DNA of 64,000 nt from Synechococcus sp. WH 8101 (lineage in GTDB: Bacteria > Cyanobacteriota > Cyanobacteriia > PCC-6307 > Cyanobiaceae): positions 1,426,001-1,490,000 of the forward strand of contig NZ_CP035914.1 in assembly GCF_004209775.1 (NCBI RefSeq), in the 5' to 3' direction. The position numbers and the translations under genes are program-made. The stretch's first letter is position 1; each line of letters begins with the position of its first letter. A model generated the notes under the pieces. It made no database searches. It was not told the origin of the DNA and saw only the letters and a list, made by a program, of their open reading frames with translations. Positions 1 to 64,000 of the stretch are shown here, one piece after another.

Positions 1-159
1 GAGGGCATCCAGCACTCCAGACGCCACAAGTGCGGCCTGGCGGTTCGTTTCCCTCGGATTCTGCGCTGGCGCCGTGACCGCACCGCCGAAAGCGCCGACT
101 CACTCGGCCAGGCGATGGAGCTGGTCAACAGCACCACCAGCCCCACTCCAGCGGATTGA
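1..159 (+). CDS. ATP-dependent DNA ligase, C-terminal end (partial)
   Basis: The frame is open from the left window edge to TGA at 157-159 and encodes the last 52 residues. The visible part has the pattern of the C-terminal OB-fold region of ATP-dependent DNA ligases of the ligase-associated repair type: EGIQHSRRHKCG, then VRFPRILRWRRD, which includes the conserved FPR segment near ligase motif VI. The adenylation domain lies outside the window. The stop overlaps the TTG start of a DEXH helicase, the usual partner of this ligase, so the two genes are probably translationally coupled. This ligase would seal nicks in a DNA-damage response, distinct from the NAD-dependent replicative LigA. The call rests on a short segment plus the neighbour. 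Confidence 0.8.
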   Translation, partial: EGIQHSRRHKCGLAVRFPRILRWRRDRTAESADSLGQAMELVNSTTSPTPAD

Positions 160-2615
160 CAGTGCCCTCCCTGCGTTGCCTGGAACCGATTGAACGCTGG
201 TTTGCACGGAAGGGCTGGCAACCCCTGCCCTTTCAGCGACGCGCCTGGGACGCCCATCTCGCAGGGGAAAGCGGCCTGATTCAGGTGCCGACGGGCTCCG
301 GCAAAACCTATGCGGCGGTGATGGCCCCCATCGCCAGGATGCTCGAAACACCAGCGGCGGAACGGGGCGTCCGCCTGCTGTACGTCACCCCGCTGCGTGC
401 CCTCAGCCGAGACCTGGCCCTAGCCCTGGAAGAACCGGTCGAGGCGATGGCCTGGCCCCTGAGGATCGGCATCCGCAACGGTGACACCACCACAACGGAG
501 CGCAGCCGTCAGATCAAGACCCCGCCCGAGATCCTGATCACCACACCCGAATCTCTCTGCGTGCTGCTGGCGGGACGCCACTGCGAACGGCTGTTCCGCG
601 GCCTCGAGACAGTGATCCTGGATGAATGGCATGAGCTGGTGGGCAGCAAGCGCGGCATCCAGACCGAACTGGCCCTGAGCTGGCTGCGCCAGCAGCGGCC
701 AGCTCTACAGACCTGGGCCATCAGCGCCACGATCGGCAACCTCAACGAAGCAGCCCGCCATGCCCTCGGCACCGGGGTCAGGCCCCGCCTGATCACTGGA
801 GCACCGGATCGGGCGCTGCGGATTCAGAGCATCCTTCCCGACAGCATCGATGGCTTCCCCTGGGGCGGGCATCTGGGGCTGCGGCGCTACGACGACCTGG
901 TCGCCTGCCTGCAACCGGAGGTGAGCACCCTGCTGTTCACCAACACCCGCAACCAGGCGGAGCGCTGGTATCAATGCCTGCGCTATGCCTGCCCTGAGAT
1001 GGAGGGCCTGCTCGCCTTGCATCACAGCGCACTGGATCGCCAGGAACGGGAGGCGATCGAAGCCGCGGTGAAGGTCGGTGCCCTGCGCTGGGTGGTCTGC
1101 ACCAGCTCCCTCGATCTCGGCGTGGATTTTCAACCGGTGGAACGGGTGGTGCAGATCGGTTCCCCAAAGAACCTGGCTCGCCTGCTCCAACGGGCCGGAC
1201 GATCGGCCCACCTGCCGGGGGGCACCTCCCAGGTGTTGTTCATGCCCACCAATGCCCTGGAACTGCTCGAGCTCAGCGCCGTGCGTCGTGGCCTGGACAA
1301 CGGCCTGATCGAAGAGCGACGGCCACCGCAGGCGGGCCTGGACGTGCTGTTGCAACACCTCACCACCCTGGCCTGTGGACCCGGTTTCCAGCCCGAGCCC
1401 ACCCTGGCGGCGATTCGAAGCACCGCCAGCTTTGAGAACCTCAGTGATCCGCACTGGCACTGGTGCCTGCGCTTTCTCCAGCACGGCGGCGACTGCCTCG
1501 GCGCCTATCCCCGTTACCGCAAGCTCGAAGAAGCCGCAAACGGTCGGCTGGTGGTGCGGGACCAGGCGATCGCTCGACTGCACCGGTTCAACATCGGCAC
1601 GATCACCTCCGCACCGGCCATCCGCGTTCGCTTTGTGCGCGGCGCCGTGCTCGGCCATGTGGAGGAGACCTTCATCAGCCAACTGAAGCCGAAGGATGTG
1701 TTCTTCTTCGCCGGTCGTCAGCTGGAATTCGTACGGCTTCGCGACATGACCGCCTACGTGAAGGCCACCAGTCGCAAAAGCACAGCGGTGCCCGCCTGGG
1801 CCGGCGGACAGATGGCCCTCTCCGACCTGCTCACCGAGCATCTGCGCCAGGAGGTGGCCCGCGCCGGCCGTGAGGAACTCGACACCCCCGAATTGGAGGC
1901 CCTGGCACCGCTCCTGGATCGCCAGCGCGACCTCTCCATCCTGCCGCAGGCGGATCAACTGCTCATCGAAACCTGCCGCACCCGCGAGGGGCGCCATCTG
2001 TTCGCCTACCCCTTCGAAGGACGCTTTGTGCACGAGGGGCTCGGGTTTCTCTGGGCCACCCGGCTCACCCGCTGGCAGCGCGGCACGATCACGGTGTCGG
2101 TGAACGACTACGGCTTCGAGCTTTTGGCACCACCTAGCTACCCGATGGAGAGCTTGCTGGACAGCCACCTCGACGACCTAATCGCTAGCGACGCCCTGGA
2201 AAGCGACCTGGAGCAGGCCCTGAATCTGTCGGAGCTCTGCCGCCGCCGCTTCCGCAGCATCGCCCAGGTGGCCGGCCTGTTGGTGCAGGGCTATCCGGGC
2301 CAGAGCAAAAGCGCCGGTCAGCTGCAGATCAGCGGCGCCCTGCTCTGGGAGGTGTTCAACAAACACGAACCCACCAATCTGCTGTTGCAGCAGGCGCGGC
2401 AGGAGGTGCTGCAGGAACAGCTGGAGCTCCCGCGTCTGCACAAGGCGTTGGATCGGATGCGCCGCGGCGAGGTGGTGCACAGCGCCACACCCCGCCCTGG
2501 TCCGCTGGCCTTTCCTTTGCTCGTGGAGCGTCTCAACAACCGGATGAGCAATGAGTCGGTGCTGGAGCGGGTGCAGCGGATGGTGGCAGCAGCGCAGCGG
2601 CTGGAAGCGGATTAG
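156..2615 (+). CDS. ligase-associated DNA damage response DEXH-box helicase
   Basis: Superfamily 2 helicase of 819 residues, Lhr-related. Visible motifs: Q-like FQRRAW near residue 26, Walker A PTGSGKT at 45-51, DEXH box DEWH at 156-159, motif III SAT at 190-192, and motif VI QRAGR at 345-349. A long C-terminal region follows, as in Lhr-type enzymes. The family is expected to unwind or remodel DNA using ATP, working with the co-encoded ATP-dependent ligase, an exonuclease and the PdeM phosphoesterase. The TTG start at 156 overlaps the ligase stop; GTG at 162 is an alternative. Expression is probably tied to the ligase. PdeM is encoded separately at 11643. Function is assigned from family and context; the substrate is unknown. 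Confidence 0.9.
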   Translation: MTVPSLRCLEPIERWFARKGWQPLPFQRRAWDAHLAGESGLIQVPTGSGKTYAAVMAPIARMLETPAAERGVRLLYVTPLRALSRDLALALEEPVEAMAWPLRIGIRNGDTTTTERSRQIKTPPEILITTPESLCVLLAGRHCERLFRGLETVILDEWHELVGSKRGIQTELALSWLRQQRPALQTWAISATIGNLNEAARHALGTGVRPRLITGAPDRALRIQSILPDSIDGFPWGGHLGLRRYDDLVACLQPEVSTLLFTNTRNQAERWYQCLRYACPEMEGLLALHHSALDRQEREAIEAAVKVGALRWVVCTSSLDLGVDFQPVERVVQIGSPKNLARLLQRAGRSAHLPGGTSQVLFMPTNALELLELSAVRRGLDNGLIEERRPPQAGLDVLLQHLTTLACGPGFQPEPTLAAIRSTASFENLSDPHWHWCLRFLQHGGDCLGAYPRYRKLEEAANGRLVVRDQAIARLHRFNIGTITSAPAIRVRFVRGAVLGHVEETFISQLKPKDVFFFAGRQLEFVRLRDMTAYVKATSRKSTAVPAWAGGQMALSDLLTEHLRQEVARAGREELDTPELEALAPLLDRQRDLSILPQADQLLIETCRTREGRHLFAYPFEGRFVHEGLGFLWATRLTRWQRGTITVSVNDYGFELLAPPSYPMESLLDSHLDDLIASDALESDLEQALNLSELCRRRFRSIAQVAGLLVQGYPGQSKSAGQLQISGALLWEVFNKHEPTNLLLQQARQEVLQEQLELPRLHKALDRMRRGEVVHSATPRPGPLAFPLLVERLNNRMSNESVLERVQRMVAAAQRLEAD

Positions 2616-2645
2616 CGTCGGCGCGACTTTGCCGACGCAGTTCCG

Positions 2646-3839
2646 ATGCCGAGGTCCTGGGATGTCTTTCGCCAGTTCCTGCTGCTGGGTTGCACCTCGT
2701 TCGGCGGGCCGGTGGCCCACCTGGGTTATTTCCGTGAACGCTTCGTGACCCGCCAGGGCTGGCTCACGGATGCGGCTTACGCCGACCTCGTGGCCCTCTG
2801 CCAGCTGTTACCTGGCCCGGCCAGCTCCCAGGTGGGCATCGGTCTCGGCTTGATGCGAGCGGGTTGGCTCGGTGGGCTCGCCGCCTGGATCGGCTTCACC
2901 CTTCCCTCGGCGCTGCTGCTGATCATCAGCGCAGCCCTGCTGGCCGCGCACCCCGACTGGCTGAGCGGTGGCTGGCTGCAGGGGTTGAAGGTGGCGGCCG
3001 TGGCCGTGGTGAGCCAAGCGGTGCTGGGGATGCAACGAAAGCTGGCGCCGGATCGCGCCCGGGCGAGCTTGATGGTGGCCGCAGCGGCGCTCGTGCTGCT
3101 GCTGCCCGTGCCCTGGGTGCAGGTGCTGGCGTTGCTGCTGGGGGCCGGCCTCGGACTGACGGTGCTGGATCCGCCCGACGACCAACCACTCGATCTCGAC
3201 CAGGCGCATCACACGCAGCTGCGCGTTCCGATCGGTCGGGGTGCGGCACTCCTGATGCTGGTGGGACTGGGATGCTTGCTACTCACCCTGCCTTGGCTAA
3301 CCGCCAGTGCACGGCCCATGCTCGTGCAACAGCTCGCGTCCTTTCTGCAGGCGGGTGCCCTTGTGTTTGGCGGCGGTCACGTGGTGCTGCCCCTGCTGGA
3401 GCAGTCCCTGGTGCCTCCGGGCTGGATCAGCCTGGATCAATTTCTGGCGGGCTACGGCGCTGCCCAGGCGGTCCCCGGCCCGATGTTCAGCCTGGCGGCA
3501 TTTCTCGGTTTCGACCTCCAAGGCGGGCTGCACGGGGTCGGCGGCGCCCTTCTGGCGCTGCTCGCCCTGTTCTTGCCCGCCTTCCTGCTGATCGGGGGGG
3601 TGCTTCCGTTCTGGAGTGATCTCGGCCGACTGGCCACCATGCGGCGGGCCCTGCGGGGCATCAACGCGGCTGTGGTGGGCATCCTTCTGGCGGCCCTGTT
3701 CCAACCCGTCTGGCAGGTGGGCATCCGCAGCAGCGCCGATTTCAGCCTTGGCATCGCCGCCTTTTTGCTGTTGGTGGCCTGGCGACAACCGGCCTGGCGC
3801 GTGGTGCTGCTCTGCGGCCTGATCGGATTCAGGCTGTGA
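2646..3839 (+). CDS. chrA: chromate transporter, CHR family
   Basis: Polytopic membrane protein of 397 residues with the two homologous halves of long-chain CHR transporters. The N-terminal half carries TSFGGPVAHLGYF and a LPGPASSQ segment. The C-terminal half repeats this as VFGGGHVVLPLLEQ and VPGPMFSLAAFLG. Characterised family members export chromate across the inner membrane by chemiosmosis. Many cyanobacterial members are uncharacterised and may move another oxyanion. The gene begins 30 bp after the helicase, but a shared function is not implied. Its last 11 bases overlap the end of the convergent hydrolase gene. No strong Shine-Dalgarno sequence precedes the ATG. Confidence 0.9.
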   Translation: MPRSWDVFRQFLLLGCTSFGGPVAHLGYFRERFVTRQGWLTDAAYADLVALCQLLPGPASSQVGIGLGLMRAGWLGGLAAWIGFTLPSALLLIISAALLAAHPDWLSGGWLQGLKVAAVAVVSQAVLGMQRKLAPDRARASLMVAAAALVLLLPVPWVQVLALLLGAGLGLTVLDPPDDQPLDLDQAHHTQLRVPIGRGAALLMLVGLGCLLLTLPWLTASARPMLVQQLASFLQAGALVFGGGHVVLPLLEQSLVPPGWISLDQFLAGYGAAQAVPGPMFSLAAFLGFDLQGGLHGVGGALLALLALFLPAFLLIGGVLPFWSDLGRLATMRRALRGINAAVVGILLAALFQPVWQVGIRSSADFSLGIAAFLLLVAWRQPAWRVVLLCGLIGFRL

Positions 3840-4554
3840 CCGCTGTGGCGGCATCCCACCAGAGCGCCAGCCGTTCCGGCGAGCCATACCAGGTCGTTCC
3901 AAACAGGCCGCCGTGGGCCGTGGCCGGCAACACCAGCTGGCGCGCTCCCGTGAGCAGGGCCGAGCTCAGTGGCACCAAGCCATCGCCGAGCACTTCCGCT
4001 TCCCCCACGATGCTGCGATAGCTGCCGCGGGCGCTGCGGCGACTGAAGGCCGAGGCCATCGGCCCCTGGAGGTCGAGCTCCCCGGCCACGGCCAGATAAT
4101 CGACGCCGGCTTCATGGCAGCCGGGAAAGCGCCGTTCCACCATCGCCCGCAGGGGCGTGGCCCGCACCGCCTGATGCGGACTGCCGAGTGTGATCAGCCG
4201 GTTGCAACGTTCCGCGCCTGCATAAACCCGTCCGGCAAAAGGCTCCCGGCTCAGATAAAGCCTCAGCATCACCCCACCGGAACTATGACCGATCAGGGTG
4301 ACCTGACCGGATGGAGAACGGGACTGCTGCTCCTGGACTAGAGCATCGACCCGATCGAGCAACCGCCGCCATCCGAATGCCCAGGTGGTGCTCAGCCAAT
4401 CAAGCCGGCCCGCCGGCGTGATCGCCACATCGAGTTGGTGCTCCTGCCGCAGCCAATCCGCCATCGGCGCATAGGCCTCATCGGTGATCAGAAAGCCGCC
4501 GAGGATCACCACTGGCTGCTTGGGGTCTACCGCAGGCATCGCTCCGCTCGGCAT
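3829..4554 (-). CDS. alpha/beta hydrolase, lipase-like
   Basis: Soluble protein of 241 residues with the alpha/beta-hydrolase nucleophile elbow GHSSGG at 89-94 (Ser91 the likely nucleophile). Further on, the GDGLVPLSSAL segment could supply the acid, and TAHGGLFG the catalytic His. The N-terminal PVVILGGFL strand with oxyanion-hole position also fits. Members of this group in cyanobacteria and plants are annotated as lipase-like or esterase-like with unknown substrate. There is no signal peptide, so the protein is probably cytoplasmic. An alternative ATG lies five codons downstream (4539). It is convergent with chrA and overlaps its end by 11 bp. Confidence 0.75.
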   Translation of the reverse strand: MPSGAMPAVDPKQPVVILGGFLITDEAYAPMADWLRQEHQLDVAITPAGRLDWLSTTWAFGWRRLLDRVDALVQEQQSRSPSGQVTLIGHSSGGVMLRLYLSREPFAGRVYAGAERCNRLITLGSPHQAVRATPLRAMVERRFPGCHEAGVDYLAVAGELDLQGPMASAFSRRSARGSYRSIVGEAEVLGDGLVPLSSALLTGARQLVLPATAHGGLFGTTWYGSPERLALWWDAATAVTA

Positions 4555-4593
4555 TGATCGACGCCATCATCGGGTCAGCTGGTGAGCACCTGA

Positions 4594-5064
4594 ATGGCTC
4601 CGGAACGGGTTGCCGACTATCCCCGCCCGCCGAGGCTCGAGCCCTGCCGTGATCAGGTGCTGGTGCGGGCCTGTGGAGAGAGGTTGTTCGAGGGCCGTGG
4701 CTGCATGCGAGTGCTGGAAACCTTCCATGCACCCACCTATTACCTGCCGCCGGAGGGCATGAACCTGCAGCTGTTGCAACCGGCTCAGGGGCGCAGTTTC
4801 TGCGAATGGAAAGGAGTGGCCGAATACTTCGATGTGGTGGTGGGCAGCAAGCGACTGGAGCGGGCCGTCTGGCGTTATCCCTCGCCCACAGCCCGCTTCG
4901 CGCCGATCGCAGGCTGGTATGCGCTCTATCCCCGCCAGATGGACGGCTGCTGGGTCAACGGTGAGGCCGTGATTCCCCAGCCGGGCAACTTCTACGGCGG
5001 CTGGATCACCTCCGCAGTGGAGGGGCCCTTCAAGGGAGACCCGGCCCACCCCGAACTGATCTGA
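4594..5064 (+). CDS. DUF427 domain protein
   Basis: Protein of 156 residues whose second half matches the DUF427 family: VWRYPSPT, then GWYALYPRQMDGCWVNGE, then PQPGNFYGGWIT and GPFKG at the end. These small beta-rich proteins occur in actinobacteria, proteobacteria and cyanobacteria, and no biochemical role is established. The N-terminal half (residues 1-70) is less conserved and includes FHAPTYYLPPEGM. The ATG start leaves a 39-bp gap to the divergent hydrolase gene. The fibrillin-like gene follows after 40 bp on the same strand, so the two may be co-transcribed. Confidence 0.8.
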   Translation: MAPERVADYPRPPRLEPCRDQVLVRACGERLFEGRGCMRVLETFHAPTYYLPPEGMNLQLLQPAQGRSFCEWKGVAEYFDVVVGSKRLERAVWRYPSPTARFAPIAGWYALYPRQMDGCWVNGEAVIPQPGNFYGGWITSAVEGPFKGDPAHPELI

Positions 5065-5104
5065 TCCCCCGTTTCCGCCGTCCGTTCCCCTCGCCCCATC
5101 CCCG

Positions 5105-5680
5105 ATGCCCAACGCGGCCGACGATCCCAGCACCTCCCCGCGACACCAGTTGATCGCGGCTCTGCGCACCAACCCACGCGATCCCACGATCCCGAATCTG
5201 ATCGCGCAGGTCGAATCCGACAGCACTGTCGACCTTCGCGAGCAGGCCTCTCTGCTGACGGGGGTGTGGGAGCTGCGCTGGAGCTCGTCCTCCCAGCCCT
5301 GGCTGAAACAGGCGCCCTGGCTGGAAAATCTCCAACTGCTGGATCCAGCCAGGGGACGGGGCATGAACCTCCTTCGCCTCAGCGGCCCCTTGGGCGGCCT
5401 AGCCGCGGTGGCCGTGCAGGCCGACCTGGCGATCGAAGGGCCCCACAGGGTGGGAGTGCGTTTCCAACGCGGTGGCTGGATCGGCCCTTCCCTGCCCGGG
5501 GGCTGGCGACCGGAGCTGCTCGCGACCGTGAAGCAATCCTTCCCTGCCTGGCTGGAGATCACTTCTCTTGATCATCAACTGCGCCTGTGCAAAGGCAACG
5601 CCGGCACCTATTTCGCCCTGTTGCGACGCGACGACCTGTCACTCGATGCCTTGATGCCGGCCCCGGCTCAAGACGCCTGA
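5105..5680 (+). CDS. PAP/fibrillin family protein
   Basis: Protein of 191 residues resembling plastid-lipid-associated proteins (fibrillins). It has an N-terminal helix with LIAALRTNPRD, a LTGVWELRWSSS strand (the typical 'L.G.W.L.Y.S' start of the lipocalin-like barrel), and a C-terminal segment ending LRLCKGNAGTYFALLRR. The family associates with thylakoid membranes and plastoglobule-like lipid, with roles in lipid or carotenoid binding and photoprotection in plants and cyanobacteria. No transmembrane segment is seen. Its end overlaps by 13 bp the end of the convergent small zinc-ribbon membrane gene. Confidence 0.8.
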   Translation: MPNAADDPSTSPRHQLIAALRTNPRDPTIPNLIAQVESDSTVDLREQASLLTGVWELRWSSSSQPWLKQAPWLENLQLLDPARGRGMNLLRLSGPLGGLAAVAVQADLAIEGPHRVGVRFQRGGWIGPSLPGGWRPELLATVKQSFPAWLEITSLDHQLRLCKGNAGTYFALLRRDDLSLDALMPAPAQDA

Positions 5681-5889
5681 AGCCACAGCACCAACAACAC
5701 CACGGCGGTCAAGAGCAACAGCCACCAGAGCCAGCGACCTCTGGATCGCCCCGCAGAAGCAGTGTTCCGTCCCATTGCCCTCGCCGAGGCCGGAGCACCA
5801 CAGCGGCTGCAGACCAGGCGTCCCGCCAAGGAGCGGTCGGCGCGAAAACTGCTGGCTCCGCAGCGTGCGCAGCGGCGGCTGTTCACCAT
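5668..5889 (-). CDS. small zinc-ribbon-like membrane protein
   Basis: Predicted protein of 73 residues starting at ATG 5889. Two Cys pairs, CARC at 7-10 and CSRC at 27-30, could form one zinc ribbon. A basic linker leads to a single C-terminal hydrophobic segment WLWWLLLLTAVVLLVLWL (about residues 53-70), suggesting a tail-anchored protein with the zinc ribbon in the cytoplasm. The reading frame extends further upstream (to 6042), but that part is antisense to the ABC ATPase start and is probably not translated. No function is known to me. It is divergent from the ABC ATPase gene with a 30-bp gap. Confidence 0.6.
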   Translation of the reverse strand: MVNSRRCARCGASSFRADRSLAGRLVCSRCGAPASARAMGRNTASAGRSRGRWLWWLLLLTAVVLLVLWLQAS

Positions 5890-5919
5890 GACCTCAGCAA
5901 CCGATCGGAGAATGCCGCG

Positions 5920-6729
5920 ATGCCGAGTCGTTCGACAAGCGCCAGAGGGGCGATCTGGCTCGATCTGCAGGCGGTGGAGGCCTGGATCGACGGGTACCGG
6001 GTGTTCGACGACCTGAGCCTGCACCTGCGCTGCGGGGAGCACACGGCACTCCTGGGGCCAAATGGCTCAGGCAAGAGTTCGCTAGTGAAACTGATCAGCC
6101 GCAGCCTGTATCCGGTGGTGCGTGCGGGCTCCCATCTCAAGCTCTTCGGGTCGGACACGGTGAACCTCTGGCAGCTGCGCCAGCGCCTGGGGCTCGTCGC
6201 CAGCGATCTTGAAGCCCGCATCCCCGCTGGGCTGATCGGCAGAGAACTGCTGCTGGCCGCCTTCTACGGGGCGATCAGTCTCGGGCGGGATCGCCATCCC
6301 AGTGCTGAACAGATCGAGCGCTGCGAGCGCTTACTGCAGGAGCTCGAGCTGGAGGACCAGGCCGATCAGCCCTTCGGCCGTCTCTCCGACGGCCAGAAAC
6401 GCCGCTTCCTGCTCGCTCGGGCCCTCGTGCATCAACCCGAAGTGGTCGTTCTGGATGAACCCACCAATGCCCTCGATCTCAAGGCCAAGCACCACCTTCT
6501 CAACCAGTTGCGCCGTCTGATGGCCACAGGCACCACCCTGGTGATAGTGACGCACCAGCTCGACGCGATCCCACCGGAGATGGAGCGGGTCATCGGCCTG
6601 CGCCAAGGCCGGGTCATCCTCGATGGCCATCCGGACCAGGTGCTGGCGGATCGCCCCCTCTCCGACCTGTTCGACACCCCCCTACGCATTGTGACCGCTT
6701 CCGGCTACCGACAGGTGCTGCCCGGATGA
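5920..6729 (+). CDS. ABC transporter ATP-binding protein (orphan)
   Basis: Complete nucleotide-binding domain of 269 residues: Walker A GPNGSGKS at 46-53, signature LSDGQKRR at 155-162 (Asp in place of the second Gly of LSGGQ), Walker B VVVLDEP at 175-181, and switch His212. The start is placed at ATG 5920; the frame stays open upstream, but that stretch overlaps the fibrillin gene and lacks family features. No permease of the usual ABC type is adjacent; the next gene is a ZIP-like membrane protein. Single-domain ABC proteins of this kind resemble Caf16/ABC-I proteins, so it may pair with a distant permease or act in a soluble complex. Confidence 0.88.
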   Translation: MPSRSTSARGAIWLDLQAVEAWIDGYRVFDDLSLHLRCGEHTALLGPNGSGKSSLVKLISRSLYPVVRAGSHLKLFGSDTVNLWQLRQRLGLVASDLEARIPAGLIGRELLLAAFYGAISLGRDRHPSAEQIERCERLLQELELEDQADQPFGRLSDGQKRRFLLARALVHQPEVVVLDEPTNALDLKAKHHLLNQLRRLMATGTTLVIVTHQLDAIPPEMERVIGLRQGRVILDGHPDQVLADRPLSDLFDTPLRIVTASGYRQVLPG

Positions 6730-6763
6730 GCAAACTGGGCGATCAGCCCAGCCAGGACGCTTC

Positions 6764-7471
6764 GTGATTCTGATGATCCTGCCGGCGCTCACCCTGATGG
6801 GTGGCGGTGCACTCGGCAGTCGCTTCCATCCCGGCCATCGCCTTCGCGGCATGATCGCTCACCTGGTGGGAGGCCTGGTGCTGGGCACCGCCGCCGCCGA
6901 CCTAATGCCCGCAGCCAGCCGCAGCGGTCATCCTCTGGCCCTGGCGCTTGGCTTCTGCTTGGGCTTCTCCCTGCTGCTGGTGATCAATGCAGTGCTCAAA
7001 GAGCCGGAGCTCCCCAGCGATGGGGTGCGGGCGCGGCCGCTGGCCATCCTGCTGCTGCCCTTTTTAGTCGACAGCCTGATCGATGGACTGGTGGTGGGCA
7101 TCAGCAGTGAAGCCACCAGCAACGGTTGGATCATTCCGATCGCCGTGGCCCTGGAGATGGGCCTGGCCGCCCTTGGAGTGGGCACCCTGCTCGGGCGGGG
7201 TGCCGGCCGTTGGCGCAGCAGCCTGGCCGGAGTGCTGATGGGCCTGACCTATCTGCTCGGTTTAGGCGTGAGCCAATGGTTGGGCGACTGGTTGCGGGGC
7301 TCCGCCCTCACCGGCCTGCTCGCCTTCGGAACCGCAGCCCTGATTTATCTGGTGGTGGAGGAAGTGATGAAGGAGGCCCATGCCGATGGGGAAGATGATT
7401 CCGGCGTGGTGAATCTGGCCTTTTTCATCGGCTTGCTCGTGGTGTGGTTGCTCGACAGCGTCCAGGCCTGA
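6764..7471 (+). CDS. ZIP-like metal transporter homologue
   Basis: Polytopic protein of 235 residues with about seven hydrophobic segments. The segment IYLVVEEVMKEAH near residue 200 matches the metal-binding TM5 of ZIP transporters. The TM4 site that usually reads HN..EG is instead LVDSLIDGLVVGIS around 101-113, replacing His/Asn with acidic residues, and E131 in TM5-like ALEMGL is retained. It may therefore transport a different ion, or be an atypical ZIP. The start is GTG 6764 (ATG 6773 is possible). It lies 34 bp after the orphan ABC ATPase and only 2 bp before the porin, suggesting an operon concerned with ion passage. Confidence 0.65.
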   Translation: MILMILPALTLMGGGALGSRFHPGHRLRGMIAHLVGGLVLGTAAADLMPAASRSGHPLALALGFCLGFSLLLVINAVLKEPELPSDGVRARPLAILLLPFLVDSLIDGLVVGISSEATSNGWIIPIAVALEMGLAALGVGTLLGRGAGRWRSSLAGVLMGLTYLLGLGVSQWLGDWLRGSALTGLLAFGTAALIYLVVEEVMKEAHADGEDDSGVVNLAFFIGLLVVWLLDSVQA

Positions 7472-7473
7472 TC

Positions 7474-8919
7474 ATGGGGTGGGAGCGATGCAACCGACTC
7501 AAACCGCTGCCGGCCCTGCTCGGCGGCCTGCTGCTGGGGCTCCCTGGCGCCGACGCGGCGAACGCCAACGACTGCCGCAGCCTGCTGCAACTTGGCGAGC
7601 GGGAGGCGCCGCTCAACCGGATGGCGATGGCGACCTGGCTGCTTCGCTGCCTCAACGCAGCCGCTCTCCCCATGGCAGAAGCGGAACGCCTGCGGCGGGA
7701 GTATGCGGCAGAGCTCGCTGCCTTGCAGTTTCGGATCGATGCCCTCGAGAGCCGTAGCACCGAGCTGGAAGCTCAGCGATTCAGCACGACCACCAGCCTG
7801 CGGGGCACCACCACGGTGGTGGTGGGGGGCAACGCCTTTTTCGGCACCCAGGATTCCACCCTCACAGACACGAGAGCGACCTATGGCGCTGGGGTGGTCA
7901 ATTACGACCAGAAACTGATTCTCAAAACCAGCTTCACGGGCCGAGATCTGCTCAACATTCGCCTGCGGGCGGGTGACTTTGACAGTGACCGCAATAGCTT
8001 CGGCGGCGGCGGCCCCAGTCGTCTATCGGAACTGGAGGTGGCGTTTCAGGAAGGGCCCACCCCAAACCTGCTGGGAATCAATCGCGCCTACTACCAATTC
8101 CCGCTTGGATCCAACCTGCGCGCCACCGTGGGCGGCCGGGTGAACCAGTCGGTGATGCTCGGGCTTCGACCCACCGTCTATCCCGACGACACGGTGCTCG
8201 ATCTGTTCACCCAGGGGGGAGCCTCAGGTGCTTACAGCAGCAATCTCGGGGTCGGTGCTGGCCTGATCTGGTCGCAGGACGGTCTTCGTCTCAGCGGTCA
8301 GTACATCGCCGGCAATGGCCAGAACGGCAGCAACAGCGGCGGTGTCTTCGGCGCGAATGCCGGCAGCAGCACCACCGTGCAGATCGGCTATCAGGGCACC
8401 AACTGGCGACTGGCGGCCGCAGCGGCCTGGATCGAAAACGGATTCGGGATCATCGATTACGGCAGTCCGTTTGTGCTCTCGAGCTACGAGAATCCCGGCC
8501 TCACCAGCAGCTACGCCCTCAGCGGCACCTGGCAACCGCAACGGACTGGCTGGCGGCCCTCGATCAGTGCCGGTTGGGGCCTGAACCAAACCCGCTACGA
8601 CCCGCAGGTGCGATCCACTGGGCTGGTGTCCACCAGTCAGTCATGGACGCTGGCCCTGCAGTGGGAGGACGTGCTGCTTCAGGGCAATGCCATGGGGGGA
8701 GCCATCGGCCAGCCGATCGTCGCCACCGCCCTGGTGGGGGGAACCACGCCGAATGACAGCAGTTTCGTCGCGGAATGGTGGTATCAGGCCCGGATCACAG
8801 ATGCGATCACGATGACGCCGGCCCTGTTCTGGCTCAGCCGCCCTTTGGGGGCCGACACCCCTGCGGGCACGGCACTGGCCCAACTGGGGCTCTTGCTGAA
8901 AACGACCCTGCACTTCTGA
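7474..8919 (+). CDS. cyanobacterial outer-membrane porin (iron uptake porin type)
   Basis: Outer-membrane protein of 481 residues. A signal peptide covers about residues 1-30 (hydrophobic LPALLGGLLLGLPG). The periplasmic region keeps a remnant of the SLH-type segment (MAMATWLLRCLN) and a coiled coil with ALQFRIDALESRSTELEAQ. A long beta-rich barrel follows, starting with FSTTTSLRG and ending in LLLKTTLHF with the C-terminal aromatic residue of barrel proteins. Related cyanobacterial porins pass inorganic ions, including iron, across the outer membrane and may tether it to peptidoglycan. The SLH segment here looks shortened. It starts 2 bp after the ZIP-like gene. Confidence 0.85.
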   Translation: MGWERCNRLKPLPALLGGLLLGLPGADAANANDCRSLLQLGEREAPLNRMAMATWLLRCLNAAALPMAEAERLRREYAAELAALQFRIDALESRSTELEAQRFSTTTSLRGTTTVVVGGNAFFGTQDSTLTDTRATYGAGVVNYDQKLILKTSFTGRDLLNIRLRAGDFDSDRNSFGGGGPSRLSELEVAFQEGPTPNLLGINRAYYQFPLGSNLRATVGGRVNQSVMLGLRPTVYPDDTVLDLFTQGGASGAYSSNLGVGAGLIWSQDGLRLSGQYIAGNGQNGSNSGGVFGANAGSSTTVQIGYQGTNWRLAAAAAWIENGFGIIDYGSPFVLSSYENPGLTSSYALSGTWQPQRTGWRPSISAGWGLNQTRYDPQVRSTGLVSTSQSWTLALQWEDVLLQGNAMGGAIGQPIVATALVGGTTPNDSSFVAEWWYQARITDAITMTPALFWLSRPLGADTPAGTALAQLGLLLKTTLHF

Positions 8920-8980
8920 GCCGGGCCACTGGAGGTTGGCAGCAGCTGTCATAACCTCGCTGCGCGATGTTGCTCTCGCC

Positions 8981-9178
8981 ATGCACAGCAATGCCAGGAT
9001 CGATGCGCTGGAGCTCATGCTCACCGACCTGCGCACCCGCAACGAACCGATCCGGCACAAAGCGGCATTCCGTGGCTGCCAGCCGGAGTTTCAGGCCCTG
9101 GTGAGCCAACTGATCGAGCAGCTGGAAACGGAATTGCTCGACCAGAAGCGTCGGCACAGAAATGACAAGGGCGCTTAG
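8981..9178 (+). CDS. small conserved hypothetical protein
   Basis: Predicted 65-residue soluble protein from ATG 8981 (MHSNARIDALELML). It is mostly helical by composition, with a charged C-terminal half (LIEQLETELLDQKRR) that could form a short coiled coil. The frame extends upstream to 8936, but the downstream ATG gives a more sensible N-terminus. I do not recognise a family. It ends 3 bp into the convergent small membrane gene. Translation is supported only by composition and tight packing. Confidence 0.5.
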   Translation: MHSNARIDALELMLTDLRTRNEPIRHKAAFRGCQPEFQALVSQLIEQLETELLDQKRRHRNDKGA

Positions 9179-9387
9179 GAGCTGGCAGCCCTTGGCACCA
9201 GCACCAGAAACAGCAGCCACCAGGCGCTCACGGCCACGGTGACCAAGGCGGTGAGCCAAATCCAATGCAGCAAAACCCAGCTGCCAACAATCGCTCCCAC
9301 ACCGGTCAGGAGAATCGACCAGGGCTGACACCACCAAGGCTTCAGGCTCCAGAACGACGGAACCGACTCCGGCTCGGTGTGGCTCAT
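9175..9387 (-). CDS. small membrane protein (DUF6737-like)
   Basis: Protein of 70 residues. The N-terminal WSLKPWWCQPWSILLTG motif leads into two hydrophobic segments (about 25-45 and 47-65) with a short turn between them. The SLKPWWCQPWS stretch is typical of a small cyanobacterial membrane family that I associate with DUF6737; that label is from memory. The start overlaps the stop of the upstream PPC-glutaredoxin gene by 4 bp (ATGA), which implies co-translation with it. Function is unknown. Confidence 0.6.
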   Translation of the reverse strand: MSHTEPESVPSFWSLKPWWCQPWSILLTGVGAIVGSWVLLHWIWLTALVTVAVSAWWLLFLVLVPRAASS

Positions 9388-10043
9388 CGCAGCTGCATCA
9401 GGTCACCGCGTTCATGCAGGGCCGAGAGGGCGTCGTATCCGCCAAGAAGGGTGCCATCCACAAACACCTGGGGGAACGTGGACATGCCGCTGCGGCCGTG
9501 CCAATGATGGAAGGCATCGTCGTGATCAACGCGGAACACCTGATGGGGCACCTCGGCACTGCTGAGCAGACGAAGGGCGCGGGCGCACCAAGGGCAACCG
9601 GGAAGAACGGCGATCTCCACCCGGGAGGGCAACGCTTGCCAGGGCGAAACCTGGGTTGATGGCGCCGGCATCGGAGCTGTAACCGGATGGGAGCCGACCG
9701 CCACAGCCACCTTGGGCTGGTCGAGCACGCCGAGCAGCAACTCCACCCCTTTGAGCACCAGGGTGCCCGGTTCGAGATGGCCACCCCACACCTGACAGGC
9801 ACCATCGGAAAGACTCAGATGCAGGTGAGCGCCTTGGGGCGAGACGGTTCCATTGAGGGTGATGATCTCAAGATCTCCCTCCAGCACAGTGGGCTCAGGG
9901 CGACCGGGGCACTGAAAGGCTGCGCGGCTGAGATTCCCCACCACGCCGAGCACGAAACCGGAACACTGCTGCTCCCTTGCCAGGGTGTCCAGAAACACCT
10001 TGAGATCCTGACCGGGTGCCAATGTCAGCGGCAGCGCTCGCAT
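9384..10043 (-). CDS. PPC (DUF296) domain fused to glutaredoxin
   Basis: Two-domain protein of 219 residues. Residues 1-118 form a PPC/DUF296 domain: GFVLGVVGNLSRA, GDLEIITLNGTVS, then HLHLSLSD and VWGGHL with His73, His75 and His89 at the usual metal-site positions. After a Pro-rich linker (about 120-140), residues 141-219 form a glutaredoxin: redox centre CPWC at 150-153, cis-Pro in TFPQVFV (190-191) and GGYDAL at 201. Free-standing bacterial PPC proteins are trimeric and of unclear function. The glutaredoxin part should reduce disulfides with glutathione or bind an Fe-S cluster. The fusion suggests redox control of the PPC trimer or its ligand. It lies 40 bp after the GluR0-type channel gene on the same strand. 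Confidence 0.85.
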   Translation of the reverse strand: MRALPLTLAPGQDLKVFLDTLAREQQCSGFVLGVVGNLSRAAFQCPGRPEPTVLEGDLEIITLNGTVSPQGAHLHLSLSDGACQVWGGHLEPGTLVLKGVELLLGVLDQPKVAVAVGSHPVTAPMPAPSTQVSPWQALPSRVEIAVLPGCPWCARALRLLSSAEVPHQVFRVDHDDAFHHWHGRSGMSTFPQVFVDGTLLGGYDALSALHERGDLMQLR

Positions 10044-10083
10044 ACCTACGGAATTCGGCCTTTAAACGCGGCCAGGTTACCGC

Positions 10084-11265
10084 TCACTGGGAAGGTGACT
10101 GTCCCTCGCTCGGAAGCTGGCGGTCAAACGTTGTGCGGCCGAAGGTTTTTTCCGTGATCGCATGGATGCGGCCGGAGCGATTCAGCTCCACGATCGACAC
10201 ATCCAGCGCTGTACCCAGAGGGCTGCCGGCTGGAAAGGCAAAGCCATAGGTCTGATCCGCCAGGGAAAAACTGGCGAGCTTGAAGCCATTGTTGGGATTC
10301 TGCTGCTGGTAGTAGCGCAGCACAGGTCGGTCGAACATCACACCGTGCACCTTGCCTTGCTTGAGCAGGCTGATCGCCGCGTCCAGGTTGGCTGCCGCCG
10401 TGGGCCTGGCTCCGTAGATCCGCGCCCACACCGCACTGGTGGTGCCCTCCACCACCGCAATCGGCTCCCCGGCCAGCGCTTCCGGACGCTGGATCGTGCC
10501 CGGTGCCCAGCGGGAGAACGACACCGTGAAGGCCGAAGCCAGACCGGCGGTGACAGATGACAGGGCCACCAGCGACAGCACCATCCAGACCCCGGCAATG
10601 GTGCGACCTGTGCGCGACAGGGGCGCCCGATCGCCGTATCCCACCGTGGTGAGGGTCACCAGTGCGAACCACATCCCGTTGCCGACGCCGTGGAAGTAGT
10701 GCCGCGGGAACTGTTCATAGTTGCGCCGCCGTTCCGCCAACCAGATCAGGTTGCCGACGATGAACAGCAACAGCATCAACACCCCCAGCGATGAGAGAGC
10801 GGCCCAACCGAAAAAGGGAGCGAGGCGGGAGAGCAGACCTGGCGGCCGGATCGGCACCAGAAGACCGAGCTGACCATGGAAATAGGGCTGACTGAAATCG
10901 ATCGCTTTCTGGGCCAGTCGATCCGGTGTGATGCTCAGCGGTCCGATCGCCAGGTCAACCTGTCGCTCGGCCACCGCCTTGAGATTGGCCTCAGCATTGG
11001 CTTGACGCACCAACACGAACGGTTGATCGAGTTGATCGGCGACCTCACGCCACACCTCCACGCTGATCCCGGAGAAGGCATCGTCGCGCTCAAACACAAA
11101 GGGAGGACTGCCGCTGACGCCCACCCGGATCGTGGCGGGCAGCCCGGCCTCGAGGGCAAGGCCTCGACTGCCGATGGCCAGGCCGGAGAGGGCCAGCAGG
11201 GAACAGAGCAGGGACAGCCGTTGGCGCAACGTGCTCCCTCCGTGAGACTGGGCCATGGCTATCAC
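10084..11265 (-). CDS. GluR0-type ligand-gated potassium channel
   Basis: Protein of 393 residues with the full prokaryotic glutamate-receptor layout. A signal segment (about 12-38) is followed by periplasmic lobe S1 with the amino-acid-binding signature LSITPDR (Arg116) and IDFSQPYF. Then come M1 (about 152-175), a pore loop with K+ selectivity filter TTVGYGD at 206-212, M2 (about 222-250), and lobe S2 with VMFDRP (Asp312) as the likely ligand-amine contact. Synechocystis GluR0 is the founding example, a glutamate-gated K+ channel. The ligand here may be any amino acid, since the binding residues are only partly readable. The PPC-glutaredoxin gene follows 40 bp downstream, so the two may be one transcript. 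Confidence 0.9.
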   Translation of the reverse strand: MIAMAQSHGGSTLRQRLSLLCSLLALSGLAIGSRGLALEAGLPATIRVGVSGSPPFVFERDDAFSGISVEVWREVADQLDQPFVLVRQANAEANLKAVAERQVDLAIGPLSITPDRLAQKAIDFSQPYFHGQLGLLVPIRPPGLLSRLAPFFGWAALSSLGVLMLLLFIVGNLIWLAERRRNYEQFPRHYFHGVGNGMWFALVTLTTVGYGDRAPLSRTGRTIAGVWMVLSLVALSSVTAGLASAFTVSFSRWAPGTIQRPEALAGEPIAVVEGTTSAVWARIYGARPTAAANLDAAISLLKQGKVHGVMFDRPVLRYYQQQNPNNGFKLASFSLADQTYGFAFPAGSPLGTALDVSIVELNRSGRIHAITEKTFGRTTFDRQLPSEGQSPSQ

Positions 11266-11271
11266 AGGGGA

Positions 11272-11352
11272 TCAGCCCTGATCGAGCCGACGCACAATCC
11301 AGGCCATGGCAGCCAGGGATCCGGCAAGAGCAATCAGAAGGGCGATGGTCAT
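11272..11352 (-). CDS. possible 26-residue single-span membrane peptide
   Basis: ATG at 11352 opens a 26-codon frame, MTIALLIALAGSLAAMAWIV then RRLDQG, ending at TGA 11272. The hydrophobic span followed by RR fits an N-out, C-in membrane peptide like the tiny photosystem or cytochrome b6f subunits, but I cannot match it to PetL, PetN, PsaM, Psb30 or PsbY. It sits 6 bp upstream of the GluR0-type channel start on the same strand. No Shine-Dalgarno sequence is visible. It could equally be unexpressed leader sequence. Confidence 0.3.
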   Translation of the reverse strand: MTIALLIALAGSLAAMAWIVRRLDQG

Positions 11353-11362
11353 GGCGGAGCGC

Positions 11363-11542
11363 TCAGTGTGCGAGGGGAGCACTCAGGTTTGCATTGCCAT
11401 CAGCCAGCAACCAGTCGGCCACTTCCATGCGCAGAGCGAAGGCGCATTCGTGCTGCCCAAGTTGCTCAAGCCAAAGCAGGCGCTGCTCGAGATAACGGAC
11501 GGTCTCGCGTTCCGGGTGGTGCGGGCAGTCGGATGACGCCAC
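11363..11542 (-). CDS. small conserved hypothetical protein, 59 residues
   Basis: GTG start at 11542. The sequence begins ASSDCPHHPERETVRYLEQR and contains LLWLEQLGQHECAFALRMEV and ADWLLADGNA, ending at TGA 11363. The even mix of charged and hydrophobic residues looks like a folded helical protein rather than noise, and no other gene claims this stretch. It is divergent from pdeM with a 100-bp gap and 10 bp upstream of the tiny membrane frame. I do not recognise a family. Confidence 0.5.
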   Translation of the reverse strand: MASSDCPHHPERETVRYLEQRLLWLEQLGQHECAFALRMEVADWLLADGNANLSAPLAH

Positions 11543-11630
11543 AATGCAACCGCGCAGGCTCGCTCAGGCTGCAGCAGCGGATGTCCCTTCGTATGCCATT
11601 GAGATCACACCGGCTCGGACTAACCGCATG

Positions 11631-11635
11631 AAGGA
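11631..11635 (+). promoter_or_regulatory. Shine-Dalgarno site for pdeM
   Basis: AAGGA seven bases before ATG 11643. It selects this start over the in-frame ATG 11628, which has no such site, and over earlier starts in the open frame. Confidence 0.55.
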
Positions 11636-11642
11636 CAACGCC

Positions 11643-12326
11643 ATGGCGAGAGGAGAGGTCCTGTGGCGCTGGGGAGAGGAGGAACTCGTGATGCTGCCGC
11701 AACGTGCCCTCTGGCGTCCTGAAAGCCGCCAGTTGCTGGTGGCCGATCTCCATCTCGGCAAGGCGGAACTGTTCCAGGCCCATGGCATTCCCCTGCCCAG
11801 CGATGGAGACCAGGCCACCTTCGACCGCCTAATCGACCTCTGCGATCGCCTCGAACCTGACGAGGTGATCGTGCTCGGCGATCTAATCCATGGCCGCCTC
11901 GGGCTCACCCCATCCCTGCATCAGCGCCTGCGCAGCCTCCCTGAAGCCTGCGGCTGCGCGGTCCGCCTGATCGGTGGCAACCACGACCGGGGCAGTGATC
12001 TGGAGGGTCTTCCGCATCAACCCAGCCAGCGACTCGGTGCCCTCTGGCTGAGCCATGAACCGGAGCCGCAACCGTCGTCATCGCTGCTCAACATCTGCGG
12101 CCACGTGCATCCCGTGGCACGCCTCAGGCAAGGCTGCGATGGCCTGCGTCTGCCCTGCTTCGCCTTCCATGCCTCCGACCAGCAATTGCTGATTCCGGCC
12201 TTCGGGGAGTTGACGGGAGGGCATGAGTGCGGCCAGCGTTACCGCAAATGGCTGGTGGCTGAGAATGCCATCGTTCCTTGGCTCGATCCGCTCTCCCACT
12301 CTCCAAGCAGAAGGCTGGCCCGGTGA
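11643..12326 (+). CDS. pdeM: ligase-associated DNA damage response phosphoesterase PdeM
   Basis: Calcineurin-like metallophosphoesterase of 227 residues. Metal-binding motifs appear in order: VADLHLGK (D-x-H), VLGDLIHG (GDxxH), GGNHDRG (GNHD) and CGHVHP (GHxH). The entry LLVADLHLGKAELF is characteristic of PdeM, the fourth member of the ligase/exonuclease/helicase repair module. The other visible members sit at 1-2615, so the module is split here by about 9 kb. The enzyme is expected to hydrolyse phosphodiesters during DNA end processing; the exact substrate is not established. Its stop TGA overlaps the GTG start of the next gene, so the two proteins are probably made together. Confidence 0.88.
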   Translation: MARGEVLWRWGEEELVMLPQRALWRPESRQLLVADLHLGKAELFQAHGIPLPSDGDQATFDRLIDLCDRLEPDEVIVLGDLIHGRLGLTPSLHQRLRSLPEACGCAVRLIGGNHDRGSDLEGLPHQPSQRLGALWLSHEPEPQPSSSLLNICGHVHPVARLRQGCDGLRLPCFAFHASDQQLLIPAFGELTGGHECGQRYRKWLVAENAIVPWLDPLSHSPSRRLAR

Positions 12327-13798
12327 AACGCGGATCCTCCCCTTCCGGCACCGCTGAACGCCAGCCCAAACGGCGGCGCTCGCCGGCGCCACGCCGACGC
12401 CGCAAGCGGGGATTGCGCAAACGCTGGGTGGTGATCGGTTTGCCCCTGCTCACCTTTGCCGGGCTCCTGGCTCTGGCGCCACCCACCCCGGAAGCCCCCA
12501 GCAAGAAACAAACAGCCACCAACGAAGCGTCCTTGGAGGAGGGCGCGGAGGCCGGCACGTTCCGTTATCTGCCCGATGATGAGGTGTATGCCCTCGATTT
12601 CGACCCGCGCAAAGTGCGGGTGGGCCTCCTGGAGGGTTGGGACCGCGAACAGGATGCCTTCCAAGACACGGCCGCCCTGGCTTACGTGTCAGGCCCGATG
12701 TATGAACGGCATGTGGACAGCGGTGGTCAGGAGATCACCGTGCCCCTGGGCGATCTCAAGCTGGGGCAGCGGATCTGGAAGGGCCGCAACCGTACGGCTG
12801 CTCTGCAGAGGGCCTATGTGGGCATCGCCCACGACGGCAGCGTCGACTTCGGCTACGGCGCCCTAACCCCGGAACGGGAACAGCGCTACGACACCTTCAT
12901 CGGCGGTTTGCACAGCATCTACAACGATCTGGAGGAGCCGCCCGAGAGCTACAAGGGGGCCTACAGCATCAGCATGGGCCAGCGCATCCGCTATTACCTG
13001 CCCAGGATCCGAATGATCTTCGGGCTCAAGCAGGACGGCCGCCTTGAGATGCTGATGAGCAAAGACGGGCTCACCCTCGAGCAGACCAGGGATCTGGCCC
13101 GCCGCCGCGGACTGGTCGCCGCCTACATGCCCGACCATGCCTCCAAGAGCCGCCTGATTATTCCTGGGGTGAAGGGCTTCACCGAGGAAGACGCCAACTG
13201 GATCAGCGGCGGCGCCACCAGTTTTGTGCATGTGCCCTACCTGCTGCGGCTGAGTGAGCGACGTTTCGCCCTGGAAGGCAATCTGATGGCCAACCTCAGC
13301 AGCCGCGTCGGGATGGGTGCCCACTGCGATGGACCGATCCGGTGCAGTCAGTGGCTCGGAGGCCGATTGATCGACCGAGCCCTCGCCGGCCTGAACCGCG
13401 TCATGGAGCAAGGTGTGGAACCGATCGCCCGAATGATCTGGCCACCGCGCCAACCCTCCCCCGATCCATCGGCACCCTCAGGCGCCGCGCCTGCCACCGC
13501 CGTGCGCGAGCGCTCACCCCTGCCGGAACCGCCGATCACCGCTGATCCCCTGGTGCTGCAAGACCCGGAACCACTCCGCACTCCCTCCCTGATGGATGAC
13601 CCTGTGCTGCCGGAAGCCGATGCCCAGGCAACCCCGCGTCCGAGTCTTCCCCCCGACCTGCCACCGCCTCTGGTGGTGCAGGACGAAGAGCCTGTGGAAG
13701 CGACAGCGGCAGCCCCAAGCTCATCGCCAACGACACCGCGCCGGGAACCGGTGATCGGTGCGCCGCCACCGCCGGTGCTGCCGCCGCCCCTGCCCTAA
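12323..13798 (+). CDS. membrane-anchored protein of unknown function coupled to pdeM
   Basis: Predicted 491-residue protein from GTG 12323, which overlaps the pdeM stop (GTGA); an ATG at 12278 inside pdeM is possible. The first 33 residues are very basic (runs such as RRRR). One transmembrane segment follows (about 34-52), then a large domain (about 75-380) with segments FIGGLHSIYNDLE, YKGAYSISMGQRIRYYLP, VAAYMPDHASKSRL and WISGGATSFVHVPYLLRL. The last 110 residues form a Pro-rich tail ending PPPPVLPPPLP. The core with repeated Gly-rich turns might be a phosphodiester-glycosidase-like fold, but I cannot confirm this. The topology is likely N-in with the core in the periplasm. Function is unknown; coupling to pdeM is the main clue. 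Confidence 0.75.
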   Translation: MKRGSSPSGTAERQPKRRRSPAPRRRRKRGLRKRWVVIGLPLLTFAGLLALAPPTPEAPSKKQTATNEASLEEGAEAGTFRYLPDDEVYALDFDPRKVRVGLLEGWDREQDAFQDTAALAYVSGPMYERHVDSGGQEITVPLGDLKLGQRIWKGRNRTAALQRAYVGIAHDGSVDFGYGALTPEREQRYDTFIGGLHSIYNDLEEPPESYKGAYSISMGQRIRYYLPRIRMIFGLKQDGRLEMLMSKDGLTLEQTRDLARRRGLVAAYMPDHASKSRLIIPGVKGFTEEDANWISGGATSFVHVPYLLRLSERRFALEGNLMANLSSRVGMGAHCDGPIRCSQWLGGRLIDRALAGLNRVMEQGVEPIARMIWPPRQPSPDPSAPSGAAPATAVRERSPLPEPPITADPLVLQDPEPLRTPSLMDDPVLPEADAQATPRPSLPPDLPPPLVVQDEEPVEATAAAPSSSPTTPRREPVIGAPPPPVLPPPLP

Positions 13799-14070
13799 CG
13801 CCGGAACAGGCCGTTGCAGTCGCCCTGAGGCGGCTTGCTGAAACAGACATTGTCGGGAGACCAGTAGCCGATGGCGGGAAAGCGCAAGCCCTGCCGCCTG
13901 GCCTCCGCGTTCACCGCGTCCACACCCCGGGCCGTGACCACCACGTGGCCAGGTTGCTCCACCTGATCCAGAAACTTCTGTTCCTTCATTTCCTGGGCTG
14001 CAACGACAGGGGAGGGCAGCAACAGGGTGCCAAGCAGGGGCAGAGCGGTTTTCAGAGCAGACAGAGACAT
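13795..14070 (-). CDS. exported hypothetical protein
   Basis: Predicted 91-residue protein from ATG 14070. A signal peptide (about 1-24, cleaving after VVAA) leads to a small periplasmic domain with GYWSPDNVCFSKPPQGDCNG near the end, whose two Cys could form a disulfide. The frame runs further upstream, but without a sensible N-terminus. I recognise no family. It is convergent with, and overlaps by 4 bp, the gene coupled to pdeM. It lies 29 bp downstream of the L,D-transpeptidase on the same strand and may be co-transcribed. Confidence 0.6.
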   Translation of the reverse strand: MSLSALKTALPLLGTLLLPSPVVAAQEMKEQKFLDQVEQPGHVVVTARGVDAVNAEARRQGLRFPAIGYWSPDNVCFSKPPQGDCNGLFRR

Positions 14071-14099
14071 GACGACAAACGTTGACGATTCAGCTGTGA

Positions 14100-14573
14100 T
14101 CAGTTGGCTTTCACCACCACGGGCGTGCCGACATCCACCATGTTGAACACCTTCACCACATCGGAATTGAGCATGCGAATGCATCCGAGGCTCACGGCCG
14201 CACGCAGCTTGACCCAGTTGGGCCAGGCGGTGCCGTGAATGGCATATTCACCCGAACCCAAAGTGAAGTAAGCCATGTAACGCACGCCCACGGGATTCTT
14301 CGGCCCTGGGGCGATCACTTTGCCGTGCTTGTGATACACGGGTTTGGCTTCCTTCCGGGTGATCGCGTAGTCACCAGGAGGAGTGGGAGATTCGGGAGCA
14401 CCGATCGCTACAGGGAAGCGGGCCACCGGCTCCCCATCATCGAGAATCGTGAGGTACCGCTCCTTGAGGCTCACTTCAACGGTGCGCTCCGCCCGGACCG
14501 GACTGGCCGCGGCGGTCGCCAGCACCCCGGCTCCGGCAACGATGGCGAAGCGCTTGAACAGAGCGGAACCCAT
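14100..14573 (-). CDS. L,D-transpeptidase (YkuD domain)
   Basis: Exported protein of 157 residues with a signal peptide (about 1-28). The YkuD catalytic signature is complete: IHGTAWP with His113, and SLGCIRM with nucleophile Cys131. The preceding TPPGDYAITRK segment is also typical. The enzyme acts in the periplasm on peptidoglycan, forming 3-3 crosslinks or attaching proteins to meso-diaminopimelate. It is a minimal single-domain form without an LysM module. It is divergent from the duplicated-domain exported protein (85-bp gap) and followed by a small exported protein. Confidence 0.92.
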   Translation of the reverse strand: MGSALFKRFAIVAGAGVLATAAASPVRAERTVEVSLKERYLTILDDGEPVARFPVAIGAPESPTPPGDYAITRKEAKPVYHKHGKVIAPGPKNPVGVRYMAYFTLGSGEYAIHGTAWPNWVKLRAAVSLGCIRMLNSDVVKVFNMVDVGTPVVVKAN

Positions 14574-14657
14574 GGGGTGGAGGCAACAGCAGCGGCAGCA
14601 TTGTGACGCAAAGGGGTTGGCAGTAACGTCGCCACGTTTTTATGAAGGCTTCAGGCG

Positions 14658-15812
14658 ATGCGCGGATGGATGCTCACGGCAGCGCTCGGCGCCTCCCTGA
14701 CCCTGCCGGCCGTGGGGGCCCGGGCAGGCTTTTCGCCGGAGGAACTGGCCGGCCATGAAGTCACCGAAATCCAGGCCACCGTCACCACGGTGATTCCGAG
14801 TGAAAAGGTGCTGGAAATCGAAGACCCCCAGGGCCACACCGAAGTGCTCACGGTGGGCAGCGATCTCACACCCCTGGCGCTGCAGCCCGGCGATCGAGTG
14901 AAGCTCTCGATCCTCGATGGCCTGGTCGTGGATCTGGAACCCTCCCAGGAGCAGGAGCTCAGCTTCAGCAGGGAAGACATCATCCTGCCGATGGACATGG
15001 GGCAGATGACCAAGGGCATGCGCGTGGCCCTGGCCTCGGGAACAGCGCGCGTGATCCGGATCGACCGCCAGGATCACAGCATCAGCCTGATGGGCCCCCT
15101 TGGCGGCATCCACAATCTAGATGTGCTCAACGCTCAGGGGGATGACGACTTCGCTGACCTCAAAACGGGCGACCTGGTGGACTTCCGTCTGATCCAACCG
15201 ATGGCGCTCAGCGTGCGCAAGCTGCCGGCATCGAGTCTCACCAAGGCTCCGACTGGCGCCGCTCCAACCTCGGTGCGAACGGTGCGCCCCTCCGCGTCGC
15301 TCAAAGCTGAGCTGCTCGAGTCCTTCGAATTCGCCCATCTCGATGGCACCGTCACCCAAGTAATGGATGACGGCCAGGCGTTTGTGGTGCGGGGGCCGGA
15401 GGGTCACAGCATCACCCTGTCGGCAGGCCTCGATCTCGGCCGCACGGGCCTTCGCTCGGGCGATCAGGTGTCCGTCGATTTCCTGGAGGGCCTGGTGGTG
15501 GACCTGCTGCCAGCCTCAGCGACGCAGCTGACAGTCGCAAGGGAAACCGTGATCCTGGCCAGTGCGTTTGGTCCGGTGCCCAAGGGCACCCGGGTGACCA
15601 TGGCCACCGGAACGGCCGAAGTGGTGCGGATCGCCAGAAAGGATCACACGATCAGCCTGCTCGGACCGGATGGCCATGTGCACAATCTCGATGTGCGCCG
15701 AGCCCTGGAACAGGAGGCTCTGACCTCGCTGCAAGTGGGTGATCTGGTGGATTTCCGCCTGATCCAACCGATTGCCTACGCGATTCAGCGACAAGCAACC
15801 GGCAGGAGCTGA
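14658..15812 (+). CDS. exported protein with internally duplicated domain
   Basis: Protein of 384 residues with a signal peptide (about 1-23). The mature part is two copies of one domain, roughly residues 37-190 and 226-384. Each copy holds GDxVxxxxLxGLVVDL, then a KGxRVxxAxGTAxVxRIxRxDHxISLxGP unit, and ends with HNLDV, GDLVDFRLIQP. Within each copy, two related beta units of about 70 residues are visible. The duplication is unmistakable at protein level. I do not recognise a named family. Beta-rich composition and export suggest a periplasmic or surface role. Confidence 0.8.
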   Translation: MRGWMLTAALGASLTLPAVGARAGFSPEELAGHEVTEIQATVTTVIPSEKVLEIEDPQGHTEVLTVGSDLTPLALQPGDRVKLSILDGLVVDLEPSQEQELSFSREDIILPMDMGQMTKGMRVALASGTARVIRIDRQDHSISLMGPLGGIHNLDVLNAQGDDDFADLKTGDLVDFRLIQPMALSVRKLPASSLTKAPTGAAPTSVRTVRPSASLKAELLESFEFAHLDGTVTQVMDDGQAFVVRGPEGHSITLSAGLDLGRTGLRSGDQVSVDFLEGLVVDLLPASATQLTVARETVILASAFGPVPKGTRVTMATGTAEVVRIARKDHTISLLGPDGHVHNLDVRRALEQEALTSLQVGDLVDFRLIQPIAYAIQRQATGRS

Positions 15813-15814
15813 GG

Positions 15815-16288
15815 TCAGGCCTCCGCACCGGAGGCCAGCGCCCGCACCACATCGCCGCGGGTGATGACACCGATGGGTTTCTGCTGATCATCGACAACGA
15901 TCAAGCGCTGGGTGCTGCGTTCATGCAACAGAGACGCAGCCCGTGGCAGGGGCAAGGCGGCCGCGCAGGTGTGGCTGTCGCGGCGCATCAGGTCGTTCAC
16001 CGCCGTGCCCAGCACCTGATGGACCTGCCGATCCCAGTGCAGGGGATTGCGGAGGTAGATCACGCTGTCGAGCAGCATCACGTAAGGACCCACATCCACA
16101 CCGCTCTCGCGCACCATCAGATCCTGTTCCGTGATCTCTCCAACCAGGACCCCCGAGGCATCCACCACTGGCAGGCCGCTGATGTGGTGATCACTCATCA
16201 GCGCCACGGCCTCCTGCAGAGGGGTCTCCGGCGTGACCGTCAGCACCGGCGTGGTCATCACCTCACGAACCGACTGCTGGAGCACCAT
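15815..16288 (-). CDS. CBS-domain pair protein
   Basis: Stand-alone tandem CBS protein of 157 residues. The first CBS unit includes VREVMTTPVLTVTPETPL and ISGLPVVDASGVLVGEIT; the second includes VNDLMRRDSHTC and RLIVVDDQQKPIGVITRGD. Between them, about residues 60-95, is an insert with PYVMLLDSVIYLRNPLHWD that is common in cyanobacterial and plant CBSX-like proteins. Such proteins bind adenine nucleotides and regulate partners; some plant CBSX proteins activate thioredoxins. The start is ATG 16288; the frame extends upstream without family features. The partner is not evident from neighbours. Confidence 0.88.
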   Translation of the reverse strand: MVLQQSVREVMTTPVLTVTPETPLQEAVALMSDHHISGLPVVDASGVLVGEITEQDLMVRESGVDVGPYVMLLDSVIYLRNPLHWDRQVHQVLGTAVNDLMRRDSHTCAAALPLPRAASLLHERSTQRLIVVDDQQKPIGVITRGDVVRALASGAEA

Positions 16289-16319
16289 GGAACACATGCG
16301 AGTGCAGGCATTCTGAGCC

Positions 16320-16868
16320 TTGAACAACCCATGTCGCATCTGGGCTGACCGCGTCACGGTGATGCGGGCGATCGCGGGGCTGCCCTTGATTCTCTGCCTG
16401 GTGACCGGCCAGGAAGGCATCGCCTGGCTCCTGCTCCTGCTCGGTGGTGCGAGCGACGCCCTCGACGGCTGGCTGGCCCGACGGGCGGGCGCCGGCAGCA
16501 GCTGGGGCGCACGCCTGGATCCCCTGGCCGACAAGCTGCTGATCCTGGCCCCCCTGCTCGCGCTCACGGCCCGGCAAACCTTGCCCGCCTGGGCGGTGTG
16601 GCTGCTGCTGGCCAGGGAAATGCTGATCTCCGGCTGGCGACGGGACGCCCAGGATGGAGCCCCCGCCTCAAGCGGGGGAAAAGCAAAGACGCTGCTGCAG
16701 TTCCTCAGTCTCTTGCTGCTGCTCTGGCCCGAGTCCTGGGGGGTCGCCGGCCTGGTGGATGGGCTGCGGCGCCTGGGCTGGTGGCTGTTCTGGCCCTCCC
16801 TTGCCCTGGCGCTGCAATCAGCCCTGCTGTATCTCAGGCCGCGCCGATCAGGGTCTGATCAGCGCTGA
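16320..16868 (+). CDS. CDP-alcohol phosphatidyltransferase
   Basis: Integral membrane enzyme of 182 residues. The catalytic signature D-x2-D-G-x2-A-R-x8-G-x3-D-x3-D is visible in SDALDGWLARRAG through GARLDPLADK (about residues 45-72). Four to six hydrophobic segments fit the family. It should transfer a phosphatidyl group from CDP-diacylglycerol to an alcohol; glycerol-3-phosphate (PgsA) is the most likely acceptor, but inositol- or cardiolipin-type members look similar. The TTG start at 16320 keeps the ADRVTVMRAIAGLPL segment that the family needs; GTG 16359 or ATG 16362 would cut it. Its last 35 bp overlap the convergent epimerase gene. Confidence 0.85.
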   Translation: MNNPCRIWADRVTVMRAIAGLPLILCLVTGQEGIAWLLLLLGGASDALDGWLARRAGAGSSWGARLDPLADKLLILAPLLALTARQTLPAWAVWLLLAREMLISGWRRDAQDGAPASSGGKAKTLLQFLSLLLLLWPESWGVAGLVDGLRRLGWWLFWPSLALALQSALLYLRPRRSGSDQR

Positions 16869-17757
16869 GGTCCGGGGCCGGACCCGGATCGCGATGGAAG
16901 TCGCGGACATAACTGTCGTGGAAGGCGGACGCCGCATCGAAGCGGGGGCTCCAGGCCAGTTCACGTTCCACCCGGGTGATATCGGTGAGGAAATGGCTGA
17001 TGCGCAGCGGGAAGGCCTTGCGCGCCTTGGGATCGAGGCCACTCGGATCGAAAAAGCGCACATCGACACTCTGCGGCTCCTTGCCGGCCGCAAGAGCCGC
17101 TGCCGCCACCAACCCATTGAAGGTGATGCCACGACGGGAGGAACAGTTGTAGATCCGATTGGTGGCGGCATCGACAGCCAGCGACCGCACCATGGCCTCG
17201 GCCAGATCCTCCACATGGCCCACCTGGGTGATCGTGGTGCCATCGCCGGGAACCGGCACCGGCAGGTCATGGTGGATGCGCGCGAAGAACCAGCGCTCAA
17301 TCGGGTTGTAATTGCCAGGCCCCACGATGTAAGTGGGGCGGAAGCTGGTGAAAGGAATGCCCTCCGCCTGCAGCCAGGCCTCGGTGTGGGCCTTGCCGAC
17401 ATGGCGACTCGCCGGATCCAGAGCGCTGTCTTCATCGAGAGGCCACTGCTCCGAGGCGGCGTACACACCGGCTGAGCTCACGTAAAGAAAGCGATGGCTG
17501 GGACTGCCTGTGTGGTCGAGCACAAGGCGACTGTCGTCCAGCGTGCGACCGGAGCTGTCGATGATCACCTCAAAGCGCCGGCCCTGGAGTTGCTGCAGAT
17601 CAGAGGCCTTGGTGCGATCACCACAGCAATGCTCCACCCCATCCGGCACCCCCTGACGCCCGCGGGTGAACAGGGTGAGGGCATGGCCCTGCGCCAGCAG
17701 AGCTGCCACCAGGGGCCTGCCGACGAAGCGGGTTCCCCCCATCACGAGGATGTTCAC
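16834..17757 (-). CDS. NAD-dependent epimerase/dehydratase, CSP41-like
   Basis: Short-chain dehydrogenase-like protein of 307 residues. The N-terminal dinucleotide-binding motif reads MGGTRFVGRPL instead of GxxGxxG, as in the chloroplast CSP41 family. Other matches are DSSGRTLDDSRLVL, FLYVSSAGVYA, and FRPTYIVGPGNYNPIERWFF. In plants CSP41a/b bind RNA and ribosomes in plastids; cyanobacterial homologues have been linked to transcription or ribosome function, so it may not be a sugar epimerase. The canonical catalytic YxxxK is replaced by a KAHTEAW segment. It is divergent from the FUSC pair, with an 11-bp perfect inverted repeat in the 101-bp gap. Confidence 0.85.
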   Translation of the reverse strand: MNILVMGGTRFVGRPLVAALLAQGHALTLFTRGRQGVPDGVEHCCGDRTKASDLQQLQGRRFEVIIDSSGRTLDDSRLVLDHTGSPSHRFLYVSSAGVYAASEQWPLDEDSALDPASRHVGKAHTEAWLQAEGIPFTSFRPTYIVGPGNYNPIERWFFARIHHDLPVPVPGDGTTITQVGHVEDLAEAMVRSLAVDAATNRIYNCSSRRGITFNGLVAAAALAAGKEPQSVDVRFFDPSGLDPKARKAFPLRISHFLTDITRVERELAWSPRFDAASAFHDSYVRDFHRDPGPAPDLSADQTLIGAA

Positions 17758-17794
17758 AACTCATGCAGCGGTTGAGGCGCCATTGAAGCGCGTG

Positions 17795-17824
17795 CGGCGT
17801 TGCTGCTGAAAGCCAGCAACGCCG
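17795..17824. repeat. perfect inverted repeat, 11-bp arms with 8-base loop
   Basis: CGGCGTTGCTG (17795-17805), loop CTGAAAGC, and CAGCAACGCCG (17814-17824). It lies in the divergent gap between the CSP41-like gene and the FUSC pair. No T-run follows on either strand, so an operator or a leader RNA hairpin is more likely than a terminator. Confidence 0.7.
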
Positions 17825-17858
17825 GCAAGATGCCTGCGGTCTAGGCACCGAGGCTGCG

Positions 17859-18848
17859 ATGAACGATCTGGCAAGAGCGTCCCTGAAGACCCTCGTGGCC
17901 AGTGGGTTGGGCATCGCGGTGATGGAGTGGGCCAATCGCGGGCCGTACCTCTCACTCACATTGATCACAACCGTGTTGTTCATCAGCGAAAACGACACAG
18001 CCCCTGTGCGCCGGAGCGTGATCGCTGTCGAAGGTGCCGCGATCGGTGTGGTGGTGGGGATGGCGTGCCACAGCTTCGCGAGCAACTGGCTCACCCTGAG
18101 CATCGCCCTGCTGATCACCCATTGCCTCGTCACCCAACTGCGGTTGGAAGCGGGCCGGGGGATGGCCTACCTGGGTTGCTGGTCCATGAGTCTGTTCTGG
18201 CAAGCCGACACCCGCTTTCACTGGGCCATGTTGATCAACCTGGTCGTGGCCGCGGCCGTGGGCATCGTGATGGCCCATCTGGCCACACTCGCCTTCTTTC
18301 CTCGCCTGCGTCGCGATCGTGCCCAGGCTCTGGATCAACTGATCAGCCAAGCTCTGGAACAACGCACTGAGCAGGTACGGCACTGGCTCCTCAACGGTGG
18401 CGAGCGACCTACCGCCGACCGCCTTGATGCCATTCAGACGGCGATCCTCCAGCTCACCCAGCTGGTGCAAACAGCGCCAGCACAGGATCACCGCAGACGA
18501 CGGCTGCGTTCCCGATGGCGCCAGAACGGCCTGCTCTGGCAACAATGCCTGCGTCATTGGACCCTCTTGGAGCAGCAGCTGCTGCACGGTGAGCCACTGG
18601 CGGCGCAACCCTTGCTGATCAGCCTCGAACAGCTCCAGGATCTGGTCGACTCGCTGCGCCTGGGCCAGTGGAGCGAAAGCCTGCGCCGCGGCGAGCGGCT
18701 CAACGCCACTCTGCAGAGCCAGAGAACTTCGGAGACGACGGAGGGCAACACCGCCCTCAGCACCCTCACTAGCCGAGCCCAACTGCAGGTGGTGCTCAAC
18801 CTGCTCACCAGCCGAGCCCAGCTCGGAGCGTCCCTCACCAAAGCCTGA
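17859..18848 (+). CDS. FUSC-family membrane protein, first of pair
   Basis: Protein of 329 residues. An N-terminal membrane domain of five or six segments spans about residues 10-150 (LTLITTVLFISENDTAPVRR is typical of the FUSC/aromatic-acid exporter core). It is followed by a long cytoplasmic helical region rich in Arg, Gln and Leu. The C-terminus repeats the segment LTSRAQL twice (about residues 304 and 317), a small internal duplication. Related proteins (AaeB, YccS, plant ALMT) export aromatic acids or anions. It is only 3 bp before a second FUSC gene, so the two probably form a heteromeric transporter. Confidence 0.75.
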   Translation: MNDLARASLKTLVASGLGIAVMEWANRGPYLSLTLITTVLFISENDTAPVRRSVIAVEGAAIGVVVGMACHSFASNWLTLSIALLITHCLVTQLRLEAGRGMAYLGCWSMSLFWQADTRFHWAMLINLVVAAAVGIVMAHLATLAFFPRLRRDRAQALDQLISQALEQRTEQVRHWLLNGGERPTADRLDAIQTAILQLTQLVQTAPAQDHRRRRLRSRWRQNGLLWQQCLRHWTLLEQQLLHGEPLAAQPLLISLEQLQDLVDSLRLGQWSESLRRGERLNATLQSQRTSETTEGNTALSTLTSRAQLQVVLNLLTSRAQLGASLTKA

Positions 18849-18851
18849 GGG

Positions 18852-19985
18852 ATGGCAGCACCGCAATCCCATCGCATTGCCCTGCGTCTCATCGTTGTGG
18901 TGGGTCTTCTGCAGGGCCTGGCCCAGATCAGCGGACTGGCCTTTGGCTATTACGCCTCGTTGGCCTGCCTCAGTGTGATGAGTGGCACCTACGGCAACAC
19001 CCTGGAATTGGGCCGCCAACGGGTCATCGGCACGGTGCTGGGCGGGGTGATCCTCTTCTTTGCCTTTAAGGGGTTCGTGGGAATTCCCCTGGCGTTGGCG
19101 TTGCCTCTGGCCTTGCTGCTGGCCCGCCTTGTGGCCGGGGCGTTCGGGCTCACCGTGGGCTATACCGTGTGTTGCTTCGTGGTGGCCATCGGCTGGCTGA
19201 AACACGAAAACGTCTACGACAGCTGGATCAGCCTGCGCATTTTCTGGACCTCTCTGGGGGTGATCGTGAGCCTCCTGGCCCTGCGACTGATCTGGCCCTC
19301 ACGGGCCCGGATGGAGCAACGCCTCGGCCTGCTCAAGCTGTTGGTGGACCTGGCCAGCACCCTGGAGGCCCACATCCAACGGGAGCAGCAGATCCTGCTC
19401 TGCGACGAGGAACAGACGCACAGCACGCTCGTGCGCCACGACAGAAAGGAGTTGCAAGAGCGACTGGACGGCCACCGCCAGACCCTGCTGCAACTGCGCA
19501 GCAGCCGGCCCGCCGCCATGCGGGAACTCGGTGCCAGAGCCGCCGATCACCCGGTCGCCAGGATGTGGGTGCTGCTCGATGGAGCCGCCTTCACCCTGAT
19601 CCTGGCGATGGCGGAACTGAGTCGGTTGCCGGTGATCCCCATGGGATTGTCGGCGCTGCAGGCAGCGGCGGAGGAACGTCGGCAGCGGGCCGAGGCGATC
19701 GTGGCCCGACTGAGGCTTTGGGAATCCAGCCTCGGCAGATCCATGGTGCTACCGCCTGCTCCGGCCGACACCTGGAGCCTCCGTGGCCTATCAGCGCCCC
19801 ATCGTCAAAACCTGGAGCAGGCATTCCAGACCCTCACGGAACAGGAACGGAGCGGACTGGCCAGCCGCCTGTTCCAGATCGATCGGATCGACCAGATGCT
19901 GCGGGAGGTGGAGGTGAGCTGGGGCCAGATCATCCAACCTCGCCAGGCCCCCTTGATCGAGTCGATCGGCGCCCCTGACCGATGA
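18852..19985 (+). CDS. FUSC-family membrane protein, second of pair
   Basis: Protein of 377 residues built like the preceding one: an N-terminal membrane domain (about 1-155, with GYYASLACLSVMSGTYGNTLELGRQR cut here into its recognisable parts SVMSGTYGNTLE and GRQRVIGTVLGG) and a long cytoplasmic helical part. The GRQRxxGTxxGG motif is characteristic of FUSC-like transporters. Together with the upstream gene it would give the two membrane halves found fused in larger family members. The substrate is unknown; aromatic or organic acids are the usual guess. hisA begins 36 bp downstream. Confidence 0.78.
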   Translation: MAAPQSHRIALRLIVVVGLLQGLAQISGLAFGYYASLACLSVMSGTYGNTLELGRQRVIGTVLGGVILFFAFKGFVGIPLALALPLALLLARLVAGAFGLTVGYTVCCFVVAIGWLKHENVYDSWISLRIFWTSLGVIVSLLALRLIWPSRARMEQRLGLLKLLVDLASTLEAHIQREQQILLCDEEQTHSTLVRHDRKELQERLDGHRQTLLQLRSSRPAAMRELGARAADHPVARMWVLLDGAAFTLILAMAELSRLPVIPMGLSALQAAAEERRQRAEAIVARLRLWESSLGRSMVLPPAPADTWSLRGLSAPHRQNLEQAFQTLTEQERSGLASRLFQIDRIDQMLREVEVSWGQIIQPRQAPLIESIGAPDR

Positions 19986-20021
19986 AAGCCGAGGATGGAC
20001 GGCTGCAGAGTGCTGGCTGTC

Positions 20022-20789
20022 ATGGAGATCATTCCCGCCATCGACCTCCTGGGTGGGGCCTGTGTGCGCCTGCACCAGGGGGATTACAACCAGGTGACTC
20101 GGTTCAGCGATGATCCGGTCGCACAGGCGATGAGCTGGCAGAACCAGGGAGCCCGCCGTCTCCATCTGGTGGACCTGGATGGCGCCAAAAGCGGCGAGCC
20201 CGTGAACGACAGCGCCGTGCGCGCGATCACGGCCGCTCTCTCCATCCCCGTGCAACTCGGTGGTGGCGTCCGCACCATTGAACGCGCCGAAGCGTTGCTG
20301 GCCTGCGGCCTTGACCGGGTGATTCTGGGCACCGCAGCGCTGGAGAACCCCGAGCTGGTGAAGACGCTGGCGTCACGCCATCCCGGCCGGATCGTGGTGG
20401 GCATCGATGCGCGCGATGGAAAGGTGGCGACGCGCGGCTGGTTGGAGACCAGCAACACGGAGGCCACGGGGCTGGCTGCAGCGCTGAGCAGCACCGGCAT
20501 CGCCGCAATCATCAGCACCGACATCGCCACCGACGGCACCCTGCAGGGCCCGAATCTGGCGGCGCTCCGGTCCATGGCCGCAGCGAGTGCGGTGCCGGTG
20601 ATCGCCTCCGGCGGCGTGGGCTGCATGGCCGATCTGCTGGCCCTGCTGGCCCTCGAACCCATGGGCATCTGCGGTGTGGTCGTGGGTCGGGCGCTCTATG
20701 ACGGTCGCATCGACCTGGCAGAGGCAATCAAAGCCCTGGCCACGGAGCGGTTGCAGGACCCGCCGACAGGAACGGTGCGCAGCTGTTGA
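20022..20789 (+). CDS. hisA: phosphoribosyl-formimino-AICAR ribotide isomerase
   Basis: TIM-barrel enzyme of 255 residues catalysing the Amadori isomerisation of ProFAR to PRFAR, the fourth step of histidine synthesis. The start MEIIPAIDLLGG has the catalytic Asp8, and the second half has STDIATDGTLQGPN with the second catalytic Asp (DGT). Two phosphate-binding segments are seen: QLGGGVRT and IASGGVG. Length is normal (about 245-260). The ATG at 20022 gives the conserved N-terminus; the open frame further upstream is not needed. No other his gene is nearby, as is common in cyanobacteria. Confidence 0.96.
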   Translation: MEIIPAIDLLGGACVRLHQGDYNQVTRFSDDPVAQAMSWQNQGARRLHLVDLDGAKSGEPVNDSAVRAITAALSIPVQLGGGVRTIERAEALLACGLDRVILGTAALENPELVKTLASRHPGRIVVGIDARDGKVATRGWLETSNTEATGLAAALSSTGIAAIISTDIATDGTLQGPNLAALRSMAAASAVPVIASGGVGCMADLLALLALEPMGICGVVVGRALYDGRIDLAEAIKALATERLQDPPTGTVRSC

Positions 20790-20847
20790 TCGGCGGAAAG
20801 CATGCGCTTGCCTTGCGCTTTAAGGTGAAGTCATTCCTGATTCGCCT

Positions 20848-21312
20848 GTGAGCGGAGCGTCTGCCTCCATCGACCCGCAAGGGAAGCGCGCCATCGAAGG
20901 CGGCGTGCAGATCGCCTTTGAGCGTTGCCGGGAACTTGGGATGCGTCTGAGTCGGCAACGACGCATGGTGCTCGATCTGCTCTGGAGTGAGGCCAGCCAT
21001 CTCAGCGCCCGAGACATTTTTGAAAAGCTCAATGCCCGCGGACGCCACATCGGCCACACGTCCGTGTACCAAAACCTCGAAGCGCTGCAGAGCGCCGGTG
21101 TGATCGAGTGTCTCGATCGGGCTAACGGCCGTCTCTACGGCTACCGCAGCGATCCCCACAGCCATCTGACCTGTCTGGATTCCGGCCAGATCGAGGATCT
21201 GGACATCGAACTTCCCGAAGACCTACTGCGTTCGATTGAAGAGCGCACCGGCTATCGCATCGAGTCGTACACCCTGCAATTGAACGGCCGTCCTGTGGCT
21301 GAACCCGACTGA
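20848..21312 (+). CDS. Fur-family transcriptional regulator lacking the Cys4 zinc site
   Basis: Protein of 154 residues. The winged-helix domain is about 22-100 (LSRQRRMVLDLLW, HLSARDIFEKL, HTSVYQNLEALQSAGVIE). The dimer and metal region starts at DPHSHLTC (His104, His106). The usual CxxC pairs of the structural zinc site are absent: the canonical CxxCG reads CLDSGQ here. This resembles the PerR- or Fur-like group of cyanobacteria rather than Zur. It should bind DNA as a metal-dependent repressor controlling metal or peroxide-response genes. GTG 20848 is the best start. The target genes are not evident from this window. Confidence 0.85.
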   Translation: MSGASASIDPQGKRAIEGGVQIAFERCRELGMRLSRQRRMVLDLLWSEASHLSARDIFEKLNARGRHIGHTSVYQNLEALQSAGVIECLDRANGRLYGYRSDPHSHLTCLDSGQIEDLDIELPEDLLRSIEERTGYRIESYTLQLNGRPVAEPD

Positions 21313-21388
21313 TCCACCGTTGCACTCTGGAGCGGAAGCGCTGCCCTCGTTACGTTGTCGGCAACCATGAGCCTCCGGGGATGCCGTT

Positions 21389-23050
21389 GTGAGCAGCGCG
21401 AACACCGAACTCCTCCTGCTCGCCCCTGAACTGCTCGGCGAATCCCTGGCCCTCCAGCTCAGCCAGCGCTTCTCCGATCTTGAGATCAGGCTCAAGGCCG
21501 AGGCTCTCAGTGGATGTCCCTGCCTGGTGATCTGGTCGATCGAGCCAGCAAGCACCCTCGACACCATCCGCCGGGAGCTTCGCCATCTGCAGGAGCGTTG
21601 GCAGCCCGCCGCTCTGCTGCTGCTGCTTCCGGCCCATCTGCAGCTGAGCTCAAGCGATCTGCTGACCCTGGATTGCCCCGGTCTGTTGCAGGACCCGGAT
21701 GTGCAGACCCTGGCGGAGGCGATCACCACCCTTCGCGGAGGGGGACGGGTGGTGCGACTACGGCAGGAGCGCGCGGCGGCTGAAGCCACGACGCCCGACT
21801 CGACCATGGGGCTGGGGCAATGGCTGCTGGTGAGCGGTCTGCAACAAATCAGCCAAGATCTTCAGGTGATCGAAGCGCTGCTGACTCCCCCGCCGGAGCA
21901 CCTGCTGCTGCGCCTTTTGCTGGAGGGCCGTCAGCGGGAACTGCGCAGTGCCCGTGATCTTTTGCTCTGGCTCTGGGGGCCCCTGGAGGTGGGCCTGGCC
22001 GATGCCGTGCCGCTTCGCCGCTCTAGCGATCGGCCTGCCCACTCCCGTGATGAAGCGACGGAGGACACCATGGCGATCACCCTGCGTGAGCGCCACGCCA
22101 CCGCGGTGTGGGCCGCCATTCAGGAGCGGCTCAATGGCGCCGTGAGCGCGGGGCTGGGCAACGCCACCGGCAGCCTGCTGGCGATCGAAGGGCTCCATCC
22201 GGAACGGCGTCGAGACCTGCTGCTGGCACTTCTCCAGCAACTCGACCGGGTGATGGCACGACTGCGAAGCGAGGGCAACCTCGAGGGAACCCTGCAGGAC
22301 AACTGGCATGCCCTGCAACCGGAACTGCGACGCCAGGCCCTGCAGGCCATGGCTGGCAGCTACGTGCGACTGCCCCAGGGCGAGAGTCTCCAGCCCGTGG
22401 CCGCCTCCCTCCTCGCCCAGGCTGATTTCGATCAGGGGGATGACGAGCTACCCGATCCCCGCCGCATGCTTGAACCTCTCCTGCTCGACCAGCCGGTGCT
22501 GGTGGACGGCCAGCTGTTGCCAGCGGATCATCCCCGGGCCCTGCTGCAGCTGGAGACCCTGGTGAGCAACTGGCTGGTGCGCACCGCCGAACTGATCAGC
22601 GCCGAACTGATCAGCGCCTGCAGCGCCTGGCCGGAACTGCGTCGCTACCTGCTCGATCAGCGCCTGATCTCCACCCGGGAGCTCGAGCGACTGCGCAACC
22701 AACTCAACAATCAAAACCGCTGGCAAGACTGGATTCAGCGACCGATTCGCCTCTACGAAAGCCGTCGGTTGCTGTATCGGCTCAAGGCCGGTCGCATCGA
22801 ACCGCTGTTGCTCACCGAGCCCCGCGATGTTGAGTTGCAACAACTCGGTTGGTGGCAACAACAGGTGGCTCTGGTGCTCGAAGCCCGTGATGCCCTGGCC
22901 CCGCAGATTCAGGCCTTGGTGCGCACGATCGGAGATCTGATGGTCGTGGTGCTGACTCAGGTGGTGGGACGGGCCATCGGACTGATCGGTCGGGGCATCG
23001 CCCAGGGCATGGGACGGAGCCTGAGCAGCCGGCCAGCCGGCCGTGGCTGA
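21389..23050 (+). CDS. DUF3685 domain protein
   Basis: Cyanobacterium-specific protein of 553 residues from GTG 21389. The first 125 residues resemble a degenerate receiver-like domain (LLLLAPELLGESLAL, LVIWSIEPAS). The rest is a long helical DUF3685 region ending with a hydrophobic C-terminus (LMVVVLTQVVGRAIGLIGRG), possibly membrane-associated. A 15-bp tandem duplication at 22586-22615 gives AELIS twice. A plant homologue is reported to act in thylakoid or NDH-related biology, but I am not certain of it. Function is unknown. The PSI-factor-like gene starts 37 bp downstream. Confidence 0.75.
   Translation: MSSANTELLLLAPELLGESLALQLSQRFSDLEIRLKAEALSGCPCLVIWSIEPASTLDTIRRELRHLQERWQPAALLLLLPAHLQLSSSDLLTLDCPGLLQDPDVQTLAEAITTLRGGGRVVRLRQERAAAEATTPDSTMGLGQWLLVSGLQQISQDLQVIEALLTPPPEHLLLRLLLEGRQRELRSARDLLLWLWGPLEVGLADAVPLRRSSDRPAHSRDEATEDTMAITLRERHATAVWAAIQERLNGAVSAGLGNATGSLLAIEGLHPERRRDLLLALLQQLDRVMARLRSEGNLEGTLQDNWHALQPELRRQALQAMAGSYVRLPQGESLQPVAASLLAQADFDQGDDELPDPRRMLEPLLLDQPVLVDGQLLPADHPRALLQLETLVSNWLVRTAELISAELISACSAWPELRRYLLDQRLISTRELERLRNQLNNQNRWQDWIQRPIRLYESRRLLYRLKAGRIEPLLLTEPRDVELQQLGWWQQQVALVLEARDALAPQIQALVRTIGDLMVVVLTQVVGRAIGLIGRGIAQGMGRSLSSRPAGRG
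22586..22615 (+). repeat. 15-bp direct tandem repeat inside the DUF3685 gene
   Basis: GCCGAACTGATCAGC occurs twice in a row, encoding AELIS-AELIS without a frameshift. It looks like a recent in-frame slippage duplication. Confidence 0.8.
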
Positions 23051-23087
23051 GCCGGAGCGTCAGAATGCCGCCTGCTCCGGAGATCGG

Positions 23088-23624
23088 ATGGCCCGCCTGC
23101 TGCAAGCGCTGCTTAGTGTCTGTCTCGCCTTTCTGCTGATCGTGCCGCCAGCCCAAGCGGGCCGCGACGACGACGCTTACGACGGCAACATCTTTGCCCT
23201 CTATGCCGGCAACGGCTCCCTGGTGCCACCCGCCACCAGCCTCGACGACGCCCTGGCCGCGGGTCGCACGAGTGTGCTCGTCTTCTATCTCGATGACAGC
23301 CGCACGAGCAAAGCCTTTGCCCCCTCCGTCTCCGAACTGCAACGGCTCTGGACCCGAAACATCGATCTGATGCCCCTCACCACCGACGCCCTTCAGGATC
23401 GCGTCGATCAGGGCCCGACCGACCCGGCCCATTACTGGGGCGGACACATCCCGCAAGTGGTGGTCATCGATGGTGCGGGCTCCGTGCTCCTCGACGCCAC
23501 GGGGCAGGTGCCCCTCGACCGGATCAACGCGGCCATCAGCAAGGCGACGGGATTGCCGGCCCCGGAAGGGAGCAGCACCAGCCTCAGTTTCAATGAGCTG
23601 AACACCGAGATCCAGACCCGCTGA
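23088..23624 (+). CDS. thioredoxin-fold thylakoid membrane PSI accumulation factor
   Basis: Exported protein of 178 residues with a signal or anchor peptide (about 1-24, LLIVPPAQA). The following GRDDDAYDGNIFALYAGNGSLVPP block, seen here as DGNIFALYAGNGS, is diagnostic of the cyanobacterial family annotated as thylakoid membrane photosystem I accumulation factor. The thioredoxin-like core keeps VLVFYLDDSRTSKAFA but has no CxxC, so it is not redox-active by the usual chemistry. IPQVVVIDGAG provides the cis-Pro. It likely acts in the thylakoid lumen during PSI biogenesis. ATG 23088 is chosen because it places the signal peptide at the N-terminus. Confidence 0.8.
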   Translation: MARLLQALLSVCLAFLLIVPPAQAGRDDDAYDGNIFALYAGNGSLVPPATSLDDALAAGRTSVLVFYLDDSRTSKAFAPSVSELQRLWTRNIDLMPLTTDALQDRVDQGPTDPAHYWGGHIPQVVVIDGAGSVLLDATGQVPLDRINAAISKATGLPAPEGSSTSLSFNELNTEIQTR

Positions 23625-23700
23625 CTGTCAGGGGCCTGATCGGTCCAGCGAAAGCGCTTACGCTGCGCGGCTGAACATTCGGTCGGATGACCGCTGGGGC

Positions 23701-24867
23701 ATGGCCGCGTTGATGCTGGTTCTTCTGATCCTCGGGCTGGCGGTGGCCTGGCTCGAAGCACGGCATCGCCTTCGCCCCGCTTCGCCACTCCGCCTCACCC
23801 CCCTCGACTGGCAGGTCCAGGCAATCGATCAGGGCCTCCTGATCAGCGGCTGGCTTGACATCCACAACCCCCATCCCCGCATGGAGGTGATGGTGCCCGA
23901 GCTCACGATCCAGCCTGTGCTGCTCGGTCAGCAGGACCTCAGCGACCTGCAAACCCAGACCCGGGTCACCCCCCATCACCCCGATGAGGACGCCCGACCC
24001 GATGGGTACTGGGCCGCTTACATCGTCAAGGGACGCAAAACCACTCGGGTTGAGGTGGAGATCCGGATCAGCGACCCCGCCGCGTCGTCCCTGGCGGGGC
24101 GCGTCGACACGCTCTGGGCCGAGGTGCAGTGGGTGAACTATGGCCCCTTCGGACGCCTGCAACGCCGCCAGGGCGTGGTGGTGCCCGTGCGCCGCCCAGA
24201 GGTGCTGGAGCCGGATCAGGTCGTGTTCCGCAAGGGCGAGGGTTGCACCGTGCTGCCCATCCGAACCCATCTGCTCGGCCCACTCGATGACACGATCGAG
24301 GTGCTGCGGACCTACGCCGGCCACCTGGTGCAACCGGGTGATGTTCTCACCATCGGAGAAACCCCGGTGGCCGTGATCCAGGGTCGCTACCAGCACCCCT
24401 CGATGGTGGAACCCGGCTGGCTGGCCCGCCTGCTCTGCCGCGTGTTTCATCCCACCAGCAGCCTCGCCACCGCTTGCGGGTTGCAGACCCTGATCGACCA
24501 GGTGGGGCCGACCCGGGTGTTGGTGGCCTGGGGTCTGGGCCTGGCCCTGAAGCTGGTGGGAAGCCCGGGCGGTTTCTATCGACTCGCCGGCGACCAGGCC
24601 CGGCTGATCGACGACATCACCGGCACGACGCCGCCCTACGACCAAACCATCGTGCTCGGGCCTGAGGCACCGGAGGCGCTGTGCCAGGCGGCGGCATCAG
24701 CTCTCGGGGTGGATGTTGCGATCGTGGATGTCAATGACCTGGGCCGCGTCAAAGTGCTCGCCTCGAACCAACACTGCGATCACACCTTGCTGCATCGCGC
24801 CCTGCGTCCGAACCCGGCAGGCAACGCCAATGAACGCACTCCCCTCGTGCTTGTGCGCCCGGCCTGA
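23701..24867 (+). CDS. F420-0:gamma-glutamyl ligase-like (CofE family) protein
   Basis: Protein of 388 residues with an N-terminal membrane anchor (about 1-17). A beta-rich region of about 150 residues precedes the CofE-like domain: VLPIRTHLLGPLDD, YAGHLVQPGDVLTIGETPVAVIQGR, and the C-terminal VAIVDVNDLGRVKVLA with DHTLLHRAL. Canonical CofE adds glutamate to coenzyme F420, but picocyanobacteria are not known for the complete F420 pathway, so the acceptor may differ. The N-terminal extension and anchor also set it apart from standard CofE of about 250 residues. The next gene starts 29 bp later. Confidence 0.8.
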   Translation: MAALMLVLLILGLAVAWLEARHRLRPASPLRLTPLDWQVQAIDQGLLISGWLDIHNPHPRMEVMVPELTIQPVLLGQQDLSDLQTQTRVTPHHPDEDARPDGYWAAYIVKGRKTTRVEVEIRISDPAASSLAGRVDTLWAEVQWVNYGPFGRLQRRQGVVVPVRRPEVLEPDQVVFRKGEGCTVLPIRTHLLGPLDDTIEVLRTYAGHLVQPGDVLTIGETPVAVIQGRYQHPSMVEPGWLARLLCRVFHPTSSLATACGLQTLIDQVGPTRVLVAWGLGLALKLVGSPGGFYRLAGDQARLIDDITGTTPPYDQTIVLGPEAPEALCQAAASALGVDVAIVDVNDLGRVKVLASNQHCDHTLLHRALRPNPAGNANERTPLVLVRPA

Positions 24868-24896
24868 CAACGCGGCATCTCGCCACGGGAGATACA

Positions 24897-25973
24897 TTGA
24901 AGTCACTCTTGTTGAGTGTTCCGGTGGAGTCTTCCGGCAGCTCCCTTCGGGTTGAGCCGCTCCGGGCGGCTCACCTTCATGGTCTCCAGACCGAGGGCTT
25001 GGGCGACGACCTGCCCCGGTTTCAGAGGTTGTTGCTGCGCAGCCTGGTGGCACGGCTCGATGGTCTCTGGCCCGGTGAGCCGATCACGCGCCAACCGCGG
25101 GTGCTCGTGGCTCTCGAGCAGGGAATCCTCCGAGCCCTTGTTCAGGTGCGTCCCTACAACCGGCAGTGGAGCTGCTGGTTGCTGTCACTCGAAGAGCTCA
25201 GCCCCGGCCAGTGGGTGGGCCGGCGTCAACTTCTGAAAGCCCTGCTGCAACAAGCCCTGCTCGGCACTGATGTCCGCTCCCGCAGCTGGGTGATCCGTTG
25301 CGACAGCAGCTGCGATGAGCAACTGGATGTGCTGCGCGAACTGGGCTTTCAGCCCCTGAAAACCCAGCGCATCTGGAGGCCAGGGAACGCGGATGCCAGT
25401 CAGCCTGCAGCTCTCCCTCACACCCCCACTCCCCTGCCGACCACCTGTCAGTGGAGTCCCTTAAACCGGCGCACAGCTCCCCTGCTCTGGCCCCTGGAAC
25501 AGGCGGCAAGTTCCAGTCACCTGCGCCAGATCATTGATCGACGCTACCCCGATCTCCTGGATCAATCCGGACGTCACACCGGCGTTCTGCTCTGGGACAG
25601 CGGTGAAGCATCGGTCGCCATCGCAGGCCTCGTCCGCCAGGAACTGGCGGACGGGTCGTTCGGGATCGAGCTATTGCGGGATGTGGCCTGGGATGAGCGT
25701 CTTAGTCAGGCATTGCCGGCCCTGCTGGATCAGCTCCTGACGCAGCGACCAGCCGTCGTCCTCGTGACCGACCAGGCGGACTCGCCCCTGAGCCAGCTGC
25801 TGACCACGGGAGGCTGGCACCCCCTCAGGGAGGAACTCCTCCTCGGCCGCAGCCTCTGGCGGCAACACGGACGCAGCCGGGCCGTTCCCCTCACCCATCC
25901 GCTCGACACCATGCTCGGGCGCCTGCAGCCCCAGCATCCTCCGCTGCCCACCCCGAGTTTGGGGCGGCGTTGA
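24897..25973 (+). CDS. GNAT-like protein upstream of ruvX
   Basis: Protein of 358 residues that I recognise only as a conserved cyanobacterial hypothetical. Two halves can be seen. In the first (about 15-165), segments VLVALEQGILRALVQVRP and RQLLKALLQQAL then LRELGFQPLKTQRIW resemble a GNAT acetyltransferase fold. In the second (about 185-345), VLLWDSGEASVAIAGLVRQ and LLTTGGWHPLREELLLGRSLW repeat the pattern. The CoA-binding loop is not clear in either half. The TTG start at 24897 has GGGAG five bases upstream. The stop overlaps the TTG start of ruvX by 4 bp. Function is unknown. Confidence 0.7.
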   Translation: MKSLLLSVPVESSGSSLRVEPLRAAHLHGLQTEGLGDDLPRFQRLLLRSLVARLDGLWPGEPITRQPRVLVALEQGILRALVQVRPYNRQWSCWLLSLEELSPGQWVGRRQLLKALLQQALLGTDVRSRSWVIRCDSSCDEQLDVLRELGFQPLKTQRIWRPGNADASQPAALPHTPTPLPTTCQWSPLNRRTAPLLWPLEQAASSSHLRQIIDRRYPDLLDQSGRHTGVLLWDSGEASVAIAGLVRQELADGSFGIELLRDVAWDERLSQALPALLDQLLTQRPAVVLVTDQADSPLSQLLTTGGWHPLREELLLGRSLWRQHGRSRAVPLTHPLDTMLGRLQPQHPPLPTPSLGRR

Positions 25974-26491
25974 GCCAGCCGATGGCCAACGCCAGACCAC
26001 GACCTCGCTCCGGCTTGAGTCTCGATGTGGGCCGCCGCCGCATCGGCCTGGCCGGCTGCGACCCCCTCGGCATCACCGTGCGCCCCCTGGCAGCCCTCCA
26101 GCGCCGTCGCTTTCCCGAGGATCTGGCCCACTTGCGCGACCTCTGCCGCCAACGGCGCGTCGAACTGCTGGTGGTGGGACTTCCCCTGGATCGCAACGGA
26201 GAGCCCACTGAACAAGCGATGCATTGCAAACGCTACGGCCTGCGGCTGGCACAAGCCCTGCAGCTGCCCCTGGCCTGGATCAATGAACACAGCAGCAGCT
26301 GGGCGGCCGGCGAGGCGCTCGGACTTCACGGCGATCGCAGTGGACAGCTCGACAGTGCGGCGGCAGCCCTGCTGCTCGAGCAGTGGCTGCGGGAAGGCCC
26401 CGAACCGGAACCGGTGACCGCGGCGGCCTCGGAGCGTGGCACAAGACCCGACGATGCAGGATCCTGGAGGAACAGCGCAAGCCAGACATGA
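25970..26491 (+). CDS. ruvX: RuvX/YqgF family Holliday junction resolvase-like protein
   Basis: Protein of 173 residues with an RNase H-like fold. Putative catalytic acids are Asp19 in SLDVGRRRIGLA, Glu106 in INEHSSSW and Asp128 in LDSAAAALLLEQ. The VVGLPLDRNGEPTEQA segment is diagnostic. E. coli YqgF is required for 16S rRNA 5'-end maturation, and other homologues resolve four-way junctions; which activity applies here is open. The C-terminal 30 residues are an unconserved tail. The TTG start overlaps the upstream stop (TTGA); ATG 25982 is possible. Its stop overlaps the ATG of the DUF3727 gene. Confidence 0.88.
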   Translation: MSQPMANARPRPRSGLSLDVGRRRIGLAGCDPLGITVRPLAALQRRRFPEDLAHLRDLCRQRRVELLVVGLPLDRNGEPTEQAMHCKRYGLRLAQALQLPLAWINEHSSSWAAGEALGLHGDRSGQLDSAAAALLLEQWLREGPEPEPVTAAASERGTRPDDAGSWRNSASQT

Positions 26492-27033
26492 GCGCCAGCG
26501 GAACGGGGAACAGCGGTGAGGTCCCGACTGTTCTGGTCAAAGACAGTGGCGGACGGGATCTGCTCTGCTTCCTGGAGCAGCTGATTCCCCTCGATGGGGA
26601 GGATTACGCCCTGCTCACTCCGGTCGACACCCCGGTCTGCCTGTTCCGTCTCAAGGACGGCGAGGATCCGGAGCTGATCGATGCGATTGCCGACAGCGAG
26701 CCAATCCTTTCCGTGGCCGATGTGGTGCTTCAGGAGCATGACCTCACCCTGGTGCGCTCTGCCGTCACCCTCACGGTGAGCGGCGAACTCGACGAGCCCG
26801 ACCCGGATGACCTCGACGATGAGGGCGAGGACGACGACGACTCGGAAACCTACGAGCTGCTGGTGAGCTTCCTGGTGGAGGAACAGGAATATGGTCTTTA
26901 CATCCCACTGGATCCCTTCTTCGTGGTGGCTCGCATGGTCGATGGTGCGGCGGAGCTGGTGGAAGGGGAAGCGTTTGATCGCATTCAGCCCAGGATCGAG
27001 GCCGAGCTCGAGGAACGGGAGCTGCCCAACTGA
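26488..27033 (+). CDS. DUF3727 domain protein
   Basis: Acidic protein of 181 residues. An N-terminal block (about 12-95) reads GGRDLLCFLEQLIPLDGEDYALLTPVDTPV in its conserved order (seen here as LLCFLEQLIPLDGEDYALL). A very acidic linker (DEPDPDDLDDEGEDDDD) follows, then VSFLVEEQEYGLYIPLDPFFVVAR. This is the cyanobacterial and plastid DUF3727 family; its molecular role is unestablished. The ATG overlaps the ruvX stop (ATGA), and the stop overlaps the yqeG start by one base (TGATG), so it is translated in a coupled chain. Confidence 0.88.
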   Translation: MSASGTGNSGEVPTVLVKDSGGRDLLCFLEQLIPLDGEDYALLTPVDTPVCLFRLKDGEDPELIDAIADSEPILSVADVVLQEHDLTLVRSAVTLTVSGELDEPDPDDLDDEGEDDDDSETYELLVSFLVEEQEYGLYIPLDPFFVVARMVDGAAELVEGEAFDRIQPRIEAELEERELPN

Positions 27034-27542
27034 TGAGCCACCACTGGCTGCAACCCGACTGGGATCCCGGCGTCACCGTGGCGCAACTGCCGCTGCAGCC
27101 CCTGATGCACCGTGGCATCCACGCTCTGCTCCTCGATGTGGATCGCACCCTGTTGCCCGGCCATGACGTGACCCTGCCGGCGCCGGTGCTCACCTGGGCC
27201 ACCGAAGCGCGCCGACATCTGAACCTGCACCTCTTCAGCAACAATCCCTCACGGCAGCGGATCGGCGCCGTGGCCGACCAGCTCCAGGTTGAGTTCACCA
27301 GCGGTGCGGCGAAACCCCGGCGGGCAGCACTCCGTCGTGTGCTGCACCAGCTCCAGCTCAAACCAGAGGAGATGGCGATCGTGGGCGATCGCCTCTTCAC
27401 CGATGTGCTGGCCGGCAATCGGCTGGGGCTATTCACTGTGTTGGTGCGTCCGCTCCGAGCTGATGGCACACCCTGTCGCCATGACCGGGTGCAGCGGCTG
27501 GAGCGGCAGGTCGCCCGTTGGATGGGGGCAGGGCGTCGATGA
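27033..27542 (+). CDS. YqeG family HAD IIIA-type phosphatase
   Basis: HAD-superfamily phosphatase of 169 residues. Motif I is LLLDVDRTLL with Asp35 and Asp37 (the more common DVDNTL has Arg for Asn here). Motif II is in LHLFSNNPSR, motif III Lys in SGAAKPRRAAL, and motif IV in IVGDRLFTDVLAGNRLG. It is related to bacterial YqeG and to the mitochondrial PGP phosphatase PTPMT1/GEP4 group, so phosphatidylglycerophosphate dephosphorylation is a reasonable inference, interesting because a CDP-alcohol phosphatidyltransferase occurs in the same window. It lies in a chain of coupled genes. Confidence 0.88.
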   Translation: MSHHWLQPDWDPGVTVAQLPLQPLMHRGIHALLLDVDRTLLPGHDVTLPAPVLTWATEARRHLNLHLFSNNPSRQRIGAVADQLQVEFTSGAAKPRRAALRRVLHQLQLKPEEMAIVGDRLFTDVLAGNRLGLFTVLVRPLRADGTPCRHDRVQRLERQVARWMGAGRR

Positions 27543-28648
27543 CGCTGCGGGTGGTGAAAGTGGGCACCAGCCTGCTCCGCGGCGACAACGGCTCTTCCAC
27601 CTCAGCCGTGATCGGCTGGCTGGCTGATGCGCTCGCCGCGAGTCTGATCCAGGGCGATCGCACGGTGCTCGTAAGCAGTGGGGCCGTGGGCCTGGGCTGC
27701 CGGCGCCTGGGGCTGAGCCATCGCCCCGACAACGTGGTGGCCCTGCAGGCGGCCGCAGCCGTAGGCCAGGGACACCTGATGGGCCTCTACGAAGAAGCGA
27801 TGGCCCGCCATGGTCAGCCCGTGGCGCAGGTGCTGCTCACCCGCTCCGATCTCGCCGACCGACGCAGCTACCGCACCGCTTCAGCCACCCTGCACCAGCT
27901 TCTCGACTGGGGTGTGCTGCCGGTGGTCAACGAGAACGACACCGTGTCCTCAGCGGAATTGCGCTTCGGCGACAACGACACCCTCTCGGCCCTGGTGGCG
28001 GCGGCTGTGGAGGCCGATGAGTTGATCCTGCTCACGGATGTGGATCGTCTCTACACCGCCGATCCCCGCACCGATGCCAATGCCCATCCGATCACGGATG
28101 TGCACCATCCCGCCGAGCTGGCCCGCCTTCAGGATGGGGCCGGTGATGGCGGCCGCTGGGGAACCGGAGGCATGACCACCAAACTGGCAGCCGCACGGAT
28201 CGCCACGGCCAGCGGCATCACCGTGCACCTGGCCGATGGCCGGCAACGCGAGGTGCTCGAGAAACTGCTCAGCGGTGGCCGGGGCGGCACCGTGTTCCAT
28301 CCCCACCCCGAACCGCTGGGAAACCGTAAAAGCTGGCTCGCCCATGCCCTTCGGCCCCAGGGGGATCTCAGGCTCGACAACGGTGCCTGCAACGCTGTGG
28401 AACAACGCGGCGCCTCTCTACTCCTGGTGGGGATCACCGCCGTGGAAGGCCAGTTTGCCGCCAACCAACCGATCCGACTGCTCGCAGCCGATGGTCGGGA
28501 AGTGGCGCGTGGGTTGAGCTCATGGAGCAGCGAAGCGCTTCAGCGGGCCCTGACCCAGGCCCCAGCCACCGCCAGCGGCTCCCCCGTTGTGGTGCATCGC
28601 GATGCCCTCGTGCTCACCACGCCTACGATCCGCCCGCAGGACACCTGA
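27539..28648 (+). CDS. proB: glutamate 5-kinase
   Basis: Enzyme of 369 residues catalysing ATP-dependent phosphorylation of glutamate, the first step of proline synthesis. The amino-acid kinase domain begins VVKVGTSLLRG and includes VSSGAVGLGCRRL, NENDTVSSAELRFGDND and TDVDRLYTADPR. The C-terminal third (about 270-350) is a PUA domain (LRLDNGACNAVEQRGASLLLVGI). Full-length form as in E. coli. ATG 27539 overlaps the yqeG stop (ATGA). lpxD follows after 3 bp. Proline feedback inhibition is usual in this family. Confidence 0.97.
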   Translation: MTLRVVKVGTSLLRGDNGSSTSAVIGWLADALAASLIQGDRTVLVSSGAVGLGCRRLGLSHRPDNVVALQAAAAVGQGHLMGLYEEAMARHGQPVAQVLLTRSDLADRRSYRTASATLHQLLDWGVLPVVNENDTVSSAELRFGDNDTLSALVAAAVEADELILLTDVDRLYTADPRTDANAHPITDVHHPAELARLQDGAGDGGRWGTGGMTTKLAAARIATASGITVHLADGRQREVLEKLLSGGRGGTVFHPHPEPLGNRKSWLAHALRPQGDLRLDNGACNAVEQRGASLLLVGITAVEGQFAANQPIRLLAADGREVARGLSSWSSEALQRALTQAPATASGSPVVVHRDALVLTTPTIRPQDT

Positions 28649-28651
28649 ATC

Positions 28652-29710
28652 ATGCGTTTCAGTCAGTTGGTTGCGGCGCTGCAGGCGGGCGAGGCCGGCC
28701 TTCTCCGCCACGGACTCGGGTGCGACCCTCAGTTGCACTCCGCTGCCTCCCTCGAGAAGGCCACGGCCGATCAACTGAGTTTCCTGGAGCCTGGCAATGC
28801 TCTGGTCCAGGCGCTGGCCAGCAGTGCGGTGGGAGCCGTTTTGCTCCCGGATCAGGACGAGCTGGTGCAGCAGGCGCAATCGCGCCAGCTGGCCTGGGCC
28901 GTGTGCAAAGACCCGCGCCTGGCCTTCGCGGAATCGCTCGAGCAACTCCATCCAAGGCGTCTTCCCCAGGCGGGCATCCACCCCACGGCGGTGATCGGTG
29001 ATCGCGTCGAACTCGGTGCCGGTGTCTCGATCGGCGCCCATGTCTGCATCCAGGACGGCAGCCGGATCGGCAGCCAGAGCGTGATCCACCCCGGTGTGGT
29101 GATCTATGACGACGTGGTGGTGGGCGAGCGCTGCGAAGTGCATGCCAATGCCGTGTTGCACCCCGGCTCTCGCCTGGGGAACCGTTGTGTCGTTCACTCG
29201 AACGCCGTGGTGGGATCGGAGGGGTTCGGCTTCGTGCCCACTGCCCGCGGCTGGCGCAAGATGCCCCAGACCGGCCTGGTGGTGCTGGAGGAGGGCGTCG
29301 AGGTGGGCTGCGGCAGCACGATCGACCGCCCTGCCGTGGGCGAAACACGCATTGGTGCCGGCACCAAGATCGACAATCTGGTGCAGATCGGCCATGGCGT
29401 GGAAACCGGTCGAGGTTGTGCCCTGGCCTCCCAGGTGGGCATCGCCGGCGGTGCCCGCCTCGGGGATGGCGTGATTCTTGCCGGCCAGGTGGGTGTGGCC
29501 AACAGAGCGGTGATCGGCGACCGGGCCATCGCCAGCTCCAAGAGCGGCATCCACGGAGAGATCGCTGCGGGGGAGGTCGTGAGCGGCTACCCGGCGATCC
29601 CCAACCGCCTCTGGCTCCGTTGCTCCGCCGCCTTCAGCAAATTGCCCGAACTGGCGAAACAGCTCCGGGAGCTCAAGCGTGCCCAGGAGACGGGAACCAC
29701 CCCTCAGTAG
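28652..29710 (+). CDS. lpxD: UDP-3-O-acylglucosamine N-acyltransferase
   Basis: Protein of 352 residues. An N-terminal uridine-binding domain (about 1-95) precedes a left-handed beta-helix made of hexapeptide repeats ([18 protein letters not shown]-type turns). The catalytic His lies in [12 protein letters not shown] near residue 249. It adds a hydroxyacyl chain to UDP-3-O-acylglucosamine in lipid A synthesis. Its presence fits an LPS-bearing outer membrane, with Lpt transport genes at 56.2-58.5 kb in the same window. It starts 3 bp after proB, in an operon otherwise for amino acids. Confidence 0.95.
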
Positions 29711-29741
29711 TCTCGCCGCGTCAGGTCTTGGCTCTGGTTCC

Positions 29742-30821
29742 ATGCGTCACCATCGCGTTGTTCTGCTGCCCGGTGACGGGATCGGTCCGGAGATCACGGC
29801 GGTCGCTCGAATGCTGCTGGAGGCCGTGGCGGCAAGGCACGGTTTTGCGATCCAGTTTGATGAGCAGTTGATCGGGGGGGCCGCGATCGACGCCACGGGT
29901 GTCCCCCTGCCTGAAAACAGCCTCGAGGCCTGCCGCGGCGCCGATGCGGTGTTGCTCGCGGCAATCGGCAGCCCCCGTTTCGATGCCCTGCCCCGAGAGC
30001 AACGCCCGGAAAGCGGTCTCCTCGCCCTGCGCTCCGGCCTGGGACTGTTTGCCAACCTCAGACCGGTGAAGATTGTTCCGGCCCTGAGCGCCGCCAGCAG
30101 CCTCAAAACAGAGGTGATCGAAGGAGTCGATCTGCTCGTGGTGCGCGAACTCACCGGTGGCATCTATTTCGGTCAGCCCAAAGGACGGGTGACGGCCGAT
30201 GGAGAGGAGCGGGGCTTCAACACCATGACCTACTCCGCCTCCGAAGTCGACCGGATCGCCAGGGTCGCTTTCGAGCTAGCGAAAGAGCGCCGCGGCCAAC
30301 TCTGTTCGGTGGACAAGGCGAATGTGCTGGATGTGAGTCAGCTCTGGCGCGACCGGGTCGAGGCCATGGCTGCCGCCCATCCGGAGGTCAGCGTGAGCCA
30401 TCTCTATGTCGACAACGCCGCCATGCAGCTGGTGCGCGATCCGCGCCAATTTGATGTGCTGCTTACGGGCAACCTGTTCGGCGACATCCTCAGCGATGAA
30501 GCGGCGATGCTCACCGGCTCAATCGGCATGCTGCCCTCCGCTTCCCTCGGCAGTGAAGGGCCCGGCCTGTTTGAACCCGTGCACGGCTCAGCGCCTGACA
30601 TCGCTGGTCAGGACAAGGCCAATCCAATGGCGATGGTGCTGTCTGCCGCCATGATGCTGCGCATCGGTCTGAAGGAGACGGAGGCTGCCGATGCGCTCGA
30701 AGCGGCGGTGGACCGGGTGCTCGCTGCCGGTTACCGCACCGGAGACCTGATGGCCGAGGGCTGTACACCCCTCGGCTGTCGTGCCATGGGTGAACAGCTG
30801 CTGGCCCACTGCAACGGTTGA
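29742..30821 (+). CDS. leuB: 3-isopropylmalate dehydrogenase
   Basis: Enzyme of 359 residues oxidising and decarboxylating 3-isopropylmalate in leucine synthesis, NAD-dependent. Visible segments: [11 protein letters not shown] at the start, [15 protein letters not shown] (substrate Arg residues), [12 protein letters not shown] (Tyr in YFG), DKANVLD (Lys), [18 protein letters not shown] (metal Asp residues) and [15 protein letters not shown] 29742 gives the standard N-terminus; the longer frame overlaps lpxD. The gap to lpxD is 31 bp. Confidence 0.97.
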
Positions 30822-30903
30822 GGCCATTGGCATTCCCGGCCCAGTCACCACGGTGCCGGTCCGCTGACCTGCCAAACTCTTCCAGCCTGCTCAGCCTGCG
30901 TCG

Positions 30904-31806
30904 ATGTCGAAGCGTCACCCCGTTGTCGCCGTTACAGGGTCCTCCGGTGCCGGAACCAGCACTGTCAAAAGGGCCTTTGAACACATCTTCGCCAGGGAGA
31001 ACATCACCCCGGCCGTGGTGGAAGGTGATAGCTACCACCGCTTCGAGCGCACAGCGATGAAGGAAGCCATGGCGGAGGCCATGGCGAAGGGCGAAAACTT
31101 CTCCCACTTCGGGCCGGAGGCCAATCTCTTCGACAAGCTCGAAGAGCTGTTCCGCATTTACGGCGAGAGCGGTGGTGGTCAGAAGCGCTACTACCTGCAC
31201 AGCCCCGAGGAAGCGGCTGAGCACAACGCTCGCCTGGGTACCGATCTGGCCCCCGGTCAGTTCACCCCCTGGGAAAACATTCCCGCCGGCACCGACCTGC
31301 TCTTCTACGAAGGCCTGCACGGCGGTGTGCAGGGTGATGGCTACGACGTGGCTGCCCTCGCCGATCTTCTGGTGGGTGTGGTGCCGATCACAAACCTGGA
31401 ATGGATCCAGAAGATCCACCGTGATAACGCCGAGCGTGGTTATTCGGCGGAAGCGATCGTTGACACGATCCTGCGCCGCATGCCCGACTACATCAATCAC
31501 ATCTGCCCGCAGTTCAGCCGCACGGACATCAACTTCCAGCGTGTCCCCACCGTGGACACCTCGAATCCCTTCATCTGCCGGAACATCCCGACGCCGGATG
31601 AAAGCTTTGTGATCATTCACTTCCGCAAGGGAGCCCGGGAGAAGTGGGGAATCGACTTCCCTTACCTGCTGAGCATGATCCACGATTCCTTCATGTCCAG
31701 CCCCACCAGCATCGTGGTGAACGGCGGCAAGATGGGCTTCGCCATGGAGCTGATCCTCACTCCGATCATTCATCGAATGATCGAAGAGAAGCAGAAGCTG
31801 GCCTGA
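30904..31806 (+). CDS. prk: phosphoribulokinase, class I (proteobacterial type)
   Basis: Calvin-cycle enzyme of 300 residues making ribulose-1,5-bisphosphate from ribulose 5-phosphate and ATP. The P-loop reads GSSGAGTST (12-20), as in the Rhodobacter class I enzyme, with Thr in place of the usual Lys. FYEGLHGGV, GVVPITNLEWIQKIHRD, QFSRTDINFQRVP and NPFICRNIP also match class I closely. The regulatory Cys pair of the plant/beta-cyanobacterial class II enzyme is absent, so thioredoxin/CP12 control of the usual type is unlikely. Class I enzymes are octamers activated by NADH and inhibited by AMP. It stands 82 bp after leuB with no obvious promoter. Confidence 0.95.
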   Translation: MSKRHPVVAVTGSSGAGTSTVKRAFEHIFARENITPAVVEGDSYHRFERTAMKEAMAEAMAKGENFSHFGPEANLFDKLEELFRIYGESGGGQKRYYLHSPEEAAEHNARLGTDLAPGQFTPWENIPAGTDLLFYEGLHGGVQGDGYDVAALADLLVGVVPITNLEWIQKIHRDNAERGYSAEAIVDTILRRMPDYINHICPQFSRTDINFQRVPTVDTSNPFICRNIPTPDESFVIIHFRKGAREKWGIDFPYLLSMIHDSFMSSPTSIVVNGGKMGFAMELILTPIIHRMIEEKQKLA

Positions 31807-31831
31807 TTCATTTCCAGGCAGGAGCTCTATC

Positions 31832-32149
31832 GTGGGTCCATCTGAGCAATCAGGTGGGCCCATTTCCATTTCGCCGCCATCCTTTCTGATCAGTGGAGCC
31901 GGTGCCCCCATCGGTTCAACGCCGCGATGGGATCGGGTCAACAGCCAAGCGCTGATTGCCCTCGCTAGACAGATCTATTTCCGTTATCTCAGCGAAGCAA
32001 CGCGAAGCCAGGAACCCAGTGGTGTGGTCGTCTGCCAGCGGAGCGGTGAAGGCCGGGTGGTGTTTGAGCCGCCAACCCTGCTGCCGGATGAGGAATTCCT
32101 CTCCACAGCACTGCTGCGCAATCGCGCCCGGCGCTCCGGTGGGCGCTGA
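31832..32149 (+). CDS. conserved hypothetical protein
   Basis: Predicted 105-residue protein from GTG 31832, 25 bp after prk. The central part QALIALARQIYFRYLSEATR is a plausible amphipathic helix. GVVVCQRSGEGRVVFEPPTLLPDEEFLSTALLR, seen here only in part, looks like a small folded domain. The N-terminal 35 residues are low in complexity (Gly, Ser, Pro). No family recognised. prepilin peptidase begins 12 bp downstream. Confidence 0.6.
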   Translation: MGPSEQSGGPISISPPSFLISGAGAPIGSTPRWDRVNSQALIALARQIYFRYLSEATRSQEPSGVVVCQRSGEGRVVFEPPTLLPDEEFLSTALLRNRARRSGGR

Positions 32150-32161
32150 AGCCTCCCCCCC

Positions 32162-32962
32162 ATGGCCGCCTTCCTTGCCCTGATGCCGCCCCTCGCCCCG
32201 GTGCTGATCCTTTTCGGGGCCTGCGTGGGCAGTTTTCTCAATGTGGTGGTCTGGCGGCTTCCCCGCCGCGAATCGCTGATCTGGCCCGGTAGCCATTGCC
32301 CCAACTGCGGCCACGCCGTGCGCTGGCACGACAACATCCCGCTGCTCGGATGGCTGCTGCTGAGGGGCCGCTGCCGCGACTGCGCCTGGCCGATCCCTGC
32401 GCGTTACCCCGCCACCGAAGTGCTCTGTGGCGGGCTCTGGCTCACGGCGGCATGGGCCCACGGATCAGCCCTCCATCTGATCGCCGGCCTCGTGCTGGTC
32501 AGCCTGCTCCTCACCCTGAGCCTGATCGACTGCGACCATCTCTGGTTACCCGAACCGCTCTGCCGCAGCGGCGTGATCCTGGGGTTGGTGGCCACAGTTG
32601 CCCTCACAACGCCGGAACGCTGGCTCGATCACCTGCTGGCGGCGGCGGCCGCACTGCTGGTAATGGAGGGACTGAGCGCTCTGGCGGAGCGACTTCTCGG
32701 GCAACCGGCCCTCGGGCTCGGGGATGCCAAACTCGCCGCCCTCGGGGGTGCCTGGCTCGGCCTGGCCGGAATCACCGCCGCCATGGCCCTGGCGGTGTGC
32801 AGCGGCGCGATCCTCGGCCTCCTGGGCCGGATCAGCGGGCGCCTCGGCCCCCGGCAACCGTTTCCCTTTGGTCCGTTCATCGCTCTTGGCATCTGGTTGG
32901 TGTGGCTCACCGGGCCCCTGTGGTGGTGGCAGAGCTGGATGCGACTGATCGGGGCGAGCTGA
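32162..32962 (+). CDS. pilD: prepilin peptidase / N-methyltransferase
   Basis: Polytopic aspartic protease of 266 residues. The N-terminal methyltransferase loop carries two Cys pairs, CPNC (46-49) and CRDC (71-74). Catalytic Asp residues are in LIDCDHLWLP (Asp123, with Asp125) and LGLGDAKLAALGG (Asp188). It cleaves and N-methylates type IV pilin and pseudopilin leaders at the cytoplasmic face of the inner membrane. Its presence implies type IV pili or DNA uptake. No other pil gene is in the window. accD follows after 51 bp. Confidence 0.95.
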   Translation: MAAFLALMPPLAPVLILFGACVGSFLNVVVWRLPRRESLIWPGSHCPNCGHAVRWHDNIPLLGWLLLRGRCRDCAWPIPARYPATEVLCGGLWLTAAWAHGSALHLIAGLVLVSLLLTLSLIDCDHLWLPEPLCRSGVILGLVATVALTTPERWLDHLLAAAAALLVMEGLSALAERLLGQPALGLGDAKLAALGGAWLGLAGITAAMALAVCSGAILGLLGRISGRLGPRQPFPFGPFIALGIWLVWLTGPLWWWQSWMRLIGAS

Positions 32963-33001
32963 GCGTTGCTGCGATGCGATGGGTCTTAAATAGGGCCCAG
33001 C

Positions 33002-33006
33002 AGGAG
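33002..33006 (+). promoter_or_regulatory. Shine-Dalgarno site for accD
   Basis: AGGAG seven bases before GTG 33014. It supports the GTG start; the nearby ATG 33009 is in another frame. Confidence 0.6.
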
Positions 33007-33013
33007 CGATGAC

Positions 33014-33892
33014 GTGTCACTGTTCGACTGGTTTGCTGATCGCCGCAAGGGTCAATCGGTGAACAAGGTGGCCCAGGAACCGGAAGAGGGCGATGGCCTC
33101 TGGAGCAAATGCCCGGAATGCTCTCAGGTGGTGTATCGCAAAGATCTGCTGGCCAATGCCAGCGTGTGTAGCAACTGCGGTCATCACCACCGCATCGACA
33201 GCAGTGAGCGGATCGCCGTGATCGTCGATCCCGGCAGTTTCGTTCCTCTTGACACCGACCTGGAACCCACCGATCCCCTGGGATTCAAGGATCGTCGCGC
33301 CTACGCCGAACGCCTGCGGGAGATGCAGGCGAAAACAGGCCTGAAAGACGCCGTGGTGACCGGGCTCTGCCGTGTCGAGCACCATCGCATGGCCCTGGCG
33401 GTGATGGATTTCCGCTTCATGGGCGGCTCGATGGGCTCGGTGGTGGGAGAGAAGATCACCCGCCTGGTGGAACGGGCCACCGAGGAGCGCCTGCCACTAC
33501 TGATCGTGTGCGCCTCAGGGGGGGCGCGCATGCAGGAGGGGATGCTGAGCTTGATGCAGATGGCGAAGATCTCCGGGGCGCTGGAGCGCCATCGCGACGC
33601 GGGCCTGCTCTACATGCCCCTGCTCACCCACCCCACCACCGGAGGTGTGACCGCCAGCTTCGCCATGCTCGGAGACCTGATCCTTGCCGAACCGAAAGCC
33701 TTGATCGGCTTCGCCGGACGGCGCGTGATCGAACAGACCCTGAGGGAGAAACTGCCCGACAATTTCCAGACTGCTGAGTATCTGCAGGAGCACGGATTCG
33801 TCGACACGATCGTGCCCCGCACCCAGCTGCGCTCCACCCTGGCCCGACTGCTGCGGCTGCACGGCAGCCGTCCGCTGGAGGCCGTGGGTTGA
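33014..33892 (+). CDS. accD: acetyl-CoA carboxylase carboxyltransferase subunit beta
   Basis: Subunit of 292 residues that, with AccA, transfers carboxyl from biotin to acetyl-CoA to give malonyl-CoA, the first step of fatty-acid synthesis. A zinc ribbon at the N-terminus has Cys33, Cys36, Cys52 and Cys55 (CPEC, CSNC). The carboxyltransferase core includes [27 protein letters not shown] and [15 protein letters not shown]. Length is normal. The downstream exported-protein gene overlaps its stop by one base. Confidence 0.97.
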
Positions 33893-34284
33893 TGGGGCGC
33901 CTGCGCCAGTGGTGTCGAGGGGTTCTGCTCTGCGGCGTGGTTCTTCTGCTGAGCTGGTGCTGGAGCGGACCGGTCTGGGCAGGCCCCGTCGACTGGCGTG
34001 AGGTTCCCGCCACGAGCGAAGGCCGCCAGTGGTGGGATGCGGGCAGCCTGCGCCGCGATCGAGACGGCAACCTCTCGGTGTTGAGCCGCTACACCGCAGA
34101 GACCGATCCCGACACCCCCAGCCTGGGGACCCTGGTGGTGATGCAGATTGACTGCGGCCAGAAGCTGTATCGCGACAAACAGGTGAATGGATTGCCGCGC
34201 TGGGGTGCCCAGTGGGAAGCTGCCGGCGATGACGCCCTGATCAGCAACGTGATCGAGGCGGTCTGCAGCTCTGCTCCGGCCTGA
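33892..34284 (+). CDS. exported hypothetical protein (surface-adhesin-E-like)
   Basis: Protein of 130 residues from ATG 33892, one base overlapping the accD stop (TGATG). A signal peptide spans about 1-30 (VLLLSWCWSGPVWA). The mature domain begins DWREVPATSEGRQWWDAGSL and contains LVVMQIDCGQKLYR and VIEAVCSS near the end. The order 'W..V ... WWD..SL ... DC' resembles the small surface-adhesin-E-like family, but the match is weak. No catalytic motif is seen. It is probably periplasmic. Confidence 0.65.
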   Translation: MGRLRQWCRGVLLCGVVLLLSWCWSGPVWAGPVDWREVPATSEGRQWWDAGSLRRDRDGNLSVLSRYTAETDPDTPSLGTLVVMQIDCGQKLYRDKQVNGLPRWGAQWEAAGDDALISNVIEAVCSSAPA

Positions 34285-35427
34285 ATGCCTCTCTCTGCCT
34301 CGAATTCTCCCTCAAACGTCCCAGCGCAGATCGGCGTCGCCATCGCTGGCCTCGGCTTCGGCGAAGCTGTGCATCTCCCAGCACTGCACAGCCTGACCGA
34401 TGCCCAGCCTGTGGCGCTCTGGCATCCCCGCGCCGAACGGCTCGATCAGGCCTGCGCCCAGCATGGGCTGAAGGGGTACCACCACTGGGATGCCCTCCTG
34501 GCCGATCCGGCCGTTGAGGCCATCGTGATCGCCACCCCACCGCAGGCACGGTTCGATCTCGCTCGCCGCGCCCTTGAGGCGGGCAAACACCTGCTGCTGG
34601 AAAAACCGGTCGCCCTCGAGGCTGACCAGGTGGCCGATCTGCAGCGACTCGCGATCCGGCAGGGCTGCAGCGTGGCGGTGGATTTTGAATATCGGGCCGT
34701 GCCGCTGTTCATGCAGGCGGAACGCCTCCTGGCGGCGGGGGCGATTGGCACCCCCTGGCTGGTGAAACTGGATTGGCTGATGAGCAGCCGCGCCAACCCC
34801 GAACGGCCCTGGACCTGGTATTCGTCAGCCGAGCAGGGGGGCGGTGTCATCGGCGCCCTGGGCACCCATGCCTTCGACATGCTCGCCTGGTTGGTGGGGG
34901 AGATCGATCAACTCCAGGCGTTGCAGCACACGGCCATCGCGGCACGCCCCCTGCCCGGTGGCGGCCAGGCCGCGGTTGATGCGGAGGATGTGGCCCTGAT
35001 CCAGGCCCGCCTGCTCAGCCATGGAGGCACTGGGCCTGTGCCCGCCCAGGTGAGCCTCGCGTCTGTGGCGCGCAACGGGCGCGGCTGTTGGCTGGAGATC
35101 TATGGCTCCGAAGGAAGCCTGGTGCTGGGCAGCGACAATCAAAAGGATTATGTGCACGGGTTCGGACTCTGGCTGGCCCAGAACGGGGAGGCGCCCCGCA
35201 GCCTTCAGGCGGATGCAGATCTGCGCTTCGCCACCACCTGGAGCGACGGGCGGGTGGCTCCCGTGGCGCGCATCCAGCAGTGGTGGATCGACAGCATCCG
35301 CTCCGGCCGCCCCATGCTGCCGGGGCTGAGCGAAGGGCTACGCAGCCAGCAGGCCTGTGACCGCTGCAGACTGACGCCTTGGGACAAGCCCGGAACAACA
35401 CGGAATCGGTCGAATGAGATCCGGTAG
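34285..35427 (+). CDS. Gfo/Idh/MocA family oxidoreductase
   Basis: Protein of 380 residues with an N-terminal NAD(P)-binding Rossmann fold (GVAIAGLGFGEAVHLPAL near 13) and the EKPVALE motif typical of the family (HLLLEKPVALEADQ around 106-118). The C-terminal substrate domain includes GGGVIGALGTHAFDML with the usual His. Members oxidise or reduce sugars, inositols or biliverdin-like substrates; the substrate is not readable here. It starts immediately after the exported-protein gene with no gap. fba follows after 48 bp. Confidence 0.88.
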   Translation: MPLSASNSPSNVPAQIGVAIAGLGFGEAVHLPALHSLTDAQPVALWHPRAERLDQACAQHGLKGYHHWDALLADPAVEAIVIATPPQARFDLARRALEAGKHLLLEKPVALEADQVADLQRLAIRQGCSVAVDFEYRAVPLFMQAERLLAAGAIGTPWLVKLDWLMSSRANPERPWTWYSSAEQGGGVIGALGTHAFDMLAWLVGEIDQLQALQHTAIAARPLPGGGQAAVDAEDVALIQARLLSHGGTGPVPAQVSLASVARNGRGCWLEIYGSEGSLVLGSDNQKDYVHGFGLWLAQNGEAPRSLQADADLRFATTWSDGRVAPVARIQQWWIDSIRSGRPMLPGLSEGLRSQQACDRCRLTPWDKPGTTRNRSNEIR

Positions 35428-35475
35428 ATTCGCCCGCATTCGTCCCCACGACGTACCACCACCGAGGATTTCACC

Positions 35476-36549
35476 ATGGCGCTCGTTCCGCTTCGGCTTC
35501 TGCTCGACCATGCCGCTGAGAACGGCTACGGCATTCCTGCGTTCAACGTGAACAACCTGGAGCAGGTGCAGGCGATCATGGAAGCCGCTGCCGAAACCGA
35601 CAGCCCCGTGATCCTGCAGGCCTCCCGCGGCGCCCGCAGCTACGCCGGTGAGATCTTCCTGCGCCACTTGATCCTGGCCGCCACCGAGACCTATCCGAAC
35701 ATCCCGGTGGTGATGCACCAGGACCATGGCAACGCCCCTTCCACCTGCTACTCCGCTGCCATCAACGGTTTCACCTCCGTGATGATGGATGGTTCTCTGG
35801 AAGCCGATGCCAAGACCCCGGCCAGCTACGACTACAACGTGGCGGTCACCAAGGAAGTGGTGGATTTCGCCCATTCTGTGGGTGTGAGCGTCGAGGGCGA
35901 ACTGGGTTGCCTCGGTTCCCTGGAAACCGGCAAGGGTGAAGCCGAGGACGGCCACGGTTTCGAAGGCGAACTGTCGAAGGACATGCTCCTCACCGATCCG
36001 GCCGAGGCTGCTGATTTCGTTGCCAAGACCAAGGTGGATGCCCTGGCGATCGCCATCGGCACCAGCCATGGCGCCTACAAGTTCACCCGCAAACCCACCG
36101 GTGAAGTGCTGGCGATCAGCCGCATCGCTGAGATCCACAAAGCCATCCCCAACACCCACCTGGTGATGCACGGCTCTTCCTCCGTGCCTCAGGAGTGGCT
36201 CGACATGATCAACAAGTTCGGCGGTCAGATCCCCGAGACCTACGGCGTCCCCGTCGAAGAGATCCAGGAGGGCATCCGCAACGGTGTGCGCAAGGTGAAC
36301 ATCGACACCGACAATCGCCTTGCCTTCACCGCCGCTGTGCGTGAGGCGGCCTTCGCCGATCCCGCCAATTTTGATCCCCGTCACTTCAACAAGCCGGCCC
36401 GCAAGTACATGAAGCAGGTCTGCCTCGATCGTTACCAGCAGTTCTGGTGCGCCGGCCAGGCCAGCAAGATCAAGCAGCAGAGCATCAACTACTACGCCGA
36501 TCTCTACGCCAAAGGCCAGCTCGATCCCAAAACCGCTGTGGCCGCCTGA
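35476..36549 (+). CDS. fba: class II fructose-1,6-/sedoheptulose-1,7-bisphosphate aldolase
   Basis: Zinc-dependent aldolase of 357 residues, used in both the Calvin cycle and glycolysis. Features: [21 protein letters not shown] (zinc His and catalytic Asp), [25 protein letters not shown] with zinc His, and [16 protein letters not shown] for phosphate binding. Codon use looks more biased to common codons than its neighbours, as expected of a highly expressed gene. A possible -10 (TAGATT at 35425-35430) lies upstream. A strong terminator follows the stop, so it may be transcribed from its own promoter. Confidence 0.97.
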
Positions 36550-36579
36550 TCACCGCACGGATCGATCCAGAACAGTTGG

Positions 36580-36603
36580 GGGGGGGCTATGCCCCCCCTT
36601 TTT
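36580..36603 (+). terminator. Rho-independent terminator after fba
   Basis: Hairpin GGGGGGGC, loop TAT, GCCCCCCC, followed by TTTTT (36599-36603). It ends the long plus-strand series and also separates it from the convergent ldcA-like gene. Confidence 0.9.
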
Positions 36604-36623
36604 GATGGAATCAGAACGGACCT

Positions 36624-37607
36624 TCAGCGCAGTGCCAGGGACCCGCTGCGGCCATCCAGGAGCGCCATCTGGCCCAGTGGTAAGGCCAGGTTCGGCTGGC
36701 CGTGACCCACCGGCAGATCCATCACCAGCGGAACTCCCAAATCGCCCAGGCGCTCCTCGAGGATCGCCGCCATCGAGAAATCGCCGGGGAGGATGTCATC
36801 TTCCGCCCAGCTGAAGCGGCCGGTGCCGATCCCGGCGACACCCCGCAACACCCCGGCGCTGCGCCATTGGGTCAGCATGCGATCGACCCGATAGGGCGCT
36901 TCCCCCACATCCTCCAGCACAAGAATCGCCCCCTCGAGTGAAGGCCACCACGGTGTGCCGATCAGATGGGTCGCCACCGTGAGGTTGGTCACGACCAGGG
37001 GACCGGTGGCCCGACCGGGCCGAACAGCCCGACCCGTGAGTGGCGCCACCTCGCGGCCGCTCAGCAACTCCACCGTTCGTTGCCACTGGGCTTCGCTGCC
37101 ACCGCTGGAGCCATGAATCGCGCCGCGGGAGCCTGCGGCCCACTGCGCCAGCAAAAGAGAGCTGGTGTCGGAAAAGCCCAGGGTCCAGAGGGAACGACGA
37201 GGAAACTGGAAGCCAGCTTCAAGAACCCGAGCACCACCCCAACCGGCCCCCACCACGATCAGGCCATCAAGGCTTGGATCGCGCCAGGCCTCCTCCAGGG
37301 CTGCACAACGCTGGGCATCCGTACCGGCGAACCACTGCCATTGACGCCGCACCGATACCGGAATCTCCAGGTGCCAACCCTGCGCCGCGCAGCGGTTCTG
37401 CAACGGCGTGAAGTCGGTGTCGGGGGCGATCCAGGTGCCCAGATTGAGCGCTCGCAAGCGCGACCCAGGACGCAGCGGTGAGGGTGGGGGTAGCGGTGAC
37501 GGCAAGGAGCGACCCCGCACCCAAGCGGGAAGCGCCGAACCGAGCAGGGCCCAAGCACTGCTGCTCAGAACGGTGCTGCTCAGAAACGTGCGACGCCGCA
37601 TCGTCAT
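36624..37607 (-). CDS. LD-carboxypeptidase-like protein (S66 family) with Tat-type signal
   Basis: Protein of 327 residues. The N-terminus RRRTFLSSTVL is a twin-arginine-like signal. The S66 fold shows [30 protein letters not shown] (Ser near 146 as nucleophile candidate), then ILVLEDVGEAPYRVDRML (Glu) and LPVGHGQPNLALPLG (His). LdcA enzymes cleave L,D-bonds of tetrapeptides in cytoplasmic peptidoglycan recycling; the signal here predicts periplasmic or thylakoid-lumen location instead. The usual SDIT motif is altered to SDTS. It lies 18 bp downstream of purQ on the same strand. Confidence 0.82.
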   Translation of the reverse strand: MTMRRRTFLSSTVLSSSAWALLGSALPAWVRGRSLPSPLPPPSPLRPGSRLRALNLGTWIAPDTDFTPLQNRCAAQGWHLEIPVSVRRQWQWFAGTDAQRCAALEEAWRDPSLDGLIVVGAGWGGARVLEAGFQFPRRSLWTLGFSDTSSLLLAQWAAGSRGAIHGSSGGSEAQWQRTVELLSGREVAPLTGRAVRPGRATGPLVVTNLTVATHLIGTPWWPSLEGAILVLEDVGEAPYRVDRMLTQWRSAGVLRGVAGIGTGRFSWAEDDILPGDFSMAAILEERLGDLGVPLVMDLPVGHGQPNLALPLGQMALLDGRSGSLALR

Positions 37608-37625
37608 CGCCCGAGCCCCCCGATA

Positions 37626-38279
37626 TCAGGCGATCAGAGCGCGCAGGAGGCCCTGACCATCGACTCCGCCGATCTGGGGATCGCAGGCACGTTCCGGGTG
37701 GGGCATCAAGCCGAGCACAGTGCCGCTGGCATTGGTGATCCCGGCGATATCCGCGATCGAGCCGTTGGGATTGTTGCAGTAGCGCAGAGCAATGGCATCG
37801 TCGTCCTGCAGCTGCTTGAGCGTGTCCTCGCTGCACTGATAGCGCCCCTCACCGTGGGCGATGGGCAGCACGATTTCACTGCCGACGCTCTGATCCCGCA
37901 ACCAGGGCGTGCGAGAGCTGGCCACAGACAGCGCAGCGTCTTCACAAATGAAATGGAGGTTCTGGTTGCGGGTCAGAGCACCGGGCAGCAGGCCCAGCTC
38001 CGTCAGCACCTGAAACCCATTGCAGATGCCCAGCACCCGCCCGCCTTTGGCGGCGAAGTCGACCAGAGCCTGAAGCACGGGAGCAAAGCGGGCAATGGCA
38101 CCGCAACGCAGGTAATCGCCGTAGCTGAATCCGCCCGGCAACACCACCGCATCCAAGCCGCTCAGGTCTTGGTCCTCATGCCAGAGGAAACGGGTGGGCA
38201 AGCCGAGGCAGCCCTCAGTGGCCCAACGCACGTCCCGGTCACAGTTGGAGCCGGGAAAAATGACCACCCCGATGCTCAT
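37626..38279 (-). CDS. purQ: phosphoribosylformylglycinamidine synthase subunit I
   Basis: Glutaminase subunit of 217 residues that supplies ammonia to PurL in purine synthesis. Class I amidotransferase triad: Cys in GICNGFQVL (near residue 86), and His and Glu in [27 protein letters not shown] is the typical N-terminal segment. ATG overlaps the purS stop (ATGA), so PurS and PurQ are made together; PurL must be encoded elsewhere. Confidence 0.97.
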
Positions 38280-38530
38280 GACTGCTGCAGCTCCAGGCTC
38301 CAGTTTTCGATCACGGGATTGGCCAACAGCCGATCGCTGAGCAGCTCCAGTCGCCGCCGGGCCTCCTGCTCATCGGGCGCCTCCAGCTCCAGCTCCACCG
38401 CTTTGCCGATTCGCAGCTTGCTCACCCCGTCGACTCCGAGGCGGACCGCTGCGGCACGGGTGGCCTCTCCAGCCGGATCGAGCACGGAGGGACGCAGGTT
38501 CACCAAGACGCGGGCTTGAAAACGCGGCAC
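38276..38530 (-). CDS. purS: phosphoribosylformylglycinamidine synthase subunit PurS
   Basis: Small subunit of 84 residues from GTG 38530. [19 protein letters not shown] and [18 protein letters not shown] are typical of PurS, which bridges PurL and PurQ. The frame extends upstream to 38596, but the added residues do not belong to the family. The AT-richer segment TTGTTAAATCTTGACA just upstream could contain its promoter on the minus strand, although the spacing would leave a very short leader. Confidence 0.93.
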
Positions 38531-38646
38531 GGACTCCGGGCGGGGATTGTTAAATCTTGACAGGCCGGGGCACCGCTGCCGGAGCGCTCTGGGCACGTTG
38601 AAGGCAGGCCGCCATCAGCGCCTTGGCTCTCGCTCCTGCCCAACGG

Positions 38647-39003
38647 ATGCCGTTAGCTCGCCTGCGTGGAGGGCGCTGGATCGCCGTGGGCGCCCTGGGC
38701 CTGGCACTCGCGGTCGCGCCGACAAGCCAGGCCGCCGGGCCCCCGGAACTGGTGCTTGAGCTGGAATGCCGCGAGAACGGTGGTCGCTGGCAGACCTGCC
38801 GAATGGGGGTGGTGAAGCTGGGGGAGGAGTGGTGGCTGGATCTGGCCCATCAACGCATCCGCTTCCGTCATGACGGCAGCGGCCGGATGCGCATGAAAGG
38901 GTCGCGTGATCCGAGCTGGCAATCGGTGCAGGCCCGCTGGATCGCCGAGCGCACCCTTTGCTGGGACGGGGTCTGCGCCCGGGGAGACCTGCCCCTGGAT
39001 TGA
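38647..39003 (+). CDS. exported hypothetical protein
   Basis: Predicted 118-residue protein from ATG 38647. A signal peptide spans about 1-30 (GALGLALAVAPTSQAA). The mature part has four Cys: in LECRENGG, QTCRMG, LCWDG and VCARG, possibly two disulfides, and the strand WWLDLAHQRIRFRHDGSG. It resembles small secreted cyanobacterial proteins without named function. It is followed by a terminator-like hairpin at 39020-39045. Confidence 0.6.
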   Translation: MPLARLRGGRWIAVGALGLALAVAPTSQAAGPPELVLELECRENGGRWQTCRMGVVKLGEEWWLDLAHQRIRFRHDGSGRMRMKGSRDPSWQSVQARWIAERTLCWDGVCARGDLPLD

Positions 39004-39019
39004 GGGCGAGGTGCAAGCG

Positions 39020-39045
39020 AAAGCCAAACCGGGAACTGGCTTTTT
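39020..39045 (+). terminator. probable Rho-independent terminator
   Basis: AAAGCCA (39020-39026), ten-base loop, TGGCTTT (39037-39043), continuing as TTCTC. It follows the 118-residue exported-protein gene on the plus strand. Confidence 0.6.
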
Positions 39046-39100
39046 CTCTCGTGAGCGTTAAAAACAATCCGTAGTTTCGGCATCCGTTTGCGCGCTGCCG

Positions 39101-39649
39101 ATGCCGCTATCCCGGCTCACCACTGCCCTGCTGCTGACCGTTGGGCTGAGCTCCGGTGTCGCCAGGGCCGACACCAGCCCGGAGCAGTGGCTGGCCCTGC
39201 TTCAGGAGCGCCAGGAATCGGTGCTGGTGTTGGAGCGCACCGATCGCTCCCTCCAGCCCACCGGCGATCCGATCTGGGATCTGCGCCTTGAGATCCCCGG
39301 CCAACCGCCACGCCATTACCCGGCCCTCAGCGGCCGTGCCAATCGCCAACAGGCCAACCGGGACCAGATGGGCAGCCGGGCCCCCCTCCCCCGGGGCCAT
39401 TACACCCTCGGCGCCGTGGAGCCCCTCGCCGACGGCGCCTATCCGGAGCTGGGTCCGGTCTGGATCAGCATTGAGCCCACCTTCCCCACCGGTCGACGCG
39501 TGCTCGGCATCCATCAGGATCCCAGCGCCGGTCTGAATGGCAACAGCGGTACCCTCGGCTGCATCGGCCTCATTCACCGCAAGGACCTGCTGGAACTGTC
39601 TGCGCTGATTCAACGCAGCGGCACCCGTCAGCTCGTAGTGCGCCACTGA
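39101..39649 (+). CDS. exported L,D-transpeptidase-like protein
   Basis: Protein of 182 residues with a signal peptide (about 1-23). The YkuD-like catalytic end reads GIHQDPSAG (His138) and GTLGCIGL (Cys154), preceded by PLPRGHYTLGA. The middle GNSG segment between His and Cys agrees with the family. It lacks the Arg after Cys-Ile that many YkuD enzymes have, so activity is likely but not certain. It is the second such protein in the window (the first is at 14100). Location: periplasm. Confidence 0.8.
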   Translation: MPLSRLTTALLLTVGLSSGVARADTSPEQWLALLQERQESVLVLERTDRSLQPTGDPIWDLRLEIPGQPPRHYPALSGRANRQQANRDQMGSRAPLPRGHYTLGAVEPLADGAYPELGPVWISIEPTFPTGRRVLGIHQDPSAGLNGNSGTLGCIGLIHRKDLLELSALIQRSGTRQLVVRH

Positions 39650-39703
39650 GGTTTCCTCATCCGCCTCTGGGGCCACCGATCGGCCACTGAGGCCACGCAG
39701 CTG

Positions 39704-39710
39704 AAAGGAG
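39704..39710 (+). promoter_or_regulatory. Shine-Dalgarno site for the GPH-type symporter
   Basis: AAAGGAG six bases before TTG 39717. It is a strong site and supports the TTG start. Confidence 0.65.
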
Positions 39711-39716
39711 CGACGT

Positions 39717-41117
39717 TTGAGCCCAATTCCAACCCTGCCATTGCTGACAGCGCCCCTTGATGTGGCGGCGGCTCCAGCACCGCTGCGGCGGCGGGTGCTC
39801 CTGGCCTACGGGATCGGCGATGCGGGCACTGGCATGGCAGCGGCGCTCGTGGGGTTCTACCTCTTCGTGTTTTACACAGCCGTTGCCGGCCTGCCCCCCT
39901 GGCTGGCTGGCACGGTGCTCATGGTGGTGCGTCTCTGGGATGTGTTCAGCGATCAGCTGATCGGCTGGCTCGGAGACCGCACCCGCAGCCGGATGGGGCC
40001 CCGCATCCCCTGGATGCTGGCCAGCGCCCTGCCCCTGGGGATTTCGATGGCCCTGATGTGGTGGGTTCCACCATTCCCGGATCCCTGGCGCTTCCTCTGG
40101 TTTGTGTTGATCGCCAGCCTGTTTCAGGCCTCCTATTCCGGTGTGAATCTGCCCTATTCGGCCCTGGCCACCGAGCTCAGCACCGACGTGAATCTGCGCA
40201 CGAGGCTCAACAGCGCCCGCTTCACCGGGTCCGTGTTGGCCTCCCTGGTGGGCCTGCTTCTGGGCGCCGCCCTGAGCCACAAGGGCGCTGCGGGGTACTG
40301 GAGCATCGGCCTGGCCGCGGGAGCGATTCTGATTGTGGGCAGCCTGCTCAGTGCCTTCGGACTGGCTCCGGCAGCGGCCCGATGTCAGCGTCCGAGCCAG
40401 GAGCATCGCCCGCTGCTGCCCCAGTTACGCAGCCTGAGCCACAACGGATTCTTCCTGCGGGTGGTGTCGCTCTATCTCCTGGTGTGGGGCGCTCTGCAGC
40501 TGATGCAGCCCGTGGCGATCATCTTTCTCTCCGATGGCCTGCACCTGCCCCACAGCTGGAGCACCTCCCTGCTGATTCCCTTCCAGATCAGTGCGATGGT
40601 GGGGATCTGGATCTGGAATCAGGTGGCAGCGCAGCGCAGTCGCTTGCTCGCACTGCAGATCGGGGGATCCGCCTGGGTGATCCTGTGTCTGATCACCATG
40701 CTGCTGCCCGCTCTGCCCCAGGGGCAGACTCCTCTGGCGCCGGCCAATCGCACCGACCTGGCCCTCTTGCTGGTCAGCCTGGTGGGGCTTGGCATCAGTG
40801 CCGCCACCGCCTATCTGCTGCCCTGGGCTTTTCTCCCCGATGCAGTGGATGCGGAAACGGAGCATCCGGCTGGCCTGATCACGGCCTTCATGGTGCAGAT
40901 TCAGAAACTCGGCAGTGCCCTGTCGGTGTTCGCCCTCGGGCTGCTGTTGAGCTGGAGCGGCTACAACCCCGCCCTCAACGACAACCAACCCGCAAGCGCC
41001 CTGGTGATGATCCGTCTGTGCATGGGGCTGATCCCCGCGCTGCTGGTAGTCGCCAGCCTCTGGGTCATGCGGGACTGGAACCGGTTGTTGGCGACAAAGC
41101 CAGCAGCTGGGCGCTGA
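39717..41117 (+). CDS. GPH-family MFS sugar:cation symporter
   Basis: Polytopic transporter of 466 residues with about 12 hydrophobic segments. The GPH (MelB-type) signature is clear: YGIGDAGTGMAAALVGFYLF in the first helix, and VRLWDVFSDQLIGWLGDRTRSR with the conserved Asp for cation coupling. It likely co-transports a sugar or glycoside with Na+ or H+; members in cyanobacteria are uncharacterised. Its last 53 bp overlap the convergent CobW gene, the largest gene overlap in the window. Confidence 0.88.
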   Translation: MSPIPTLPLLTAPLDVAAAPAPLRRRVLLAYGIGDAGTGMAAALVGFYLFVFYTAVAGLPPWLAGTVLMVVRLWDVFSDQLIGWLGDRTRSRMGPRIPWMLASALPLGISMALMWWVPPFPDPWRFLWFVLIASLFQASYSGVNLPYSALATELSTDVNLRTRLNSARFTGSVLASLVGLLLGAALSHKGAAGYWSIGLAAGAILIVGSLLSAFGLAPAAARCQRPSQEHRPLLPQLRSLSHNGFFLRVVSLYLLVWGALQLMQPVAIIFLSDGLHLPHSWSTSLLIPFQISAMVGIWIWNQVAAQRSRLLALQIGGSAWVILCLITMLLPALPQGQTPLAPANRTDLALLLVSLVGLGISAATAYLLPWAFLPDAVDAETEHPAGLITAFMVQIQKLGSALSVFALGLLLSWSGYNPALNDNQPASALVMIRLCMGLIPALLVVASLWVMRDWNRLLATKPAAGR

Positions 41118-42180
41118 GCTGATCCGCTGCCGCCGGATCGAATCCGATCAGCACCAGATCCACACCCACACCAGTGGCCGGACGCCAGGCCTGCTCGGGT
41201 GCGGCTTCAAACCAGCTGTCGAGCCTGGGGCCCACCATTTGGAGCTGGAGGGGCAGGCTTTTGCCTTCCAGCCACATGCGCCCTTTCAGGCGAATCACCC
41301 GATGCGCCTGCACAAAGGCAGGCAGGCTGTGCTCCAGTTGCTGCCGCGTCAGTGGCACCTCAAGGCGCACACTGCCGCCAACCACCTCCACATGGCTGTG
41401 GTCGTGATGGTCGTGATCGTGATGGCCGTCGTGGTGATGGCTGTCCTGGTGATGGCTGTCGTGATGATCGCCCGTTGGCGTGGGCTCGGCGGCCGAGGCC
41501 GTGTTGAGGCCCAACACAATCCTTGGATCCACCTGCCCCCGCTCCATCGCCAACAGGCCCGTGCCAGGACGCACCCGCTCTTGCAACTGGGCCTGGAGTG
41601 CGGCCAAAGCCGAAGAATCCAGCCGGTCGGCACGACTGATTAACACCTGATCGGCCGCCTGCAACTGATCCTCAAACAGCTCGTCGATCGAGCTGAGGTG
41701 ATCGAGGCTGGGATCCTCTAGGCGCTGCTGCTCCAGGGCTTTCGGATCACCCACCGGACTCCCGGCAACCAGGGCCTCCCCATCCACCACCGTGACCACA
41801 CCGTTCACCACCACCCGGGAGCGCACCTCCGGCCAGGCCAAGGCCTGAAGCAGCGGACGGGGAAGCGCCAACCCACTCGTTTCAACGACGATCCCATCGA
41901 GGCGGTCAGCACGCTCCAGCAGGGTGTTCATCGTGGGCAAGAAGTCGTCCTGAACCGTGCAGCAGAGGCAACCGTTGTTCAACTCCACCAGTCGCCCATC
42001 GAGCTCATCCTCCGGGCAGAAGCCGCAACTGCGGATGAGATCCCCATCCAGCCCCACAGTGCCGAATTCATTGACCATCACCGCCAGGCGCTGACCGCTT
42101 TGGGCGAGCAGATGGCGCAGCAGGGTGGTTTTGCCGGCCCCTAGGAAGCCGGTGATCACGGTGACGGGAAGCCTGGCCAT
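41065..42180 (-). CDS. CobW/COG0523 metallochaperone GTPase with His-rich loop
   Basis: GTPase of 371 residues. P-loop GFLGAGKT at 11-18, the conserved metal site GCLCC (Cys71, Cys73, Cys74), ETSGLALP and VLISRADRLD (an altered NKxD). Residues 239-263 hold 14 His in 25 positions, alternating with Asp and Ser. The CobW C-terminal domain follows. COG0523 proteins insert metals such as zinc or cobalt into target proteins; the His-rich loop suggests zinc, nickel or cobalt buffering. The start ATG 42180 overlaps the pentapeptide gene stop by one base. Confidence 0.92.
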   Translation of the reverse strand: MARLPVTVITGFLGAGKTTLLRHLLAQSGQRLAVMVNEFGTVGLDGDLIRSCGFCPEDELDGRLVELNNGCLCCTVQDDFLPTMNTLLERADRLDGIVVETSGLALPRPLLQALAWPEVRSRVVVNGVVTVVDGEALVAGSPVGDPKALEQQRLEDPSLDHLSSIDELFEDQLQAADQVLISRADRLDSSALAALQAQLQERVRPGTGLLAMERGQVDPRIVLGLNTASAAEPTPTGDHHDSHHQDSHHHDGHHDHDHHDHSHVEVVGGSVRLEVPLTRQQLEHSLPAFVQAHRVIRLKGRMWLEGKSLPLQLQMVGPRLDSWFEAAPEQAWRPATGVGVDLVLIGFDPAAADQLSAQLLALSPTTGSSPA

Positions 42181-42716
42181 CAGCGGCAACCCAGACTGTC
42201 GCGGGTGATCACACCAGTGCGGCTGTTCTCTCCAGCGGCGCGGGCACAGAGGGCCTTCAGCTGTGGCAGATCAATCACGGCATCCGTGAAATCAGCACCT
42301 TCAATCTGGGCATCGCCGAAGCGGCTCTGCATCAGCATGGCGTTGGTGAACACGGCATTGCGCAGATCGGCACCATCAAAACGACTGGCAAAGGCCACCA
42401 CATCCGAAAGATCAGCACCCTGGAGATCGGCACCCTGCAGAGAGGAGGTGTTGATCACAGCCCCGCGAAGATCACTCCCCGACAGATCAACCCCTTGCAG
42501 ATCCGCCTTCAGAAACTCCTTTTCCTTGAGATCCATCCCGTGCATGTCGGGAACGATCTCCTGAACAGCCCGTTGCCCGCGCAATTCGGGAGCCGTGATG
42601 GCCAGGGCCGGTGCAGCGGGGAGCCAGAGCCCGATTGCAAGAACGCAGGCAGCCAAGCTGATCGCCAGGGTGGTAAAGCGGCGGAAAACACGCATGCGCG
42701 GCAGAGGAAGCGTCAT
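42180..42716 (-). CDS. exported pentapeptide-repeat protein
   Basis: Protein of 178 residues. A signal peptide covers about 10-39 (LWLPAAPALA). From about residue 62 to 140 there are some 15 pentapeptide units of type A(D/N)Lxx: ADLQGVDLSGSDLRGAVI is an example. These fold as a right-handed quadrilateral beta-helix. Such lumenal pentapeptide proteins are common in cyanobacteria; their function is not established. A C-terminal tail with Cys residues (LCARA, LGCR) may form a disulfide. It is coupled to the CobW gene, and divergent from upp with a palindrome-containing gap. Confidence 0.88.
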   Translation of the reverse strand: MTLPLPRMRVFRRFTTLAISLAACVLAIGLWLPAAPALAITAPELRGQRAVQEIVPDMHGMDLKEKEFLKADLQGVDLSGSDLRGAVINTSSLQGADLQGADLSDVVAFASRFDGADLRNAVFTNAMLMQSRFGDAQIEGADFTDAVIDLPQLKALCARAAGENSRTGVITRDSLGCR

Positions 42717-42718
42717 TT

Positions 42719-42753
42719 GGTCGTCAGACGACCTGACGTAATTTGATTCGTCA
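42719..42753. promoter_or_regulatory. nested inverted repeats in divergent gap
   Basis: GGTCGTC-A-GACGACC (42719-42733) is followed at once by TGACG-N10-CGTCA (42734-42753). They lie between the start of the pentapeptide gene and upp, and are candidate operators for either gene. No T-run follows. Confidence 0.45.
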
Positions 42754-42785
42754 CGTTATGGCAGTCCTCCGCCGCCCCACGCGTC

Positions 42786-43418
42786 ATGGCCAACACTCTG
42801 CGGGTGGTGGTTCCCCCCCATCCCCTGATCGCCCACTGGCTGACCGTGCTCAGGCATGGCGACACACCGGCGGCTCTCTATGGCACCGGCATGGAGGAGA
42901 TGGGCCGCTGGCTCACCTATGAAGCGGTGCGCGACTGGCTGCCCCACCGCGCCGAAACGGTCACCACCCCGGTGGCGACGACGGAGGGACGGGTCATTGA
43001 AACGGGCGTCCCCCTGTTGGCGATCCCCGTGCTCCCGGGGGGCTTGTCCCTTTGGCAAGGGGCCCGTCAGGTTCTTCCCAATGCGGATCTGTGCCTCTCG
43101 GGCATCCCCGACCAGGTAGAAGCGCAGGCGGGCCTGGTGCTGTTTCTCGATCAAATCGCCGACGGCAGCACCCTGTTGGCCCTGTTGGAGCAGCTTCAGG
43201 CCCGAGGCGTCGAGGATGCCCGGCGCCTCCGGGTGATCACGGCTGTCGCGGCGAGCCCCGGCTTGAAACGGATCGGTGAGCGCATGCCCGAGCTCACGAT
43301 TCACACGGCCTGCATCGATGAGGCACTCGACGCTGAGGGACGCATCACGCCGGGCATCGGCGATCCAGTGCAGCGCCAGCAGATTCGATCGGCGAGCCAC
43401 TCGGCCGGATCGACCTAA
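42786..43418 (+). CDS. uracil phosphoribosyltransferase-like protein with altered PRPP loop
   Basis: Protein of 210 residues with the UPRT fold. The N-terminal VVVPPHPLIAHWLTVLRHGDTP is characteristic (H-P-L...L-R). LLAIPVLPGGLSLWQGARQVLP corresponds to the substrate and flexible loop. The PRPP-binding loop, normally DPMLATGGS, reads LDQIADGST at 121-129, and the C-terminal GDAGDR uracil-binding segment is PGIGDPVQRQ. It might have weak or no UPRT activity, or a changed role; it is consistently found in picocyanobacteria as I remember. It starts 70 bp after the divergent pentapeptide gene. Confidence 0.78.
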   Translation: MANTLRVVVPPHPLIAHWLTVLRHGDTPAALYGTGMEEMGRWLTYEAVRDWLPHRAETVTTPVATTEGRVIETGVPLLAIPVLPGGLSLWQGARQVLPNADLCLSGIPDQVEAQAGLVLFLDQIADGSTLLALLEQLQARGVEDARRLRVITAVAASPGLKRIGERMPELTIHTACIDEALDAEGRITPGIGDPVQRQQIRSASHSAGST

Positions 43419-43442
43419 TCTGGGTGCACTGCGACACACCCC

Positions 43443-43733
43443 ATGGCCCAGCAGCGGGACACGGCCAGCGGCACCCTGATCACCCTGGTGAGTGGTGCCG
43501 TTCTCGGAGCTGCCGGGCTCGCCTGGTGGCTTCTTTCCGAGGCGGACCGACGCCAGCGCGGCCAGCGGCAACGCAACATGCTCTACGCCTCGCGCCTCCA
43601 AGACGGGAGCGAAGCCAGCGATCCCAGCCGGCGTCGGAACAACCAGGCCCAGCTTGAGCAACGGGTGGAGCAACTCAACGCCGCCATCGCCGATGTGCGC
43701 CGTCAGCTCGAAGATCTGGGCGCCAGGAACTGA
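43443..43733 (+). CDS. small membrane protein with coiled coil
   Basis: Predicted 96-residue protein. One transmembrane segment (about 10-31, LITLVSGAVLGAAGLAWWLL) is followed by a basic stretch (RRQRGQRQRN) and a C-terminal helix with heptad character (LEQRVEQLNAAIADVRRQLE, ending near residue 92). The N-terminus is probably outside the cytoplasm. No family recognised. It lies 24 bp after upp and 54 bp before ilvD. Confidence 0.65.
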   Translation: MAQQRDTASGTLITLVSGAVLGAAGLAWWLLSEADRRQRGQRQRNMLYASRLQDGSEASDPSRRRNNQAQLEQRVEQLNAAIADVRRQLEDLGARN

Positions 43734-43787
43734 GGGCTGCGCTCGGTAGGTTGGCGTCAGTCAATCACCGGGCTCCGGCTGCCATCG

Positions 43788-45458
43788 ATGCTCCGCTCCG
43801 ACGCCGTCACGCAGGGGATCCAGCGTTCACCCAACCGAGCCATGCTCCGCGCCGTTGGCTTCGGGGATTCCGATTTCGGCAAGCCGATCATTGGGATCGC
43901 CAACGGGTACAGCACGATCACGCCCTGCAATGTGGGGCTGAACGACCTCGCCCGGCGCGCTGAGGAAGCGGCCCGATTGGCCGGTGGCATGCCCCAGACC
44001 TTCGGCACGATCACGGTCAGTGATGGGATCTCCATGGGCACCGAGGGGATGAAATATTCCCTCGTGAGCCGTGAGGTGATCGCCGATGCGATTGAAACGG
44101 CCTGCAATGGCCAGAGCATGGATGGTGTGCTGGCCGTGGGCGGCTGCGACAAGAACATGCCCGGGGCGATGATCGCCATGGCCCGGATGAACATTCCGGC
44201 GATCTTTGTGTATGGCGGCACCATCAAGCCGGGCAAGCTCGGTGGCTGCGACCTCACGGTGGTGAGTGCGTTTGAGGCGGTGGGTCAGATCACCAGCGGC
44301 AAGATCGACGAAGAACAGCTCACAGCGATCGAAAAGAACGCCTGTCCGGGCGCGGGGAGCTGCGGCGGCATGTTCACCGCCAACACCATGAGTGCCGCAA
44401 TCGAAACGATGGGGCTGAGCCTGCCCTACAGCTCCACCATGGCGGCGGAAGATGCCGAAAAGGCCGAGAGCGCGGCGCGCTCCGCCGAGGTGCTGGTGGA
44501 GGCGATCCAACAAAACATCCGTCCCCTCGATCTACTCACCCGTGAAGCGTTTGAAAACGCCATCAGCGTGATCATGGCGGTGGGTGGCTCCACCAATTCC
44601 GTGCTGCACCTGCTGGCGATCGCCCGCACCGCGGGCGTGGAACTGAGCATCGACGATTTCGAGCGGATTCGGCAGCGAGTGCCCGTGATCTGTGATCTCA
44701 AACCCAGCGGCCGCTTCGTGACGGTGGATCTGCACCAGGCCGGTGGCATCCCCCAGGTGATGAAACTGCTCCTCGATGCCGGCCTGCTCCACGGCGACTG
44801 CCGCACGATCGAAGGCAAGACCCTCCGCGAGGTGCTCGCCGCTGTGCCGTCGGTCCCCCCCGCCGGCCAGGACGTGATTCGCCCCCTGAGCCATCCGCTC
44901 TATGCCAAGGGGCATCTGGCGATTCTCAAAGGCAACCTGGCCGAGGAAGGCGCGGTGGCCAAGATCAGCGGCGTCAAAAACCCGGTGATCACCGGCCCAG
45001 CCCGCGTGTTTGAAAGCGAGGAAACCTGCCTGGCCGCCATTCTCGACAAGCAGATCAACCCCGGCGATGTGGTGGTGGTGCGCAATGAGGGGCCGGTGGG
45101 AGGCCCGGGGATGCGGGAGATGCTCAGCCCCACCTCGGCGATCGTGGGCCAGGGGCTGCTCGACAAGGTGGCTCTGATCACCGATGGCCGCTTCTCAGGC
45201 GGCTCCTATGGCCTGGTGATCGGCCATGTGGCTCCAGAGGCCGCGGTGGGCGGCACGATCGGCCTGGTGCAGGAAGGCGACAGCATCACCGTGGATGCGA
45301 ACCAGCTGCTGATTCAACTCAACGTGGATGCAACCGAGCTGGCCCAACGCCGGGCCGCCTGGACCCAACCCGCACCCCGGTATCGCACCGGCATCCTCGG
45401 TAAATACGCCCGACTGGTGAGCTCCAGCAGTGTGGGAGCGGTCACCGATCAACCCTGA
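43788..45458 (+). CDS. ilvD: dihydroxy-acid dehydratase
   Basis: Fe-S enzyme of 556 residues that dehydrates dihydroxy acids in valine, isoleucine and pantothenate synthesis. Three Cys for the cluster can be located: in [16 protein letters not shown] and [15 protein letters not shown]. The C-terminal [11 protein letters not shown] motif holds the active-site Ser. Length is standard. ATG 43788 starts [10 protein letters not shown] as in other cyanobacteria. Oxygen sensitivity is typical of 4Fe-4S versions, while 2Fe-2S forms are oxygen-tolerant. The GluR-like gene begins 28 bp downstream. Confidence 0.97.
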
Positions 45459-45486
45459 CGGACTGTCCGCCGGAACCCGCTCAGCC

Positions 45487-46608
45487 ATGGCTCCCCTCAG
45501 AACACCGCTGCTGCAGCTCGCAGCCTTGGTGGTTTTGCTCGCCCCCATCTCCGCCAGGGCCATGCCCCTGCGGGTGGGGGTCCCGATCGATCAGCCCCCC
45601 TGCAGTGAAGGCAGCAGCAGCGGTGGATATCGCGGCTGGGCTTACGACACCTGGGGCTCGATCGCCGATCATCTCGATCGAGACCAACTCCTGGTTCCGC
45701 TCGACTCGCTGGAGGCAGGACTGCAGGGTCTCGAAACCAATGCGCTGGATGTGCTCGCGACGTGTCTGACCAATACGCCAGGACGTGCCGCCCGGATCGA
45801 CTTATCCCTGCCCATCCGGGAAGACAGCCTGCGCTTGATCCAGAAGCGATCGGTCACCCCCCTGCAGGTGACCTTGGCTGTCGTCTCCAATCAGGTGCTG
45901 ATCGGTAGCTTGATGCTTCTGGTGGGCCTCTCCTGCCTCACGGCCGTGCTGCTGCAGGTTGCCGAACGGAACCATCAAGCGGTCAGCCCCCCACCAACCT
46001 GGCCGCAATTGCTCCGGCAGCTGCTGCAGAACACCGGAAGCTTGATCATCGGCTCAGGCATCCATTCCCTGGGCAGCCGATCTGCATCCATTTTGATCTG
46101 GACCAGTTTTGGCCTGATTCGCCTGGTGATCGCCGCATTCGTCACCGCCAGTCTCACCACTTGGCTGATCAACAAAGATGAGGCCGGTCCGCGCTTTCAG
46201 CTCCCAAGCCGCACGGCACGCGTGGTCTCAGCAAACGACCGGATCGGTGTGATCCAGAACCATGCCGCTGAGGAAATCCTCCGGGCTGCGGAGCTCAGCA
46301 CGGGAACGCAGTTCAAGCACCTGCGTCGCTACAGCAACCTCACGGCCCTGGCGCAGGCGGTGGCCCGGGATGAGGTTCGCTTCGGTGTGGTCGATAGCCA
46401 GGAGGCGATGGCGCTCACCAGCCAACGGCCATGGCAGCAGATGCTCACTGTGAACGAAGCCCGCAAGGCCTACTTCAGTTTCAGTCAGAGTTTTGGCTTC
46501 AATCCCCGCCTCCCCCAGGCGACCCAGCGGCAGATCAACCAAGGAATTAGCCGCCATCGGCTCCAACAGGCGCTTCTCGAGTCGGTGAACAGCACCTCCG
46601 AACCGTGA
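45487..46608 (+). CDS. GluR-like receptor protein lacking a K+ selectivity filter
   Basis: Protein of 373 residues with the same order as the GluR0-type channel at 10084. Signal peptide about 1-25; S1 lobe with DVLATCLTNTPGRAARIDLSLP (Arg100 or Arg103 as ligand contact); M1 about 133-158; pore-loop region 176-198; M2 about 200-227; S2 lobe with FGVVDSQEAM (Asp303 region). In the pore loop the K+ filter TVGYGD is replaced by GSLIIGSGIHS (184-194). It may be a channel with other selectivity, a non-conducting sensor or a subunit of a mixed channel. ATG 45487 is chosen for the signal peptide. It lies 28 bp after ilvD. Confidence 0.75.
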   Translation: MAPLRTPLLQLAALVVLLAPISARAMPLRVGVPIDQPPCSEGSSSGGYRGWAYDTWGSIADHLDRDQLLVPLDSLEAGLQGLETNALDVLATCLTNTPGRAARIDLSLPIREDSLRLIQKRSVTPLQVTLAVVSNQVLIGSLMLLVGLSCLTAVLLQVAERNHQAVSPPPTWPQLLRQLLQNTGSLIIGSGIHSLGSRSASILIWTSFGLIRLVIAAFVTASLTTWLINKDEAGPRFQLPSRTARVVSANDRIGVIQNHAAEEILRAAELSTGTQFKHLRRYSNLTALAQAVARDEVRFGVVDSQEAMALTSQRPWQQMLTVNEARKAYFSFSQSFGFNPRLPQATQRQINQGISRHRLQQALLESVNSTSEP

Positions 46609-46648
46609 CCGTCTCGCCGCAGCGGCGATCCTCTCAGCCGGCAAACGG

Positions 46649-47038
46649 TCAGAGATCAGAACCGCACAGCAACGCCCGCAGCCGCCGCGCCAGTGCTTCC
46701 AGTGGCGCCCCATCGCGAGGGCGCTCACACCGTTGGCCACTGCTGCCATCCATCCACACCGGATGGGATCCCTGCCAGAGCAACGGCCGCTCATCCTGCT
46801 GCCACCAACTGAGCATCAGGTGCAGATCAGCGCCACTGCGATAGATCTCCAGCTCCAGATCCAGCTCAGGGCGTCGGTCGCCGCCAGGGTCCCTGCTTTC
46901 AATCCGCAGGTGGGCGTCGTCTGCGGTCAGATCCACCGCACCATTCACGTTTGACTCCCCAACCACAGGCACGACCGCATGCCGCTGCGGTTTGAGGCAC
47001 ACATCCGCCGCCGCGGCAATCAGCACCTGCAAATCCAT
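46649..47038 (-). CDS. conserved hypothetical protein
   Basis: Predicted 129-residue soluble protein from ATG 47038, which overlaps the CIA30-gene stop by one base (TGATG). Segments AVDLTADDAHLRIES and LDLELEIYRSGADLHLMLSWW suggest beta strands, and the C-terminal LEALARRLRALLC is a helix. No known family. Its tight coupling to the CIA30-like gene suggests a common process. It is convergent with the GluR-like gene (40-bp gap). Confidence 0.65.
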   Translation of the reverse strand: MDLQVLIAAAADVCLKPQRHAVVPVVGESNVNGAVDLTADDAHLRIESRDPGGDRRPELDLELEIYRSGADLHLMLSWWQQDERPLLWQGSHPVWMDGSSGQRCERPRDGAPLEALARRLRALLCGSDL

Positions 47039-47574
47039 CAAACCACCGGTTCAATCGCGCGCACGAGCAGCTGAATCGGGCCAGCGCGGAAGCCGGTGTT
47101 CTCACGGCCATCCTCGGCAAAACGGGAATGGAGCAACTGGAGCCGGGTCACTCCCGAGGCATCAAAACGCACCGGCAGGGTCACGGGCTTGGCCCGGACC
47201 ACAGGCTTGAGATCAGCCAAGGGAATCACCGTGGTGGTGGTTCCCTCAGCCTCGGTCGGCAGCGAAGCCACCCAACGCAGCCCTCCCGGGATCAGATCGG
47301 TGAGGCCCAAAACACCATCGCGACAAGCGACAGCCAGCTTGAGGGTGCGACCACCTCCATCCACCACGATCCGCAACCCCTGGGCAGCGGACCAATCCAA
47401 CGGCGGCCGGAACACCGGAGAGCGGCAGCTCACAAAGCCGCCACCCTCGGCCACCACGTCACCCTCGAGCCAGAGGCCCTCGGAGCTGAAGCGGCAGCCT
47501 GCCCTGCTGGACCCGCCCATGATCGTGTCATTGAGGCAGGTCCAATCCGCAAGTCGAACAGACAAGGAGGCCAA
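47038..47574 (-). CDS. CIA30 family protein
   Basis: Protein of 178 residues with the jelly-roll CIA30 signature: WTCLNDTIMGGSSRAGCRF at 11-29 (seen here as NDTIMGGSS), GGFVSCRSP, and VTRLQLLHSRF near the C-terminus. In mitochondria CIA30 assists complex I assembly; in cyanobacteria and plants related proteins may assist NDH or photosynthetic complex assembly, but this is inferred. No signal peptide. It precedes the 129-residue gene in a coupled pair and lies 3 bp after the exported-protein gene. Confidence 0.85.
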   Translation of the reverse strand: MASLSVRLADWTCLNDTIMGGSSRAGCRFSSEGLWLEGDVVAEGGGFVSCRSPVFRPPLDWSAAQGLRIVVDGGGRTLKLAVACRDGVLGLTDLIPGGLRWVASLPTEAEGTTTTVIPLADLKPVVRAKPVTLPVRFDASGVTRLQLLHSRFAEDGRENTGFRAGPIQLLVRAIEPVV

Positions 47575-47577
47575 TCC

Positions 47578-48147
47578 TCAGTCGACCACGACGGCTTCGA
47601 ACACCACCAGATCGTTGTTCTTCAGGGCCTCGGCAACGGCGTTACCAACGGAAATCGCCCGGATGCGCGCGTTAATCACGTTGAGCGCAGCGTTGGGATT
47701 GACGTTGCTGGGCAGGGTGCCGAGCACATCGCCGAGGCTGAGCTGGCCGATGGCGATCACGGGCTGCTTGGCGATCTTGCCGGCCACGAAGTAGTCACTG
47801 AGCGCCACGATCCCAGCGGGAGTCGCCGTCTTGGTGGCGAGGGCCAGGTTGGTGAGGCGAGTGGCGATGGAGGAGCAGCGCTTCTTCACCGAAACGCCTC
47901 CCTGGGGAGCGTTCACCAGGGCCACGGGGTAGGAGCCGGAACCGGCCAACGGTGCGATCGTGCTGGGGTTGATCGCCACACCATCAGCGGGGCGGGGCAT
48001 GGGACCGAGACCCACCACATAGTTCTTGCCCGCTTTGAGGCACTGGAAGGCAAAGATCGTCTGGCTCTTGGCCTCAGCCATCGGCGCACCAAAAGCGAGA
48101 GCGGAGAGGGAGAGAGCGCCAGCGGTGGCAGCGAGGCGATGCAACAT
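47578..48147 (-). CDS. exported hypothetical protein
   Basis: Predicted 189-residue protein from ATG 48147. A signal peptide (about 1-26, ending PMAEA) precedes a mature domain with FAFQCLKAGKNYVVGLGP, a second Cys in VKKRCSSIATRL, and PVIAIGQLSLGDVLGTLP. Two Cys may form a disulfide. It is alanine- and valine-rich and probably periplasmic or lumenal. The earlier start at 48204 adds residues antisense to nothing known but out of character. No family recognised. It lies 25 bp after pgl. Confidence 0.65.
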   Translation of the reverse strand: MLHRLAATAGALSLSALAFGAPMAEAKSQTIFAFQCLKAGKNYVVGLGPMPRPADGVAINPSTIAPLAGSGSYPVALVNAPQGGVSVKKRCSSIATRLTNLALATKTATPAGIVALSDYFVAGKIAKQPVIAIGQLSLGDVLGTLPSNVNPNAALNVINARIRAISVGNAVAEALKNNDLVVFEAVVVD

Positions 48148-48172
48148 GGGAGGAAGGAAAAACGGCCCGAGC

Positions 48173-48889
48173 TTAAGGGGTCCCCAAGGCCGCCTCATCG
48201 GCAAGGATGATCACTTCGGCAGCCGGTTGCACCAGGCGAGCCGGGGTGCGCACAGGGGACTCGGCGGGATCGAGCAATCGACTGAGGGCCTGACGCTTGC
48301 CTTCACCGCTCACAAGGAACACCACCTGGCGGGCGGCGCTGAGCACGGGAGCGGTGAGGGTGATCCGATCCAGCCCCTTGCCGCGACCGATCGTGGTCCA
48401 GCGATCGCGCACCAACGGGGCCTCCGTGCCCGGGAACAGCGAGGCAGTGTGACCGTCATCGCCCAGACCGAGCAGCATCAGATCAAACACAGGCGGTGCA
48501 CCACTGCACAGGCGCGACACAAGGTCCGCGAAGGCTTCGGCACTGGCCTCAGCCGACGCCAGCTCCACCGTGGGTACGGGGTGAAAACAAGCACGTGCAC
48601 CCGGCTGCCCCGGCTTCAGAAGCGTGTTGCGCAGCATCCGGGCGTTGCTGGAGGCATCATCAGCGGCAACCCAACGTTCGTCGCCAAGCAGCACATCCAC
48701 CCGATCCCAAGGCAGGTGCTCATGGCCGAGAACCTCGTAGGCCCTGGCCGGTGTGGTGCCTCCGGAGAGGGCGATCTGGGCTCGGTCTCGCTGATCGAGA
48801 GCCAGATCAATTGCCGTGGCGATGTGCTCTGCGGCGCGGCGGGCCAGATCCTGGGGATCCTTGGCCCGCTCGATGCGATAAGAGGTCAT
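48173..48889 (-). CDS. pgl: 6-phosphogluconolactonase
   Basis: Enzyme of 238 residues hydrolysing 6-phosphogluconolactone in the oxidative pentose phosphate pathway. Matches: IALSGGTTPARAYEVL (phosphate-binding), LLGDERWVAADDASSNARML, and LMLLGLGDDGHTASLFPG, the strongest family marker (seen here as GLGDDGHTASLFPG). It is 10 bp downstream of gnd, the next enzyme of the pathway, so they are co-transcribed. This pathway supplies NADPH in the dark. Confidence 0.97.
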   Translation of the reverse strand: MTSYRIERAKDPQDLARRAAEHIATAIDLALDQRDRAQIALSGGTTPARAYEVLGHEHLPWDRVDVLLGDERWVAADDASSNARMLRNTLLKPGQPGARACFHPVPTVELASAEASAEAFADLVSRLCSGAPPVFDLMLLGLGDDGHTASLFPGTEAPLVRDRWTTIGRGKGLDRITLTAPVLSAARQVVFLVSGEGKRQALSRLLDPAESPVRTPARLVQPAAEVIILADEAALGTP

Positions 48890-48899
48890 CCGACGAACC

Positions 48900-50318
48900 T
48901 CAGTTCAGCCACTCGGTGTGGAACACACCGTCTTTGTCGACCCGCTCGTAGGTGTGGGAGCCGAAGCAATCGCGCATGGCCTGCACCAGGTTCTGGGGCA
49001 AGCGCGAGGTGCGGTAGCTGTTGATGTAATCCAGCGTGCTGCTCAGGCAGGGCACGGGAATCCCGGCCTCAGCGGCGCCAGCCACGATCCTGGCCAGGCC
49101 GGGTAAGCGACGGTTCACCTGATCGGCAAACCAGGGGTCAATCAGCAGATTGGGAAGCTGGGGATCAGCGTTGAAAGCATCCTGAATGCGCTTGAGCAGA
49201 CGGGCGCGAATGATGCAGCCGCCCTTCCAGATCTGGGCGATCGACGGCATATGCAGGTTGTAGTTGTGCTCGGCGGAGGCGATGCGTAGCAGCTCCATCC
49301 CCTGGGCGTAACTGGCCATGCAGGCCAGCACCATCGCATCCATCAACGGCGCCATGCCGTCGGCGGGGCTGCCCATGTCAAAGGGCTTCATTGCCGGCCC
49401 CTTGAGAAGGGTTTCGGCCTTGATGCGCTGATCCTTCATCGAGCTCATCACCCGACCGTTCAATGCGGCATAGATGGTGGGCACGGAAGCCCCCATCTGG
49501 AGGGCACTCACGACGGTCCAGAGACCGGTCCCCTTCTGGCCGGCCTTGTCCTGGATCTTCTCCACCAAGTCGCTGCCGTCATCGGGATCCTTGGTGCGCA
49601 GACACACTTCCGTGATCTCCACCAGATACGAAGACAATTCCTCGGTGCTGTTCCAGTGGGCAAACACATCTGCCATCGCGCTGCCGCTCAGGCCACCGAC
49701 CCGCTTCATCAGGTCGTAGCCCTCCGCCAGGATCTGCTCGATGCCGTACTCAATGCCGTTGTGCACGGTCTTGACGAAATGGCCCGACCCCCCGGGGCCG
49801 ATATAAGTGACGCAGGGCCCGTCTTCCACCTGGGCCGCCATCTTGCACACCAGACTCTCAATCGCGTCGTAAGAGGCCTTGGTGCCGCCGGGCATCATGC
49901 TCGGACCTTCCAGAGCACCCTTGGCACCACCGGACACGCCCATGCCGATGAAGCCAAAGCTTTTGCTCTCCAACTCAGCCACCCGTCGCTCGGTGTCGTG
50001 GTACTCCGAGTTGCCACCATCGATCAGTAGATCGCCTTCCTCCAGGTAAGGGGAGATCTGCTGAATCACAGCGTCGACCGGGCCACCGGCTTTCACCATC
50101 ATCAGGATCCGGCGGGGACGCTCCAGCTTGTTGACGAAATCCTGAAGGTCCGTGGCGCCCTGGATGTTGCGGCCGGCCCCGCGCCCGGCGAGGAACTCCT
50201 CCGTCTTGGCGTAGGTGCGGTTGTAAACGACGCTGGAGAAACCGTTGCGTTCAGCGTTGAGGACGAGATTCTCGCCCATCACGCCGAGACCGATCAGACC
50301 GAAGTGCGCCTTGGACAT
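48900..50318 (-). CDS. gnd: 6-phosphogluconate dehydrogenase, decarboxylating
   Basis: Enzyme of 472 residues oxidising and decarboxylating 6-phosphogluconate to ribulose 5-phosphate with NADP+. The Rossmann motif is GLIGLGVMGENLVLN. Catalytic and substrate motifs are GVSGGAKGALEGPSMMPGG and the Lys/His in SGHFVKTVHNGIEYG. Homodimeric, cytoplasmic. The upstream 113-bp gap contains a hairpin with CACTG-GGGT-CAGTG that is also found before rpe. Confidence 0.97.
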   Translation of the reverse strand: MSKAHFGLIGLGVMGENLVLNAERNGFSSVVYNRTYAKTEEFLAGRGAGRNIQGATDLQDFVNKLERPRRILMMVKAGGPVDAVIQQISPYLEEGDLLIDGGNSEYHDTERRVAELESKSFGFIGMGVSGGAKGALEGPSMMPGGTKASYDAIESLVCKMAAQVEDGPCVTYIGPGGSGHFVKTVHNGIEYGIEQILAEGYDLMKRVGGLSGSAMADVFAHWNSTEELSSYLVEITEVCLRTKDPDDGSDLVEKIQDKAGQKGTGLWTVVSALQMGASVPTIYAALNGRVMSSMKDQRIKAETLLKGPAMKPFDMGSPADGMAPLMDAMVLACMASYAQGMELLRIASAEHNYNLHMPSIAQIWKGGCIIRARLLKRIQDAFNADPQLPNLLIDPWFADQVNRRLPGLARIVAGAAEAGIPVPCLSSTLDYINSYRTSRLPQNLVQAMRDCFGSHTYERVDKDGVFHTEWLN

Positions 50319-50329
50319 GGATCCGTGAA

Positions 50330-50353
50330 GTCATTCACTGGGGTCAGTGTGAC
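50330..50353. promoter_or_regulatory. inverted repeat upstream of gnd
   Basis: GTCA-TT-CACTG-GGGT-CAGTG-TGAC; inner arms 50336-50340 and 50345-50349. It lies 12 bases upstream of the gnd start codon. A similar CACTG-N3-CAGTG occurs before rpe (54353-54365). Confidence 0.4.
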
Positions 50354-50430
50354 CACGACGGAGCGATTCGGCTGCAACCTGCACAACCTCTGACAGAAGG
50401 AGGGGATCGGTGGCGATCCCGCTGGCGCGA

Positions 50431-51726
50431 TCAGATCACCGTGCCATCGGGGATGGAGGCATTCTTCACCACCACAACGATGCCGTTGCGGATGTAGAAA
50501 CCCAGCTCAGGCCGGTCGGCTTCTTCCACGTGGTCTTTGTTGACGATGGTGACGTTGGAGCCGATCCGGGTGTTCTTGTCGAGGATGGCGCGTTTCACCG
50601 TGGTGCCCTGACCCACACCCACCGGAATGCCACCACGCTCCCTGAGAACGGCGCGCTCGGTGGAGGATTCGAAGAAATCAGCCCCCATCAGCAGCGAATC
50701 TTGAAGCACCACATCGTTTTCCACCCGGCTGCGCACACCCAGCACGCAATGGTGAATGCTGCACGACTTGAGCATGGTGCCCTCGCCGATGATCGACTCC
50801 GTGATCTGGGCATCCACGAGTTTGCTGGGTGGTAGATAACGGGGCCGGGTGTAAATCGGAAAGTCTTCGTCGTAGAAGCTGAAGGGCGGTGAAGGTTGCT
50901 GGGTCAGGGCCAGGTTGGCCTCGTAAAAAGCTCCGATCGTTCCGATATCTTCCCAGTAATCATCAAACACATAACTCTTGAGCGTCATGCCACCCGCCAG
51001 GGCCTCAGGAATGACCTCCTTGCCGAAATCCTTATGTTGGGGATGATCGTTAAGGAGATCGATCAGCGCCTTACGGCTGAACACATAAATGCCCATCGAC
51101 GCCAGATAGGGCTTCTGCTCAGCCGATTCCGGTGACAAGCCGAAGCGGGAGGTGTCTACGGCCATCTCTTTGAGGGAGTTTCCCTTGGGCTTCTCCCGGA
51201 ACTCCTGAATGGTGCCATGGGCATCGGTGCGCATCAGGCCGAACGCCTCCGCCTGCTGGGGGTCAACCGGAAGAGCGGCTACGGTGAGATCAGCTCCCGA
51301 CTGACGGTGATGCTCTACAAAGAGGCTGTAGTCCATCCGGTAGAGCTGGTCCCCGGAGAGGATTAGATATTCATCAACATCCCATTCCTGAAACAGCCAT
51401 TGATACTTACGCACCGCATCGGCGGTGCCCTCAAACCAGGATGGGCTTTCAGGTGTTTGTTGAGCCGCCAACACTTCCACGAACCCCTGACCGAAACCTG
51501 CGCTGAGGTCGTAGGTCTGGGAGAGATGTCGGTTCAGCGATGCACTGTTGAACTGCGTCAACACATACATCTTGGTGATGTTGGAGTTGATGCAGTTGCT
51601 GATCGGAATATCGATCAATCGATATTTTCCAGCCAGTGGGACCGCCGGCTTGGCCCTCATCTTGGTGAGCGGGTAGAGGCGGGTTCCTGCTCCCCCCCCC
51701 AGAATGATGGCCAGAACGCGCTTCAT
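50431..51726 (-). CDS. glgC: glucose-1-phosphate adenylyltransferase
   Basis: Enzyme of 431 residues making ADP-glucose for glycogen. The N-terminal [30 protein letters not shown] (recognised by [12 protein letters not shown] and [14 protein letters not shown]) holds the catalytic site; [12 protein letters not shown] and EFREKPKG are typical. The C-terminal beta-helix ends with the activator-site segment [17 protein letters not shown]. 3-phosphoglycerate activates and phosphate inhibits the cyanobacterial enzyme. ATG 51726 is standard; a longer frame upstream lacks homology. Confidence 0.97.
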
Positions 51727-51865
51727 GCCGCCCCCTTCAGATCGGCGTTGCGCGTGCAAACTTACCGGACATTGCGCCGTTCCAACCGCCATCCGGTGAA
51801 GATCGGCCAAGAATGCTGGGAATCAGGTCTGGACTGCAGCGGTGACCGGACGGAAAGGCAAGGCC

Positions 51866-53182
51866 TCAGGCATCGGCGGAGGCTGGATCGAGCTCCAGCT
51901 CGAAGATCCGCTCCACAACCCGCAGGGCTTGCTGACGATCCTGACGGGGCTGGGGACTGCGCAACTGAGTCACGGGCGTGTGCAGGATTTTATTGATGAT
52001 GCCCTTGCTGAGGGCTTCCACCACCTTGCGCTCCCTGGCCGAGAAGTCGGGCCCCATGCGACTGAGCGCTTTCTGCAGTTCATCCGAGCGGATCTGCTCG
52101 AGAGCTGAACGCAAGCGGTTGATCGTGGGAACCGCCTCCAGGCTGTCCCACCACTCCAGGAACAGGCGCCCCTCCTCATCCAGTAGTCCCTGGGCTTCAC
52201 GAGCCACCTGCTGGCGCGCTTCCTGATTGCGCGCCACCACTTCCTGGAGGTCGTCCACATCGAAGGCCTCAACGCCGGCGATGCCAGCGACATCCGAAGC
52301 GATGTTGCGGGGCACGCCGATGTCGATCAGACGCAGGGAGCTGCGGCGGTTCAGCCGTAGCAGGCGAGCGGCATCGATGATCGGATCATCGGCCGCCGTG
52401 CTCGTGAACACCAGGGAACAGGTGCTCAAGCAATGGTCCAGCTCCTCCAGGGTGCGGCACTGCACCGGCAGCCCGGGGAAGTCGGCGGCGAGCATCTGGG
52501 CCCGTTCACGGGTGCGGTTGAGCAGCACCACGCCGGAACACCCCTTGGCCTGCAGATGTTGCAACAGCAAACGGCTCATGCGGCCGGCACCCACCACGGC
52601 CACCTGCTCAGACTCCAGGGTGACCAACTGATCGAGGCCGCGGGCCTGACCGAGCTTCAACTGGGCCAGCTCCACCGCCGCCGAGCTGATCGATACCGCA
52701 CCGGTGCCGAGGTTCGTTTCACTTCGCACCCGCTTGCCGGTGCTGACCGCCTGGGTGAGGAGACGGTTGAGGATCGGGCCGATCGATTTGTGCTCCTGGC
52801 CCAGGCGCATCATCTTCTTCACCTGGGACAGGATCTGGCCTTCGCCGAGCACCAGACTGTCGAGCCCGGCAGAGACCCTCAACAGGTGGGCGACTGCGTC
52901 TTGATGGTGATACGTGAAGAGATGGGGGGTGAGGTCATCGGTGGGAAGACCGGAATGACCGCTGAGGAACTCACGCACGGCGGACATGCCCAGCTCGGGA
53001 TGCCGCACCAGGGTGTAAATCTCAAGCCGGTTGCAGGTGCTGAGGATCGATGCCTCGAGCACCTGCTCATGGTCGCGCAGGGTCTGGAGCGAGGACTCCA
53101 TCGTCTGCTCCGGGATACTGAGCTTCTCCCGGACTTCAACGGGTGCCGTGCGATGACTGAGGCCGACGACGGCAATATGCAT
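51866..53182 (-). CDS. hemA: glutamyl-tRNA reductase
   Basis: Enzyme of 438 residues reducing glutamyl-tRNA(Glu) to glutamate-1-semialdehyde, the committed step of tetrapyrrole (chlorophyll, haem, bilin) synthesis. Catalytic Cys50 in SILSTCNRLEIYT, GLSHRTAPVEVRE at the start, GEGQILSQVK, and the NADPH domain around VAVVGAGRMSRLLLQHL. V-shaped dimer, C-terminal helical dimerisation domain. glpX is 34 bp upstream on the same strand. FLU-type or haem feedback is known in the group. Confidence 0.97.
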   Translation of the reverse strand: MHIAVVGLSHRTAPVEVREKLSIPEQTMESSLQTLRDHEQVLEASILSTCNRLEIYTLVRHPELGMSAVREFLSGHSGLPTDDLTPHLFTYHHQDAVAHLLRVSAGLDSLVLGEGQILSQVKKMMRLGQEHKSIGPILNRLLTQAVSTGKRVRSETNLGTGAVSISSAAVELAQLKLGQARGLDQLVTLESEQVAVVGAGRMSRLLLQHLQAKGCSGVVLLNRTRERAQMLAADFPGLPVQCRTLEELDHCLSTCSLVFTSTAADDPIIDAARLLRLNRRSSLRLIDIGVPRNIASDVAGIAGVEAFDVDDLQEVVARNQEARQQVAREAQGLLDEEGRLFLEWWDSLEAVPTINRLRSALEQIRSDELQKALSRMGPDFSARERKVVEALSKGIINKILHTPVTQLRSPQPRQDRQQALRVVERIFELELDPASADA

Positions 53183-53216
53183 GGAGTGAATCCCTCGAAT
53201 CCAGACGAAACGGTGA

Positions 53217-54221
53217 TCAGCTCAGAGCGATGCTCTGGGCGCCGTCCTTGATGTGCACCGTGTTGGTGAAGCGGCAGGTGTTGTCGAGATTGCTGATCAC
53301 CAGGCTGCTGGTGCGGGTGCAGTCCTTTTCGAACTTAACGCCGTGGAACAGGAGGCCGTCGGTGATCCCGCTGCCGGCGAACACGACGTGCTCACCGGAG
53401 GCAAGCTCCTCAGCTTCATAGATCTTGTCAGGGTCGCTGATTCCCATCTCGGCCAGGCGAGCCAGGTTGCCCTCCTTGGTGAGATCGGCCCATTCCTTGG
53501 TTTGAGCGACAGCGGGGTCATAGACGAGCTGGCCCTGGAAGTGACCACCGAGGGCGCGCATGGCAGCGGCGGAAATCACCCCTTCGGGAGCGGCGCCGAT
53601 CCCCATCAGGCAGTGGGTGCCGGTGCCAGCGAAGCCACAGGCGATGGCCGCTTGCACATCACCATCGGAAATGGGCTGCACGCGGGCGCCGGTGGCGCGG
53701 ATTTCAGCGATCAGATCCTTGTGGCGGGCCCGATCCATCACCACGATCGTGAGCTCGCTCACCGCCAGGCCGAGGCACTCGCTGAGGATCTTGATATTTT
53801 CGGTGGCCGACTTGCGGATGTCCACCTTGCCCTTGGCAGCCGGAGGAGCGGCCAACTTCTTCATGTAGAAGTCGGGTGCATTGAACAGACCACCGCGATC
53901 GGAAGCCGCAAGCACGGCCATCGAACCGCGCTGGTTGTTAGCGCAGAGGTTGGTGCCTTCACAGGGGTCGACGGCGAAGTCGACGCCGGGGCCCGTTCCG
54001 CTACCCACTTCTTCACCGATGTAGAGCATCGGCGCTTCGTCACGCTCGCCTTCCCCGATCACGATCCGGCCCTGCATCTGGATCTGGCCCATGCGCTGAC
54101 GCATGGCCTCAACAGCAGCGGCATCGGCTTCATCCTTCTTGCCGAGACCGGTGAGGCGAGCAGAGGCGATGGCCGCCTGCTCCACGACCTCGAGTATTTC
54201 CTGGATGAGAGTGCGATCCAC
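53217..54221 (-). CDS. glpX: class II fructose-1,6-/sedoheptulose-1,7-bisphosphatase
   Basis: GlpX-type phosphatase of 334 residues from GTG 54221. Metal-binding and active-site segments: [39 protein letters not shown] (seen here as VDPCEGTN), and [17 protein letters not shown]. In cyanobacteria this bifunctional F/SBPase dephosphorylates both fructose and sedoheptulose bisphosphates in the Calvin cycle and is an important control point. It is divergent from rpe, sharing a 189-bp promoter region. Confidence 0.96.
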
Positions 54222-54352
54222 GGGTGTGCGGCGTTGGGGACGGTTGCAGCGAACGGAGAGCGGTGCGGACCGGTCTGGGACTCGCCGAGAGCATCGGCAG
54301 GCCTGGGCCAGGGGCGCGATGCCGCAGGGCTTTCCAGCTCTTAAGCGCGGCT

Positions 54353-54365
54353 CACTGTATCAGTG
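54353..54365. promoter_or_regulatory. inverted repeat in glpX-rpe divergent gap
   Basis: CACTG-TAT-CAGTG, about 15 bases upstream of the -10-like TACAAT of rpe. Position fits an operator. Confidence 0.4.
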
Positions 54366-54379
54366 GCTTCAGCGCTTCC

Positions 54380-54385
54380 TACAAT
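54380..54385 (+). promoter_or_regulatory. -10-like element of rpe
   Basis: TACAAT, one base off TATAAT, 25 bases before the rpe ATG. No clear -35 box lies 17 bases upstream. Confidence 0.4.
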
Positions 54386-54410
54386 CGCCGCGCACTCCCG
54401 TGGACCCTTC

Positions 54411-55094
54411 ATGAGCACCAAGCCCCTGGTGATCTCCCCGTCGATCCTCTCGGCCGATTTCGCCCGCCTCGGCGAGGAGGTGAAAGCGGTGGATCAGGCC
54501 GGTGCCGACTGGATCCACGTTGACGTGATGGATGGTCGCTTCGTGCCGAACATCACCATCGGCCCCTTGATCGTTGAAGCCCTCCGCCCGGTGACCCAGA
54601 AACCTCTGGATGTGCACCTGATGATCGTGGAGCCCGAGAAGTACGTGCCCGATTTCGCGAAAGCGGGAGCCGACATCATCTCGGTGCAGGTCGAAGCCTG
54701 CCCGCATCTGCACCGCAACCTGGCGCAGATCAAGGATCTGGGCAAACAGGCAGGTGCTGTGCTCAACCCCAGCACCCCGCTCGACACCCTGGAGTACTGC
54801 CTTGAGCTCTGCGATCTGGTGCTGATCATGAGCGTGAACCCCGGCTTCGGTGGTCAGAGCTTCATCGAGAACCAGGTGCAGAAAATCCGCGACCTGCGTC
54901 GCATGTGCGAGGCCAAAGGTCTCGATCCCTGGATAGAAGTGGATGGTGGCGTCAAAGGAGCCAACGCCTGGAAAGTAATCGAGGCAGGGGCCAATGCGAT
55001 TGTGAGTGGATCCGGCGTGTTTAATCAGCCCGACTACGCCGCCGCCATTGAGGGCATCCGCAACAGCAAGCGCCCGGAAGGCGTTCTCGTTTGA
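54411..55094 (+). CDS. rpe: ribulose-phosphate 3-epimerase
   Basis: TIM-barrel enzyme of 227 residues interconverting ribulose 5-phosphate and xylulose 5-phosphate, used in the Calvin and pentose phosphate cycles. [55 protein letters not shown] and [10 protein letters not shown] are classical motifs with metal-binding His and Asp residues. ATG 54411 gives the conserved N-terminus; the upstream open frame is not conserved. A terminator follows. Confidence 0.97.
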
Positions 55095-55119
55095 TCAAGA
55101 ACGGCCATACCCATTGCAC

Positions 55120-55145
55120 AGCCCCGCCACTACGCGGGGCTTTTT
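55120..55145 (+). terminator. Rho-independent terminator after rpe
   Basis: AGCCCCGC, loop CACTAC, GCGGGGCT, followed by TTTT (55142-55145). Between the convergent rpe and ccsA genes. Confidence 0.9.
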
Positions 55146-55200
55146 CATGGCGTGGGAGCGACGGTTGAATGCATGGCGATGCAGATGGCGATGGCGATGC

Positions 55201-56184
55201 TCAACCCTCGAAAAACCAGCCATAGCTGTGCAGGCCGATCCCCAGCAGGTTCACGCCGATGTAGCAGACCACAATCACCACCAGTCCGGCAGAGGCCACC
55301 AGGGCAGGCCGCCGGCCCTGCCAGCCGCGACTGAGGCGCGTGTGCAGATAGGCGGCATAGACCAGCCAGCAGATCAGGGCCCAGGTTTCCTTCGGATCCC
55401 AGCTCCACCAACTCCCCCAGGCTTCATTGGCCCACACGGCACCACTGATGATGCCCACGGTGAGGAGAAGGAAGCCCACGGTGATCGTGCGATAGCTGAG
55501 GCTGTCGAGCTGCTCGGCTCGGGAAAACTGCACCGGCGAGAGCTGCCAGGATGCGGTGGACTCAGGCTCCAGGCTGGGTCCGGTCAGAGCCGCACGACGA
55601 AAGCCACCGCTTCCGATCGAACTGCTGCGCAATTCCAGGGCATTGCCCCGATCGGTGACGAGTACAGCAATGGACAGCAGGGAGCCCACCAACAGGGCGG
55701 CGTAACTGACCATGATCACGCTCACATGCATGACCAACCAGCTCGATCTCAGGGCCGGCACCAAGGGCGATGCCTCCTGCAGACGATCGGGCAGGGCAAA
55801 ACTGGCGAAGGCAATGCAGCCCAGACCCATCGGCGTAGCGGCAGCCGCCACCAGGGGCGAGGCCCAGGCCCTCTCCACCAGCAGCTGGGTGAGGGTGCAG
55901 GCCCAGGCGAGGAAGCAGAGGGATTCGTAGAGATTGCTGATCGGGAAGTGACCCGACTGCCACCAGCGCAACACCAGCTGGGCGGTGAAGGCCAGGTTCG
56001 CCAGCGCCACCAGGGTGCGCACGGAACTGGAACTCTCCCCGGTGGAGAGGGCCCAGAAGGCCCAGGGAAGCGCGAGCAACAACAACGCGAACGCGATCAA
56101 CCCCAGCAGCAGCACAGGCTCGGACAGGGCGGTGTCCAGGAAGGGCGTCAACGCGGAGAACACGAGAGCTGGGGAGGGGATCAT
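55201..56184 (-). CDS. ccsA: cytochrome c biogenesis protein CcsA (System II)
   Basis: Polytopic protein of 327 residues (about eight hydrophobic segments). The haem-handling WWD motif reads [19 protein letters not shown], recognisable by [14 protein letters not shown]. Conserved His residues in [12 protein letters not shown] and YLHTRL also fit. With CcsB it ligates haem to c-type apocytochromes on the lumenal side of thylakoids (cytochromes f, c6, c550). NCBI-type annotations often call this subunit CcsB. ATG 56184. The LptG-like gene ends 22 bp upstream. Confidence 0.93.
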
Positions 56185-56206
56185 CGGCCGATTCTGACGT
56201 TCGGAT

Positions 56207-57373
56207 TCAACGGCTGGCCTGCCGAAGCAGCACGCCACCCCCGGCGAGGGAGATCAACACCGGCGCCCAGGCAGCCACCACCGGGGGCAGGGTGCCTTTG
56301 ACGCCAAGGGAACTGAAACTGAAGCTCAGCACGTAGTACACCAGAATCAGCACCACACTGATGCCGAAGCCCTGGCTGCGACTGGTGCGGCCATTCGGCT
56401 TCGCCCCGAGGCTGCTGCCGATCAGACCGAAAACCAGACAGGCCATCGGCAGGGTGAACTTCTCCTGAATGCGCACGCGCATCCGCCGCGCTTCCTTGCG
56501 ATCGCCGGCTTCATCGAGCATGCGTTCGGCTTCGATCGCCTCGGCCACCGTCATGTTGTTGGCATCCTTCGGCAACTTGGCAATCCGGATCGGTGCGGCA
56601 CTGAGCGGATAGAGATAGCGATCAAAATCGGCCGACGTCACGCTGCCGGAGGGAGACAGGGTGAGGATCTGGCCATCGAGAAACTCCCATTTGCTCTCAC
56701 GCTCGTTCCAGCGCGCCTCATCGGCCACCAACATCTGGGTGAAGCCGAGGCGGGAGAAATCGAGCACCGTGACGCCACTCATGACCCCCTCGTTGAACTT
56801 TTTGGCATAGAACAACTGGGCCAGCCCGGTCTCCGATTCGCCATCACCGGCCACCAGGCGCCCGAAGCGGGAATAAATGATGTTGCTTCCTTTCTCGGTT
56901 GACACGGAGCGACCCAGCGCCCGCTGCAGCGTGATCTCCGCCGAAAGGCTGGTGCGGGGCACGATCACGTCATTGAAGACGAAGGTGAGGCCGGTCATCA
57001 CCAGCGCGAGGGCCAGGGCCGGCGCAATCATCCGTCTGGCACTGATGCCGACGCTGCGCAAGGCCGTTAGTTCACTGTTCGCCGACAGGCGGCTGTAGGC
57101 CAGCAGGGTGGCCATCAAGGTGGCCATCGGGAAGGAGATCACCAGAAAGCTGGGCAGGCGCAGCAACAACACCTGCACCGCGATGCCCACCGGCAACCCC
57201 GATTCCACAATCCGGCGGACCAGCTCAAACATCACCCCCACCGAGAGGGACACCACGGTGAAGGCCGCGATCGCAAACAGAAGGGGCCCGATCAGCTCAC
57301 CGAGGAGCCAGCGATCCAGGAGAGGAATGCGTCGGCACCAGCTGCCAACGCGGGCGATCATCCGTTGGATCAC
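56207..57373 (-). CDS. lptG: LptF/LptG family permease
   Basis: Membrane protein of 388 residues. Three N-terminal hydrophobic segments ([55 protein letters not shown] with the coupling-helix motif SELTALRS), a periplasmic beta-jellyroll, and three C-terminal segments. It is the transmembrane part of the LPS export ABC transporter. Cyanobacteria often have a single LptF/G-like protein, which would act as a homodimer. GTG 57373 overlaps the lptB stop (GTGA); ATG 57361 is possible. Confidence 0.9.
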
Positions 57374-58098
57374 AGCTGGAACCCCTCCCCGAGATAGTGG
57401 CGCCGCACCTGGGGATCGTGGGCGACCTGATCGGAGGGACCGGAGGCCAGGATCGAGCCGTCGGTGAGGATGTAGGCGCGATCGGTGATCGCCAGCGTTT
57501 CGCGCACGTTGTGGTCGGTGATCAGGATGCCCATCCCCCGATCGCGCAGACCCTGAATCAGCTGTTGCAGATCCGCCACGGCGAGGGGATCCACCCCAGC
57601 GAAGGGTTCGTCGAGCAGCAGATAACGCGGACCCTCCAGGCCCACGGCCAGGGCCCGGGCCACCTCGCAGCGGCGGCGCTCCCCGCCGGAAAGCTGATAG
57701 CCACGACGGTTGAGAAAGGCACTGAGGTGGAAATCCTCCACCAATTGATGCAGACGCTCACGGCACTGCTGCGTGGGCAGGCAGCTCTGGGCGAGAACAA
57801 GCTCGAGGTTCTCGCGCACGGTGAGCTGGCGGAAGACACTTGGCTCCTGCGGCAGGTAACCGATCCCGAGCCGGGCCCGTTCCGGCATCGGCAGCCCGGC
57901 GATCGGATGCCCATCCAGCAGCACCTGCCCCTGGTCGGGGCGTAACAAGCCGATCACCAGATTGAAACTGGTGGTTTTGCCAGCCCCGTTCGGCCCGAGC
58001 AAACCGATCACCTCACCAGGTGCCAGCGCAATCGAGAGATCGCGCACCAACGGTCGGCCCCCCAGGGTCAGGGAGACCCGTTCCAGGGTCAGGCTCAT
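57370..58098 (-). CDS. lptB: LPS export ABC transporter ATP-binding protein
   Basis: ABC ATPase of 242 residues. Walker A GPNGAGKTTS, signature LSGGERRRCEVARAL, Walker B LLLDEPFAGVDP and ITDHNVRETL with the switch His. It is close to E. coli LptB in length and sequence (LxPNGAGKTT, FAGVDPxAV). It powers extraction of LPS by LptF/G and its passage along the LptC-A bridge. ATG 58098 overlaps the LptA stop by 4 bp (ATGA), so LptA, LptB and LptG are co-translated. Confidence 0.95.
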   Translation of the reverse strand: MSLTLERVSLTLGGRPLVRDLSIALAPGEVIGLLGPNGAGKTTSFNLVIGLLRPDQGQVLLDGHPIAGLPMPERARLGIGYLPQEPSVFRQLTVRENLELVLAQSCLPTQQCRERLHQLVEDFHLSAFLNRRGYQLSGGERRRCEVARALAVGLEGPRYLLLDEPFAGVDPLAVADLQQLIQGLRDRGMGILITDHNVRETLAITDRAYILTDGSILASGPSDQVAHDPQVRRHYLGEGFQL

Positions 58099-58547
58099 GG
58101 CAGGAGAGGGGTGACGGCCGGCAGCGGTTGGCCCTGGTCCTGGCGGATCACCATCTGGCTGAACACCTGCCCCCCCTGCGGTGGTTCGGCCACGGCGCGC
58201 TCATCGTCGAGTGAATACACGACACGTTCAGCCCGAAGGGCATTGCCACCCTCCTGAATCACATCCACATCACCGCTCAGCACCAGCCGCCCCTCCTTGC
58301 TGTAGTACTGGGCCTGACGCGAAGTGGCCACCATCCCCCTGGCGGGATAGACAATGCGCACATTGCCGAGTGCCGTCACCACACCGGTGATGTTGTCGGC
58401 GCTCTGGGTGTCGGATTCAATCGTGATCAAACCGCCCTGCTGAGCAGGCTGTTGGCTCGCAACAGGCTGTTGCGGCTGGGCGCAGAGGCCCGGCGCCAGA
58501 GCACTGAGACACAGCATGGAAAACCAGGCGGTCGACAGCCGTGACAC
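58095..58547 (-). CDS. lptA: LptA/OstA-like periplasmic protein
   Basis: Protein of 150 residues from GTG 58547, with a signal peptide (about 1-24, LCLSALAPGLCAQ). The OstA beta-jellyroll shows GGLITIESDTQSADNITGVVTALGNVRIVYP and VLSGDVDVIQEGGNALRAERVVYSLDD, the repeated 'G.V...G.V.I' strands. It should form the periplasmic bridge that carries LPS from LptB2FG to LptD. Longer starts (58649) lack a sensible signal. It is the first gene of the Lpt operon. Confidence 0.85.
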   Translation of the reverse strand: MSRLSTAWFSMLCLSALAPGLCAQPQQPVASQQPAQQGGLITIESDTQSADNITGVVTALGNVRIVYPARGMVATSRQAQYYSKEGRLVLSGDVDVIQEGGNALRAERVVYSLDDERAVAEPPQGGQVFSQMVIRQDQGQPLPAVTPLLP

Positions 58548-58602
58548 AGAAACCGACAAGGCGTAGCCGAAGATGCGATGGCTCAATGTACCGACATCCC
58601 GA

Positions 58603-58974
58603 TCAGGACAACAGACGCAGCGGCGGCAAAGTGATGTCTGGATCCTCACCGTTCTGAAGCGCCTTCAGGCGCTGAGAGACCCGTTCGCGCAAGCGCGGAA
58701 GATCAAGTCCGAGATCGGGATCGGCGCGGCCACTGAGGCGACCGAGCCCTTCACCGAACAGAATCGTGGCACCCCGCACATTGCCGCGCTGCAGATGTAC
58801 CTGGGCCACGGCAATCTGGATCAGCCCCTGCAGCACCCGCCGCTCGGGATCTGAGGTTTCATGCCAGAGATCCTCGAGCACATCGTGGGCGGCGTACCAC
58901 TCGCCTTGATCAAACAGAGCGACACCCCGCGCGAAACGGGGATCGTCTGCCGTCGCGGTGGGATTGACGCTCAA
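58603..58974 (-). CDS. DUF309 domain protein
   Basis: Helical protein of 123 residues. The family signature is ALFDQGEWYAAHDVLEDLWHE, here LFDQGEWYAAHDVLEDLW, followed by RRVLQGLIQIAVAQVHLQRGN and RGATILFGEGLGRL. Small helical DUF309 proteins have no proven biochemical function. TTG 58974 overlaps the typA stop (TTGA), so it is probably translated with TypA. The lptA start lies 56 bp downstream. Confidence 0.88.
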   Translation of the reverse strand: MSVNPTATADDPRFARGVALFDQGEWYAAHDVLEDLWHETSDPERRVLQGLIQIAVAQVHLQRGNVRGATILFGEGLGRLSGRADPDLGLDLPRLRERVSQRLKALQNGEDPDITLPPLRLLS

Positions 58975-60773
58975 CGCTTGGCCATCTTCTTGGCTGGCAG
59001 CTTGCGCAGACGGATCGACTCCGGGGTGACTTCGAGCATCTCATCGGGACCGATGTACTCCAGCGCCCGCTCCAGGGTCATCTGGACGGGGGCCTGCAGG
59101 GTGTCGAGTTCATCAGCACCAGCCGAACGCATGTTGGTGAGCTGCTTCGCCTTACAGATGTTGATCTCAAGATCCTGAGGACGATTGTTCTCACCGATGA
59201 TCATGCCCTTGTACACCTTGGTGCCGGGAGAGATGAAGAACTGGCCCCGATCTTCGGCATTCTTGAGGGCATAGAAGGTGGCGGTTCCCTCCTCAAAGGC
59301 GATCAGCACACCATTCCGGCGAGTGTCGAAATCACCCAGCATCGGCCGGTATTCAAAGAAGGAATGGCTCATGATCCCTTCACCGCGGGTGGCGCGGATG
59401 AATTCCCCACGGAAACCGATCAGGCCACGTGAGGGAACGATGAATTCGAGCTGGGTGCGACCGTCCTGGCCGGTTTCCATGTTCTGCATCTCACCTTTGC
59501 GGGTGCCGAGCTTCTCTATGCAGGCCCCAACCGCTTCCTCAGGCACATCCATCACCAGAGTCTCCACCGGCTCGCAGGGGGTGCCGTCAATCGTGCGGAA
59601 GATCACCTGCGGCTGGGACACCTGGAACTCATAGCCCTCGCGCCGCATGGTTTCAATCAGGATGCCCAGGTGGAGTTCACCACGACCGCTCACGGCGAAG
59701 CGGTCCGGTGAGTCGGTGTCTTCCACGCGCAGAGCGACATTGGTGAGCAGTTCGCGCTGCAGGCGGTCGCGCACCTGGCGACTGGTCACGAATTTGCCCT
59801 CCTTACCGGCGAAGGGGGAGTCGTTGACCACGAAAGTCATCTGCAGGGTGGGCTCGTCCACCTTGATCAGCGGCAGAGCTTTGGGCTCATCCGGGCAGGC
59901 GATCGTTTCGCCGATGTTCACATCATCGAAACCGGCCACGGCCACCAGATCACCGGCAGAGGCTTGCTCGATTTCCACACGCTGCAGGCCTTCGAAACCG
60001 AGCAACTTGCTGATCCGCCCCTTCTTGACGCTGCCGTCGTCCTTGATCAAGGCCGCACTCTGCCCCTGCTTTATCACGCCGTTGTGAACGCGGCCGATGA
60101 TGATCCGACCGAGGAAATCGGAGTAGTCGAGGGTGGTGATCTGAAGCTGCAGTGGCTTCTCGGGATCACCGACCGGCGGCGGAACATGGCGCAGGATCGC
60201 ATCGAACAACGGCCGCATCGTGTCGCTGTCGGTTTTCATATCGGGCTTGGCGAACCCACCCAGACCACTACCGAACAGGTAAGGGAAATCGCACTGATCG
60301 TCATCGGCGCCCAGCTCGATGAACAGATCCAGCACCTTGTCGACAGCCGTCTCGGGATCGACGCGCGCCCGGTCGATCTTGTTCACGAACACAATCGGAC
60401 GGAGCCCCTGCTCCAGCGCTTTCTTCAACACGAAGCGGGTCTGGGGCATCGGCCCCTCATTGGCATCCACGATCAGCAGGCAGCCATCCACCATGCCGAG
60501 CACCCGCTCCACTTCGCCACCGAAATCGGCGTGACCGGGGGTATCGACGATGTTGATGCGGGTTTCGTTGTAAGTGACCGCCGTGTTTTTGGAGAGAATG
60601 GTGATGCCGCGCTCCCGCTCCAGATCGTTGGAGTCCATCACGCAGGTGGGCACCGCTTCGTTGTCGCGGAAGATGCCGGACTGATTGAGCAGGGCGTCGA
60701 CCAGGGTTGTTTTGCCGTGGTCAACGTGGGCGATGATCGCGATATTGCGAATCGCCTTATTCGGGGCGCTCAT
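58971..60773 (-). CDS. typA: translational GTPase TypA/BipA
   Basis: Ribosome-associated GTPase of 600 residues, EF-G-like. GTP motifs: [13 protein letters not shown] (G1), [11 protein letters not shown] (switch I), [12 protein letters not shown] (G3) and NKIDR (G4). Domains II, III, V and the C-terminal BipA domain follow, with length normal for the family. It assists 50S assembly and translation under stress (cold, detergents, light). The gap to the U32 peptidase upstream is 78 bp. Confidence 0.97.
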
Positions 60774-60851
60774 GGGGTCCGTATCGGTCTGAAAAAAGGC
60801 TGATCTCGCCCGTGGGCGCAGCCGGCCCAGGCTATCTCAACGTGAGATCCG

Positions 60852-63434
60852 TCAGGAACCGAGGCGACTGGTGCGTTCGGACCTCGCTCCCCGCAGGCCG
60901 CCGCGGGTGACCCCGAGCCGGTGGTCGATCCGTTCCTGCCGCCACACAGCCTCAGAAGCAATCCTGCCCTGGAGAGCCTGTCCATACAGCCTGACGCGGC
61001 GCACGCTGGCCTCGGCGTTCTCCTCTAAAAGCTCCAGCCGGAAGTGGCGCAACCCCGCCGCCAGCAGATCGGGCAAAGCCTCCACACCACTCTGGGCTCG
61101 GCCATTGAACAGGGTGTTGCGACACCCCAGGTCGGCCCGCAGCGGATGGTCGACACCACTGCGATCGCGCAGGCTCACCACATGCTGTTCACAGGGGCGA
61201 CCGCAATCGGTGTGGTCGTGCCCCTCGGAGAGGAAGGCACAGAACAAGCAGTGCTCCATGTGAAACAGGGGCATGTGCTGATGCAGGGTCACCTCCAGCT
61301 GGGCCGGATCGACCGCCCTGGCCAGGTCGAGCAACTGGCTCAGGTTCAGGTCATAGCTGGCGGTGAGCCGCTGGAGCCCCCAGTGCTCAAGCATCCAGCG
61401 ATGGCTCAGGGGGTTGGCAATATTCAGGGAGAAGTCGCCGACGCAAGGGGCGAGGGGACTGAGTGTTTCGAGCTGATCGGCATTGCGCACCAGATAACCA
61501 TCGGCTTCAGCGCGAATCAGCGGTTCCAGGCTCCAGCGCTCGTCGGGCCGGGTGATGCGGGCACCGGCCAAACGGATCCCCCCGGGCCAGTGACCACGGC
61601 CGAGCCGCACCGCAGTTTTGAGATCACTGGGGCACTCCAGATCCGCCACCACGCTGGCGATCGGGACGGCATCACCCACCTCGATCAGGGCCTGGAGCTG
61701 CTCAAGGCTGCGCACCAGCACATGCAGAGCCGGCACTTCAATGGCAGCGGAACGCTCCGGTCGCTGCGGCGCGCAGGCCGCCAAAGCCCGCTCGATCGCC
61801 TCGTGATCTTCCGCAGGCCCGGCGGTGGACGCGCTGTGATCCGTGTGATCCACGTCGGCCATCGCCGTCAGCAGGCGTCGTCGCATCCTGTTGAGTTCGG
61901 CGACCGGCAAGAACATCCCCTCCGCCAGGTCGAGCTCCAGAGCCTCCAGCCGCCAGCCCGTACCGCCAAGCCGTCCCAACTGACCCTCGAGTCGCGATCG
62001 ATCCAGCGCCTGAGCCTGGGCGGGCTGGAGGGCCATGGCACTCTCCACCGTGATCGGCCCGGAGGCCAGGGGCGGCACCACCGCCTGGAGCCGAAGCGGC
62101 GCCCCGACCTGACCCGACACCCGCAGCCGCAGCGGCCGCTCCAGGGCTGAGACCTCTAGGGCCGCCTGCCGCTGCCAATGGCTCTGCCACTGGGGATCAT
62201 CGGTGAGCCACACGGTGGCGCCAGGACGCAGGGCACGCACATCGTGTCGTTTCGGCCCGAGGCGCAGACGACAGCGATCCGTTCCCAGACTTTGAATCTC
62301 CATGATCCGCCCCCCGAGCTCCCGAGGCGGCTCCAGGGGATCGGCGTTGACGTCCGCCACCTCCAGCACCAGCCCCTGCCCGGGCCGAAGCGATTCGGAA
62401 CTTCGCAACACCAGCCAGCCCCGCGCTTCCACACGCTCGAGGCGCCCGATCACGGGTCCACGCTTCTTGCTCCAGAGGCCATGGACAAGCCGGCGGTGGT
62501 TCACGCCCTCCAGCCAGCCACTCGAGAGGCCACGGGAAAAGCCCAGCTCCAACTGGCGACGAATGGCTGCAGGGTCGACCGCGAGGCCATCCAGCTGCTG
62601 GCGATAGGCCTGGGTGACGGAGGCCACGTAGGTGGGGTCCTTCAGGCGACCTTCGATCTTGAAACTGGCGATCCCCAGGTCGACCAGCTCCGGGAGCAGC
62701 GCCCAGGCCGAAAGGTCCTGGGGAGAGAGCAGATAGCGCTGCTCCACCAAATCCCGCTGCTCACCATCCACGATCAAGGCGTAGGGCAGGCGACAGGCCT
62801 GGGCGCATTCGCCCCGGTTGGCACTGCGCTGCCCGAGCGCTTCGCTGGTGAGGCACTGCCCCGAGTAGGCCACACACAGGGCACCATGCACGAACACTTC
62901 GAGCGGCATCGGCTGCTGACACTGACCTATCTGCTGACACTGCCGCAGCTGCTGTTGCAGGCGCCGCAGGTCCTTCAGGCTCAGTTCTCTGGCGCACACC
63001 ACCCGCTCACAGCCCGCCGCCGCCGCCTGGGCGACACCGGCAGCGCTGGTGATCGACATCTGGGTGGAGGCATGCAGGGCCAACTCCGGGACGAGTTGAC
63101 GGGCGAGCATGCAGAGGCCCAGGTCCTGCACGATCAAGGCATCCACCCCAGCCCGTGCCGCGGCCAGCAGCAGGCTCGCCGCGGCGGGGAGCTCATCCGT
63201 GAACACGAGCACGTTGAAGGTGAGAAACCCCTTCACGCCCCTGGCATGCAGCCAGGACATGATCTCGGGCAGCTCCTGGAGGCGGAAGTTTTCAGCCCTC
63301 AAGCGAGCATTGAAGGCCTCCACCCCGAAATACACCGCATCAGCGCCCTGGGCCACGGCCGCTTTGAGTGCGGCCCAATCGCCGGCGGGGGCCAGAAGCT
63401 CGGGCAGCGACAGTGCCGATGCGTTCGACGTCAA
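60852..63434 (-). CDS. peptidase U32 family protein (RlhA-like)
   Basis: Large protein of 860 residues. The U32 N-terminal domain begins LPELLAPAGDWAALKAAVAQGADAVYFG and has LEVFVHGALCVAYSGQCL and RSANRGECAQACRLPY, the Cys-containing family signature. C-terminal regions resemble the DUF3656 extension of RlhA (YdcP), which hydroxylates C2501 of 23S rRNA. Another Cys set (CLFCAFLSEG, CGRPCEQHV) near the C-terminus may bind an Fe-S cluster. Some U32 members are collagenases, but rRNA hydroxylation is the better analogy. The TTG start overlaps the upstream VanY stop (TTGA). Confidence 0.88.
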   Translation of the reverse strand: MTSNASALSLPELLAPAGDWAALKAAVAQGADAVYFGVEAFNARLRAENFRLQELPEIMSWLHARGVKGFLTFNVLVFTDELPAAASLLLAAARAGVDALIVQDLGLCMLARQLVPELALHASTQMSITSAAGVAQAAAAGCERVVCARELSLKDLRRLQQQLRQCQQIGQCQQPMPLEVFVHGALCVAYSGQCLTSEALGQRSANRGECAQACRLPYALIVDGEQRDLVEQRYLLSPQDLSAWALLPELVDLGIASFKIEGRLKDPTYVASVTQAYRQQLDGLAVDPAAIRRQLELGFSRGLSSGWLEGVNHRRLVHGLWSKKRGPVIGRLERVEARGWLVLRSSESLRPGQGLVLEVADVNADPLEPPRELGGRIMEIQSLGTDRCRLRLGPKRHDVRALRPGATVWLTDDPQWQSHWQRQAALEVSALERPLRLRVSGQVGAPLRLQAVVPPLASGPITVESAMALQPAQAQALDRSRLEGQLGRLGGTGWRLEALELDLAEGMFLPVAELNRMRRRLLTAMADVDHTDHSASTAGPAEDHEAIERALAACAPQRPERSAAIEVPALHVLVRSLEQLQALIEVGDAVPIASVVADLECPSDLKTAVRLGRGHWPGGIRLAGARITRPDERWSLEPLIRAEADGYLVRNADQLETLSPLAPCVGDFSLNIANPLSHRWMLEHWGLQRLTASYDLNLSQLLDLARAVDPAQLEVTLHQHMPLFHMEHCLFCAFLSEGHDHTDCGRPCEQHVVSLRDRSGVDHPLRADLGCRNTLFNGRAQSGVEALPDLLAAGLRHFRLELLEENAEASVRRVRLYGQALQGRIASEAVWRQERIDHRLGVTRGGLRGARSERTSRLGS

Positions 63435-64000
63435 AGCGTTTGGGCGAGCTGTCGGGCTGGCTCGAAGCGCCGCAGAGCTTCGGCTGACCCCTCAAAACGC
63501 CAGTGCCACGGCTCGTAACTCACCCCCTGAGGGTTCGAGGGTGGGAAGGAGAGCACAAAGTGGTAGCTGGCCGCATGGTCCTGGAGCCAGCGGAAGGCGC
63601 GAGTTGTTTCAAACGACTGGGAGAGGTTGGTGCCGGGCGCATCGCCATCCCCCAGATCCATGGCGAATCCCGTGCTGTGCTCCGAATAGCCCGGGGGGGC
63701 ACTCACCTTGGCCCGCTCTGATGCCGTTTGATTCCGCTCCGATTTCACATCGAAGAAAATCCCCTTCTGGAGGGCATGGGAGCGGTAGCCACTGAGCAAG
63801 CGAAGATCCACGCCATCGGCGGCGGCAGCCTGCTGCAGAGCCCTGAACGCCGAGGCCGCATCAGTATGGAGCTCAATGCCAGGCTCCACCGAGACCAGTT
63901 CCGTCACAGAGGCCTCCGGGTAGGGAAAGTGGCCGAGAAGGCGACCGTCGGTGCTGGGGGTTTCCTCGATCCCTTCCACCACCACAGACGGTGGAGACAA
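63431..64000 (-). CDS. D-alanyl-D-alanine carboxypeptidase, VanY family (partial)
   Basis: The frame is open to the right window edge, so the N-terminus is probably missing; 190 codons are visible. The zinc peptidase motifs are complete: LLSGYRSHALQ, then SEHSTGFAMDLGD (zinc His and Asp) and YEPWHWRFEG (catalytic Glu and zinc His). It would trim D-Ala from peptidoglycan stem peptides in the periplasm. Any signal peptide would be outside the window. Its stop overlaps the U32 start by 4 bp. Confidence 0.9.
   Translation of the reverse strand: MSPPSVVVEGIEETPSTDGRLLGHFPYPEASVTELVSVEPGIELHTDAASAFRALQQAAAADGVDLRLLSGYRSHALQKGIFFDVKSERNQTASERAKVSAPPGYSEHSTGFAMDLGDGDAPGTNLSQSFETTRAFRWLQDHAASYHFVLSFPPSNPQGVSYEPWHWRFEGSAEALRRFEPARQLAQTL

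Follow-up and report, generated by a model that had tools for sequence, protein, structure and literature searches.

A glutamate-receptor-like protein with a replaced potassium filter in Synechococcus sp. WH 8101 and its clade in the Cyanobiaceae

Gene and locus

The window analysed here, a stretch of 64,000 nucleotides from Synechococcus sp. WH 8101, contains an intact 373-aa ORF on the forward strand, which starts with the ATG at 45487 and ends with the stop codon at 46606-46608 (Table 1). An in-frame GTG at 45430 offers an alternative start that would result in an overlap with ilvD; a signal peptide of good quality follows directly after the ATG. A chance or misread ORF was rejected on the intact frame and the predicted fold. 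The GC3 of the gene (75%) is similar to that of its neighbours, no sigma-70-type promoter of its own was found, and no transporter permease or ATPase was recognised among the neighbouring ORFs inspected. A K+-type GluR0 paralogue is encoded 34 kb away.

In the nearest relative (G003) and two other genomes, the downstream gene follows ilvD with almost nothing in between. An intact orthologue nevertheless occupies this locus in G160, a genome of another genus, with the order ilvD, GluR-like gene and same downstream genes, which makes an old locus with losses at least as likely as a recent insertion; the locus data fit both an old locus with repeated loss and an exchange by recombination. A recent insertion with target-site repeats is not favoured, given this orthologue and the lack of flanking direct repeats, and a cyanophage origin was rejected, with zero matches among 50,697 phage records. 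No partner gene common to the loci of the clade was found beyond closely related genomes, and ilvD, the only common neighbour, is shared by two genomes, which is too weak for a functional clue. Within ilvD (window 43600-44800), the identity to the nearest relative is approximately 79-84% over the first two thirds and 92-97% in the flanks, and that to more distant genomes stays at approximately 81-87%; judged from these values, the segment looks like one that recombined in the nearest relative.

Table 1. Positions in the window of the GluR-like gene, its predicted elements and the genes used for comparison
Feature	Position	Strand	Basis or remark
ilvD, 28 bp upstream of the GluR-like gene	43788..45458	+	Same neighbour in closest orthologue (G160)
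Segment that three relatives lack at this site	45459..46666	+	blastn breakpoints 45458/46667 vs L164, L165, L167
GluR-like protein, non-K+ pore loop, 373 aa, GxG clade	45487..46608	+	ORF; SBP_bac_3 1.4e-10; AF2 pLDDT 86.3; Foldseek
Signal peptide, ~residues 1-26 (MAPLRTPLLQLAALVVLLAPISARAM)	45487..45564	+	Hydropathy; model helix 7-17; putative cleavage site
Ligand-binding lobe 1 (S1), residues 27-122	45565..45852	+	SBP_bac_3 28-122; VIA-align to 1ii5
Cys39, invariant with Cys93 (85/85); Phe in K+ paralogues	45601..45603	+	Clade alignment
Cys93, invariant partner of Cys39; Pro in K+ paralogues	45763..45765	+	Clade alignment
Arg100, α-carboxylate-binding Arg of GluR0-type receptors; invariant in all aligned sequences	45784..45786	+	Alignment; role PMC2950845
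Pre-M1 helix, residues 125-134	45859..45888	+	AF2
M1 helix, residues 136-161	45892..45969	+	AF2, hydropathy
Pore helix, residues 172-188	46000..46050	+	AF2
Altered filter loop GSGIHS, residues 189-194, aligned to GYGDRA of K+ type	46051..46068	+	Alignment, selection, hhalign
M3 helix, residues 199-232	46081..46182	+	AF2, hydropathy
Arg212, conserved charge in mid-M3	46120..46122	+	80 R + 4 H of 86
Ligand-binding lobe 2 (S2), residues 250-362	46234..46572	+	AF2, VIA-align
Asp303, equivalent of the α-amino-binding Asp; 77/85 in clade, 18/18 in K+ type	46393..46395	+	Alignment; role PMC2950845
K+-type GluR0 paralogue with TVGYGD (comparison)	10084..11265	-	ORF, Pfam

Domain layout and predicted structure

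Pfam recognises only SBP_bac_3 in the 373-aa protein, and NCBIfam likewise only a binding-protein domain; Lig_chan and Ion_trans_2, both strong matches in the K+-type paralogue, gave no Pfam match. The AlphaFold2 model, computed with 51 family sequences and with a mean pLDDT of 86.3, shows a complete GluR architecture in the order signal helix, lobe 1, pre-M1 helix, M1, pore helix, loop (residues 189-198), M3 and lobe 2, with a pLDDT mostly of 78-93 in the membrane region (M1, pore helix and M3). The membrane segments thus lie between the two halves, S1 and S2, of a single binding domain, a re-entrant pore helix is predicted between M1 and M3, and the S1 Arg and S2 Asp are both present, as in the iGluR superfamily. 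This agrees with the original prediction, according to which the lobes and hydrophobic segments were kept in the same order as in the K+-type protein, and the pore helix on which it depended is predicted both here and in a second clade member (loop GPGSNT, pLDDT 89.7), which has an identical set of elements.

The top Foldseek matches of the model are AMPA and NMDA receptor chains, covering the LBD and the TMD (E ~1e-13). VIA-align superimposes it on the LBD of GluR0 (1ii5) with a Z of 23.6 and 2.6 Å over 209 residues, and on full iGluR LBD-TMD chains over approximately 300-320 residues, while the family profile matches plant GLR3.4 and NMDA 2C across the TMD and lobe 2.

The altered filter loop

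The pore loop reads ...TGSLIIGSGIHSLGS..., with GSGIHS in place of TVGYGD. Alignment of the family profile to the K+-GluR0 profile by hhalign (E 3e-37, 330 columns) sets GSG in register with the GYG of TVGYGD, bearing out the claim that the loop is altered just where the K+ filter was expected; neither a T-x-G-Y-G filter nor Ion_trans_2, the marks of K+-selective GluR0, is present, and a search for a K+ filter moved elsewhere in the protein found none.

Across the clade the two glycines of the loop are well kept (G189 in 80/85, G191 in 82/85 sequences). For residues 183-196, the pooled pN/pS is 0.050 (8 nonsynonymous and 56 synonymous differences in 16 pairs of clade members, some of which have a sequence in common, so that the counts are not fully independent), against an overall value of 0.32 and values of 0.27 in lobe 1, 0.36 in lobe 2 and 0.17 in M3. 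By this measure the loop is the most constrained segment of the protein across the clade; random decay of the loop is ruled out at the level of the clade, and the conservation among orthologues that the original prediction looked for does hold for the clade, as distinct from the WH 8101 lineage, which lacks close orthologues. The loops differ between the sub-clades, with GPG[ST]NT in the largest one and GEGDAE, GSGTYK/GTGIYK, NDGIDT and the GSGIHS of WH 8101 in others, and GTGLNL in the nearest relative of the protein, L115; as read from these sequences, no single filter chemistry is defined.

Distribution and phylogeny of the GxG clade

When 400 Cyanobiaceae genomes were searched with a profile and a strong match was defined as E <1e-40, this GxG clade was detected in 86 of them (86 sequences), with the K+ type well apart at approximately 1e-20 to 1e-30. 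In one genus it is near-core, 31 of 42 genomes having exactly one copy; the named members include Cyanobium, Aphanothece and Synechococcus strains. In a sample of 390 genomes from the class, the Cyanobiaceae alone gave matches of GxG strength, and the outside matches examined were K+ types or belonged to a non-K+ clade with an ATLATQ loop. In the maximum-likelihood tree, the clade forms one group (41 non-redundant sequences, support 95/94) apart from the K+, ATLATQ, GGAD and STDH types.

The closest orthologue of the WH 8101 protein, L115 from G160, is 36% identical to it, and the protein sits on a long branch; its lineage evolves fast. When held out, it still keeps 25 of the 28 positions that are conserved in at least 85% of the sequences, which is within the range of other members.

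A K+-type GluR0 accompanies the GxG gene in 14 of the 86 clade-positive genomes (WH 8101 and 13 others) and was detected in none of the remaining 72 at E 1e-50, to which the near-core genus belongs. This distribution makes an obligate K+ partner for the clade unlikely.

Conserved residues of the ligand site and the pore

The S1 Arg and S2 Asp have been named as the defining residues of prokaryotic GluRs (PMC2950845), and their equivalents in the WH 8101 protein are Arg100 and Asp303. Where the lobe-2 helix begins, other members keep a GT/S motif, which in the WH 8101 protein is replaced by N258-H259, so that the side chain of its ligand probably differs from that of theirs. The positions of the invariant pair Cys39 and Cys93 flank the ligand site in GluR-type domains, so a C39-C93 disulfide is plausible.

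The M3 position occupied by Arg212 carries Arg in all six STDH sequences, and Ser in 18/18 K+ types and in both GGAD types. It lies eight residues before the Thr that matches, in the alignment, the Thr of SYTANLAAF, the gate motif of AMPA receptors; the latter Thr we take to be T617 of GluA2. The gate residues reported for GluA2 are T617, A621, T625 and M629 (PMC9068512). The GxG and STDH types lie on one side of a branch with a support of 88/98.7, for which a single origin of Arg212 is enough and two separate origins are needless. The mean net charge from the pore helix to M3 is +4.6 in the GxG clade and +8.3 in the STDH type, as compared to +2.2 (K+), +1.0 (GGAD) and +0.6 (ATLATQ), and the WH 8101 protein has zero acidic residues in 172-228. 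Such a positive pore module leans against a cation channel and is no proof on permeation.

Relation to known systems

Prokaryotic GluRs have been read as glutamate-gated K+ channels and as the ancestors of the eukaryotic receptors. With the K+ type, represented by GluR0 (Synechocystis slr1257) and Group 1 of Ger et al. 2010, the WH 8101 protein has in common the signal peptide, the S1-M1-P-M3-S2 order, the ligand Arg and Asp and the LBD fold, whereas it lacks TVGYGD, has C39/C93 for Phe/Pro and Arg212 for Ser in M3, and falls into a separate clade. Prokaryotic GluRs without a K+ filter had already been noted in 2010 as Group 2 of Ger et al., in which the P region was unrecognised (PMC2950845); the WH 8101 protein has the same S1-M1-P-M3-S2 topology with an unrecognised P region, and the same ligand Arg and Asp. 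The ATLATQ clade, which was sampled for the tree and may correspond to Group 2, is a clade of its own beside the K+ types that differs from the GxG clade in its loop and in lacking an equivalent of Arg212. Non-K+ prokaryotic GluRs are known in principle; in the tree, the GxG clade does not group with the non-K+ clade sampled from cyanobacteria. No description of the GxG clade was found in the part of the literature covered, and it constitutes a family of receptors without a previous name.

Replaced filters are also known from other channels. In NaK and CNG channels, whose overall architecture is different, an acidic residue replaces the Tyr of the filter; the GEGD sub-clade resembles them, whereas the WH 8101 protein has Ser there. 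The NirBac channels are relatives of K+ channels with replaced filters, one of them TTGTD, and NirBac1 channels conduct non-selectively (PMC4607889), which sets a precedent for conduction through a replaced filter. They share with the GxG clade a K+-channel scaffold with a replaced filter, but have a Kir domain instead of a ligand-binding receptor domain and are not homologous outside the pore. For a pore Arg, the edited AMPA receptor GluA2(R) has a detectable chloride permeability, with PCl/PCs of ~0.14 quoted (PMC6754398); its Arg is at the tip of the pore loop, unlike that of the GxG clade in M3.

Proposed mechanism and alternatives

In the model favoured here, to which we give slightly better than an even chance, the protein is a subunit of a GluR0-type tetrameric, amino-acid-gated pore-loop receptor with an altered, non-K+ selectivity. 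A periplasmic α-amino acid or close analogue would close the two-lobe domain, the pocket of which may be stiffened by the C39-C93 disulfide, and domain closure, as happens in GluR0 and AMPA receptors, would draw M3 open. Ions may then pass the pore, which would be lined by the G-x-G loop, non-selectively or with a reduced cation preference, given that the K+ signature has been lost and that R177, R198 and R212 add positive charge to the pore module. In WH 8101 the receptor would act alongside, not inside, the K+-type receptor. Several points count against this model: with four Arg close to the pore axis, the passage of cations would be impeded; the loop varies from one sub-clade to another; and the WH 8101 lineage, besides evolving fast, no longer has the GT/S motif.

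The main rival is a non-conducting sensor, in which the two-lobe domain senses an amino acid and the membrane part signals by conformation or serves as an anchor. We regard this as possible, if rather unlikely: the K+ signature is lost, Arg212 could plug the pore and the loop chemistry varies between sub-clades, whereas a dead pore would be expected to show the reverse of the constraint observed, the loop being more constrained than either ligand lobe. The pore helix and the pre-M1 helix are also kept, no signalling domain is attached, and the clade loci, as described above, offer no common partner gene. In a variant with a conducting pore, which we hold to be distinctly improbable, the GxG clade and the STDH-loop group, its neighbour in the tree on one side of the branch mentioned above, would be a bacterial amino-acid-gated anion channel on the glutamate-receptor fold. 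The helix that lines the pore has a conserved Arg and the pore module is strongly positive, features that would have accompanied the loss of the K+ filter.

There is little chance that the protein is a partner subunit that co-assembles with the K+-type GluR0 of the window and tunes it, although an association specific to WH 8101 is conceivable. The two proteins have the same fold and their genes occur together in 14 sampled genomes, but their TMDs differ greatly in sequence, the genes do not lie next to each other, and the 72 clade-positive genomes without the K+ type weaken this part of the original prediction. Decay of the gene in WH 8101, with retention by chance, is highly improbable in the face of the full-length ORF, the conserved positions kept, a GC3 like that of the neighbours and the intact syntenic orthologue in another genus, even with the gene missing in three relatives, the long branch and a clade copy with two stops in the relative G004. 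That the protein is no receptor at all and instead a membrane-anchored binding protein of an ABC transporter, as the Pfam and NCBIfam assignments might be read, is scarcely credible with M1, the pore helix and M3 inserted between S1 and S2 just as they are in GluR, iGluR chains ranking first in Foldseek and no permease or ATPase recognised among the adjacent ORFs inspected.

Returning to the amino-acid-gated receptor of altered selectivity, the conserved loop, the Cys pair and the charged residue of the pore module together suggest, at the level of sequence, an amino-acid-operated channel for something that is not potassium. The data support the altered pore proposed originally as real and weaken the K+ partnership; the clade, the Cys pair and the M3 Arg had been missed. 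In this large conserved bacterial clade the K+ filter has been swapped for another conserved loop with the receptor body kept, which provides natural material on how a ligand-gated pore changes its selectivity, and points to amino-acid sensing in abundant picocyanobacteria by way of a channel which databases currently annotate as a binding protein.

Other GluR-like sequences

Further GluR-like types were encountered in the genomes sampled. Another Synechococcus, G004, has a GxG copy (L027, G004:C2:1971511-1972575) with the loop LLLSSGVDK and two in-frame stops, beside which it has an intact GEGD-type gene. L118 and L121, from other Cyanobiaceae, are GluR0-like, with Lig_chan still matched, the filter FLVGGADNKG and the Ser kept in M3. 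L183, L185, L188, L189, L192, L195 and L197, from other cyanobacteria, form a well-supported separate clade with the loop ATLATQ(A/D)xMPK and without the M3 Arg.

Two such receptors in the 64-kb window were correctly counted at the outset, and WH 8101 has a third GluR-like gene elsewhere in its genome, L210 (G000:C1:2442800-2445900, match at 2443854-2444816). By its match range it belongs to the group with the loop TLLLSTDHT, whose six aligned members have the M3 Arg and a very positive pore module.
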